Assembly (NCBI RefSeq): GCF_025766255.1
Contig: NW_026516795.1
Location: 1 to 64,000, forward strand
DNA length: 64,000 nt
Direction: 5' to 3'
Source: Zychaea mexicana
Lineage: Eukaryota; Mucoromycota; Mucoromycetes; Mucorales; Lichtheimiaceae
Shown here: positions 1-64,000 of the stretch, piece after piece
Position numbering within the stretch: position 1 is the first letter of the stretch
Layout of the letters: each line of letters begins with the position of its first letter
The notes under the pieces: generated by a model
The model's database searches: none
Seen by the model: the letters and a program-made list of their open reading frames with translations, nothing else
Told to the model about the DNA's origin: nothing
Translations under genes and position numbers: made by a program

Positions 1-1950
1 TATCCCATGTGCGTGCTGTGTAATCCCAACTGCCGCTGACCAAAAGCATGCCCACAGGAGAAAACGTTAATGAGCTAACAGGTCCAGTGTGACCAGCCAG
101 GATATCCAGCAGCTTGCCCGTTTGCACATTCCATACGTAAATCTCGAACGTGTCGGTCGTTCCTGCGCACACGACTTCACCACTAGGATCCACCACCAGT
201 GAGGAGAACTGTACAGGGTTGGGACTCGTGAACGTTCGGAAGTTTCGATAGCGTACCAGATCGAATGCACGTACAGTTCCATCCATACTGGCGGAAAACA
301 AAACCTTGCCCTGCTTTGCAAACTCGACAGCCATCACATTGCTCTTGTGGTCGCTGAATGTGACAAAGCAAAAGCCCGACGTTGTGTTCCACACCTTGAC
401 TTTACCGTCTTCACCACCTGTTGCAAGTGTCTGTCCATCCGCAGAGTATGATAGCGACGTCATGTTGTAATAATGGCCTTGCTGCTTTAATACATAGGTC
501 TCGGATTGCCATTCCCACACCAGCAACTGACCCAGTGTTGATGAGCCAAAAGCAAGCCATTCACCAGTACGGTTGATAGTAACGGTGTCGATTTTATGTT
601 GAGAAATACTGATGATAGCATACATTTTAGTATTTCCAACCCCAGATACTGCTTGTCATCAGATACAAACTACATACCTTAATGTATGGATGTTTACAAA
701 GCTTGGCACCTCATATAGGCCAAAGACACCATTGGAAAAGCCGACGACAAGTAAGTTGCTGGGTGCAAAGAAGGCGCATGACTTGACTTTGATATTGTTT
801 TGGTTGAAATAATGTTTTCCTGATATCCGCCATTGGGCTTTGTCGACACGGTTAGCTTCGCCATCATCAACATCCATTTCGTCCTCGTCGTCAGAATCGC
901 GTGCAGCTGCTCTCGTTCGGTATTGCCAGTGGAAAAGAGCACCGTCTTTACTAATGGTATATATCTAACATTCAGGTATCATCAAGAGTTATTACACGAA
1001 TAATTCTAATCTGAGAATATAGATCGAGGAAACATACATTTTGCATATCATCGGAAAACCATGCACCGAGTACCGAATTACGATGGCCTGCCAATGTTTG
1101 TGGAACGTAGTCTTTTGAAGCATCCATACGATAAAGGCGTACTGTCATGTCACTCGACGACGTTAAAAAGTATCTACAGAAAGATCAAGAACGGAATTGG
1201 TGGCTGTTGTCATCACCTTTAAAGGACCAAGAATACATACTTTGAGTCCGGGCTCCACGATATGTTGAGAATATCGTCATAGTGGCCGCCGATGGTCTTG
1301 TGCTTCACAAAGGGAGCAAATTCCCGGTTGAAGCCTGGTGCTTTCCAAATTTCGACGTATTTTTCGTGGCTGGCGGCAATCCATTTGCCGTCAGGACTGA
1401 ATTGGATTGCTTTGACAGGTGCTTTGAAGTTAAAGTGGGCGATCAAAACTCGTCGTGGAAGGTTGATCAACAATGCTCGACCATCTAAATGTTATCCAGA
1501 GCGTTAGTATATGCTTGCTTACAGCGCACTAAATAATTCTCTTCTCTTTTCTTATTTTCGATAGTCGAGCGCGAACCTTTATCGATCGTAACCAGTAGTG
1601 TAGCGTTTGGTGAGAGTGCCATGAGTTTAATATCTTTTCGCATTTCGACCGGTAAAGTCAAGGACTTGTTGCTGCACGAGAGAGAAAAGCAGTAACATGT
1701 TAATAATTGCTTCTCATATGTACTACTAAGTATAGAGTTGGAAAGAACATACTTGACTAGATCAAATACCGAAACACGGTTGCCGACGGGACTCAAGATC
1801 GAGTTGCCGTCTGGCGTAAATATCAGGTTGCCTGCTGTATAGACAGTGCCGCATAGGTTGGAAAACTACGATTGCAAAAATGTTAGTTATGGAATGCCAA
1901 TTCCCAAAAAAAAAGTTCAATTGAGTGCACACCTTAAATCCTGTCTTCAT
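1..1950 (-). CDS. PWP2: PWP2/UTP1 WD40 protein of the SSU processome, 3' part cut by window edge
   Basis: The reading frame starts at ATG 1950 (MKTGFKFSNLCGTVY...) and runs leftward through several short GT-AG introns (first intron about 1866-1932) until it leaves the window at base 1. The translation matches PWP2 closely from the first residue: the N-terminal FSNLxGTVY and SPVGNRVSVFDL blocks, then successive WD40 repeats with HFNFKAPVKAIQFSPDG, LGQLLVWEWQSETYVLKQQGH, GGEDGKVKVWN, ASMDGTVRAFDL and RYRNFRTFTSP. An acidic linker (SDDEDEMDVDD) lies near 880-900, where other PWP2 proteins have a variable acidic insert. Known role of the family: a tandem beta-propeller protein in the UTP-B subcomplex of the nucleolar small-subunit processome, needed for early 18S pre-rRNA processing. 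The C-terminal second propeller and Utp12 domain lie outside the window. Identification is very secure; exact internal splice sites are less so. Confidence 0.93.
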
Positions 1951-2144
1951 CGATCGAGTATTTTTTAAATGAAATAGATCAGTGCGAAAAAAAAAGTTCG
2001 GGATAAAGCAAGATAAGTTGTCAAAGAAAAAATGGTCACGGTCAGCCGAAAATGCGGGCGATTTTTTAAAGTTCGACATGGAAACGGTGCGAGAGTCTCT
2101 GCATACCCTTCTTGTTTTATTTCACCTTTTTACCCCGCAAACCT

Positions 2145-3817
2145 ATGCGTTTTTGTCCGAGTTGCAAAGACAACGCCAGCTCTAGAAGCTCACTATCCAA
2201 CAACAACAACAACAATAACAATAATAACAGCAAGTCCAAAAAGTGAGTTTGAAAGAGAAATACGTACTGTACGCTTATGTTTAACTAAACTAGCAAGTCA
2301 GCAGCAGCAGCAGCAACAGCAACACGAGCTCCAGTGACAACGAAGAGGGGTTTATAGAACCAAAGTTTCCCATCAGTCAGTACGAGTTTATTGAAGGACG
2401 CAATTTTCGACAATTGAGTGGAGCTTCTCCATTCTTACCCTGCGATGACGAGGAAAGCGAACGGTTGCAACTAAATTATCTATTGTTCAAGTGAGTTACC
2501 AACCTACAAAAGACGGTCATCTCGGACGCTTTTCTCAGGGCAACCACAATTCTCAACGTGCTAATTTTTCCTCTCTATCGTAGAACTGTTTTTAAAAAGT
2601 AACGTAATATACAGCAGCCCATATTCTACTGATTTGATTGACCGTATCTAACCACCTTTTCTTATTTGAAAAGAACGCACTTTCCGCCTATTGAAGATGA
2701 TCTGAAACGAGGCATTCGCGTTCTCACTGTCAGGTAAGCCTGAATAGCATAGAAGCAGTGCAAGAACAAACATCCGAAACTCAACAAGACGCTTCATTTG
2801 GTCCATGTAGGATTGGACCTGGACATTGGGTCAAAGTAAGTTTCTGCATACTTCATTACAGTTGCTCACTGTATTTTATCTGACGGTGATTCTTTGTTTT
2901 GATATGACACTTTTAGGATATGGCAGAAACATATCCAAATTCGCATTTCACAGGCACTGATGAGGTCATTTATCCGATCAGGTAAAATTGCACAACCATC
3001 CGTAAATTAAGTTGTCTTTATTGTCACTCATGATCTCGTGTATTTGATCAAACTATCAAGTGATCCGCCGCCCAACTGTCATCTGAGGATAGCCAACGCA
3101 GCCAAAGGGCTTCCATTTGCAGACAACACGTTTGACTATGTCGCCCAACACGATACCATTCTCACATATACCCGAGAAGAGTGGGACAAGGCTATTGCTG
3201 AATTAGTTCGAGTGTTAAAGCCTGGCGGATGGCTTCAACTGGGTAAGGAAATAATGTCCCTTTTTTTTACACAAAAGACGGACACAGAAAAGGTCTTACG
3301 AAGCGCTTCCTGATTTAGTGGAGACCAGCGGGATTCTACAGGACGTCGGTCCAAATCTGTCAATATGGTTAATGCGAGGTAACACTGATTACATTAAACT
3401 TTTGGAGCACAAATGATAAAGTTGCACATGGCTAACGTAACGTTGTTCTGCTGTGCGTCTGCCGTGTCTCTTCTTGCCTACACAGTGACAGTCTCACTTC
3501 AAACACGCAACATCCATCTGAAATTCGGTCCTAAGCTGCACGAGGTCCTTGAAGCACATAGTGGCGTGACAGACGTTACCTACTCCCATCGCTCCATTCC
3601 CATCGGTTGGCTGGGCAAATTGGGTGATCTTGGGCTTGAATGTTTGGAGCGCATGTTTGACTCAATGAAACCGAGGCTGTGTGATGACTGGTCGATGAAC
3701 TTGCAAAAATATGAAAAGATGGCACAGGCAGCGGCAAAAGAGTGCCAGGAATTCAGGAGTTGGACAAATATCCACTATGCATATTGTAGAAAGAAGCTTC
3801 CTAACGAGGATGAATAA
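2145..3817 (+). CDS. SAM-dependent methyltransferase-like protein, possibly decaying
   Basis: Hand-built exons: 2145-2242, 2302-2490, 2674-2733, 2811-2835 (25 nt), 2917-2981, 3061-3242, a seventh exon ending at 3378, and 3486-3817. The N-terminus is an Asn/Ser-rich low-complexity tail. It is followed by a class I methyltransferase fold: FPISQYEFIEGRNF, an N-terminal helix with LNYLLFK, a motif I region, TYPNSHFTGTDEV (acidic loop), GLPFADNTFDYVAQHD and ELVRVLKPGGWLQL. This layout is typical of the fungal unknown-substrate methyltransferases of the Methyltransf_11/25 type. Two features are odd. Motif I, normally VLDVGCGPG, reads VLTVRIGPG, so the acidic residue and one glycine are missing. The join between the sixth and seventh exons cannot be made in frame with any nearby AG; the A4 run at 3288-3291 looks one base too long. 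It may be a pseudogene, an assembly error or an unusual splice. Substrate unknown. Confidence 0.7.
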
Positions 3818-4011
3818 TTTTGTATTGACACGCCCACTTGTATTTCCTTACCCTTTCATATTATATATGCGCTCATACACACTTGCACACCCTATACGTA
3901 TACTACACGACAACAACTGTACTGATATCACCTGTTACTTATTCATATATACATACATATTCCCTGCTGTCTGACTTTTATTATTGATAATGGTATAATA
4001 AACAAGCATTA

Positions 4012-4909
4012 CTAGTCCTCCATGACAATATTTGACCGTGATGAAGACTGTGAGTCGCTTTGGGCAAATGCGTCAATGCTCAGCGGTTCCGCAGGATGAT
4101 GCTCTTGTCGAGGCGTCGACAAAGGTGATTCCACATCGTCAAATCCCATAAATTCAAATTGTGCTGCGTTTGCTCTGTGCTGACTGTCATATCCATGGTT
4201 GTTGTAGTAATGCATCTCAGGATCCGACAGTTCACGAAACCGGTTCCTGCATCAAATAACCTCGTGTTAGTCATGTTACACATGCAGCTGGCTAACTAAC
4301 TAGTACTGGTACTTCAATAGCAGCATTACATGGATGCTCCTAGATCGTCAAGCTATAGTTGTTCAAGACAGCATAATTACATTAGTGAAAGGCATTCTAT
4401 GGAGGTTTCCGGACCCTTTTTCTTCTTCACCTTGAGCATGAGGTTTTTTAAACCGACTTCTTTTTTATGGAAATTTTCCAAGTTTTGCTGGTAGCCGTGT
4501 TCGATCTCATTATTTTCGCTAAATTGTTGGAGGGTGCTCTGTTTTTGACTGGGTAAAAAAAAAGTTTAAGGCGGATGTTTCCAAGATAAACATGGTCCTG
4601 AGAAAGGCCCACTATCTCTTTCTTACGGCAAGTCAGTAATATTCTCCAGAGCAATGTGATCACGAGCCAGGTCAATTTGTTTGCGACGAATGACATCGAG
4701 TTCCCGGAAGATTCGTTCAGTGTCTCTTCCTTTAATCCAGTATTTGGTTTTCATAAGATTAAAATGTAGTTGCAGCCACATGAGAAATAAAGAATGCTTT
4801 TTATAGAGATCCCAGTACCAAAGACACGTGCTTCACCGCTAGCAAACATACGGTCCATTCGTTTGAACTCCATCTCCAGACTCATCAAAACATGATTGTG
4901 GTTTTGCAT
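4012..4909 (-). CDS. Small coiled-coil protein of unknown function, five exons including a 23-nt microexon
   Basis: Exons on the minus strand: 4909-4852, 4729-4627, 4548-4431, 4352-4330 and 4246-4012. All phases agree and give a 178-residue protein ending in NIVMED. The first 90 residues are strongly helical and charged (MEFKRMDRRDTERIFRELD, RRKQIDLARDHIAL, an LQQFSENNEIEHGYQQ stretch), consistent with a coiled coil. The segment LDDLGASMNRFRELSDPEM is assembled across the microexon. The C-terminal 80 residues are polar, Ser/Gln-rich and probably disordered. No catalytic motif, signal peptide or membrane segment is visible. I do not recognise the family. The start ATG at 4909 was chosen because it gives a good exon 1 with a GTATGT donor. 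It is convergent with the methyltransferase-like gene, with stops 194 bp apart. Confidence 0.65.
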
Positions 4910-6127
4910 AATAATTATAATAATGATAATAAAGGGGTCATGCCCGCTGCACCCTGACTTCGGGGAGACAGAGCCCTGATCTTATTACAGTAACCACTCC
5001 GCTGCAGCCCCACTCTCATTGTGTGTGTGCCACCTCAACCTCAATCCGTCAATGGTACTTTGTAAACAATTACTCTTTTAGAGGAACTGACAAACAGACG
5101 ACAGTGGTCACGCTCGATGGTACCTCTACTGGCATACAAAAACCTGCTAGCAACAAATTCAATTAAACTACCACGATGCTAAAGTGGAACAGCATATACT
5201 TGCAGAGAAGAAGAGGAGAGCGAGTGTGTATGGCTATGATCCCGTGCTGTGCTTAGAGATCTACACCCACAGCACTAGCTACTGCCAGCACTCGGTGTGA
5301 CCCCACTTCATCGGATACGAGATGAGTGCCTCCATTGCCCCAAACTCCTCGTCTGCTGCATCAGGTTTTACCTGAGGGTTGTCTTCTGCCAGCAGTATGT
5401 TACATAGAGTAAAGCACTTTATGAATTTTCATAGGATTGTTTCTTCTTCGACTGAGATGATGATACATCTTCCATGTTTGATAAATACAATTCATCCTTC
5501 CTTTTTCTGTGTGCGCGTGTTTTGTTTTGTCTCCCTCAATCCTTTTTTGATAGAGAACATGAGCTTACCGCACTAAAAGTGCCAAAATTAGATGATCGAG
5601 TGAGGAAGTAGATGTCACCAAGGTTCTGTTTGACACATCAACTATATAAAGAGTGTATAAAAGGCAGAGCTGTCTATTTCACAACCAATTTCATGGACAC
5701 ATAGTGTTCTTCCACACAGACCTTTGAGCTTTTATTTAGGCAGAAGAGCTTTATATCCAAGCAGGGAAGATTTTTATTCAAGCAGATGCGCCATAAATAA
5801 AAGTCATCAATCGCTCTATAGTTAAACAAGTACGTGTCATAGTATGTGATATGTATTGAGGAGACAAGGGTCGAGCAGACACATGTTTGTATCTATTCAT
5901 ATGATATCAAACGTAACCCTCAAAGTTGCAAACGCACAGGCAACGAAGTAGAAGGTCGGCGCGAGTGCTCATGACTTAATTTTGGTGTCGGTCCAGACAA
6001 GCAGAGCAAGCAGCAACAGCAGCAGCAGCAGTAAGCACAAACTCCGTTGTTAAAAACTTTTTTGAAGGAACCCGCTGCTTAGTTTCTTTTCACTTTTTTC
6101 TTTGTAAAAAAAACCGTAATTCACACC
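4910..6127. other. Intergenic region between the coiled-coil gene and the PA2G4 homologue
   Basis: No convincing gene is visible. The stretch holds short spurious frames only, a CAG-type triplet run just upstream of the PA2G4 start (about 6008-6030) and a pyrimidine-rich leader (about 6080-6110). The left part should contain the promoter of the leftward coiled-coil gene and the right part that of the rightward PA2G4 gene, but no clear TATA box could be assigned. Confidence 0.5.
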
Positions 6128-7685
6128 ATGGCTGACAAGACCCAACAACCAGAGGTTCCCACCACCATTGCCGACTCGAACGTCATGTCCAAGTACAAGG
6201 ACGCCGCCACTCTTGCTAACGGTACGCCTTCTTTTGCTTTGCCCGTGGCAATAATAGATTGATTTATTAGACGTGTTTTCAATTGACAGATTTTATACTT
6301 TTTTCTTTTTGACTTGTATTAGGTGCTCTTGACAAGGTCATTGCTCTTTGCGTTGACGGTGCCAAGATTATGGATATCTGCATTGCTGGTGATAATGCTA
6401 TTGTCGAGGCCACCAAGGGCGTCTACACTAAGAAGAAGTTCTCCAAGGGTAAAAACACAAACGAAAGCAACGGGCAAAGAGCCTTTGAGAGACGACAACT
6501 TAACGCATATGATAATCCTAGGTATTGGTTTCCCCACCACCATCTCGGTCAACAACTGCGTTGCCCACTTCTCGCCTCTCCCCAGTGATCCTGAGGCTAG
6601 CACCGTTTTGAAGGATGGTGACGTTGCCAAGATGTAAGTTATAATTGTGCTTGAAAAAGAGACAAGAGAGAGAGAGAACAAAGATCAATCTATGGTATCA
6701 TGGCGTGTTGATAGAGCGACAGAAGCAAAAAGAGAGAGAATGGACCTTGGGTAGCTAACGGGGAAGGATGGTCCTTGCATTCCGTGATATAGTCAACTTG
6801 GTGTCCAGATCGATGGCTTCTGCTCGACCGTCGCTCACACGCTCGTTGTTGGCGCTTCCGCCGAAAAGCCCGTGACTGGTGAGAAAGCCGATGTCATTCA
6901 AGCTGCTCACACTGCCTTGGAAGCTGCTTGCCGCTTGATCCGCCCTGGCAGCAAGGTATGACAAGAAGATACCTCTTTTTCTTTCATGCTGCTGCAACCT
7001 TGTCTAACACAATTGATGTCTCTACGGTTTTTCATTTCTCGTTTAGAACATGGAAGTCACCAAGGTCGTTGACGAGATCTCCAACACATTCAACACCAAG
7101 CCTGTAGAGGGTATGTTGACCCACCAGCAGCTCAAGGACAAGACCGATGGCAAGAAGCAGATCATCTTGAACCCTACCGAGGCACACATGCGCGACTTTG
7201 AGCGCTGCACGTTCGAGGAGAACGAAGTCTACGCCGTCGACATTTTGATCTCGAGCGGTGAAGGCAAGGTCCGCCAACTCAATGCCCGTACCACCGTCTA
7301 CAAGAAGACCGACAGCCGCTACCAGCTCAAGATGAACACCTCGCGCCAGGTCTTGCACGAAATCAAGAACACTGCCGGCCAGTTCCCCTTCTCCCTCCGC
7401 CAGCTTTCGGACGAGCGCAAGTCGCGCATGGGCATCGTCGAGTGCGCCAAGCACCAGTGCGTCATTCCCTACGATGTTGTCTACGAGCGTGAGGGTGCCG
7501 TTGTTGCCCAGTTCTTGACCACCCTTTTGGTTACCAAGAACGGCAACGTCATGGCAACCGACCCCAAGTTCAACCCTGCTGTGATCAAGTCGGACAAGGC
7601 CATCAAGGACGAGGAAATCTTGAAGCTCTTGGCCACTCCCTTGAAGGAGCCCTCTGCCAACAAGAAGAAGGCTGAGAAGAAGTAA
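6128..7685 (+). CDS. PA2G4/EBP1 homologue (methionine-aminopeptidase-fold, ribosome-associated)
   Basis: Exons 6128-6221, 6323-6448, 6522-6633, 6793-6955 and 7047-7685 give 377 residues. The protein has the pita-bread fold layout of PA2G4/EBP1: [15 protein letters not shown] near the start, [78 protein letters not shown], and a Lys-rich tail (NKKKAEKK) that in the human protein binds RNA and the nucleolus. Known members bind 60S ribosomes near the exit tunnel and act in ribosome assembly and growth control; they have no peptidase activity. Here the Asp of the KIDLG motif, one of the two former metal-ligand Asp positions of MetAP2, is Gln (KIQLG) at the exon 3/4 junction, in line with loss of catalysis. 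Exon 5 uses strongly biased, C-rich codons, which suggests high expression. Confidence 0.92.
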
Positions 7686-8008
7686 AAAAGAAAAAAAAGA
7701 CCCGTTTGTTTATATCGTTGTTTCACGTAGACCCACTACCCTTTCTCCATCTCTCTCTCTCTCTCTCTCTCGCAAAAAATCGCATTTGTATGTTTGTATC
7801 ATCAACATTAGCAGCATCATCCAAAAATAACAATAAAAAACATAGTCCAGCCAAGCCAGTGGGTTGCCGTCAAATCGTGATTGGCCTGGCGGTGTAACAT
7901 ACGTGTAAAATAAAAGATAATGCCGGTCCTATTTTTTTTTGTTTCCTCTTTCTCTCCTGCTTTTCTTCGTTCTGCACACCACACACACACTCCATTAGAC
8001 CAGCAACG
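7686..8008. other. Intergenic spacer with a CT microsatellite
   Basis: It holds the 3' end of the PA2G4 gene and the promoter and leader of the OHCU decarboxylase gene. A (TC)n tract lies at about 7751-7770, and a pyrimidine-rich leader with a short CA run sits immediately upstream of the ATG at 8009. No gene is seen. Confidence 0.5.
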
Positions 8009-8660
8009 ATGCTTCCCTCCATCCAGCAGCTCAACAGCGAATCCGCACAAGTCTTCATCGAGACTGTCAACACCCTTTTCGAGACAGCCCCTCCCCTTGC
8101 CGACCGTCTGCTTGCTGCACGCCCCTACGAATCCTATGCCAAACTTATTGACTTTGCCGAATCAATCTGCCTCGGTCCCGAATTGAACGAACAAGAAAAG
8201 TTGGACATTATCAACGCACACCCAAGAATTGGTGCATCCAAGGCCAACTTGTCGGCCATGTCTCTGCGAGAACAAGGATACACGGATCGTCAGGCCGCTG
8301 TCTCCAACGAGGATGAACAAGTCAATGCCGAGTTGGCTCGTTTGAACCAGGTTAGAAGAAAAACACATCATGCTTTATGAAGATCAACGGGTTGCTGTGA
8401 GGATCCATTATTGCCTCGCTACTTTATACTCACTTTTGCTTCTACTGCTTCCTTTGTCCTTTTCTTAACAGGAATACGAAGACAAGTACGGATTCAACTT
8501 TGTTGTGTTCGTCGCCGGTCGACCTAGAGCACAGATCATTCCTGTCATCAAGGAGCGTATGGCCTCGGGTGACCGTCAGAAGGAAATGGTGACAGGAATG
8601 ACGGATATGATGTTGATTGCTCGGGATCGTCTTCAGAAGGCTGCCGTTGCTAAAATATAG
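8009..8660 (+). CDS. URAD: OHCU decarboxylase (2-oxo-4-hydroxy-4-carboxy-5-ureidoimidazoline decarboxylase)
   Basis: Two exons, 8009-8350 and 8472-8660, encode 176 residues, the normal size for the family. Diagnostic blocks are present in order: LFETAPPLADRLLAARPY, LDIINAHPRIGA (the conserved catalytic His lies in this AHP motif), [44 protein letters not shown]. The enzyme performs the last step from urate to S-allantoin, decarboxylating OHCU stereospecifically after urate oxidase and HIU hydrolase. No PTS1-like C-terminus is seen (it ends AVAKI), so a peroxisomal location is not supported by the C-terminus. No other uricolytic gene is in the window. Confidence 0.93.
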
Positions 8661-9191
8661 TGTGACCACAAATATACCTTTGTCGCTATTTCAAACCATA
8701 TCCGACTGTCTTTGTGTAACTCCGAGAGGTATAATGATCCTGCATTTGTGGGGGGGGTCGTGTGGACGTACTCCACACCGTTTTGGTCTTACGATGGCCC
8801 CCACATTTGAATCATCAACGGCTCTTCTGGAGCCTTGTCTATACCGGCTGAAGAGATCTCTGGTGGGGAAGTGGAGAGAGGGTGATTTGCATTGATCAAA
8901 GGTGCTCATACTGTGTTTCACTTCGTACCGGACATCCTCCCCGATATGCGATATCCCATTTTCACGTATAGTCTTACACACCAATGCATGCTATGATAGC
9001 ACTTCCTTATAGACCAAGACACACATAATTTCAAAATACCCTCGCCATCCCCTTCGTTGTTGGTCACACTACTAAGCATTTTTTGCACCGATATCATTCG
9101 CAACGGCAGATCTTTGTTGTTTTTGCATTCTAAAATGATGAGTTTTCCATCATGTTTTTGGTCATCAGTTAATTGCACCCTATGCTTTATT
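8661..9191. other. Intergenic region between convergent genes
   Basis: This is the space between the OHCU decarboxylase stop and the V-ATPase H 3' end. It contains a G8 run near 8752 and an imperfect inverted pair (a CATTTGTGGGGG-like arm near 8742-8760 and a CCCCCACATTTG arm near 8798-8811). No coding sequence is supported. Confidence 0.4.
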
Positions 9192-11547
9192 TCAAAAAAC
9201 CCTGTTTTGATATATTAGTTACTGACAACAACAGAATGTAATTGTATTGAAACGATTCTGGACTATGTGTGATAACTTACCATGCTTGGTGCATATACTT
9301 TTGCACCGCAGAAAGTGCTTGGTATCGTACATCTTGATCCTCGTGGGTCATCAGTTCCATGACCCGCTGCTTAGCCCCAACTTCTTGTAGAACCCTAGTA
9401 TCGAATGGGCAACGTAATACATTTTAACCATTACAACCCTTTCCCTCTTTTCATTTGGTTGCGACCTGTTTGATTCGTTTCACTTACTTCTTGCCCTGTT
9501 TTGACGCATATTTGGAATATTGACCGATGTCATTGGCAGCTACAGACAAGATCACAGGGCTAGTTGCTGTACTGAGGATACGCGCTAGTTGTCTAATAAT
9601 CATCCAACCTAATCAGATTTCTTTTCTTTCCCATATCTACACATATGCCAAGATACCACTTAGCGTGCATAATATGTGTAACGAACCTTAGCAACTGGAA
9701 GTTATTTTCTTCAAGCCGAGAAGCATTCTCCTTCCAGAAAGTCTCGGATTTGTGTGGAGGTGACCATTCAAGTTTGCCCGTTTCGACCTCGGATGCATAT
9801 TGTTCAAACGTGCTGTTCGAGTAATGATGGGTGATGTTGGTTTCTTGTTTTTTTTAAAAGAAAGAAACTACAGTAGAAATCATGAAATCGCTTACGTCAA
9901 GCTTTGGAAGTTTTCCTGAAGGCGTTCTTTCACGTAATCGATATCCTCCAAAATATCGGGATCCGACCACTTTCGCGTGCTCAAGTTTTCAGTGAAGGGG
10001 AGCAGCTTGGCAACAAGCATTGATGCAAGGTTTTCGGAGGGAGCCTTCTCAACAAGATTCTACATATAATACACGTTCCATTTTCAGTGATAAAGGTTGT
10101 TCTTCTCGTACATAGGGAGGAGGCGGGGGGTCATGCTTAATTAGGATACCTTGAGAGTAGCGATGGCAACACGGATTACTTTTTCTTTCATGGCTGCCTT
10201 GGCAATATCTGTAAGCTTTGGAATGATGTCATAGAGCCTATTATCATATACAATATGAGCATGAAGGAAGAACATCAAAGAAGCAGTGAAGCAAGTCTAC
10301 AGCGGAAACGGTAATGCTTACTTGTTGATTTTGCTGGCAATTTCAGTTTCAAAAGTCAACAACCACAAGCAGAAGATGGTCTGATACTGCATTTGTGGTG
10401 TAGCTGTCGACTTGTCAAGGTTAAACACGAGTCTACAGAATTCATCTTCGATTAAACCTTATTCCAATCACCAGGATTACAAAGAAGAGCAAGGGCGCTG
10501 ATTTGTTTGTTTTTTTCTGCTTACTCTTTAATGGTATTTTGAGTGTTCCAGAATGGCATACGGAATTGGCGTACGCGGAGTAAAGATTCCACTTCTTGCA
10601 CCACCACATCCACGACCTCGGGCTTACGGCTAGCCAACTGTTCACTGATCCAGCGCCACAAGTCTGAAAGGTCGAGTGAGCCAGGATTAGGTGCAGAGCT
10701 GTCAAAACGGCCATCCCGTCTCTTTTTAGTAATCTTTCTGTAAGATAGTTCGTGGTAAAACGGAAAAATACATACCATGCGAGAATTGTCAGGATCTTAC
10801 TGGCTTGAAGCGAAGTAAATTCATCCTGCAGATGTAACGCCCTACACGTAACCCCACATGCGTCAGTCTTTTCATTTTTTACATCTTCTCAAACTTACCC
10901 CGGGAGATGCAGCGAGAGAAATAAAAGTGTAAATAAATAAATACTGCTTACTTGAAGAACGGGCCAAAAGGATACGACTCGTCTTCAGCTGACACGTCAT
11001 GGAAATACTGAGCATTCTCATCGTGTCCTAGGTGCATAGATGTCAAGTTTTGTTAAGATAACAGAACACGAGCAAACCTTTTGAAGATCCAATCATCCCA
11101 CAACTTGCATAAGAAAACGAACCTGAGAGGATGTTGTCGGCGAGAATACATACGTACTGCACCGTGTCGGGTCGAGATAAGTTCTGCAAGAGGTGGAGAA
11201 TGAGCGATGCGTATGTCGTGCCCTTGGCTTGAACTGCCGATTGGACTTGTTCCGGCGAACGTTTGTCGATGGCTTTAATTAATTCTACTTGGTTATGTGT
11301 CACCAAATTAGCGCGTTCGTATGCCTGTAGTGTTTATTAATAATGTCGAGATGAGTGCGTGCGAGTGTGTCAATCGTGTATACGTGTGTTTCGGGTGGAC
11401 GGTTGAACTGTTCTTGACAATGTGGAATCTTCTATTATTTTTTACCTCCCAAACAATAGACTTGCTGCTAATTTGAGCAGCTTTCTTGTCGAGGTAGGCA
11501 TTGGTAACCAAGGCGAGTGGTACTTCTGGTACGGTCTCGTCCCCCAT
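9192..11547 (-). CDS. VMA13: V-type H+-ATPase subunit H
   Basis: A many-exon gene starting at ATG 11547 (MGDETVPEVPLALV). First exons on the minus strand: 11547-11446, 11324-11123, 11027-10952. Recognisable family blocks follow in order: SRPDTVQYVCILADNIL, YQTIFCLWLLTFE, LYDIIPKLTDIAK with EKVIRVAIATLKN, LEDIDYVKERLQE, FEQYASEVETGKLEWSPPHKS, ETFWKENASRLEENNFQLLR, VILSVAANDIGQY and HEDQDVRYQALSAVQKYM. The protein is an armadillo-repeat-like subunit of the V1 sector; in known members it couples and silences ATPase activity when V1 leaves V0. It acidifies the vacuole and fits functionally with the vacuolar ABCC transporter in this window. The last exon is uncertain: either the frame stops at TAA 9277-9279, or a donor at 9280 joins a tiny exon ending in TGA at 9192 with AATAAA just after; the latter is shown. 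The fourth exon junction (about 10730-10800) is also ambiguous. Confidence 0.9.
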
Positions 11548-13732
11548 AATCTCGGTTGTAGTTGCTAAGTGGAGCTGTTGCAAGGAAGGGAAGAACGTTC
11601 TGAAACATGCCAGGCTTGCAGGTTCTCTCATCTCTCATCGGGGCTTAGAATTACGATCTCAGGTAAAAAAACAATGCACTGGTTCTTGAAGGAAACATGT
11701 TTTAAAATTCTATGTGCATTCCAAACCTTTTGATCCTTTATCAATACATAAGTTCTAAGCTCATTTATTGCGACAACTAGATGGTTTATGTGGTACACTA
11801 CTTGATGATGTTATATGCATTCGCTACTAGTGCGCAAAACATAAAGCACCAAGGATCGCGCACGAAATTTAGTTTTGAATTTTGAAATGCTCGCTATCAT
11901 AAATATCGTTCTGAGCTCTTAACACAGTGATGCACTTGTCATGAGAGCTCGAAAGCACTAACGCATTATCAAATTGTAAAATGTTGCTAATGATAACCAT
12001 ATAGTAGCTATGTCAGCTGGATTCATCGGCAGCTAGTTCTAGCTATGGCAATAAGAAGACAACTACAATTGACTGCTGCATCTTTGTCAATTTGAACCTT
12101 ATTCAAGAGTTAGCGGAAGCAGTGAATCAAGGCCATGATGAATATATGGAGCTTCTTTTTAAGCCCTTCCTAATACCTACTTCCTTTCTACGATGTACTT
12201 TTAAGAGTTTCTCTTGATCAAAGAAGTATTTTGATCCTCTTTCTTCTAATACTACTCCGTCTTTTCAACAAATTGAAGGTAAACTACCATGATACCGAAG
12301 TACACGAAAGGTAAGAACAAGAATTTATTTCCCCGTTATCATATATATGGCAGCGTTCTCACACTGGCTAATGAATTTTTTCTCAAGGATCTTGCATATA
12401 TCTTTGTAAGCATTATGTATCACCTTTTGCACAACATTATTTACTGCCTTTACAAACCTAATATCGCCAACATGTTGTCACTGTCAGGAAAGGAAGATAT
12501 TTCCGATTTATTTCATGATGAGCGATGATGGCCTGTCCTAAACTTTGTAAGCAACATTACTTTGAGAAGGTAGTAAAACATCAAATCGAGCGTGTTTGTC
12601 ACAATGCTCCGAGTATAGATACACTAAATTCACATGATATCATCCGGTACAGAAGCTTTAGCAAACGTACAAGCCTGCTGTATAAATTGAGTGACTGGCA
12701 TCGCAGAATAGCAGCAGCAATACCGGGAACCGGACCTCGTGTAAGCAAGGTAAAACAAGACCGATTGCGAAACTCGGAACGAATACTCGGTGCTGCGTTA
12801 GATGAAGCACCTGTTTATTTGATTACTAAAAACTAGCAGAGGGTCTGGGGAAATAAGACACAGGGTCCAAGCCAGACGGCGTTATCCAGATAAATTGGCA
12901 TATAGACAACTTCATGAATAAGCGTGCTCATCTACACTATACACACAGAACGCGTTACTGAGCATGGCTGCAGTATGTTCCGTAAAATGCTGTTTCTGAT
13001 CACGATATCTCATTGTCACTGTTGATTGTGCTTGTCAAAAATGTCTATATTAATGAAAACGACAATAATGCAGCACACTTGGGCATTTGAAAAATGTAAG
13101 GGTATCGTGAAATACAAGTTATTCGACCATAATGTCGCAACGGATGCGCGCATGGAGTTGGTATCAAAGTATTACTGTATGTGTAGTACTAGTAGCCCTG
13201 GACAAGAGAAATGGCTTTAAAAGCTAACATCTAGGAAAGCATGAAACATTGATTTTATTATTAGTGTCTATCATATGTTATTAGATCCATGGATCTGTAG
13301 CTGTTTGTTTTTAATATGCTTTCTCTTTTGCCGTGGCAGTGTTCTTGCTGCTTGGAAAGAGCTGGAAGGATGTCAGGACATAGAGAAAGGGTACACATGG
13401 ACGAAAGTATCGTTAAAGAAACAAGGAGACAACCAGTGCAAAAGTTGGACGGCCATTAATCAACACATCAGAAGACAAGGAGCTATGATGCGTCAAGAAT
13501 CAAACGGCATATCTTGAGAAGGAGCTCCTCTCATTGCTACTTTTTTTTTCGAAAACAACATGTAATTATGATGTTGCTAAATGCTGATATATGATATCTT
13601 GTGGTTGTAAGGGAATGGGCTCCAAAAGTAGTGCCGATGCAGATGTTATTAATCGTAATAGATGTATATAAAGAGGAAAAGAAACCCTCAGTGAAGCGAC
13701 ACATGGCTTCCGACCTGCCAATTTATCTCTCC

Positions 13733-13774
13733 ACTTTTCTCTATGGGGTTCCTACTTTCCTCTATGGGGTTCCT
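13733..13774 (+). repeat. Tandem duplication of a 21-bp unit
   Basis: Two adjacent 21-bp copies, 13733-13753 and 13754-13774, differ at one position. Each contains the core CTCTATGGGGTTCCT. In the surrounding short frame they produce the peptide repeat TFLYGVP, but the frame is not supported as a gene. Confidence 0.85.
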
Positions 13775-14085
13775 GCTATTTCTGAAAGCAGATCCTCCAT
13801 TGTTGATCTATCTTCCCGATGCTCTATCACAAGAAATTACACAGGAGTAATGACAAGGGAGACCGGACAAGAACAAGGCTAAGTGTCAAAAAAAACCTCG
13901 GGTGAAGTAGAAGTAGTAATGATGAATTAAGAATGATAAGTTGAGTGTGCAAAAGGTGATTGATCAGCTGTTGCGGATGGATGGATTGAATATCAAGGGT
14001 TTGTTCTAGTATCATAAATACCAAGCTTCGTTCAATCCTGGATACCTCTTTACTCTTCAATCAGTGCTATTTTTCGCTTTACACG

Positions 14086-14105
14086 CACACACACACACAC
14101 ACACA
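14086..14105. repeat. (CA)n microsatellite
   Basis: A run of alternating CA lies just upstream of the short ORF at 14112, within what would be its leader. Confidence 0.9.
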
Positions 14106-14111
14106 CTCAAA

Positions 14112-14408
14112 ATGCATCTCATGAAATCATTTTTGCCTGCAGCTGCCTCGGCACTGCAATCTGCGTTCCTCTGGTTCGCCGGTTTTCTTTCCTCCCCCTC
14201 TGCCTCCTCCCCCTCTGCCTCCTCCTCCTCTACCTCCTCCTCCTCCATCGCCACCAACAAGGACGACAACTGCAACCAGGCCGCTTTTGAGCTCACTGCT
14301 GAGGATCTAGCATTGGTCTTGAGCGCGGCGGTCTCGGTTGTGGAGACAACGATCTCGGTTGACCAAGCGGCAGCATCGTTGGTAAGGACCATGCTTCTGA
14401 TTACCTAG
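14112..14408 (+). CDS. Short Ser-rich protein of unknown function with in-frame stop before a possible CaaX end
   Basis: The frame begins at ATG 14112, after a CA microsatellite and a pyrimidine-rich leader, and codes for 98 residues. A hydrophobic N-terminal part (SALQSAFLWFAGFL) could be a signal anchor. A low-complexity Ser linker, the acidic segment FELTAEDLALVLSAAVSV and a short hydrophobic end follow. After the TAG at 14406-14408 the same frame stays open for 24 more codons to TAA 14481-14483 and ends in KKTCCVL, a possible geranylgeranylation (CaaX) signal. A GTAAGG donor and a CTAG acceptor flank exactly 27 bases containing the stop, but 27 nt is very short for an intron. No family recognised; this may not be a gene. 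Confidence 0.35.
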   Translation: MHLMKSFLPAAASALQSAFLWFAGFLSSPSASSPSASSSSTSSSSIATNKDDNCNQAAFELTAEDLALVLSAAVSVVETTISVDQAAASLVRTMLLIT

Positions 14409-14483
14409 CTCATGGTCCGTGTAACACTTCTGGTAGCCAGGGCTATCCTCTGGGCTATCAAGAAAACATGCTGTGTCCTGTAA

Positions 14484-16409
14484 AGGTATCTATAGTCAGC
14501 CACGTTCTTCCTTTTGTACAATCTTCATGGGTTATTATATGTTTGCTAATGCCAGTAAGATGTGTTTAGAGCCTGGACTGAAAGGTAAAAGAAACAGCGG
14601 TCGGTCCACTGCAAATATGTAAATCATTCGTAAATCCCCAGATAAAAACCATCGCTATGTTGTATCGAGCCATAGACTAATTACAACTTGACTTAGCAGC
14701 GCCGCTCTCAGCCGCAACATTTCTGCACTGCTCGTCTCCGTCGGTCCTACGCTTATCCTTACTGCACTAAGGTTTATCTCTTGCCTCTTTCTCTCTCACA
14801 CTCTATATATAACAACTTTACCAATGTCAGACGTGGAATTAAACGAAGCAAGAACTGTCCGTTACAACATTAGCAAAGAAAAAAGATCCTTCCCAGAAAC
14901 TAATTCAGAAAACCCCTCCCCCACTCTCACTCAACACTGCAGTTCCACTACATTCAGCCGCATCCGGCACTGGCGGGATCGCGATATCATCACCTTTTTT
15001 GTTCATTTATCCAAGAGCTTTTAAATTAAAATAGATTAAAATGGACTTAAAACACAAAAGCAACGTGTAACATTCCACGCTTTTATCGTATACCAGTGGT
15101 TGTTATGTGCCAAACTATATATATAGTGCGAGAGTAATGGTAAAGTAATGGTTCATATCGATAACCAAGACTTGAGCATAGAGGTTGCACAATTAAATAA
15201 AGTCGTAAGCGAGTTAAAATTGGTATTTGAGCTGCTATAGTGCTATCATAGCATATAAATCATACCTCTCGCGCGTTCACTTGCGAAATAGATATATTTA
15301 GCAAGCTGCCTGTTACATTTGTATGTATCTTAATTACGATATCATTTCCAACAAAGATATTAATTTACTGTAGACTTGATATTGCTGCAATGACTAGGTC
15401 ATGAATAGCGCTCTTACACTCAGCATCTTATACCAACTATGATACTGCTGGACAGCAATGTCTTCTGAGCCTTTGATCACTTTCTGTTCAAGCTTCATAT
15501 TTGAATAATTCCTGTTGCACGGGTGTAGGATTCAAGATAAGTATTTAGTATGACCACTATATAGCATTATCAGCATGTCCTCCATATTTTACTAACCCTT
15601 ATTTTTCCCCGCTTACAGACAAGCAAGTAACCTCGAGTCAATAAAAAAATTCACCTTGAAAGGAGTGATATCTTCCCGACACTTATCAAATTGTGCCTGC
15701 TACTTGGCCGAGGAAAATATGCTCGTTTACATACCTATGCTGCGTCATAACGTGCGAGCTCGCAAACCTTCACAGTCTTCTTAAATAAATATTAATTTCT
15801 CGAATATCAATCATAAGACAGATGACATTTAATACCTAAATGTCAACGCGAAGCTTGCGGTACAAAAATGGAAGCGTAGATCTGTCCATCTTTCTTGTGG
15901 TATTTTTGATGCTAGATCGATTGCTTAGGAAGACGAATTAAGAGTGATCAATATTGTCTAATATGGGAACTTCTCTACGCTTCGGGCACGCCTTCAAAAG
16001 GTGCTCAAGAACAATGATCTGGTGTTCTTGCTCACAGTTGAAAGAAATGGATTGTTGTCCTTTGAAAAATGATTTTTCTTGGTAGAAATAGTTGCTTTGG
16101 TCAAGCTATCGGGTACTAAAGAGCAGCATCTTATCAACGCACAATGGGTACTCACAGCCAGAGTGAACAGACATGTTGCGGACCAATTACGAAGTCAAAC
16201 GCATCCAAGTGCGGTGCCTGAAACACACCGCATGAAGACAACATGCATGTACATAGCAGTAAGATATCATACTGGCATGCATGTATACAGGGTCATCCAA
16301 TGAGTTTGATGGTATTAAACATGTTAAAATTTTATTGTTATGATTTTTGCCTTTTGCTTTTGTATTGTTTTGATTGAGATTTTCCAACACGAAGGAAAGA
16401 TAATACATT
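14484..16409. other. Gene-poor AT-rich interval
   Basis: No recognisable gene. A TATA-like CTATATATAA sequence at about 14803-14812 precedes an ATG at 14824, which opens a 66-codon frame with a polar start. It has no family resemblance and no clear continuation. The right part (15000-16400) is AT-rich with only short spurious frames. Confidence 0.35.
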
Positions 16410-18324
16410 CTAAAGCTGTTGCATGCTACCCAGCATGGCTTGTGTTCGCATGATCTACATATTACCAAAATTTAAAATGTTAGCACCGGCATACTAGCGG
16501 ATACAGCAATTTTCCCCTCAAATGCAAACAGATCTTTTACCTCTAAAGCCTGCTTTATTTCCAAATGTCGACGTGCAGCATCAAGCCAGTCAGCAGCCAA
16601 GTGTTTGGGCCAGCCCTTGAGCTGGTTAACTTCTCGAGTGGCACTCTCCAAATCATTCTCCTTGTGCAAATAGTACTCTGCGCGTGCGAGGCGTGCTTCC
16701 AAATCGTCACCGGGCACCAATCCTTCCTTCTTGAACATCAATTTGCTCATGATGATCGAGATGATATGCGAGATCATACTGCTGCCCTCTTCGGGTATAA
16801 GCGACGCCCGTCGCACCTCAGTGGCGACGTTAGCAAAGCGGGTGACCATTTGAGCCATAGAATCGATGCCATGGCGTGCCACGGTCTCGGAAATGTTAGA
16901 GGCGATAACCTGGACCAACTCGTCGTTTCGTCGCTCGGTAATGTCAGCAAATGGAGAGGCGGGTGCGCTGATTGTCAAAAGGGCTTGTAATTCGTCCAAG
17001 AAAGCTTCTTGGTTACCAGCATAAGCTGCTCTGCCCAAGGCATCCACAGCGATCGTCAACTGATGTGCCTTGCGAGCGTCATCCAGTGATTCGGCATTGG
17101 CATACGAGAGCTTTTCAAACACACGCTGGCGAACGGCGACTTCATCAACACGCGAAAGACGACCACCACGCTCGGTCTCGACCTGTTGACGCACCTCACG
17201 TACGTACTGTCGCTGGATCTCGGTAGCGCGTTCCTTCAATTCAGCAGACAATTTGCCCAAGAATGCGTCGCGTTGCTGTCCCAACTCCTGTGTAGCAATA
17301 GCGTTCATTTCCTTTTGCAAGTCCAAAGCTTCAGCAGCGAAATCACCCTTCATCTTGTTTTCCTTTTCGATGACGCGATCGCGTGATCGTTGACGAGCAG
17401 ACTTGACCTTGTTATCAATTTCGTCAGTGTGACCTTCGATATGTTTCTCAACATCACTAGCAGCCTGTGTCAATGCAGCAGAATCCTTCAACACGCGGTC
17501 CTGCTCGGTTTGTACATGATGGTAGTCGTTCTGGAGACGTTCGATTTCGTGTGTACCGTAATCTGCCAGTCGCTTTGCATGACCCTTGAGTCCGGCGTCG
17601 TTCAACATCTTGACGAGTTCCTGTACCGTCTTTGCAAGTTCGTCGATAGCGGGTTCACCCACAGTGGCGAATTGCGGTACAGCCGCTGCTTCGTCCGTCT
17701 CAATAATGTTGGCAAAAATGCTGCCGCGACGACCCATACGCTTTGTTTTTCGTACAGTAGGTGCTGGACCGCTGCCTGCTGTTGCTGGTGTGGTGTTTTC
17801 GCTATCCTTGTCGCCACCGGTAAGCTGAGCTACGGTGTCACTGGCGTACTCGTACAGGTCCATCGACGTGTCTTTTGCTTTGACAGCATATTCTTTAAGT
17901 GTAACAGAGTATTTTTGTGCCTTTTGCTTCATCGCAATGGCCTTGTCGAAGTTTTCTTTAACGTCTTTGTCGTGCATGGCATCTTCGATAGCATCGAGCA
18001 ACTGTTCGCCGCCAGGTACATAAGTCGTGTACGTGTCGTAGAATGCTTCGTTGTTGAGAGCTTCGTAGGTTGCGCCAGCATAGACAGTGCCAGCCAAAGC
18101 AGTGGTCCACACGAGCTTTTTGCCCAATGAACCTTTCTTGGGTTTGGCAGCTTCAGTTGCATAGTGTCTCGAGGCCTGTTGTCGTTGTTATCAAAGAAGT
18201 AATGGAAATTAGGAGAACATTAAAAAGACAAGCTGTACAGACAAACATAAGATAGAGTGCTTACTCGAGCAGCGGGCCGTGAGGCGGCGCGAGTGCCAGC
18301 TCGTGTCAATGCAGAAGCAAGCAT
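16410..18324 (-). CDS. MIC60: MICOS complex subunit MIC60 (mitofilin)
   Basis: Three exons on the minus strand, 18324-18265, 18175-16541 and 16454-16410, give 579 residues. Exon 1 encodes only the start of a mitochondrial presequence rich in Arg and Ala (MLASALTRAGTRAASRPAAR). Exon 2 completes it (ASRHYATE) and adds the single membrane segment VWTTALAGTVYAGATY, a long coiled coil (about residues 190-400, with RDRVIEKENKMKGDF and REVRQQVETERGGRLSRV) and the C-terminal mitofilin signature (FANVATEVRRASLIPEEGSS, ARAEYYLHKENDLESATRE, LKGWPKHLAADWLDAARR). The third exon adds IMRTQAMLGSMQQL and replaces the false tail produced by reading into the intron. MIC60 sits in the inner mitochondrial membrane and shapes cristae junctions. 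The gene is head to head with the aminopeptidase gene. Confidence 0.95.
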
Positions 18325-18522
18325 GGCAGATCTTTTAAAAAAAAGAGAGAGTATCAAAAAGTCCAGTTTCCGAAAATCGCCCCCTTCACACTTGACAAAA
18401 AAAAGGACGGCGTCATCAAACTTGAGAAGAAAGTCAAAGCGGACGCCTAAATTAGCATTTTGTTGCTCCAAGCTTACACCTTCAAAGCTGTGTATCTTCT
18501 CTTCTACAAACCCGACTCTCTA
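18325..18522. promoter_or_regulatory. Shared divergent promoter of MIC60 and the M17 aminopeptidase gene
   Basis: Only 198 bp separate the two start codons, so both core promoters and leaders must lie here. No TATA box is obvious. Because both products carry an N-terminal presequence-like segment, co-regulation of two mitochondrial proteins is a reasonable inference. Confidence 0.6.
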
Positions 18523-20617
18523 ATGTCACGCATTCTTCTCGGCCGCTTGTCTGCAGCTAGACGTCCTGCCACGATCCCGACTTTCCAGAGACGCTTTTTC
18601 CACAATGCCGAGAAATATGACGCACTCGTGATAGGTGCTTATACCAATGCAGAGGAGATCTCTCTTTCTGCGACTCAAAGCATTTCGTCCGGAACACAAA
18701 AAGTCGTGCTTGAACAACTCGCAGCTTCTGCCTTTAAGAAACAAGGTGACGTGCGCACTTTGTATAATGTCGGTGGCGTTAAGCAGGTTGCTGTGGTATC
18801 TCTTGGCAAAAAGGGCGAAACCACAGGCGAAGCCGAGCGACTTGAAAGTGCAAGAATGGCGGTAAGTCCAGCATAATTCCAAACGCACGACGAAAAAAGA
18901 AAAGCAACAGTAAAGATAGTGAACGAAGGATGTGTATATAAAAAAAAGTCGGCTCTAGGTATCCAAGCCTTACGCAAACAAGGCGTCAAGAATGTGGGCG
19001 TGGATGTATCTGTGAGCGCGCACGGTGCAGCTGAAGGCGCTGTTTTGGCCCAATTTGCGTTTGACAAGCTGAAGAACGAAAAGTCGCGTGCTGATGCTAT
19101 TCAGGTGACGCCATTCTCGGAATCTGCCGAGGAGTCGAAACTTGACTGGGAAAGCGGTCAAATCTATGGCGCGTCGCAAAACTTGGCCCGTATGCTCATG
19201 ACCTCGCCTGGAAACTTGATGACCCCCAAGCTGTTCTCGGAGGAGGTCGCGTATCTTTTGGCCGGGTTGGAAAACGTGGAAGTTATTGTGCATGATGAGG
19301 AGTGGGCTCAACGTCAAAAGATGAACTCGTTCTTGGCCGTTGCCAAGGGAAGGTATGAAAAACGGCATAAACATCTGTTGTCAATAAGAAAGTTATTAAT
19401 GATCATCCATCCGACAGTGATGAAGCACCCCGATTTTTGGAAATTCATTACCGAGGTGCAACTGAAGATCAGGCACCGCATGGATTTGTTGGCAAGGGTA
19501 ATGTACTATATATGAGTCGCCGATCCTTCTAGTGTAGCAACAACAAGGAGATGAAGAAGCACCCTGACCGTTTTCTTGTGTTACTCTATTAGGTGTCACA
19601 TTTGACTCGTATGTACAGAGCAGCAAGTCTATAACAAGTTAATTGGGCTGTTGTTTAAACTAACGCTAACCTCCTGGGCTTACTGACTGTAGAGGAGGCA
19701 TTTCGCTCAAGCCATCCAACAACATGGCGCTCATGAAGGGTGATATGGGAGGAGCTGCTACCGTGGCCGGTGCATTATATGGTATCTCGAAGCTTCAGCT
19801 GCCAGTCAACATTGTTGCCACAATCCCTCTCTGCGAAAACATGCCTTCATCCAAAGCCACCAAGCCGGGAGATGTGGTTCGCGCCATGGTAGGTAGAAAG
19901 CAGGATGCTTGTGAGCAAAATGGATAGCAGCTAAATGACAGCATTCATAGAACGGGAAATCGATTGAGGTCATGGATACTGATGCTGAAGGACGGTTGAT
20001 TCTGGTAAGTGTTGCATTATTAACAAGTTTATAGCTTTTCTGGCCAGGTTTTGCTAATTTTCTGTTTTAAGGCCGATGCACTTTACTATCTCAGCTCTAA
20101 ATTTTCACCTGAAAGCATCATTGATTTAGCGACTCTGACAGGTGCCATGGACGTGGCTCTTGGCAACGTATACGCTGGCGTATTCACAAATTCGGATGGC
20201 TTGTGGAGCCGACTGAATGAGGCCGGTATACTAACCTCTGACCCATTCTGGCGCATGCCTCTGCATGAGGGATACTTGAAGGAGATGAAGGAGTCAGACG
20301 TGGCAGACCTCAACAACCTGGGCAAGGGCAGAAGTGGAGGTGCTGCCTCGGCTGCAGCCTTCCTATCAGAATTCGTGGCTGGCTTAGATCCTGAGGAAGG
20401 TTACAAGGTGCAGCACCCTGCGTGGGCACACATTGACATTGCAGGCGTGATGGACAGCGCATCGACTCATGGCTACCATATCAAGGGCATGTCAGGTAAG
20501 TAGTGGCTACACGTCATATGATGCGATCGGAAAAAGACTTAACAATCTTTTTTGACAGGACGACCTACTCGCTCGCTGATAGAATATGCAAGAGGAATAA
20601 CAACAAAGCAACAATAA
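18523..20617 (+). CDS. LAP3: Leucyl/cytosol aminopeptidase, M17 family, probably mitochondrial
   Basis: Eight exons (18523-18861, 18949-19352, 19418-19497, 19593-19608, 19693-19888, 19951-20004, 20072-20495, 20559-20617) give 523 residues with all phases consistent. The N-terminus (MSRILLGRLSAARRPATIPT...RRFFHN) looks like a mitochondrial presequence. The catalytic C-terminal domain carries the M17 motifs: FVGKGVTFDSGGISLKP (active-site Lys and metal-binding Asp), MKGDMGGAATV, and the signature MDTDAEGRLILADAL. The end of the domain has HIDIAGVMDSASTHGYHIKGMSGRPTRSL. M17 enzymes are two-metal hexameric exopeptidases that remove N-terminal residues from peptides. Exon 4 is just 16 nt and encodes part of the metal-binding motif. 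Confidence 0.95.
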
Positions 20618-21295
20618 AAAACTAAAGCGGACCAGGGCACGCACACTTTAACAAGCTTTATTAGCTCTTTAATGACCCAATTTTTGCTTGTGTCACCTCG
20701 ACTATATAAGTGGCAGACCATTTTGTCAAGCAATCAGGCTTCTTGGCCTCCTTTATAACCGCTAGAGAGCAGAGCGCTTGATGGCAACGTCTCGTGCAAA
20801 AAAGCAGCGAATGCACCGTACGCCTTAACGGGTGTAGGTGTAAAGGGCTGATGTCGGCCCACAGCACGCACCCCCTCTTGTCCATCTGGTTGCTACGCCT
20901 GGCCGCCTCCGATCATCCTGAAACATGCGGCATAAAGCGTGGCAAATTTGATGAGCATCACACGAAGGGAAATAATCATACATACACGTCCGTAGTCGGC
21001 TGTGAAAGAGAGAGAGAGAGAGAGAGGGAATAGAAAAGTTGATGCTACACAAAGACACAACATAGCACGCGGCTCGCTTACCCAGATTTGAGCCATCTTA
21101 TAAACATGCTTATATTTCGGGGCCAATCAACCTAGCCTTTCCTTTTTTCTCTTGTTTTTCTTTCTCTCTTGCTCCTCCCTTCTTCTTTCTTCTATCGTCA
21201 CCAGCTCAAGAGCTCACAATCACTCTCATTTCAATCCCCACACGTACCTCCCATACAACTTCCACTTTCCCAGAAAACACTTCAGTAATCATACA
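20618..21295. other. Intergenic region upstream of the septin gene
   Basis: No gene seen. It contains a (GA)n tract at about 21006-21027 and a long pyrimidine-rich leader (21140-21220) leading to the septin ATG. Confidence 0.5.
21006..21027. repeat. (GA)n microsatellite
   Basis: Uninterrupted alternating GA about 270 bp upstream of the septin start. Confidence 0.9.
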
Positions 21296-22712
21296 ATGTC
21301 TCCTCGGTCAAGGAGAAATGCAGTGTCCTATTTTAACGTGATGGTCGTCGGCTTCTCGGGCGTCGGCAAGACATCGTTTATCAAAACGCTCATGGCAGCC
21401 CTGAACAGTGAAGTGTCCAAGGACAAGCGTGAGTCGTTTGGAAGCCAACCCGCCGACTCGAACGCTCTTGCAGGGCCGCTGACAAAGACACTCAAGCCAT
21501 ACACGGCGTCGGCCGGCATTGACGTAGATGGTGAAAAGATCATGTTCACTGTCATTGACACACCGGGTTTCCAGAGCGACTATTTGATTGACAAACAGCT
21601 GCATGATATTCTTGGTTATATCGAACACCAATTTGATTTGACACTGGCCGAGGTAAATTATCTTGGAATCCGAATTCTCGGGCTTAATAAACAAATGGGA
21701 AAAAAAGGGGGGAGAACGGGGAGAGCTTCTTGCCAAGTTGGAAGGAGTGATGGTTGTATGTATGTATGAGTGAGTGAGTGTGCGTGCTTGTGAGGTTGGT
21801 GGCGTAGATGGAGGAGGAGGAGTTGGTCCGGGAAAGGTTGCACAGGTCATACCTTGAAACCTGATTTTTTTTTTGTCGTTCTTGAACTTTACAACCTCTA
21901 CGTAGGAGAGCAAAGTGAAGCGAAACCCAAAGGCCGTCGACACTCAGGTACACGCATGTCTGTATGTGATCGACCCGACGAAACGTGCGCTGGACCAGTA
22001 CGATATTCGCATCTTAACCCGGCTCGCAGAGCGTGTCAACGTCATCCCTGTCGTCGGCAAGGCAGACACACTGACCTTAGCACAACGCCGTCGATTGAAG
22101 CCAACCATCCTCCGCGACATTTACACCACACAAAAGATACCTCTCTACGGCATGCCCGAGGACGAAGAGGAAGACGAGGAAGACGACGAGGAAGAGGAAA
22201 AGACGGAAGAGAAGCAAGACAACAATAACAGTTATAAGAACGGTGTAAAGGATGGCGAACACCACGAAGGAGGGGACGACAATAACGATGATAATAAAGC
22301 CAGCAAAACAACGACGACCGGATCGTCGCTAGACGACTTCCTCAGCCAATTTAACTATGAAGAGGAAGATGAAGAGACGCAGGCTTTCCTCGACTACTTG
22401 AAGCTCATTCCCTTCAGCGTCATTGCATATGAGGATGATCCAGAAACGGGCGACCCGATCGAGATTGAGGGCATCAAGATTGGACGCGATTATGGCTGGG
22501 GCAAGATCGACTGTCTGAGTGACAGCACGAGCGATTTCAACAGTTTGAAGACGATGCTGCTCTCGACACACCGCCGAATCCTCCAGACTGAAACGGTTGA
22601 ACGGTACTACGAGCAATACCGCACGGAGCGACTGTTGATCAAACGAGCGACCAAGCTGAAGAGTATGGATGTTGGCAAGAAGCTTCTTGACGATTTGAAC
22701 CAGCTTAAATAA
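21296..22712 (+). CDS. Divergent septin-family GTPase with an acidic insert
   Basis: Two exons, 21296-21652 and 21906-22712, encode 387 residues. The septin GTPase order is clear: P-loop GFSGVGKTSFIKTL (residues about 19-32), G3 DTPGF, YVIDPTKRALDQYD, G4 VVGKADTLT, and the septin unique element toward the end (YGWGKIDCL, LKTMLLSTHRRIL, VERYYEQYRTERL). Two features differ from usual core septins. The G4 motif has Gly in place of the common Ala (GKAD rather than AKAD). Between G4 and the following strand IPFSVIAYED lies an insert of roughly 75 residues made mostly of Glu/Asp, then Asn/Asp/Thr. The C-terminus stops soon after the septin element and lacks a long coiled coil. Septins form filaments at the cell cortex and septa; this would be a non-canonical member. 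Confidence 0.85.
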
Positions 22713-23177
22713 TACGTTGTCTTTTTTTTACCTTTGTGTATCATGTGTGTAGCGTAAAAAAAGGAAACCAGACTTGTATACCCTGCACTCCTTGTCCCTC
22801 TTCTCTCTACTACTACCACTATTTCTTTGTTCCTCCTCTACCAGCAGCAACAGCAACAACAACAACAACAACAGCAAATCATCTCCAGCTTATAACCTTT
22901 CTCTTATTACAATTACCACTGGGGCCTTAAACAGTTGAGCCGTCAATATAGTACGCGCGCAGATCACGACACACACACACACACACACACACACAAAACC
23001 CCTCTTGACCCCCTCGGTTGAATTTACCATACACATACATAAAGTATTTTTCTTTCCATACTACACAATACAGACAACCCTCTTTTCTCTTCTCTTCTCC
23101 TCCTTTTCTCCTGTTATCTTATTGTTACTATTAATTGTTATTGCTATCACTATTATTCCCTTGTTTTATACAAAGAA
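22713..23177. other. Intergenic region with CAA and CA repeats upstream of SHO1
   Basis: Contains a CAA/CAG-type run (about 22840-22880), a (CA)n tract at about 22969-22995 and a pyrimidine-rich leader (23070-23120). No gene is seen; it should hold the SHO1 promoter. Confidence 0.5.
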
Positions 23178-24393
23178 ATGAATATTTTCATTGCAAATCA
23201 TGTCCTATTACTGTCTTGTGTACTCGCAGCTGTAAGTCGTACCTGGCTAGCAACCCCATCCCTCGCGACTCAACAGCTTTCAATGTAGGTCGGTTGGGTC
23301 GTTTCATTTGCCGGTCTGTGCGTATCGGCGGCAGGCGCACTGACACATGCGGTTTCTTGGTGGATCACCGTCTACGAATTGAGTCTCGTAATCCTTGTTT
23401 GCACTGTTATCTGGAGCAACGCCATTGAAATATATCGACCAGTGGTAAAACAAAAAAAAAAGGCGTGTTTGTTAATGACTGTCGCGCTTTATTGTGGGCT
23501 GCTAAATAAGATTATTTCATCGTGGTAGGTGCTTGCACTGATCGCTATCAGTGTTCCCTACGCAACAGGCGAAATCGCACACTACATCACAACAGGCCAA
23601 CCTGCGCTATCTGCTGCGTCTGCTGGATATATCGTACTCGTCGTTGCCCAGGTACATATCATTAACACGACGCTACTATAAGCGGAATTGATCAAATCGT
23701 GCATTTTGGATGATTAACTCTACTCGTAAAAGTTTTCTTGGCTATTTTTATTCGGCGTGCGGCATGAATCGCTTATTTTCCAAACACTACGAGTGCCCCA
23801 CCCATCGTATTCTTATACTACCAACCGATCCAACGCCGCTATGGCGTTCGGCACTGGCACAAGTACGCTAGATATGGCAAAGTCAATCGCAGCAAGCACT
23901 TATCCACCAGCGCCACCGCCATTAACATCTGGTGCTCCTGCACCATACGATTCACATCCAACAGAACCAGCCGATCAAACTGTGTTTGTATCACCTCATG
24001 CAGAGTACAACATTCCCGTCATCGCACTCCATACATGTACGTGCACATAGTGCGTGTGTTTAGTAAAACAATGTTTTAAGTTCTTGGTCAATTGATGCAC
24101 GATGAAACTATCCTTTATAACTGGATACGATAGATGAAGCCAACCCTGAGGATCCAAACGAGCTAAAATTCTCCAAGGGCGAAACTCTCTACGTTCACGA
24201 GCAAAAAGGAAACTGGTGGCAAGCAAGAAAAGCTGATGGCACTGCCTCAGGTATAATCCCAGCGAACTACGTAAGTTTTTTTTTCTTTTTACTGCGATGT
24301 GTATATATGGTACATCAGTAAAAATGATATGTGAATTTTGGTACTGACTGCATATAATATTGCCTCATTTAGGTGGCACCCATACACCATTAA
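23178..24393 (+). CDS. SHO1: SHO1-type osmosensor: four membrane segments plus C-terminal SH3 domain
   Basis: Six exons (23178-23231, 23289-23444, 23529-23651, 23733-24036, 24134-24270, 24373-24393) give 264 residues; the last exon holds only seven codons including the stop. Four hydrophobic segments fill the first 125 residues (for example [54 protein letters not shown]). A Pro/Ala-rich linker follows, then an SH3 domain with the classical [17 protein letters not shown] start, GNWWQARK and [10 protein letters not shown] end. This is the exact architecture of Sho1, the plasma-membrane adaptor that recruits the HOG MAP-kinase scaffold Pbs2 through its SH3 domain. The start is the only ATG giving the first membrane segment in frame. 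Confidence 0.93.
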
Positions 24394-24582
24394 AAAGAGA
24401 CTGAAAGCTTTATAAATTAATGAAGTTTTGTACATTTTGTTCTGTTTAATTATTTTTTCTGTATTATGCATATCGCATATGCAAATTAGATTGATAGTTT
24501 GTTTGTTTGTTGTTATTCGTGCCAAATCTTCATATTTTACAATACAGCACAAAGGGTTGGTTAATTAAACCATCGTGTGTAA

Positions 24583-24999
24583 TTATGAATATCGTTTATA
24601 TACAGGACGCTTTAATGGCTTGAATAACCCTTCTTGTATGGGAGCCCGTGCGGGCCGTGCGGGATGATAGTGGCAGAATGACGGTGCTTTATGCGTCACA
24701 GTATCTTCGGTGGTCCATAGGCCTTCGTGACCATCAGGAATGTCTGATATCAGCTTGTTGGCGGCACTCCACTTGAGCACGTCTTCCCTGCCATCAAACT
24801 GTGCTTCCTCGCTGGCTTCATTCAACTCTTTTGCAGGATCGACCGTATTATCTGAAGCCACCTTGCGCTCCATTGTATCACATGTTGTGCCAGAGACAGA
24901 GTTTTCGTTAGACCATGGTTTGTACTCGCTGTAGCATCGGCGATTAAGTCGCTGTGTCGCTAGTCGTGTTGCTTGTTTCCGTATAATCAAACTTTGCAT
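24583..24999 (-). CDS. Small probable mitochondrial protein of unknown function
   Basis: A single uninterrupted frame from ATG 24999 to a stop at 24583 encodes 138 residues. The N-terminus (MQSLIIRKQATRLATQRLNRRCYSE) is Arg-rich, lacks acidic residues and ends in a likely cleavage site before CYSE, as in matrix-targeted precursors. The middle is acidic and polar (AKELNEASEEAQFDGRED). The C-terminus is basic and Pro-rich (HPARPARAPIQEGLFKPLKRPVYKRYS). No membrane segment and no family I recognise. It converges with SHO1; the stops are 189 bp apart. Confidence 0.6.
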   Translation of the reverse strand: MQSLIIRKQATRLATQRLNRRCYSEYKPWSNENSVSGTTCDTMERKVASDNTVDPAKELNEASEEAQFDGREDVLKWSAANKLISDIPDGHEGLWTTEDTVTHKAPSFCHYHPARPARAPIQEGLFKPLKRPVYKRYS

Positions 25000-26275
25000 A
25001 TTAAGTGCTTCTTGATTAAAATAAAGTTACAAGTAAGGAAGTTCATGCGTGAGATCTTTTTATATGTAAGCGGTGTTGGCAAGAAACATTGACGTCATAT
25101 AAATTTCATGCGTCGCATGGCACTGGTAAAAAAAATCCCCTAACACTTGGGCCCACCAATAATCCAGATTGAAGAGATGTGTAAAACAAGGGTAAGCAAG
25201 CATTTTTCTTCCCACTTGATGATGGTTTGAGGTACTACTCTTTTAAGAGCTGATTATTCGAGGCGAAGTACTGATTTTATTTGCTCCGAAAATGCAGAAA
25301 TAAAAGTGGGGCATGCGTACATACTACGCTAGCTATCGTATGCCTGAGCGACAAACACAAAAAACAAAAAATTGGGAAGTGGTAAGCGGGACAATCTACA
25401 TCAGTACTTCGCCTCGAATAATAATGAAAAGTCTTCGGCCAAAGGCCTCGACTAAGACTCATTATTCTTCGGCTTGTACTGAAGTAGATTGTGGATCCAG
25501 AGTCCCGGCATCCGGCGAAACCAACGGGAGGGCCAAACTTGTGAAATCAGTGGCGGTCTCGCGAGATATTCGGGTAGAACGTATCAAACACCGAGGATGA
25601 CAGCCATGAACCGTGTACAAGAACGTCCTACAATGAGGCATCTGCTTGCACCGCGTAATCAAGCTTGATTTGTTGGAAAGGAATATTTGCATGAGATAGA
25701 GAAAATACTACCTAAATGAGTTGCTATTACTGACGTTGAGTGACTCATTTTGCCACGAGCCTTTGAACATGTCAAAAAAGGGAATGACACTATTATGTGC
25801 GCTAAATTGCGGATGCGACTCTCAGCGCTCGAACAAAGACATATATTAGTACTCTATGTATACACAAGCTCTGGCTACGAATAACAGCCAAAGTTTAATG
25901 TGATTGAGCTTTTATCTCTTGCGGAGCTGTAGTAAGCTTTTGCAGAGTTCGGAAAAGCTCAAAAATAAGCTTTCGTATCAACGCTATGTACTATGTTGAA
26001 ACTCGTCTACTACAGAATTCGTGGATCTGATGGTAGCAGGTTGTACATTTAATTGATCCGAGTTTTTTTCGTTGACATGGGAAATGACATGATATGATAA
26101 AGTCTTTGCGGATGATTTTATGCTTCAGATCAATTCTGGCGGCGAAAAGAGGCACACCAATAAAGTAGGTCGGACAATCCCCATATTTGAAAAGTCTTTC
26201 GTAAATTATATACTTTCTCTTTTCCCAAACTCTTTTTTTTCCAGACCTTTTTCCCTTTCGACACAAACTTTGGAA
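25000..26275. other. Intergenic region upstream of the nitrilase gene
   Basis: No gene supported. It contains a perfect inverted repeat described separately (25253-25422). The rest is AT-rich with short frames only. A pyrimidine-rich stretch (26212-26260) leads to the nitrilase ATG. Confidence 0.45.
25253..25422. repeat. 170-bp element with perfect 23-bp terminal inverted repeats (MITE-like)
   Basis: The arm at 25253-25275 is the exact reverse complement of the arm at 25400-25422, with 124 bp between them. Inside the arms a TA dinucleotide lies at 25255-25256 and at 25419-25420, so a 162-bp core with 19-bp perfect ends flanked by TA can be drawn, as expected of Tc1/mariner-type non-autonomous elements. 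No coding capacity. A foldback RNA or a regulatory hairpin is the alternative. Confidence 0.7.
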
Positions 26276-27303
26276 ATGGCAGCAGAACAGAAACTCAAGG
26301 TTGCCGTTGTTCAAGCTAGTACACCGCTGTATGACTTAGCCAAGACCCTCGAGAAGCTCGAAAAATACGTGACCGAAGCCTCGGAGAAGCAGGTCGACCT
26401 TGTGGTATTCCCAGAGGCCTTTATTGGAGGCTATCCAAAGTATACTACTTTCGGTATGCATATTGGTGAGCGTACGCCCGCAGGACGAGACGAGTACTTA
26501 CGATACCACAGCAACGCAATTGAGGTTCCTGGACCTGTTACCGACCTTTTGGGCTCGCTGGCAAACAAGGCTAACTTGTACATTGTGATCGGAGTCATTG
26601 AAAAGGAAGCTACCACAGGCACACTCTTTTGTACCGCCCTTCACATCGATCCCGAGTTGGGCCTTGTGGCGAAACACCGCAAGATCATGCCCACCGCTCA
26701 AGAGCGAACTGTGTGGGGCCAAGGCGACGGCTCAACCCTTCCTGTTGTTACGTATAAACGATCTCCCACTCTTTCGGCACGTGTGTCGAGTACTATCTGC
26801 TGGGAAAACTATGTGCCTATGCTGCGCCAACATTATTACAATCAGGGTGTCCAAATTTACTGTGCGCCTACCGTCGACACTCGAGAGGTTTGGGCTTCTA
26901 CCATGACGCACGTTGCTTTGGAAGGACGCTGCTTTGTCCTCTCTGCCAATCCGTTCATGCTGTTCAAGGACTATTCTGAGGGTTACTCATTGCCTGCCAA
27001 CAGCGATCCTGAAGGTGTCTCCATGGCCGGTGGTAGCATGATTGTTTCGCCCCTCGGTGAAGTATTGGCTGGACCTTTGCGCGAGAAGGAAGGATTGCTC
27101 ACTGCCGATATTGATCTGAACGATATCATCCGGTATGTCTGTTTTTTTATAACAAAGTACAATTACACACACATTTGCTAATATTGCTCCTTTCATTATT
27201 TTCCTGCAGGGCTAAATTGGATTTGGACAACGGTCTTACGGGCCACTATAACCGTCAAGACATCTTCAAACTGCTTGTCAATGAGAAGGGTTTCCAGGGT
27301 TAA
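26276..27303 (+). CDS. Nitrilase (carbon-nitrogen hydrolase, branch 1 type)
   Basis: Two exons, 26276-27132 and 27210-27303, give 316 residues. The catalytic triad of the nitrilase superfamily is visible: Glu in VVFPEAFIGGYPK, Lys in AKHRKIMPTAQERTVWGQG, and Cys in SSTICWENYVPMLRQ. The extended GGYPKYTTFGMHIGERTPAGRDEY region and the ICWENYMPL-like motif fit aliphatic/aromatic nitrilases and cyanide-handling relatives rather than amidases or NIT1/NIT2 omega-amidases. The reaction is R-CN + 2 H2O to the acid and ammonia. The start was set at ATG 26276, because the frame is open upstream but the alignable protein begins with EQKLKVAVVQAS. Exact substrate cannot be read from sequence. Confidence 0.92.
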
Positions 27304-28325
27304 CGAGCGGCATTTTTGAGTAACTTTGCTCGAATAAATGTACACGTTTCAGTTATACGTCTTATATTACCTAACTACTAGTAGCGTAGCAGCTGCTTCA
27401 TTGAGATGGTTCGTGCCATTCATTCTCAGTGGTGTTGTCTCTTTTTGACTAAACAGTTTGGTGTCCCCACTTCTATAACTTATCATGCTCCACCAAGAAC
27501 GATTCACTAGAAGCGCCTTTCGCTTCCGACACAGAAGCTTTTGATATAATCGTATCTCAACTTAATCTTTCCAAAGCGTAATATTTCGACAAACTCTGTT
27601 GTGTAACGTTCTAGTAATTGAACCATGTGAGTACTTAAACATTTGCTCAACAATAACTGAGAGCCCCATCAATGGACTGCAGCAAACAAAGTTTGACAGG
27701 TGGGGCCACTAAAGCGGCCCTTTCGCTGCTATAGAAATTGTTGGCTGCCAAAAGAAACGATAAAGGGTCTTGGCTACATGATACAGCACCATTCGGAATG
27801 CGCATGTATACAGCCGAATAAAGCACCGCTAAGCTATGACTCGTCCCCAGAGTCAGATATTAGCATTACTTTGACCAAAAGAAGCAAGGTTTCTAGACAG
27901 CCCATGGCGCCGAGATAGGTAGCTTGATTGCGAGGCATTATTAGTGCTGTTTTCAGGCTGTACTTCTCTATTGTTTGCACATGCGCGCAGTGTATAAAAG
28001 AGAAAACGATATATTCCGGATTGGCCATAGCGTGAGTATAGACACAGACCGAGGCGAAAGGACAGCTATATTGGCTGGTCGGGGAGAGTAAAAAATGGAT
28101 GCGTTTTTTCTTATGAAGAAAGATCTTTTTTCGCGCGGATCAGCAGCGGACATGCAAAGCGGTGATTATGCGCACCCGATAATCAGCATCATCATGACTG
28201 ATTGGACAAAAAGTGGGCTGCAAGCCACCCGTCCTCTCCACTATTTCTGTTCAGACCATCAATTTCGTGTCGTTCTCCGTCTCCTTTTCTTTTATTCATA
28301 CTAAGAACCCATTTTGCATACCGCA
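27304..28325. other. Intergenic region between nitrilase and SHMT genes
   Basis: About 1 kb without a supportable gene; a short frame at 27700-27918 has no family resemblance. The right end is the SHMT promoter and leader. Confidence 0.45.
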
Positions 28326-29851
28326 ATGTCCGTCAAGCCCGTCGATCCTTGGAACACCTGCCTCAACACCACCCTCGAACAAGAGGACAAGGAAATCTTT
28401 GACATTGTTGAAAACGAAAAGTTGAGACAATGGTCTGGTTTGGAACTCATTGCTTCTGAGGTAAGGAAGAAACATGTGTTTTTTGGGGATTGGCGATTGG
28501 ATGGCTGTATGGAGGAGGAACTAGGTGGGTGATATATGCTTCTATTCTCGTGCTAAAGTAGACACTTTTGTCGAAACTATAGAACTTCACCTCGCAAGCC
28601 GTCATTGAAGCCAACGGTACTGCTCTTACAAACAAGTACTCTGAAGGTCTTCCCGGTGCCCGTTACTATGGTGGTAACGAGTTCATTGATGAGCTCGAAG
28701 TTCTCTGCCGCAAGCGTGCCTTGGCCGCCTTCGGCTTGAACCCTGAGCAATGGGGTGTCAACGTGCAGCCCTACTCCGGCTCCACTGCCAACTTTGCTGC
28801 CTTGACTGCCTTGATCCAGCCCCAGGACCGCTTGATGGGTTTGGACTTGCCCTCCGGTGGCCATTTGACCCACGGTTACCAGACTAACAAGAAGAAGATC
28901 TCCTCCTCGTCCATCTACTTCCAGTCGATGCCCTACCAGGTCGACCCCACCACTGGCTACATTGACTACAAGCGTCTTGAGGAAAATGCTGCTCTCTTCC
29001 GCCCCAAGCTCCTCATCTGCGGTGCTTCTGCCTACCCCCGTGAGTTCGAATACGACACTATGCGCCGTATTGCTGATCAGCACGGTGCTTACTTGATGTG
29101 CGACATGGCCCACATTTCCGGTTTGATCGCTGGTAAGCAGGCCATCTCTCCCTTCGACTTCTGTGATGTTGTCACCACCACCACCCACAAGACTCTCCGT
29201 GGTCCCCGTGCTGGTTTGATCTTCTTCCGTCGCGATAAGGGTGATGATCTCGAGAACCGCGTCAACCAGGCCGTCTTCCCTTCGTGCCAAGGTGGTCCCC
29301 ACAACAACACCATTGCTGCTGTTGCCGTTGCTCTCAAGCAGGCCGGTTCGCCCGAGTTCCAGCAGTACGCCAAGCAGGTCATTGCCAACGCCAACAAGCT
29401 CGCTGAAGTCTTGGTCGGCCACGGTTACAAGCTTGCCAGCGGTGGTACCTCCAACCACTTGGTCCTCTGGGATCTCAAGCCCCAAAAGTTGACTGGTTCC
29501 AAGGTCGAGCGTATCTGCGACATGGTCCACATCACCATCAACAAGAACTCCATTGCTGGTGACAAGTCCGCTGTTACCCCCGGTGGTGTCCGCTTGGGTG
29601 CTAACGCTCTCACTTCGCGTTCCATGAAGGAGGAAGACATGGTCAAGGTTGGTGACTACTTGCACCGCACCGTCCAGATTGCCCTCAAGGTCCAGGAACA
29701 GGCCGGCTCCAAGTTGATGAAGGACTTTGTTGCCGCCTGTGACGGTAACGAGGAAATTGCCCAACTCAAGAAGGAGGTTGTTGAGTTTGCTCGCGGCTAC
29801 CCCATGCCCGGTTTCGACGCCACCGCCATCAAGGCCACCGTAACCATCTAA
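28326..29851 (+). CDS. SHMT: Serine hydroxymethyltransferase, probably cytosolic
   Basis: Two exons, 28326-28460 and 28583-29851, encode 467 residues. Family landmarks: [78 protein letters not shown], and [20 protein letters not shown] with the PLP-binding Lys. The end is [12 protein letters not shown]. The enzyme is a PLP-dependent tetramer interconverting serine plus tetrahydrofolate and glycine plus 5,10-methylene-tetrahydrofolate. The N-terminus has no presequence, so this is likely the cytosolic isozyme. Codon use in exon 2 is extremely biased toward C-ending and preferred codons, typical of a highly expressed gene, and this leaves a long antisense open frame that is not a gene. Confidence 0.97.
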
Positions 29852-30840
29852 AAAAAGCTGAAAGAACAAGACACACTATGAAAACCCATTTATCCATCCC
29901 CTGAAAATATTAAATCTGTACCCGCTGTCTATTTTTTTCTTTCATTCCGTCCATTCCACTTACTTTCCCCTTTCCATTGCATTTCCTTTTATTAGCCAAG
30001 TTCAACACGGCATCTCGCTGCTACATCTGCTTCATTGTATAAAGTTTTTCAACATAATTTTTGTATAAAATTTATAAACCTGCTTTTTATTCCTTTTTCC
30101 GTACCAAATATAAAACAAATTCAAAAGAAAGATGATTCCATAATTATTGGGGCCGTGCTACCTAGACATGTCAGAAATCTCGAGGTAACACTAAAAGAGG
30201 GTTCGTGCTCACACAAGGTACCAGGCCAATTTCCTGCTTTAGAAACCTTGTCCGTAATCGTGATATCCGCCCAAATTGGTCAGTGCAGTTGCCAGTTTGC
30301 TTAGCATCAAAGTTATCGGTGCAACGAACGTGCGTAACACCATCTTTGGTTCGTGCTTATTTTGTCATATGCTTTTGCTCTTTCCCAGCATCTACACAAA
30401 CATATACTCAATACAACATATGCACTCAACCTTGTCCCTCCCAAATCGACCCACAATCTAAAACAGCTCGAGCGCTCGAGCCCATTTCACAATCATCAGC
30501 GCCAAAGCGTGTGAGCGTTCCGAAATCATTCATTTTAACTGGCGTTTAGGATAAATTCTGGTTACATAAAGAGATGGGTTTCGTAGATCGACGATAAACG
30601 GGGTAGAAAAAATAAATATATTACACCTTTTTCTTTTTCTGCTGCCTCTTTGCAAATCATTCCCTTTCTTGTCCTAATCGCTCTTGCCTTCTATACGCTG
30701 CAAGTCTGTTGCCCTTTGCCCCACATTACCGGATTTTGTAAGTCCCGAGATCGTATGTAGATCTATGTCTGTGCGCGCGTTGTATCTTTTTTTGTTGATC
30801 ACTTTTTCCTTTTTTTTACGTGTCAGACCGTGTTTATAAA
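29852..30840. other. Intergenic region between SHMT and a doubtful low-complexity gene
   Basis: No gene seen. It contains AT-rich 3' sequence of SHMT, a 16-bp perfect palindrome (30466-30481) and a T-rich leader (30780-30820). Confidence 0.45.
30466..30481. repeat. 16-bp perfect palindrome GCTCGAGCGCTCGAGC
   Basis: Two tandem copies of the self-complementary 8-mer GCTCGAGC. The arrangement could be a dimeric protein-binding site, but no regulator is known to me for it. Confidence 0.7.
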
Positions 30841-31483
30841 ATGTGGTTTACTCGATTAAAGGACCCTCGTCCAAATAACCCTCGTCCACCACGTCGTCCT
30901 TCTCCTCCTCCCGCGCCACCGGCTCCTCCACCACCTCCAACCAGTCAGGAAAGCAGCGGAAACGATAGCAACAGTAACTATGCTAACCGTAACCACGGCA
31001 ACGACAACCACAACAACGATGATACCAGCAGCAGCAATAGCAGTAGCAATAGTAACAACGATGCTCGTCGGGTAAATCGCCACGACAGTAATAATAGCGG
31101 CGACGCAAGATTGGATCCAGCCAACAGTAAATATAATACCAGCGAGGGGAGCACGGATCAAAGAGAGCAACGCCGACGGCGGGATAGTGCTGGCAGCTGT
31201 CCTGTTCATATACTGATGTCGCGCTTAATGGTGGCATTTAAGACAAGGATATGCCAGGTATTTTGCGTTCCAACATCATCATCATCATCAATATGATGCT
31301 GGTTACAAGCGTGATGCATATGCATTACACCTGTTGTATTTACAATATCCCAACCCCCATCTTTCGCATCGCTTTTCCAAAACGGCCTGGCCAATGTATC
31401 GTATGTTAATTTTTGTTGTATCTCCCATCTGTGATTCATTTTCCAAAACAAATCCCACTACTAAGCAAATTATGCAAATATAA
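30841..31483 (+). CDS. Doubtful gene: Pro-rich and Asn/Ser/Asp-rich low-complexity protein
   Basis: The first frame starts with MWFTRLKDPRPNNPRPPRRP at 30841. It has a Pro-rich block (PPAPPAPPPPP), a long Asn/Ser/Asp region and an Arg-rich stretch (QREQRRRRDSAG) and either stops at 31296 or is spliced. A GT at 31258 and an AG ending the sequence TTACAAG near 31308 join in phase to a frame reading RDAYALHLLYLQYPNPHL and running to TAA 31481-31483. Both halves are open and plausible, but no domain is recognised and the low-complexity part could be fortuitous. An upstream in-frame ATG at 30820 is possible. Confidence 0.3.
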
Positions 31484-34400
31484 AAAGAGAGTAAAAGACA
31501 AGTAAATTCTTCAAGTATGTGTGTGCGCGTACTTGCGCGTACAAATAGAAAAATGATAGTGTAGAGCTAAAATGACAGGCGCAAAAGAAAAAGTTACGTG
31601 TGCACTGCAGCCGCTCCTGTGAACATCGTGCTCAATTGCCGATCTAGATATTTTGCTCCACTGTGTTTCCGTGTAAAAGACATTTAAAGTTTTAGTGACT
31701 ATACCTAAATTAATCAACAATCCTGTCCGTTCTAAGAAGCTCTTCTCGTTGGTTGACATTGGATCATGCACGTTATATTGCCTCCGCTATCGTATACCAC
31801 GAAACTTCTTCAGAAGATGTTGTCAAGTAGCTGCTTCTGCACTTTAAACTGTCGCCTAATCTATGTTCCGTGGTCACCTGTAGTCCGAGAAAGCACCCTC
31901 TTTACAGCAACAGCAGATGTATGAGAGAAGTGTACGTTGTACGGTCAAACGATAAACCTGAATGACCAGTTTGACGAAGTGGTGTTTTTAGTACAGCTGT
32001 GACAGGTGTTACCATAGGTATTCCATGTGTTCACAGTACGTGGAGCTGTGGGAGAGCTAAAATATTCGCCGAAAAGCGGACGTACCAGTGCGCTTTCATT
32101 TTTTTTTTTTATCTCGAGATGAAATATACAACCGCGCTCAGCAATAAGGTGATATGTATTTCATGAAGAAGAAACATCATTAGATCAAGCGATAACATTA
32201 CGAGGACAATCATTCAAGCTTGGTAACTTCAAATAATCCTTTTAAAAAGTAATTTGGGTAAAATAAAAGAATCGGTCTAGCCCAAAATCTCCTTAATTCA
32301 TTCTGATGATTGTTTGGTAGTGGAACACAGAGCCACCTTGTTTGGCAGGTCTGGACGACTCTGGTATTTTACAAATTTTTCAACGCCTTCTTTATACAAC
32401 TCACTTTAGATCAAATTACATGTTTAGCAGTTGATGTGTATGATGGACTGCAGTGATATTAAAGTAAAAGTATTGACTAATTGGTAGAGTAGACCGGCGT
32501 TCCCTAATTACTAGTACGAGGAGGCGGTGAGACCTCGTTATCGAAAAAGCCAAAAAGAAAAGAAACCATCACTTCTGCTGAGTTATAGACTAGTCATCAT
32601 CACCATCATCGCACAACAGGCACGTTTCAAAAGCACACACAATCTTAAGAGGTGCGCGGTTTAGAATAGAATAGGTTGACAAAGGTAAGGACATAGAGTC
32701 AAGGGCGCCAAAAAACGATCGAGAAGAGCTTTTAGGAAGCTATCTGTAATAGGCCAAGATATCATTCAACCCAACTAATGATTGCCCGTACAAACACATA
32801 AACAACAACATATCCATGTGTGTATGTGCATCTGGATGCACTTTTTTTGTTCTGAATATCCATATCTGGATTAAGTTCGGCGCTTATGTCCTTCTCCTTC
32901 TCGACATCATTTCCTCTCCGAATATTCTCCCGGGTCATTCATGTAGATGTTGATGCTGTTGCTGATGATACTCTTATAAAAAAAAACAACCAAATAAAGT
33001 GATCAAATTAAATAAACTGGTGCATGATGAAATGAAAGCCATTGATGATAGTAGATGGCTGTAATATCATATTCTTCTTTCTCTCTTTCTCTCTTCAGGT
33101 CACATGGTGACGGCAATGTTTCTCCAAGCATTACCCGCCATACACACGATTAACTAGAAGGAAAAAATCTTTTCTCAGCAAGGCAGTTGACCACGTTAAA
33201 CGGAATTTCCCATTTTTTAAAAACTCCCGTGGACTATTGGATTCAACAGTGTCTTGCACACCGTGTGGACAACATATATACACGTTCACTATCTCCATTC
33301 GACACTTATAAATAACAATCTAGGTAAGGAGCAATCTATCTGCTGGAAATATTTCTTTTCTTCTTTGTAGTTTCAATTTCACAAACCTAAATAAAGAGCA
33401 CCCCATGTCTTGCGCTTCTTATCGCTTTATTCTCACAGTAAGCGGCCCTTTCACCGAGTGTCTTTCCAATACCCTAATGAGGTGCCCCTTGCACACTACA
33501 GTTATACAAAGATCCGTTTCCAGATAGTTTACATCGACCGCGAGCATAGCACATCGTTTACTTTTTACTAGTGCTCGCACAATGTAGCACAAGACAACGG
33601 TATATAACAACTGAAAAGAGCTACAGATAAGTCTTCTCTTTCTTTAGAAACAATAGCAGCAATAACTGCAACTACAACTAGACTACGACAGCAGCAGCAT
33701 ATAGCAGTACGTTAAAAACGTTGTTCTCGAACCTATAAGATGTAAATACAACGAACCAGCAATAATGTTCGACGGCCTATCCTTTGCTACAGCAGTTTCT
33801 ACTGCTATTACGACGATGAGGAAAAGTGATGCTTCGGTTCTATTGCTGCTAGAGCACAGTATGCTGCTGATTCGTAGTTGTTCGAAAACGTATATCCCGT
33901 AAAGAAAATGATCCTGTCCGCGTGCTCTATACTGCCCTTTGGTAAGACTCAGGCAACTAGTGTTCAGTGTGTATAACAACGAGGCGGTTTACTGGGACGC
34001 ACGTATTTGCTAGCCTTTGTGACAAAGGAATAATAAGCGACAGTTACTTTGAAAGGTCCTAACTTGGGCTACGGCGTTAAAGTACAACGTGCACAGAGTG
34101 TTGGCTCATGGTGAGGCTGCTGGCGACTGTCTAACAACAGAGCTTAAGCGTAACGTTTGGGTACAACTGGCTGCTCTCGGGTGTTTACGAGCCGAACTGT
34201 GTGAATGGTGTATTTCTAAACGTAATAGCGTATTTCCTTTCGTGGACACATAGAAACATCATCAGTGGCAACGGATATTACGCAGTGCCTTGTTTTGTTG
34301 TTTCTGGAAAAAGAAGACGGCAGAATAGTGTCGCTGTACAGTAAGATCTTGTGGTTAGCAGTACTGTTCCTTGCGATGTTACTGTCTTCACAAAATTTGG

Positions 34401-37400
34401 TGACATAGCAGTTGTTTCCTGGTATCTTCATTCGATTGATATGGCGACGCATATAGACGTCCTGTTAACAAGTGTACATTGACGGATAAAAGAGGGTTTT
34501 CCACCCCTCCAAACATTTTCTCAAACAAATAAGAGAAAATGTTTTGTTAGTGGAGATTTAAAAATAACTGCCACTTTTCTTCTCAGGAAGAGCTCCTTCC
34601 GTAAAGCCGGCTTATAGTTCTTCATGGTATCATTGATGTTCTATCATAGATTACGTTTTCTTCCGATACAATACTGTGCAAATATCGTTACATTATACAC
34701 GAGATTCATGAAGGCTGATATGGTCTTAACAAGATGCTATGCAATGACGAGGTGTTCTACTATTACACCTAGCTCGTCGGTAACCAGCCCACTAACAACC
34801 GTAAAGGATTAGAAGAAATTACAGAGTAGCATTTGTCATCTTTGATTTCCACACCAATTGATTTTTTCCATGTAACTGTTGGATGCGCTATGCCGATTCT
34901 CATGCCGCAATGTCGGTGCTCATGCACAAATGAAATTTTTTATTCATCTTCTTTTTAATATAAAATACATGTCTATGTTCATATATTCACCATCTTCCTT
35001 TTCATCAATGTCATAGCAATAGCACGTCATACTCAATAAATTGATACATCACAGGAATCAGCATGCGGAACAGTTATTTCACATGACGGATTCCTAGGTC
35101 TGTATATTCATCGAACTTTATTATAGCACACCACCCTCACTTTTTTTTTCTAGATGTTTAAACTTCCAGCGGCGCGTAAATATAGGGTGAAGGTATGCTC
35201 AATAGATATGTCGTGGCATTGTATCTGCAACTGACCTATAGCGTAGATAATGAGATCTTTGATATGCTTAAAATATAGCATACATAGCGATATAAACCAA
35301 TCGTCTGTGATCCTTGGAAGTACATTTAATTAGGGTGTCAATAATTGACAGCCTCTGTTGGAGGGGATTACAACTTCACATGCGTTACACAACCGTTTCA
35401 CAGCATGGTTAGTCCTTTTCCGTGCAAAAGCCGAATAGGATCATAGAGTAGCGGTAATCAAAGCTGGTATATATAACGACCAGAATTCAAATAAGAACAT
35501 TTTCAAGTGAAAGCTTGTAGATGCTTGATCAAGTGAGAGTTGGTAATGCTGTGAATCTTTTTCTTTTCGTTTAGCTATAGATTTCACTGTGTAGTAACGA
35601 TCCTTTCGATTACTTGCGGAAATTATGATACTTTGCAGTCCATATGCGGGTCGAAGCGTCAATGCCAACCTTCAAACAATGGAGACAAAAAGTTAATTAC
35701 AGTTTTCATTCATGAGAACTTGTTGGTGGGCACAGTTACTGTTTCCCTCCTTATTCTTTGTTGCCCAAACCCTAAATACACACTTCTTTGTTTTGAAAGC
35801 AGTGGTTTGCTGAGAGTATAACTTAACACCCCAGTAAATATGATTAGAAAGTTTATACCGATTATCTTGAACGTTTAGAGTCAGCCTCAATTGCTTCCAG
35901 CTCTGGGACTCGGTTACAGTAGGCTGTGAAATTGTAAAGAAGTGCATAAAGTGAGCGAAGCCCCATCTGAAATCTAGGTGGAGGTCGTCCAACGAAGTTG
36001 CAAAAGGTGGAAGGCGGCAATGAACGGCCGCGCAAAAGAGGAATAAGTCAACTGTCAGATGGAAAACTACATCCAAGAAAATAGCGCCAAGAGCTCCACT
36101 CTCTAGTTCTATGAGAGCAAAAGATGCTTAACGGTGGCGTTTCTCCAAAAAAAAATTTCGAGCAATGTGTAATCGCTTCGTTCGCTTGTTAACAATGCCA
36201 CCAAAAGAAATGTATTATTGACGTATAGCTTTCTCTTGTACACAGTGGCCCCCGCAAAATAAAAGCCAACGTATCGAGATATTATGTGGGTGTGAGAGTT
36301 AATGAAAAAAAGCTTAACGGATTTAACTTAATAAGGGTCGAATGTACAACTTAGATGCTCAGCCAAGACTATTAAGCAACGCGCCCTTCTTTTTATAAAG
36401 AAGGTAAACTCAGATATCACGGAAAGACGAAAGAGTTTAGAATACAAACAAATGCCAAAGATTGTCGTCTAGAGGTTGGCCGATAGGTTAAAAGAGCTTC
36501 TTAAACGAAGTCGAATAAACATGAATAGTACTGAGGAGTACATACTCCTCTCGATGATCTTTCCGATCTTGAACCGCATCACCAAGCCTGTCAAATGTAC
36601 GTCAGCGGCAACACTTGAAGCCAACCAATATCATTGCGTGTAGTGAGATACAACAGTAAATATATGATGCGCAAGGCATTGCCGTCCTTTGTTTTCCTGG
36701 TTTGTGATTTCAAAAATTGTCGACAAGATATATTCTTACTAGTCTTTCCTAGCTATGTAATACACGATAAACTGATATTAAGCACTGAGGATTATATGTC
36801 GAGTTCATTTAAGCATACCATGAATGCTGAAGATAATTTGCCATCATCATGATACGGGCTCACGCTCTCCCGCAAATGGTTACCCAAAGGAATAGCTTCA
36901 ATTCGCATGAAAACATACAAGGTATACCCTCAATTGCTCCTGGAACAAATGACGAACAGCCAAGTAAGTTTGTCAATGCGATTGAGGAGATCAGTGAGAA
37001 AGCTTAACTTAGTAGAATGCTTCTAAACTTCAACCAAGAACCTATACTCAAAATTCTTAGCTCTTACGGCCATGCGAATATACTTTATTGTTCGAGACAA
37101 TAGACAGTATCCTAGCTGAGGGAAATAGTTTGTAATTAATAAAATCTGGCAGAAGAGTTCAATTAGAAGTATACTGCCAATCAAAGAAGCCATAAAAGAG
37201 ACTTGGATGTATACTGTAAATGTAAAGAAAAATACGAAAAGAATAAATATGAGGATGTCTATTAGCAATCATTGTGATATCTAAGCCATAGCGATTGGGA
37301 ATAGGATACAATGCTTGAGCTAAGCTTGATATGTCTTAAACATGTGATATATTAACGAGCCACCGACGAAGCTCCGTAGGTTTGACACGAAGCTAAGCGA

Positions 37401-38945
37401 AGGTGCCCATACTGAAGGCGCGCAGGCGACAAAGGCTTGTCTAATATATTGAAACAAGTAGCTAACAAAAAAGGAAACTCAGTCCTTCCACGTATACCCG
37501 CGCCCACACACAGAGAGGAAGTAAATACATACGGGAGCACCAACGCACTTTTAACTAGTGGATGGAGGACATGATAAAAGGCAGAAGATACGCCCGAAGG
37601 CTGCCTAGGGTGAGGGATATGCGGTTAATGAAGCGATGCAACATCCGAAGATAAATACGGAACAGACAGGCTTGCTAGGCGATACAGGGAATGCAAAGGG
37701 GAGGCGAATGAAATATACATGGATCCATTAGGCACTTTTAACGTCTTCCTGAGTCAGAGTAAAAGTAGAAGCACAACGAGAGACCTTGAAAATCAGCCTT
37801 GCTTTTTTCCCAGCAGCAGCAGCATTAATCCAGTCTTCACCGCGTACATGATATGGCGGACACTTGAACCCACAGTACGGCAGCAACACCCAAGCACGGC
37901 CACGTCAGAGTATACTGAAAAAAAGAGAGCGAGCGAACTACATACACGTAATACCATTCTTTTTACATTACATGACCACGTTTTATTAATCATTCGATCA
38001 TTCAACACACATAAAAGACACGCTCGGCATTATCATAAACCTCTTCCCAGTTACTGACATGTACTTCTATGCTGGAGAGAAGATAATGGTAATAATAAAT
38101 TGTCTACAAGAAGCGAATTACCATCCTGCTATTGGTCAAATATACAGATTATCGCCTTAACATTAAAGCGTGCACTGATCACTAAGTGTGCACCGGGTGC
38201 GAATGGCAGCTTTTAGTACTACGATCAGTTGATTGACCTGCAGATTCCAAATGTATTCAAAGCTTCCCATGGATGATTACTAGAATATGCAGGAGGACAG
38301 AATTTAAGGTAGTCTCTCAGGTAGCAACGGTTACCGACTTACACAGCAGCAATTTGTAGAATATTAGAATGCAATTGATCTTGCCACGCGACTTTTGGTA
38401 TCGAACGCTGCCGCCATCGGGGGGGGGGGGGTTTGTACTTGTCCCTAACATGGGGGTCAAGGAGGGTAGGAACGCGCTTGCGACGCGGTATCCACTGAAA
38501 GACTTGTAGAGAAGCGAGGCAAGGACCGTCAGTAGATCTTGAGCTGGTGGACATCAACTTCCAATGCCATTCCTCATGCTCCTGCCACATAGTCCAGCTG
38601 CATATATCGGCATTTAAACCAAATTCGATCTTTCGGCTGTATCGGAACGCATACCGACGCTGTGGCGGTTTGCTGATCCAAGAGCTTGATATACAGTACA
38701 TTTACTCGTATTTAGCATAGCAGGGTAATTATTTTGTCCTGATAGTTTTCAACATTTTTCAAGGGTGCTTAATTTAATCACAAAATCAAACTGATTCAAA
38801 TAATATATTTACTTAATATGCAAACGGTGAAACCACAAGCAACTTGATACTAGATACAACACAGGGTGTGAGCAAAAGAAGCCCATAAAATATATAAGAA
38901 AAATGAGTGGGAAGGGATAAAAGAAGGCTTCTTCATTTAAAGAAG
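31484..38945. other. 7.5-kb AT-rich gene desert with possible relics
   Basis: No complete gene could be built. Small frames without recognised motifs occur on both strands (for example minus-strand frames at 33419-33610, 33683-33979, 34216-34452, 35693-36076 and 38339-38701, and a plus frame at 36634-36852). The 38339-38701 frame is rich in Trp, Arg and Pro and reads like coding sequence (DICSWTMWQEHEEWHWK), perhaps a transposon relic. Structure seen: a 12-bp-stem hairpin at 34511-34544, short palindromes near 36386-36405 and 36533-36550, and a G13 run at 38419-38431. The region resembles decayed mobile DNA in its composition, but no terminal repeats or transposase motifs were identified. Confidence 0.4.
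34511..34544. repeat. Perfect 12-bp inverted repeat with 10-nt loop
   Basis: The arms AAACATTTTCTC (34511-34522) and GAGAAAATGTTT (34533-34544) are exact reverse complements around an AT-rich loop. Function unknown; it lies in the gene desert. Confidence 0.75.
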
Positions 38946-45064
<6,119 letters not shown>

Positions 45065-45264
45065 TCCGTTAGGTTGAAAGGGCAATAGGAAATAGGAAGT
45101 GATAAAAAAACCGGAGAGAAGTGGAAAAAAAAGCGTCTTTTTAACTAACAGGCAGTTTCGGCCAAAGATACTCCGATCCGGTCTCGGGTGGACTTCACTG
45201 GTAGTGGCGGTCTACGCGTTTTTACTTTTTTGTATTTTTTTTTTCACTTCTACTAAAGATAACG
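45065..45264. promoter_or_regulatory. Divergent promoter of the ABCC transporter and the CCDC124 homologue
   Basis: 200 bp lie between the two start codons. A long T-rich tract (45220-45250) precedes the CCDC124 ATG. No TATA box is evident. Confidence 0.55.
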
Positions 45265-46357
45265 ATGGGCAAGAAAGGTGCTGGTGGAAACAGCAAGGCT
45301 GAAGCCGCAAATGCAAAGAAGGCTGCTGCTAAGGCTGAAAAGGACAAGTCTAAGGCTGTTGCTGCCGAAGCTCAAGAAGCCGACAAGTGGTCCCAGGGTG
45401 CTAAAGGCAAAGGCAAGAAGGATGCCGAGGCTGAGAAAAAGGTATACAAGAACCAACCGCAGCAAACAATCAACATTAAGCCATTGATTGCAATAACAAG
45501 GATTACTAATCATTCCAAACATCATGCCATTATAGGCTGCACAAGCAGCCAAGAAGGCTGAATTGGCTAGAATTAAGGTATATATGTCGCTTCGCTTAGC
45601 GTAGTGGTTAATTTGCCAGGGTTGTTTTTTTTACAGGTTTATTGACTGTGGTTGACCACCATTATAGGCTGAGGAAGAGAAGGAAACAGCCAAGATCAAG
45701 CCCAAGGGTGCTGATGTAAGTTTGAAATTACAAATCAGGATTTCTGCCCTAAGAAATATGAATCCTAGAGTACTTATCCCTTATAATGGTTATAGAAAGC
45801 GGCTGCAAAGAAGGCTGCCAAGGTTGACGCAGCTGGACATGCCCGACGCACGATCCCCGAGTTCTCTGCTAGCAATATTGATGATGCCCTTGATCTGTTA
45901 ACTCTCAGTGATGATAAGAAGGGTCCAGTTTCGAACAAGGATATCGAGCGCCATCCTGAGCGCCGATTCAAGGCTGCGTTAGCTGCGTATGAAGAAAGGT
46001 GAGTAATGTTGGATGACGAGTGGACACAAAGAATAGTGGGGCATGACAACAGCGAGCTCTGTACTGTATGGTGGCTTACACGACTAGTATATTAGAGAAC
46101 TTCCTCGTTTCAAAAAGGAAAACCCTGGCTTGCGATTGAGCCAGTTGAAGGAAATAATCTTTAAGGAATTCAAGAAGTCTCCAGAGAACCCCTTCAACCA
46201 AGCAAATATTATGTCGTACAACGCTACTTCAGAGGATGCTCGAAGTCTGAAAGGTAATGATGAAAAGACACTAAGAACTGTTGATAGACTAGTTGCTAAT
46301 ATGCTATATGTAGATCAACGCCGCGATGAGGTCGAGAATCGTCTGCGGACTGCTTAA
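45265..46357 (+). CDS. CCDC124/Oxs1-family ribosome-associated protein
   Basis: Six exons: 45265-45441, 45536-45577, 45668-45715, 45796-45998, 46096-46253 and 46314-46357, giving 223 residues. The N-terminal half is a Lys/Ala-rich basic helix (MGKKGAGGNSKAEAANAKK, AAKKAELARIKAEEEKE), the region that in CCDC124 and yeast Lso2 inserts into the intersubunit space of idle ribosomes. The C-terminal domain is diagnostic: IDDALDLLTLSDD, RHPERRFKAALAAYEERELPRFKKENPGLRLSQLKE and SPENPFNQANIMSYNA. Known relatives mark hibernating 80S ribosomes and help restart after stress; the fission yeast form Oxs1 acts in stress-induced transcription. After the normal CCDC124 end (YNA...) this protein has an extra helical tail (DQRRDEVENRLRTA). 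The last intron (46254-46313) is 60 nt with no stop in frame, so retention would add 20 residues. Confidence 0.93.
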
Positions 46358-46925
46358 GGAAGTTAGCAGCCTACCTTTAATTTTCTATATTCGTCATTTA
46401 AAAGCCTCTCATCCACAACATATTCCATCCCTGTCCCCTACTCTAAATAGATGAAACTTCACTGTCTTTCTTATCTTATGAGCTTGCAATACTCCTTTCA
46501 AGTATCCAAGTGATGCCTTATCGCCAAATAATAAAAGCGTAAATCAGCAACAGTTTCCAGTCTGTACGTAGTCAAAAACCTCAAGAGACAGATGCTATGC
46601 GAGGATGGCACTGTTGAATTCAGCACAATGACAATGGCCTGATCGTTCCTTTTTTTTTCTTTTTATTCAATGACTATGGATTTAGTAAATACTAGTTGTT
46701 GTAACAAGTAAGAGAAGAAAATGTGTTTTTTATGCGGAAAGAAAGAAGAGATAGTGCGTGTTTGCGTGCAAAGGAAGGGAAAAAAAAGTGGAGTCGAATA
46801 CATGGGTTGGATAAGGGAAGGTCGATCTATCGAGACAAGAGGTTATTTTTTGGGGGGTGAAAGGGGTGAGAGTAATTGCCAAAAGGGTCAAACAATAAAT
46901 ATACACAGAAGGATGTTTTTCCCTC
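46358..46925. other. Intergenic region between convergent CCDC124 and GT49 genes
   Basis: 3' flanks of two converging genes. Short purine-rich runs (46735-46870) are present. No gene supported. Confidence 0.45.
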
Positions 46926-48378
46926 TTATCCATGCATTCTGCCAATGATATCATTAAATCCTTTGATCTTTGCACATTCTCGTTTGACATTATCTGCCCG
47001 CGACGTGTCCCACAAGCCTGCAGCGATCATAGTACGTGAATACCGAAGACATACTTCTTCTCGGAAGTAGCTGTAAAGTTTCTTGTTGTATGTCCGCTAT
47101 TTTCCACAAAAATATCCGTGCAATTAGTAAAGCAGCGCATATACCGGAAAAAGATAACACTGGTAATAAGTTTGTTTACCTCTTTGGCACGTGCTTCAAT
47201 CGGGTAATGGTGAGTTTGATGGATCAAAAAGTCGTCGGGAAGAACCCAATAGTCGATGCCTGACAGATAGATTTCGTAAAGACAAGCAGCTTTGTTCGCA
47301 CCATATCCAATAAATCGTTCCTCACACCAGGGCGATCCTTCCTTCTTGAAAATGACATAGGGCTCGTACGAATAGTTGTAGTCCACAACCATGTATGGCT
47401 CTGTCGAACCGTACCAGCGGGTATAGTTTGTCGATCCATGGCCTCGCTTCCAATCTCTATGGAACATATCTAATTTATCGGACTGCACGTCGATCATAAG
47501 CTGCTCCTTGTTCTTTGGGAAATCGCGCCAGTCCTCGCCATCCTCATCACGGATATACTCGAAAGCAGGAACCACAATGGCACCAGTGCCACTTCGCAAA
47601 ATATCCATTAACTGTGGGTTTGCCTTGAGCGAGGTGCGGAAATCAGTGCACAAATAGAAATCGACGTCCAACATCATGATGTAATCGGTGCGTGCAAAGA
47701 ACTTGGCTACGTTACGCCACATGTTGAATTGACGATCAAACTTGTCCACCACAAGATGCAAATCGACGTATCGGCGCATATCTGGATTTTCGTCAAAGAG
47801 CTTGTGCAGATCTGTCAAAAGTACTTGCTTTGAGGAATCGTCGTTGACGTGAAGAGCAACAGAGATAGGCCCTTTGTAGCGTGTGGCGAGTCGGCTCAAG
47901 ACCTTGAAGCGGTTGTATGTTACGAGCGTTGCAATGGTTACTTCTTCCATGTCAGCAGATTCTTCGGCCTTGAAATAATACGGAATCACTTTGGAAGGTC
48001 CCATGGCATCAGAAAAGACCTTACTGAGCGCCAGATCTTCACCAGTGGCTTCTTCATTAAATAGTAATTTGTAAGGTAAAGATAAAATGAGTTTACTGTT
48101 ATTTATCTTACTTTCATTTTCTCGCATAAATGCAAAAAACGGTTTGTACCTTGTGAAGTTCCCCAGGTCACTTGCTGGCTTCCATGGTACCGATCTTGTA
48201 ACTCGGATACACTTAATGTTTTTTCGTCGGCAGCAGACCGAGGGGCTATAGATGCGTGATTGGTTGCAGATGATTTTCCGAGACCCAGAAGATGACCCGT
48301 TGCATAAAACAGAGAGCCAACGACATATAAGATTGCAAAGTACTTTAGTACTTTAGATGGGGTTAAATTTTCGCGCAT
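46926..48378 (-). CDS. Family GT49 glycosyltransferase (LARGE/B4GAT1-like), type II Golgi membrane protein
   Basis: Exons on the minus strand: 48378-48150, 48051 (or 48048)-47180 and 47096-46926, giving 423 residues with consistent phases. After a short cytosolic tail there is one membrane anchor (VLKYFAILYVVGSLFYATG, residues about 11-29). The catalytic domain has the GT49 hallmarks: TIATLVTYNRFKVL at its start, the DxD metal site in DYIMMLDVDFYLCTDF, VVPAFEY, and the C-terminal block GSPWCEERFIGYGANKAACLYEIYLSGIDYWVLPDDFLIH. The third exon (RTYNKKLYSYFREEV ... GFNDIIGRMHG) continues the family alignment; reading through the intron gives a false tail. In animals GT49 enzymes transfer glucuronic acid in a beta linkage (B4GAT1, LARGE C-terminal domain). 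By inference this one may act in synthesis of glucuronic-acid polymers of the wall. The ATG 48378 is used since the codon before it is TTG. Confidence 0.88.
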
Positions 48379-48445
48379 CAAGTTTTAAATTTAGAGAAAC
48401 GAAAGGAAAGTAGTAGAGACGAAGAAGGACTGTAGAGTAACGGTA

Positions 48446-48452
48446 TTATATA
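48446..48452 (-). promoter_or_regulatory. Probable TATA box of the GT49 gene
   Basis: TATATAA on the minus strand lies 68 bp upstream of the start codon at 48378, a sensible distance for a short leader. Confidence 0.5.
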
Positions 48453-50445
48453 GAGGAGAGGAGAAGGGTCGTCAGGTCGATGAGACGGGGTAACCGAATT
48501 TGTAGGAGAGGATGTCAAAGATTATAAACGAAATCGAAGAAAGAGGAGAATGATGTTAATGTGTAAGTGTTGAGTGACGAAGCCCGCTTCAGGTTGAGGA
48601 AGTAAGAAGGGACAACTGTGTCGGCTTACGGCTCTCAGCGGAAGAGACGATCCCGTCCTCGAATAAGTTGCGGATTTTACACTCAACAAAGTCGAGACAC
48701 ATTTTTGTACAACATGTAACTGCACTCCAATATAGTCGACAATAAACGTGTCTTTATTAAACGTTAAATAAGCTTTTTTCGTAGCCATGCAACATATTTT
48801 GCTCGTTTATATTGTTAAAAATCATCTACAATGAATTGAAGGACTATAGTGCACCACTAGATCAACAGAAACTGCTAGCCTAGCTCATACAGCTACCAAG
48901 GCTTCTGACAATTTGATGATTAGATAATTATAGTTTCGAAAATCTAAAGCTCCGACACTCCGGTTGCCTGTAATAAGTAGATCAGGTTTATGGAATATGA
49001 CCATGGTCATTGTTTCGAATAAGATAAACACAAGCATATTATATCATTAATATGCTGTAAATAATAACGAGATGAATTTCAATTAATTCAAAGGTACAAA
49101 TATTCAGTAGGATAAAGTATTAGAACGATAACAACACACGAGTGTCAAGAAAATCATTATGCGAATCTTTTCCTCACAAATTTTGCTTATACAAATCTAA
49201 CGCTGACTATTGGCAAAGACGAAACAGCACATATTTTTTTATTTTTTTCAACTGTGGCCTTCATTGCTGGAGAAATAATGGTCAAGCTATCGTAACAAGA
49301 ATAAATCGAGTAAAGACAAAAAAGAGTATCATACATGTGTAGAAATGCGGATGTCATGTTACACCGACTGAGGTTTTGTTGCGTGTCTCAAGAAGCAATG
49401 AATTCCTACGAATTCCATGTGGAGAAAGCATCACCGACAAATCCATGCACCTGATAATCGTTTAATTTTCACAACACTCTGACGCAAACTAATTAAAAGT
49501 GGACCCTATGTTGTTCATTTCATTTTAGTTTCAGTAAAGGAGAGACTACGTATAAATTCTGAGTGTTTCCACTAGGTTCTGATGAGCTTCACACAGTGAT
49601 TTGAAGGTTTATGCCGTTTCCGTTATATACTGAACTTTCCTTGTTGTCTTTGATACTCATCATTACTCTAAATTACAGCATCAAAATTTATAAGCAATAG
49701 TGAGAGCAATACAGGTTTTTCTTCGCATAGTATGCCTTAAAATTATGTTTCAAACCTTATCCTAACCTCACTAATAACTTTACTCCTAATGCCTTATTAC
49801 CACCTTTGTGCAACCTGTTCCACGCTTTGGCCATTTCGAACGAGTATTTTCTGGTACCTTGATATTATAGTATATCCATTTACGATAGACAGATTGGTCT
49901 GAACCGAATGTTAAAAGTTATGAGGCTGGAGTGATATATGATATTCTGTCTTTTACCGCAGCATACCCCAAGCATTTTGGGCATCATATTTAAGATGATC
50001 CCAAGAATAGCGGTATCAATTGTTATGTACAGTGTAACAAGGCTTTGCAAAAAAACTTTGAAAGAACGTTCATTGAGGGGTGATAAAAGCGAGAGTAAAA
50101 ATATGGTTTCTCTCCGTCTGATTCCGAGAGTATAAATACGCTACAAACAACCGGAATTAAAATGACAAGACGTATACCTAGTTTCAGAGCTTTCAAAAAA
50201 TGCATATAGAACTCTCTTATTGTCTGTATATGATAACAGGCTGTTTGTGGACATGGTTATGCAACCTCTTGACAGTTTAACAATTATCAGTGTATGTACA
50301 AAACCTAATCCTTCTAATTATTGGATAAAGTGAGCTTGAGAATTCGATCGACAAAAGTCCTCAGTAATTATGATATTATGCGGAAATTTCATGCTCATTC
50401 TTCTGTTTTTCCAGCGCACATACATACATTGCCAAGATCTACATA

Positions 50446-50624
50446 CAGTGGTTCCCCGTTTAATCTCACTCTCGATAAGATAAACGCTCACTTCTTTCAA
50501 CTTTTTTCTATACTTCTTTTAAGCATAGAACACTGCTTGAATCACGCTCGTTTGGTGTCAACCCTCAGTAGTTTCAACACTTTATAGACCCCCTTTGAGG
50601 TTGAAATTAAACGAGGAAATACTG
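50446..50624. mobile_element. Degenerate pogo/Tigger-like MITE
   Basis: The left end after a TA (50444-50445) reads CAGTGGTTCCCCGTTTAATC. The reverse complement of the right end reads CAGTATTTCCTCGTTTAATT. The two share 16 of the first 20 positions, which marks them as terminal inverted repeats of a 179-bp element. CAGT(G/A)GTCCCC-type ends are characteristic of the pogo/Tigger branch of Tc1/mariner. No coding capacity. A second element with the same start is at 56933. Confidence 0.6.
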
Positions 50625-51248
50625 CACAAGCTTTAAAATATACGTGGTTAAAACTATGGCTTCTGAGTCAATATATACACGATAGCTGCTACTTATGGTA
50701 GCGCCATTCATATATACTTTTCAGACCTTTGTTTTTGAGGGACTTTATATTCTCATTGACTCATTGATGCATATGTGCGGTTAAATTTTAGATGATAGAA
50801 ACTACGTACGCTGCAATTGACTATATACTCTGCACTCGACGACGATGGAAACGAAAAATGGGTCGCTTCTAAATGAACTGTAAGTTTGCAGCAAGTGTAT
50901 ATAGCAATTCACATTTTCTATGATAAATCAAAAGCAGAAAGTCACCAGCAACTCTCACTATGTTGCAGCGTTGTAGCTTTACTATGTTAAAGCATTCATC
51001 TATAGTACGCTTTCGTATGTATAAAGGTCAGATCCCGGTTTTGATAAAGTATCATAGTGTGTTTTCATATCAAAACAACACAGCCTGCGTATATCAAACT
51101 CTCTCATTAACTCCCTGCAACTTCTCCAACAAATTCGAACAATGGGTTACAAAGAGGAGGGCTTATTATTACTGCTTTAATACACAGCTATTAGCAACAC
51201 CTATACTCATTATGCAAATGGTATTGTTGTCTTCCTCCGTTGATATAA

Positions 51249-51791
51249 ATGAACGCCATGGCTAGCCTCACTGTTCACGCATCCACCACCCATACAATTT
51301 TGTCTAACAACTTCTACCTTTACCTTCTTTTTTTACTATACACTTTCCTTAGCACAACAATATTTACTCAATTATCACACCTTGGTCTTTTCTTTTCAAT
51401 AATGCTGCGTAGAAATGAACGTATTAGATTACTGCAAGAACGTGGACAGAAGCAGGCGGAGAGAGAACAAGCGCATCAAGTAGCTCAGCAATAACCTGCA
51501 CGTACAAGACAAGCTCAAGGTCAAGGTGCAGGAAGGCAGCGGCAGCAATGACGATCGCCTGCTAGGTGTCAGCGTGAAGACGACAACAATGGTGAGGATG
51601 AAGGGCACGAGCGGCTAGAATGACGAGAGATCGAGAGGGAAAAAAGAAGGAGATTTGATGTGGTTATATCATTTATATCAATAATGGTGTATTCGATGTT
51701 TCTCTTACCGTACCCTCGTAATGGGTATGTGGGCTTATTAGATGATCAACTTCTTAAGACTTTACGTCAGTGGCATCAAGAACATGAATAG
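51249..51791 (+). pseudogene. Decayed membrane-protein ORF interrupted by in-frame stops
   Basis: From ATG 51249 a single frame encodes a hydrophobic N-terminal segment (FYLYLLFLLYTFLSTTIF), a basic/Gln-rich part (MLRRNERIRLLQERGQ), then, past stops at 51492-51494 (TAA), 51549-51551 (TGA) and 51621-51623 (TGA), an acidic-then-basic part (REIEREKRRRFDVVISFISIMVYSMFLLPYPRNGYVGLLDD) ending in TAG at 51789-51791. After that the frame continues open to 51974. Keeping one frame through four stops without any indel suggests recent inactivation by point changes. All four stops could come from C-to-T changes in CAA, CGA, CGA and CAG. Family unknown. Alternatively it could be a multi-exon gene in which the stops lie in introns, but no convincing splice sites were found. 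Confidence 0.45.
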
Positions 51792-51998
51792 CGTCCAGCG
51801 AACAGGAGGGTACGACGTCGCGGGAAGGGGTCAATTTGTGTTAATTTTGTTTATTGTTTTCTCTGTGTATTTAATAATATTAATGTGTGTATTATTGTAT
51901 TGTGGTTAGATATTACCTTTCATTGGCTCACAAACTCGACGAAAAGCAGGCGGAGCAGCTGCGAAGTGCTTACATAAAATTATGCGCCTCCTTGGAAA

Positions 51999-52034
51999 TA
52001 CTGTGCTGTGTTTGCTCGGCAACACAGCACAGTA
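51999..52034. repeat. Perfect 14-bp stem hairpin with 8-nt loop
   Basis: TACTGTGCTGTGTT (51999-52012) and AACACAGCACAGTA (52021-52034) are exact reverse complements separated by TGCTCGGC. It sits about 200 bp past the decayed ORF, in AT-rich sequence. Role unknown; small-RNA hairpin, transposon end or cruciform are options. Confidence 0.8.
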
Positions 52035-53117
52035 GCAATCCTATATAGAGTACTCGTCATTTGTCACAGTCATTGATATTCGATGTAACTATCAAGCTAT
52101 TACATATATTCAGCAAACAACGAGCGCTGCACCAACAATAACTTTGAAGACTGCCGGCCGCAAGTTCAGGCACAAGATTATCAAAGCGGATCAAATTTTC
52201 CAACTTCTCATTTTCTTACTGTTGATAATCAGTAAATTATATTACTGTCTATTTCCCTAATTCGAAGGTCGGCTATCGCTTGACCACGCGCGGCCAAAGC
52301 AATCTGAGAAGCACAACAATATTCGTAAGCAAAACTCGATTATGGCACATAATTATCTAATAATATTCACGGTGTAAGCAGATACTGACAACATACTTAG
52401 TAGTAGGTGCTTACGTTATATCGGGCAGCTTCAGTTGCCATATATATGGACAGTAAAGAGTGACGGCAAGAAAAAGCAGCATGGTAAATAGTGTTGTGAT
52501 GCCAAGTTATGAGGCATGTACATGTTATTTGTTTTGCTAGTGATCATAATAAACTTGTTATGATATGGACATCAAACGTCTTTGTCACCAGTATTGCGTA
52601 ACTAATAATGATAATATTCACTTGGACACGTGATGGAAAGCCTAGTAGTAAAGCATACATACACATACAAGCCAAAAAAAAACTCTTTCTCCGTTCCTGG
52701 CACCACGACCGAGGTGCACAGCAGCAACAACGACCGTGGTTGTGCAACGGAGTACATTATCCGCTATGTTGTTTTTGGTCTAGATCGGGACATACACCGA
52801 GATGACCGCTTGTCGTCAAAGCAGGCCCAGAACATTTTGTAATGGAAAAGCTGAAACGAAGCAGCTACATACACGGGCGATATTTTTCCTTAGCATATGT
52901 AATAGACGATATACAGTATAAAATACACTTCATACCTCGGTTTTACTACTACTATGTTGTTTAGCCAATACTAGTGGCGCATGATTCGTTGTATAAGATC
53001 CTTTCAAGTATATATGTACATACTTCACAATAAGAGCATATTCCGTGTATTCAATCTGGTCAAATGCTATTTGAATTGGTCGCAACGTTCTGACATAATG
53101 AATTTCTTTTTATTATT

Positions 53118-55296
53118 TTACGTTACATCAGTTTCTAATGCTATCGTTTTGTTGGAATATAATTTCTCGATGCTTTGGGATGTCACATGTCTTAAACCAA
53201 ATAGCTCAACACTGCGCAAGCTTTCTACAGCACTGAGATCGATGATTGCTTCTTCAGATACACATTCTAAATCGCTTAGATGAAGGGTATGAATGGGTGG
53301 AGATCGTTCACGAAGCTTTCTAGCGAACCTGTCGAAAGCGTAGCGATCCATTGTTGTAAGCTCTGACATATATATTCGTTCCAAGGAGGGAATATCGGCA
53401 AGAGCTTGCAAAATCGCATCCGACACTTCAAATTCGCTCCCTGATAGCTCGATTGCCCGTAGAGTACACGCTCGTTCTTGTCCTTGTTGACGCCCTGCAA
53501 AGCTTTCGAACATTTGAATCATGCCTTGCTCGTTTACATAGGGTATCTCAGCCAGCTTCAAATCCTTCAACCTCCTCAACTGAGATATAGCTTGGAAGAT
53601 ATCCAGGCTGATAGATTCCGTGTTACCGATAAAAAGCTCCTCCAAGATGGGACAACCGTGTCGAATGACAGTAGCAACCACATCGCTGAGGACAACGCCG
53701 AATGTCACATCCAGTCTAATCAATTTGCTGAAAACCAATGACCTGAGCGGGCTCCAATGTTGTACCAGGTTTGGGATATTGTCAATCGGTAGTGTCAGTG
53801 ACAAATTGTTGAGCGTGTTGGAATTATCAGTTAATAGACGTATAGGTTTGTCTGCAGTTCGTTCTTGAGTTAGATGCATCATGATATGGGTGAGACCCAT
53901 CGATGGCTCGGTGGTTCTTTTTGAGGCTGATGATGATGATATGATATGCTGGTTGTCCTCTTCGGTTGATGGGGTATCATGTGCGGTAACGTTGATGGTG
54001 AATGACTTCACGTCTGGGCAGAATGCACGCATTAGATCGATCGCTTCAATCTGACACGAGTGAATGTTGAGTTTTCGGACTTTGCGGCAACAGCGAAGTA
54101 TAGGTGCGAGTACAGCAGTGTCAATTTGAGCGAAAGCCAGATCTAATTCTAGCAAAGAGCTGGGCCGTGATGTTGAAACTGCTCCAATCCCATCCGCGGT
54201 GGCAGTAATCCGGTGTTGTCGACATTCGAGTCGTTGAAGGTTTCGACATGTTGAAAGTATCACACCGATTGGCGCTACTGGACTGTTCTCGTCGACGGTT
54301 ACGATACATAGTTCTTGTAATGTGTCTTTCGTTTGCCATAAAGCGAGCATAAATCGGCAGTAATTGCTCGTTGTGCATACTAAATATGGTGAAGAAAGAG
54401 CTTGATGTTTTAATAAACTAATTCCAGCTTGGCGTTCTCATCCTTCACAATATTTTGTCATCCTTACTTGCTAATTGAAGACGCTGAAGTCTGTTAAATG
54501 TGCCTTTGATTATCATTGAAAATAGCTTCTCGCATTGTTCGCTCTCCAGACATGTGATATGAATCTTTTCCACGTTTCTGCTGACATGAGGCAATACGTT
54601 CATCACCGAGTTGATTTCATCCCCTTTCTCAGAACAGCCTATGCCACTTTCCATGAGATATATACTGGCCCATGGCTTCGGGTATACAGACATGCGGTCC
54701 CGCCAGTCCCTACATACTTGGAGAGCCTGAGCCAGATTATATATTGGGAGATGATCCATCACTTGGCACAACAGGTCATATGGCAACTTGGTGATGAAAT
54801 TGATACGCTTTTCTTGCCGTGTTTTCGCTGCATTGTAACAATCCTGAAGCTGCTTCTGCTCATCATATCGGTCGGTCGGCACCGACTTGATGCCTTGCTG
54901 AGATATGCGCATAGCTGCTAACTGGCGACATTGTAACAAGTACAGCTCTGCAGTCCGCAAATAGCCTGCTGCTCTTAATGGTGCGTATCGGATCATTAAA
55001 CTCGCATCTTGAAAAGCCTTGTCGAACTGCATAGTGCGACTGTATGAAATTGCGCGAATATCAAGCAAAGCTATTAGGCTATCGTGTAGATCATCAATGG
55101 TGGAAGTTGCGCCGGTAATGGCACCCTGGAAATCTGATCGTCCAAGATCTGCCGAACACTTGTCAAACGTCGATCGGGCGACATTCCCAGGCATGCAATA
55201 ACGGAGATCGAGGCGACTCGCTACTTGGGTTGGAGTGGTCGCAAGGCGTTTTGTATCGTTGGGAGGTGGTTCGTCGCTATGCTTTCTTTTGGGCAT
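53118..55296 (-). CDS. TPR-like/F-box/leucine-rich-repeat protein (Pof3/Dia2-like SCF receptor)
   Basis: Two exons, 55296-54468 and 54379-53118, encode 696 residues. After a basic N-terminus (MPKRKHSDEPPPNDTKR) the first 180 residues are TPR-like helices (DFQGAITGATSTIDDLHDSLIALLDIRAISYSRTMQFDKAFQDASLMIRYAP, seen as pieces; RAAGYLRTAELYLLQ). An F-box follows (INFITKLPYDLLCQVMDHLPIYNLAQ..CRDWRD, residues about 165-200). The remainder is a series of divergent leucine-rich repeats (LQRLQLA, SLLELDLAFAQID, VRKLNIHSCQIEAID, LRRLKDLKLAEIPYV, IHTLHLSDLE). TPR plus F-box plus LRR is the architecture of fission yeast Pof3 and budding yeast Dia2, substrate receptors of SCF ubiquitin ligases active in replication-stress and genome stability. 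Orthology is inferred from architecture only. Confidence 0.85.
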
Positions 55297-57445
55297 ACTC
55301 GCTTCCGGGACGAGGGTGGGTCACAAGAGTTTTGGGGGGTGAGAGGCAGCAATTAGGAAAGCAAAACAAAATTAAAGTTCAATACTGCCGCTCTTTTGGA
55401 AGCATCTAGCATAATTGGTACACTGCGATTCGATTATCTTTTGTGTCACCTCAACAGAACAGAGGCCATTAGATAATATGGGTGTGGGTGCTCGGTTTCG
55501 CGACATAACTTATCTATTCTATCGCAAGGCGACAAACATAATTATCTCCGTCAAACTTTCGTTTGACGTACTGCTGTTATCAACGCATATTGTGCACTTG
55601 TTGCTTTACTTTATCCATCACTCGGTGGCCTCGGTATACATTCACTGAAAATGATAAGAATAAAGTGTGTCCTATTGGTTACTGCCTCGACTGGGGTAAC
55701 TACCATTTTGGGTCTACAAAGTTGCTACGTGAATTTAGCCCAAGTAACTATTGCTTGGTTACACTTAGGAGCACAGTGTACAATGAGTTCAATATTGCTA
55801 TTGATCCAAAGATATCTCGAACTTCGGACGCTAGTTATATTTTGAGACGCACTGTACATATAATCCAACCGACTTTCGTAAACTGGGAAGACCATTAAGC
55901 TTTATGGTATACCAGGCTCAGTTCAATAAGTGAATGAATACAGCGAGGGTGAAGTAGGCTGACTGCAGCTTGAAGCGGGGCTGTTACTGGCTTTGCAGCT
56001 CCAGCACACCAACATTCAGCACTTGCAACGCGCCACTTCATATCATATCGGTCGAAATATAGAAAACTTACTCGGTATTTTGTTCAGACAAATACAAAGA
56101 CAGAACGTAGGTCATCTCGGTCTGCACCCTATAAAGAAGCAGCTGGACAGATGGATTTATAAAGGCAGCATCTGGACATCTAAAAACATGGTGCAGCTCT
56201 TTTAACCAGCATTCTGGGTTTAGTATCGAATATTCAACCATCGGGTTCTCAGATAGTATGGATTCGTAAATGATACAGTCTTATAATAACTCAACAAGCT
56301 TCAAGAGACCCAGAGCATCTGCATTTTTTCTTCTGTTCATACCAATGTCGGACTTTGTGTAGCTACTAGCTGCAAAATACCATAACACTGCTCCTTTGAT
56401 TAAACGCCAGGATTATCTTGATTTCGGAAAGCACAACGCTATAGCATAAAGCTCATCCACTCTACCACCGCCTACATCATACTCTATTACGAGTGAACGA
56501 ACTCTTTTCCTCCTCTTGTGATACTGATATGCATCACTAATACAGTATCAGTACTCAGTTAGATTTGGGTATATACGGTAGTGCTAGCATTCCTTTCTCC
56601 GAAGCCCTCCCTCTCTAGACACGGTTGAATGACCCAACGTTTTAAACGCTTTTGAAGCACGTTTGAAAATATTTGAGACATTCTAACATACCTGTACCCA
56701 CTTTCGACATCAGTTGTTAAAAGCACAAGAAGCTTGGTAGAAACGTACATACAACGGTTCTGCAAAAACTGTAAAACATACCTGTTTCCGTACCAAGTCT
56801 CAATCGATGTAGCAGAAGACCGGCCCATATTGTACGCACTTCGCGATGCTCATGAATATATCTTTGTTATACCAGCAAGGGCCCTTCATCTATAATCTTT
56901 TCATTGACCATTCCAGCGACGTATGTTGGATACAGTGGTCCCCCGCTTTTTGCAAAGCAACTTCACGAAGCTAATCTAAAGCTAAATTGCACTCGAGTTT
57001 TACAGAGCCTCACTCTAAAACACCATCTTGGAGCCTACCACTGTCGTAAAAATCCGTGAACCACTTACACAATGTTCACAGCCGATAATAAGCTACCGGT
57101 TTAATAGGGTGTGCCCTACAACGATGAGGACATTGCTTCACGTTTGATTTTCCAGTCCGGAGATGTGATAGGCTCTTACAGACGCTCTATATGGTGTATA
57201 TTAGACTATATCCTACTTTGGCTCACTCGCTGCCATGTCCGGTTACTTCAAAGCCGTCAATGATTTCTCTCATTGAGTGTGTTACCCGCAAGCCCTATTT
57301 GAGACGTAACAAGACTATTCCGAACGGTGATTCGCCGACCTTTCACGTCCGGCCACTTTAACCCCGACGCGTTTAACGCGACGCGTGCCTTCTTTTCTTT
57401 TTCATTTTCCATTTTTTCGTTACTGCTTATCTCGAAACAACCAAA
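55297..57445. other. Intergenic region with a MITE, no gene supported
   Basis: Short frames only (for example 55563-55898 and 56559-56828 on opposite strands). It includes the pogo-like element at 56933-57066. The last 100 bp form the promoter and T-rich leader of the importin gene, including a GACGCGTTTAACGCGACGCG stretch near 57366. Confidence 0.4.
56933..57066. mobile_element. Second pogo/Tigger-like MITE
   Basis: After TA (56931-56932) the left end reads CAGTGGTCCCCCGCTTTTTGC. The right end, GTAAAAATCCGTGAACCACTT, matches the reverse complement of the left end at about 15 of 21 positions. The element is about 134 bp with no coding capacity. Its first 13 bases differ at a single position from those of the element at 50446, so the two are related copies. 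Confidence 0.6.
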
Positions 57446-60295
57446 ATGGATCAGGCTGTCTACGAAACCTTGCTTCAAGTTGGCAATCCCGATGGCGCCA
57501 TTCGATCTGCTGCAGAACAACGTTTGAAAGAACTCGAAAGCACTTCTCCAGGTAGAAAATTTACACCGTGAATCATCCTTATACATATTAACATAATCAG
57601 CTCCCACCTCTCCCCATATTAACCGCAAATAATACAGAATTCCCTGTGAGCTTGGCTCGATTGACTGTTTCGCAGGAACTTGCGGTGCCTCATCGTCAAA
57701 TATCCTTTTTTTAAAAGCTGTTTTATTGTCGCGCTCGTGCAAAATTAACAATCGTATATGAAAAAAAAACAGCAAAATGAATCCTTAACCACAGTAATTA
57801 CTTGGCAGCATTGACCCTTAAGACCTATGTAACGACCCACTGGGCTGCTCGCGACGACGAGACTTTCCAGGGCCCTGAACCTTCTCCTGAGGTACTTTTA
57901 TTGATAATACGATGAAGAGAGTGTGTAACGAAGGCAAATGGAGGATTCCATTCGTGATAAGCATGTTATTATTTCTTGAATGAATGCTGATCGGGGAGTT
58001 TCCTTTATATTATATAATAGTGCAAAAACGCCATTCGTGAAATTATTGTCCATGGTCTCGGAGATCATGAGTCCAAGATTCGCGTCGTTTCGGCCTATGT
58101 TGTCTCCAAAATTGCACACGATGACTTTCCCGAAGACTGGCCGAACTTGTTTGATGTGTTGCTGAGCTACCTCAAATCAAACAGCGTGGATGGTGTCCAT
58201 GGCGCTATGCGTGTGCTGCTCGAAATGGTCCAGAGAGATATCAGCATTCAGCAGTTGCCTCAGGTCGGCCCTGTCCTGATCCCCGAGCTTTATACTATTT
58301 TGACCTCAGATAATGTAAGTTCTTTGCAGGAAAGGAGATAGCGAGGAGGCAACAAGAAACAGAGGTTCTTATCGTGTATGTATGCATATATGGTCATTCA
58401 GGTGTACTCGTTCCGTACCCGTGGTCGTGCAGTTAGCATTTTCAATAGCTGTGTCCAGATGTTGGATACGCTTCGTGACGATAACCCGGCTGCTGCTGAC
58501 CAGTTTATCGCTCCCATCCTTCCTCAATGGATGCAAGCTTTCCATACCATTCTTGCACATCACGTTCAAGACGATGCCAAGAAGGCTACTGAAGAATATG
58601 GCTTGAAGATGGAAGTAGTTAGAGTAAGTGTCGACAGTAATTTATCAAGATACTCACTTAAAATCATCATACGACACATACAAAAAGGCAGAGATCTACC
58701 GAAGACTGATTTCATCAACTTTCTTTTCTTATATTTATCACACCTGCAGTGTATTCGCACTGTGAGCGGCGAGTACTCAAAATATGTCAGAGATATCCTG
58801 CCTCAATTGATGGAACCTATCTGGGGCGAGCTCTACAACTTGCGTGATAGATACATTGCCGAATTCGTATCTGATTCAGATGATGTGGCCGAATCATTCC
58901 AGGACTCAGACGGTAACGAGATCGGTTTCCAAAGCTTGCTCTATGCTCTCTTTGAGTTCATGGAATCTGCGTGCTCCAAGAAGTCGCTTAAACACTTGTT
59001 CGTTACAAACAACACCCCCACTTCTTTATTTGAAGAAGTTATCTACGTTCTGATTGTATACATGCAAATCACTCAAGATCAGATGGAAACATGGTCTTCG
59101 GATGCCAATCAATATGTTGCGGATGAGGAGGATGGCACATTCACCTATAGTGCTCGTGTCGCGTCGTGGGATGTGCTTACGGTAAGCGAAATATCAACAT
59201 ATGCGTATGTTTGGATTGGCAAGGATGCATGGAGATCAAAATATGAAGAGGAAATTTAACCAAGTGATACTTTTCTTGAAAAAAAAAAGCCATTGCAAGA
59301 AGCATTTCCCGATCCATTTGCTGCTGCTCTTCAAACAGCTGTCCAGCGTCATATTAGTGAATCCAACGCTGCTCGTGCTCAAGGCAACAACTCATGGTGG
59401 AAAATACAAGAAGCCTGTTTGTTGGCCATTGGTCGCTCAGCTGAAGAACTGGTTTTGAGTTTGAAGGACGAATCTCGGTCTGTCCAATTCGATCTCAAGA
59501 GTCTCTTTGATCATATCGTGCTGGAAAGCATGAACCAGACCGCTTTCCCATTTTTACAAGGTAGAGCCTTCGTCTTTGCATCCGAATTTGCCAAGGTTCT
59601 CCCTACTGAAATGGCAGGTCAGTATGTGATGGCTGCCGTCACTGCGTTGCAATCGCCTGCTAGTAGCATCCCTGTCAAGATCTCGGCTCTCAAAGCATTG
59701 AACAAGTAAGTGACTCTTCCAATGACAAACAAAGAAAAAAATCATGCCGACAGATTTTTTTGTGTAACTAAACTTATCGTAATCAATGTATACTTCTTTA
59801 GCTACTGCAAGGACTTGGATCCTCAATACTCGGCTCCATACCAAGTGAACATTCTGGAAGGCGCATGCCAGTTGTTGCCTGACGCTTCTGAAGAGTCTCT
59901 TATGCTCTTGTTGCAATCGTTGTGCTCTGCTGTCAAGGTAACATTTGTCATTACGAGGAAAAATTGAAGTAAGACATGGTTACTTAATTGTAGGGTCCTT
60001 GTTCATGTATAAGATTAACGAAGAAGTTGCCGCCAAGTACGAATATGTGCTGACGCCTGCTGTTCTTGAGACATGGAAGAAGTTCCCCACAGATTCCATC
60101 ATTACAAGCTATATTCTGGATCTGTTCGAGAGCTTTGCTGAGAATCCAGCCTATTTCCCCGCTCTTTGTGCTCGCTCGTTCCCCTTCTTTGAACAAGTTT
60201 TCAAGACTCCTGGCAACGTACCTCCTGTCCTTGCTGTAAGTTTTCTTGTTTGACTGTATATTAGGGTAAACAGACTAGCTTTATCTCGTAATCGC

Positions 60296-60335
<40 letters not shown>

Positions 60336-61958
60336 AATTGGTTGTATATAGTCAGTCGTTGACTTATTGACAGCTTTGGTCCGATTCGGTCCTTCACCTC
60401 TTCCGAACGAATTCACGGACCAAATGTTCCCTATTGTGATGCAGCTTGGCTGGAATGCTGAAGACGAGGATGTCTTGCAGAGCGTCCAAGAGTGCTTGAA
60501 GCAATACATCATCAAGGACTGTGACCATATTATCCAATGGAATGACGGCTCTGGAAAGTCGGGTCTTGACTATGTGATCCATTTCGTTGCTCGTTTGTTG
60601 GAGCCCAAAAACTCTGCATCTGAAGCTCTCTTTGTAGGCGATTTGATTGTCAACCTGATCAGGAAGGCCGGCAATAACATTGCTAGTGTCCTTCCCGAGC
60701 TTTTGAATGCCGTGTTGATCCGTCTCCAAAACACCGATTATCAACCATTCGTTCAGGTACTTTCAGGGCTCTTTTTATTTTTAAATGAGGAATAGGCTGA
60801 GAAACGTGTTCGAAATGCTTTTAAATAACACGCAGTTTTTCTGTATAGTCTTTGGTGCTAGTGTTCGCCCATTTACTTATTCAGCAGCAGGATACCGTCT
60901 TCCAATTCCTTTGTGCTACAAACATTGAGGGTCGTAGTGGTCTGGAGATCCTGTTGCCCATGTGGTGTGATTATTTTGGCTCGTTCTCAGGATACTACTC
61001 CCTTAAAGTCAGGTAAGAAAATAGGAAAAACGCGTTATGAAGCATGGTTGATACGACACCCAGAAAAAGGGGGAGGACGCAGACGATCAGTATGCTTATT
61101 ATCACGTGTTTGTTCCATGGTTAAATAGCGCAATTGCACTTTCCAAGCTGTTTTTGATCAACGACCCTCGACTTCAGAACTTGACCGTTCGTGGCGATAT
61201 CGTTGCTAACCCTGAAGGTGGTATTGTGACCCGATCCAAAGCCAAGCGCAGTAAGTCCATCATGCTGAAAACCAGCATTGATTACACAAAAGTCTCAAAT
61301 GCGCATCCAGACTCACACGCGAACTTGTACAAACCATTATTGTGAAAGATCCCGAGCAATACACTGCCATTCCTGTACATGCCAAGATTATCCGCCTGTT
61401 GGTTGATGATTTGCAGAACAACATGACTACAGACCAAAGTGGCCAGGCTGAAGAAGTGGAGTCCGTGGGTGATGATGTAAGGATAAAACGTACAAACTAT
61501 AAGAACAACCAGAAACCCGAGAAAAGCTACGTGTATACTAATGTTTTGTTTAGGATTGGGAGGATGAGCCTTCTACTGATCTTGCCGATATCCAGTATCT
61601 ATCAGGTAATGTGTCTTTACTAAAATAAGATTAAAATTGATAATTATCAATTTTATGCTAGTTTTTCAGTAGATTCTACACTTAAAATGTGTTGGTGTTG
61701 GCAGGGTGGAAGAACCAAAATTTCTGATGACATTTCTTGCATGAATTATTAGATATGCTTGCTGAGCTGGATGACGACTATGAAGAGAACAACCCGGAAT
61801 TGAAGGACGATCCTATTTATCAAACGGATATGAAGGGCTATCTCTTGGACTTTTTCCGTAATTGCTCAGCTCACAACACGAATCATTTTGTGGAGATCTG
61901 CCAGCATCATTTGGACGACCTTCAGAAGGAAACATTGAACTTTGCTTTGAAGAACTAA
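57446..61958 (+). CDS. KAP114: Importin-9/Kap114 family nuclear import receptor
   Basis: Fifteen exons: 57446-57551, 57638-57699, 57802-57891, 58021-58314, 58402-58623, 58750-59181, 59290-59705, 59802-59937, 60014-60235, 60352-60756, 60849-61012, 61129-61250, 61349-61476, 61554-61605 and 61753-61958. They give 1,018 residues with every phase consistent. The protein aligns with human IPO9 from end to end: AAEQRLKELE, LARLTVSQELA, RQLAALTLKTYVTTHW, GVHGAMRVLLEMVQRD, RTRGRAVSIFNSCVQML, VYILYMQIT-like IVYMQITQDQ, DEEDGTFTYSARVA, WWKIQEACLLAIG, FLQGRAFVFASEF, GDLIVNLIRKAG, VTRSKAKRNPEQYTAIP, and the end DDPIYQTDMKGYLLDFFRNC. It is an all-HEAT-repeat karyopherin that carries histones H2A-H2B, TBP and ribosomal proteins into the nucleus. 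Intron 2 is of AT-AC type, unlike all the others. Confidence 0.96.
57700..57801 (+). other. U12-type AT-AC intron of the importin-9/Kap114 gene
   Basis: The 102-nt intron starts ATATCCTTT at 57700, the exact minor-spliceosome 5' splice consensus, and ends in AC at 57800-57801 (TAATTAC). A branch-site match ATCCTTAACC lies at 57781-57790; the branch A at 57788 is 13 nt from the last intron base, within the narrow window known for U12 introns. Removing exactly these bases (phase 0) joins CATCGTCAA to TTGGCAGCA and gives HRQLAALTLKTYV, which aligns without gap to human IPO9 (RQLASVILKQYV). No GT-AG pair tested nearby keeps the frame. Confidence 0.9.
60301..60332. repeat. (TC)n microsatellite inside an importin intron
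   Basis: About 16 TC units lie in the intron 60236-60351, where they form an unusually long polypyrimidine stretch 20 bp upstream of the acceptor at 60351. Confidence 0.9.
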
Positions 61959-62492
61959 GTTCGGTGAATGCCCCGAAAAACCAAAAATTACTACTCTTAT
62001 TTTCTATCTTTTCTCCTTTATCACGCGTACCTGCTTTCTATATTATCTTGTTGTTCTATATGAGGGAGCGAAAGATTCTTTTACTTACAAAGAAACAATC
62101 TTTCCCAACATCCCCTCCACCTTCACACGCACAATTTCTCCACCCCCGTTTCCTCATCGGGAATCACTTAACACAGCACACTTGGTAGATATGTATATCC
62201 AAATGAAAATAACCTAATCCACATAATTGTTCAACTGCTTTTGTGCGAAGGATGCGCTATGGGTAACTTTATATTTATATATACAACTTGCTAGGGAGGA
62301 CAGGACATGATCAGGGATGGGGAGACATATGCTACATAGAAAAGAAGGTTGATAAGGTACTATTTTTAAATGATGTGTGTGTGTGTGTGTGTGTGTGTGA
62401 GAAAAAAGGGTTCATGTATGTAATGTAATTTTGTAATAGAAAAGAATGGAGAAATATGTGTGAGAGAGAGAGAGAGGGGGGGGTGTACTCGA
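61959..62492. other. Intergenic region between convergent genes, with GT and GA repeats
   Basis: Contains a (GT)n tract (about 62373-62399) and a GA/G run (62461-62483). No gene seen; it is the shared 3' flank of the importin and MFS genes. Confidence 0.5.
62373..62399. repeat. (GT)n microsatellite
   Basis: Alternating GT of about 13 units in the convergent intergenic space. Confidence 0.9.
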
Positions 62493-63385
62493 TTAATCCG
62501 TGGATGACCAACCCCAGGAAACTACAAAACTTGCTGCTGTCAAGGCAATGTTGCAGCGAAACACCAGCGTATATCCAGCCATCAAGAGCGCTTCTGCTGT
62601 TACACTACTACCGACATCGCTATCGTCTCCCGACAGCAGGAACCCAGCCAACAATGCTCCTATAGCAGGCCCAATACTGCTGAACAACGCCGATAACTTG
62701 CCAACTTGAGCAACTCGCTGATCTTCATCCGTCCATAGTAAAGCACACAGACGCTGTGTCATGACAAGCCACACCAATGGAAATGCCATGCCTTGGAGCA
62801 GCTGCAAGACAATGACTTGGAGCCAGAGCACTGTCCATTCGGTACGTAACCAACTATAGACAAACGAGCAGATGATCAACGCCGCATGGACCATGGTGGT
62901 GGTCATGGTCACAGTAAATCGAGGTATCCACTAGTACATATTCATCATTAAGCCTTTTTTAATCTTTCTCAAGATATACAAATTGAAAACCCCCCACAGT
63001 AACATATCGGGGTTTCCCAAACTACATCGAATCTAGTATGAGAGCACTTACCCAACGAGCGCTTGCATGGACAAGGATTTCTGAAAGCACAGGTACCATG
63101 GCTGCTATTCCAATCATCCACATGGCTAAACCAAGGACTTGATACAGATAGATGAACAGTAATGTATTCATCATACCTTTGACAATTCCGAGCATGAGCG
63201 TTGTCAAAGACATGCTTTGAATTTGCCACTGGATCAGCTGATCCACCACCGTGCCACCACCATCCACATGAAGCAACAACAGGACCGACATTGGGGTGTT
63301 GTGTGGCGGCAAGGGTAGTAGTGACAATTCAGCCGAGGATGCAAGTTGTACTATCTGTACTATTTGTTCTGCTTGTGGTTGATGT

Positions 63386-63426
<41 letters not shown>

Positions 63427-64000
63427 CTGCTGCTGCTGTTGCTGATAGGGGAGTGCGCTATTCATATTTACGTTTGGAGGCATGCCGTGCTGTACTTGCT
63501 GCTGCTGCTGCTGCTGCGATATGCTGTTCTGACGTCTCCAAGGATAAGAGAAGAAATCAAAGGGCTGTTGGGTAGTGGTCGTATTAGTACTGCCGTACAT
63601 AGTGATGGGTACACTACCACTTGCGGCGAGTGCAGCAGCCGAACTGGTGGTTGTAGTGGAGCTGATAGAGTGGCCACTATTGTGTCGTATCAGCTGGTGG
63701 CTGTTACTGCTGGCCATTCGACGGAGCATGGAGGCGTCCTCTTCCGAGATATGTGACAGTGGCTCACCAAACAGACTGTATGGCTTGTATGCATGTAGCA
63801 ACGAATCATTGTAATAATGCTGCGGCGGCTGGAAGAATAGCGCGTTTTTCAGGAACCGAGGGGCAGCAACAGTAGTAGACGTAGCACCGCCGCCAGCACC
63901 ATTACTGCCAATATCGTCGTAATAACCGTCGACCATATCGTCATACTCGTCTGTCATGTAGTCCATCTGGATGAATCCGTTGTGTCGGTAAATTAAAGTC
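62493..64000 (-). CDS. MFS-type multi-pass membrane protein with polyglutamine loop, 5' part outside the window
   Basis: Two exons within the window: from the right edge to 63052 and 62930-62493 (stop at 62493-62495). The frame is open through ATG 63966 to base 64000, and ATCCAG just before that ATG could also be an acceptor, so the true start is probably beyond the edge. The visible protein begins with a long cytosolic-type loop: acidic (TDEYDDMVDGYYDD), then Ser/Thr-rich, then about 20 consecutive Gln. Six hydrophobic segments follow (MLGIVKGMMNTLLFIYLYQ, VLGLAMWMIGIAAMVPVL, VHAALIICSFVYSWL, WLQVIVLQLLQGMAFPLVWL, SIGPAIGALLAGFLLSG, ITLTAASFVV-like end). This is the C-terminal half of an MFS_1-like transporter, with the low-complexity part as the central loop between two six-helix halves. 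Substrate unknown. Confidence 0.72.
63391..63442. repeat. CAG/CAA (polyglutamine) triplet repeat
   Basis: CTG/TTG triplets on the plus strand encode about 20 Gln on the minus strand within the MFS-type protein. A second shorter run is near 63498-63518. Confidence 0.9.

What the first reader, a model, noticed from the sequence alone, without database searches (positions are those of the whole stretch)
57700..57801. Canonical AT-AC U12-type intron in a fungal importin gene
The 5' end ATATCCTTT, the branch site ATCCTTAACC 13 nt before the 3' end, and the terminal AC all match minor-spliceosome consensus. Excising exactly this segment restores a gap-free match to the importin-9 family (RQLAALTLKTYV). 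Every other intron I modelled in the window is GT-AG. Minor introns are lost from Dikarya but have been reported in some Mucoromycota, so this implies a working U11/U12/U4atac/U6atac machinery in this organism.
Basis: partly seen in the sequence, partly recalled or inferred. Interest (0 to 1): 0.85.

Follow-up and report, generated by a model that had tools for sequence, protein, structure and literature searches.

The report
Minor-spliceosome intron in fungal importin-9 gene
A mould related to Circinella has, in the gene for the nuclear importer importin-9, one of the rare introns removed by the cell's second splicing machine; such introns are already known from related moulds, so this is a clear new example and not a new kind of thing.

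Summary
Bases 57700-57801 start ATATCCTTT, carry TCCTTAAC 13 nt before the end and finish in AC. Of 84 open-frame excisions listed, only this one restores RQLAALTLK. The finished 15-exon gene aligns to Circinella umbellata IPO9 over 1018 residues without a gap (92%); its other 13 introns are GT-AG. The genome (50.3 Mb) holds full-length U6atac (55 bits), full-length U11 (73 bits) and the U11/U12-25K protein. The 5'-site-plus-branch pattern occurs 26 times against 4 for its reversed control. Six further sites joined at an AC end read through a conserved domain. U12, U4atac and CENATAC were not found by limited searches. No transcript was seen. This is a U12-type AT-AC intron in a Mucorales fungus. 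Minor introns are published for Rhizopus, Phycomyces and Rhizophagus, and minor snRNAs for Lichtheimia, so it is a new member of a known kind. One unexplained point: basidiomycete IPO9 annotations look as if they run into an AT...AC intron at this same position, in a group reported to lack minor introns.

The parts
57700..57801 (+). AT-AC U12-type intron, 102 nt, phase 0, intron 2 of the importin-9 gene
   Evidence: removal restores the gap-free reading against Circinella IPO9 and PDB importin-9
57700..57708 (+). 5' splice site ATATCCTTT; could pair with U6atac AAAGGAGAGA
   Evidence: sequence; U6atac box; pairing is inferred
57782..57789 (+). branch-site motif TCCTTAAC, second A 13 nt before the 3' end
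   Evidence: sequence; the motif pair is enriched genome-wide
57800..57801 (+). 3' splice site AC; no pyrimidine tract between branch site and end (by eye)
   Evidence: sequence
57446..61958 (+). importin-9 gene, 15 exons, 1018 aa plus stop, 13 GT-AG introns and one AT-AC
   Evidence: gene model; homologues; Pfam and PDB importin-9 (both with the first 890 residues)
57638..57699 (+). exon 2, ends ...PHRQ
57802..57891 (+). exon 3, begins LAALTLKTYV

Best explanation
Bases 57700-57801 are a U12-type (minor-spliceosome) AT-AC intron in the importin-9 gene of a Mucorales fungus close to Circinella. U11 would recognise the 5' site, U12 would pair with TCCTTAAC, U6atac would replace U11 at ATATCCTT through its AAAGGAGAGA box, and the intron would be removed at ...CAA|AT...AC|TTG, joining RQ to LAALTLK. 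Shown: the motifs, the unique restoration of the reading frame and conserved protein among the excisions listed, the presence of U11, U6atac and the 25K protein, and a genome-wide excess of similar motif pairs. Inferred: splicing in the cell, the presence of U12 and U4atac, and each pairing step. Its position is probably old in fungi, because annotations of other fungal IPO9 genes often break at this same point.
For: Motifs and chance rate. Retention gives two stops; of 84 excisions listed only this one restores RQLAALTLK. The completed protein aligns to C. umbellata IPO9 with 0 gaps over 1018 residues, 91.9%, and its first 890 residues align to PDB importin-9 without a gap at this point. U6atac RF00619 55.4 bits, cut-off 33, full length; control genomes 0 of 14. 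U11 RF00548 72.7 bits, cut-off 39, full length, 5' AAAAAGGGC; at the loose E <= 1 used there, 1 of 14 control genomes also rang, below the cut-off. U11/U12-25K: PF18036 in two exon pieces, 42.1 and 24.9 bits, the weaker running over one stop; the joined protein matches PDB 8r7n U11/U12-25K at 1.2e-13 and PF18036 at 91.9 bits. Genome-wide pattern TATCCTT-N61-91-TCCTTRAC: 26 matches against 4 reversed; shorter spacing 27 against 5, 13 of the 27 being one coding-like repeat on C168. Six other sites joined at AC read through a conserved domain: L029 DIS3-like, L030 FANCD2, L036 PPME1, L035, L042 and L044 by Pfam, L044 also by a solved structure.
Against: No transcript data. U12 (RF00007, 42 candidates scored) and U4atac (RF00618, 48 scored) were not found. 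Hand-made U12 patterns gave 10 matches against 9 in the control and 38 against 72, with no U12 by Rfam in those loci. The U4atac pattern gave 2 against 4. CENATAC (PF14968) was not found. The Lichtheimia paper says that other basal fungi do have one U4atac copy, so its absence cannot simply be expected. On the other side, the search tool says that nothing rang in its control genomes and that its answer does not show absence.
Confidence: 0.95

Rival explanations
1. A GT-AG intron at 57695-57808 is used instead: GTCAAA donor inside the Arg codon and GGCAG acceptor. It keeps the frame but loses four residues net (HRQLAALTL becomes HPLTL).
For: It keeps the frame. Several public mucoralean annotations show just this kind of deletion: Apophysomyces PQ----PLSLK, Helicostylum PQ----PVTLK, Rhizopus microsporus PQ-----LTLK.
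Against: RQLA is conserved from PDB importin-9 to Circinella. The donor GTCAAA is poor. It leaves the complete ATATCCTTT and TCCTTAAC motifs unexplained. The public gaps look like products of gene finders that only allow GT-AG, which is my inference.
Confidence: 0.03
2. An AT-AC intron removed by the major (U2) spliceosome, as some AT-AC introns are.
For: U2-type AT-AC introns are known (recalled). U12 and U4atac were not found here.
Against: The 5' site is ATATCCTTT and not the ATAAGT-like form of U2-type AT-AC introns (recalled), and the branch motif is the U12 consensus. U11, U6atac and 25K, specific to the minor spliceosome, are present.
Confidence: 0.02
3. The gene is damaged or the segment is an insertion or assembly error, not an intron.
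For: None found.
Against: The rest of the gene is intact, 1018 residues with no gap against C. umbellata, and similar segments sit in other conserved genes.
Confidence: 0.005

Closest known systems
U12-type introns of Rhizopus oryzae and Phycomyces blakesleeanus (PMC2846911, passages seen)
   Same: Same order (Mucorales, by recall for these two), AT-AC and GT-AG U12-type introns
   Different: Another species and another gene; the paper's table gives 3-4 in R. oryzae and 17-20 in P. blakesleeanus by its two methods. Whether its set includes IPO9 was not seen.
Minor introns of Rhizophagus irregularis and Basidiobolus meristosporus (PMC10639083, passages seen)
   Same: Fungal minor introns; for Rhizophagus also the minor snRNAs and proteins including SNRNP25
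   Different: Those genomes are reported with 205 and 249 minor introns; here only strict-consensus pattern counts exist, an excess of about 30 over the controls
Minor spliceosome of Lichtheimia corymbifera (PMC4133162, passages seen)
   Same: Mucorales, and by name the family of Circinella, Lichtheimiaceae; four of five RNAs found, U4atac missing, second half of U6atac divergent
   Different: There U12 was found, with a reduced stem; here it was not. The paper says other basal fungi have U4atac.
Importin-9 of PDB 10sm/6n1z (human by recall)
   Same: Same protein family, gap-free across the junction
   Different: The intron position and type in the human gene were not tested

Membership tests
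U12-type AT-AC intron | 5' splice site ATATCCTT at the first base of the intron | tested here: met
   57700 ATATCCTTT, 8 of 8
U12-type AT-AC intron | branch motif TCCTTRAC about 10-20 nt before the 3' end, no pyrimidine tract | tested here: met
   TCCTTAAC 57782-57789, A 13 nt from the end; tail CACAGTAATTAC
U12-type AT-AC intron | AC 3' end and exact restoration of the coding frame and conserved protein | tested here: met
U12-type AT-AC intron | minor snRNAs U11 and U6atac in the same genome | tested here: met
   Searches (72.7 bits; 55.4 bits), both over cut-off and full length
U12-type AT-AC intron | minor snRNAs U12 and U4atac in the same genome | tested here: inconclusive
   not found; 42 and 48 candidates scored in the two family searches, and the tool warns that absence is not shown
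U12-type AT-AC intron | minor-spliceosome-specific proteins | tested here: inconclusive
   25K found; CENATAC not found; 65K, 31K, 48K, 35K and 20K not searched
U12-type AT-AC intron | removal depends on the minor spliceosome in vivo | not testable with these tools
   needs RNA
Importin-9 (IPO9) | IBN_N and IPO9 central HEAT domains, full length close to IPO9 orthologues | tested here: met
   (first 890 residues); 91.9% over 1018 residues to C. umbellata; PDB importin-9 1.7e-167

The most novel reading that the evidence does not exclude
The AT-AC intron at RQ|LA of IPO9 is an ancestral fungal U12 intron, and an AT...AC intron persists at the very same place in Basidiomycota, a group reported to lack minor introns: either changed in place to a U2-type AT-AC intron (for example ATAAGT, read as Ile-Ser) or kept with an ATATCC-like start. 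That would be a direct U12-to-U2 switch that keeps the AT and AC ends. Basis, annotated proteins only: of 26 named basidiomycete homologues 22 keep RQ; in 17 of these the next codon is ATN (10 Ile, 7 Met; 6 are Ile-Ser), in the other 5 it is Ser as in the exon (rows). Where annotations enter exon 3 from the upstream side otherwise than through RQ, the residue just before the exon is His in 4 of 4 basidiomycetes (P0088, P0091, P0102, P0113) and Tyr in the mucoralean P0013: codons CAY and TAY, which fit an intron ending in AC and not in AG. No DNA was reachable.
Probability: 0.5. Interest if true: 0.6.

Novelty: new member of a known kind. Interest (0 to 1): 0.35.

Why it matters
It adds a well-supported case to the sparse record of minor splicing in Mucorales. 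It also points to a practical problem: gene finders that allow only GT-AG appear to truncate or shorten IPO9 at this point in public fungal genomes. Of the first 30 homologues (Mucoromycotina where named), 12 are intact at the junction, 6 have a gap there, 11 lack the whole stretch and 1 is otherwise changed. If the basidiomycete hint is right, the gene offers a direct test of how a U12 AT-AC intron is taken over by the major spliceosome.

Tried and rejected
U12 snRNA: RF00007 over the genome, the pattern AGTAAGGAA-N32-62-WTTTTTG (10 matches against 9 in the control) and GAGTAAGGAAA (38 against 72). Rfam over one search's 10 loci (E up to 1), over 30 loci (E up to 0.5) and over 6 short stretches (E up to 1; the remaining 2 of the 38 lie's loci L016 and L017) gave no U12. 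Reading 45 candidate places by eye after local folding gave none either. The motif is recalled from human U12.

U4atac: RF00618 and a pattern built from the U6atac sequence and recalled U4atac pairing (2 against 4); neither locus was U4atac by Rfam. CENATAC PF14968: none.

Other genome sites: of the 26 matches I joined 10. One search printed L030 in a wrong frame; the reading used was re-framed by me. Six of the ten cross a conserved domain. L037 only abuts one; L034 (frame uncertain) and L046 matched no Pfam family; L023 was not submitted. The ends of L029, L030, L036 and L044 were picked with the homologue in mind, so the AC ends there are partly selected. The other 15 of the 26 (without IPO9) were not confirmed; L043 reads as coding sequence and is probably a false match, and 4 are preceded by T or C and not by A or G (L028, L033, L040, L047).

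Literature: 'U12-type introns' with Mucoromycota gave one paper, on the Osgin gene family (listing). 'minor introns', fungi, U6atac, Rhizopus, at least three of four, gave 10 papers, of which I saw passages of four. 'minor spliceosome' with Mucorales gave two, both among these. IPO9 with 'minor intron' gave one paper, on FUS (listing). 'U12-dependent' with Circinella gave none. 'AT-AC intron' with Basidiomycota gave three and 'U12-type' with Dikarya three (listings); 'AT-AC introns' with 'fungal genomes' gave two (listing). The library lacks most subscription papers, and supplements could not be read.

An earlier count said 7 Ile-Ser cases; the rows and one search give 6. The automatic counter (10 I, 6 M, 5 S, 3 A, 2 L) also caught other RQ places; the count of 17 is from the printed rows. 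In Mortierella-like homologues the residue before the exon is also His, but after Arg (QRH|SAA, 17 proteins); whether that is a true His or the same artefact is not known.

Full report
What was checked. The window is contig C38:1-64000 of a 50.34 Mb genome in 305 contigs. The segment 57700-57801 reads ATATCCTTT at its start, TCCTTAAC at 57782-57789 and AC at its end. Within the window the combined pattern occurs once, here, against 0.01 expected by shuffling.

The gene. Fifteen exons between 57446 and 61958 give a protein of 1018 residues, 91.9% identical to the annotated importin-9 of Circinella umbellata (Mucorales, Lichtheimiaceae) with no gap. The first 890 residues match PDB importin-9 (human by recall) at 1.7e-167 and run without a gap through this point (IRQLASVILK against HRQLAALTLK). 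Pfam finds the importin-beta N-terminal and the importin-9 HEAT domains. Thirteen introns are GT-AG, one is AT-AC.

Is the excision right? Retaining the segment gives two in-frame stops. One search listed 84 excisions that keep the frame open, with GT, GC or AT starts and AG or AC ends; only 57700-57801 restores RQLAALTLK. The nearest GT-AG choice, 57695-57808, loses four residues net.

Public annotations. 120 of 135 homologues were listed. In an alignment of their first 400 residues (tallied) the annotations of many fungi break at this very place. Of the first 30, Mucoromycotina where named (taxonomy recalled), 12 are intact, 6 have a gap at the junction, 11 lack the whole stretch and 1 is otherwise changed. 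Of 62 taken between P0001 and P0064 (without P0052 and P0061) the numbers are 33, 14, 14 and 1. Truncations can have other causes, so this is a hint, not a proof, of a shared AT-AC intron. Batrachochytrium dendrobatidis reads RQ-ISF-SALTLK, which is what reading into an ATATCCTTY intron start would give (inferred). Cokeromyces (P0013) reads ...FFFVY|LAALTLK, as if it had read out of an intron ending in TAC (inferred). Two intact proteins that resemble the Umbelopsis one by eye (P0026, P0027) come from contigs of 3258 and 3178 bases that hold the full protein, which fits spliced transcripts (inferred from lengths).

Machinery. U6atac is present at C262:166089-166232, full length, 55.4 bits over a cut-off of 33, with the AAAGGAGAGA box. 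U11 is present at C232:324205-324340, full length, 72.7 bits over a cut-off of 39, with 5' AAAAAGGGC and AUAAUUUUUG; at the loose threshold one of 14 control genomes rang too, below the cut-off. The U11/U12-25K protein lies on C12:76507-76806 in two pieces, the weaker (24.9 bits) running over one stop at what I read as the exon end. Joined at GT-AG sites, it matches the 25K chain of the solved U11 particle 8r7n at 1.2e-13. Not found: U12, U4atac and CENATAC. The tool warns that nothing rang in its control genomes, so absence is not shown. In Lichtheimia U4atac was also not found and U12 lacks a stem, but that paper says other basal fungi have a U4atac (PMC4133162, passages). In Apophysomyces U12 and U4atac were not found while U6atac was (PMC5604411, passage).

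Genome-wide set. TATCCTT-N61-91-TCCTTRAC occurs 26 times against 4 for the reversed pattern. With N30-60 the count is 27 against 5; 13 of the 27 are a coding-like repeat on C168, leaving 14. Ten sites were joined. Six read through a conserved domain across the junction: a DIS3-like exonuclease, gap-free; FANCD2, gap-free; PPME1, with a two-residue gap two residues before the junction; an ALG9-like mannosyltransferase (PIGB by recall), VPS11, and an ALG6/ALG8 glucosyltransferase (the last). All six end in AC, though four ends were picked with the homologue in mind. An inositol polyphosphate kinase match begins just past the junction (L037).

Known or new. Minor introns in R. oryzae and P. blakesleeanus are published (PMC2846911, passages), and large sets in Rhizophagus and Basidiobolus (PMC10639083, passages). 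The same paper reports no convincing minor introns in Ascomycota and Basidiomycota. So this is a new member of a known kind.

An open point. Of 26 named basidiomycete homologues, 22 keep the RQ motif. In 17 of these the next codon is Ile or Met (ATN), 6 of them Ile-Ser; in 5 it is Ser, as expected of the exon (rows). In four basidiomycete annotations that enter exon 3 by another way (P0088, P0091, P0102, P0113) the residue just before the exon is His, codon CAY; an intron ending in AG would leave Gln, Lys, Glu or a stop there. Both signs fit an intron that starts with AT and ends with AC at the same place as in this window. Whether it is a U2-type AT-AC intron, an ATATCC-like relic or a set of annotation accidents cannot be told without DNA and transcripts.

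Noticed in passing
homologues P0084-P0119, residues after RQ and before SA: In 17 of 22 named basidiomycete IPO9 annotations that keep RQ the next codon is ATN, and in 4 of 4 that enter exon 3 otherwise the residue before the exon is His (CAY), as if an AT...AC intron sat at the same place as here, in a group reported to lack minor introns.
   Followed up: partly
L029, L030, L035, L036, L042, L044 around position 1500: AT-AC introns with U12 motifs inside DIS3-like, FANCD2, ALG9-like, PPME1, VPS11 and ALG6/8-type genes of the same genome.
   Followed up: yes
G000 C168:230845-241404: A coding-like repeat, mostly about 640 bp apart, carries TATCCTT...TCCTTGAC 13 times and inflates the pattern count.
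   Followed up: no
L009:1501-1644 (C262:166089-166232): The 3' half of U6atac has an insert relative to the Rfam model (31 positions against 9 in the cut stretch), in line with the divergent second half reported for Lichtheimia.
   Followed up: no
window 60300-60331: A CT microsatellite inside intron 9 of the importin-9 gene.
   Followed up: no
L051 and L059; L068 and L069: Pairs of similar stretches at different places of the genome, looking like dispersed repeats.
   Followed up: no
Mortierella-like homologues P0034, P0037, P0039-P0051, P0055, P0057: They read QRH|SAA (or SAV) where other fungi read RQ|SA or RQ|LA; a true His or an annotation effect at the same junction is not known.
   Followed up: no
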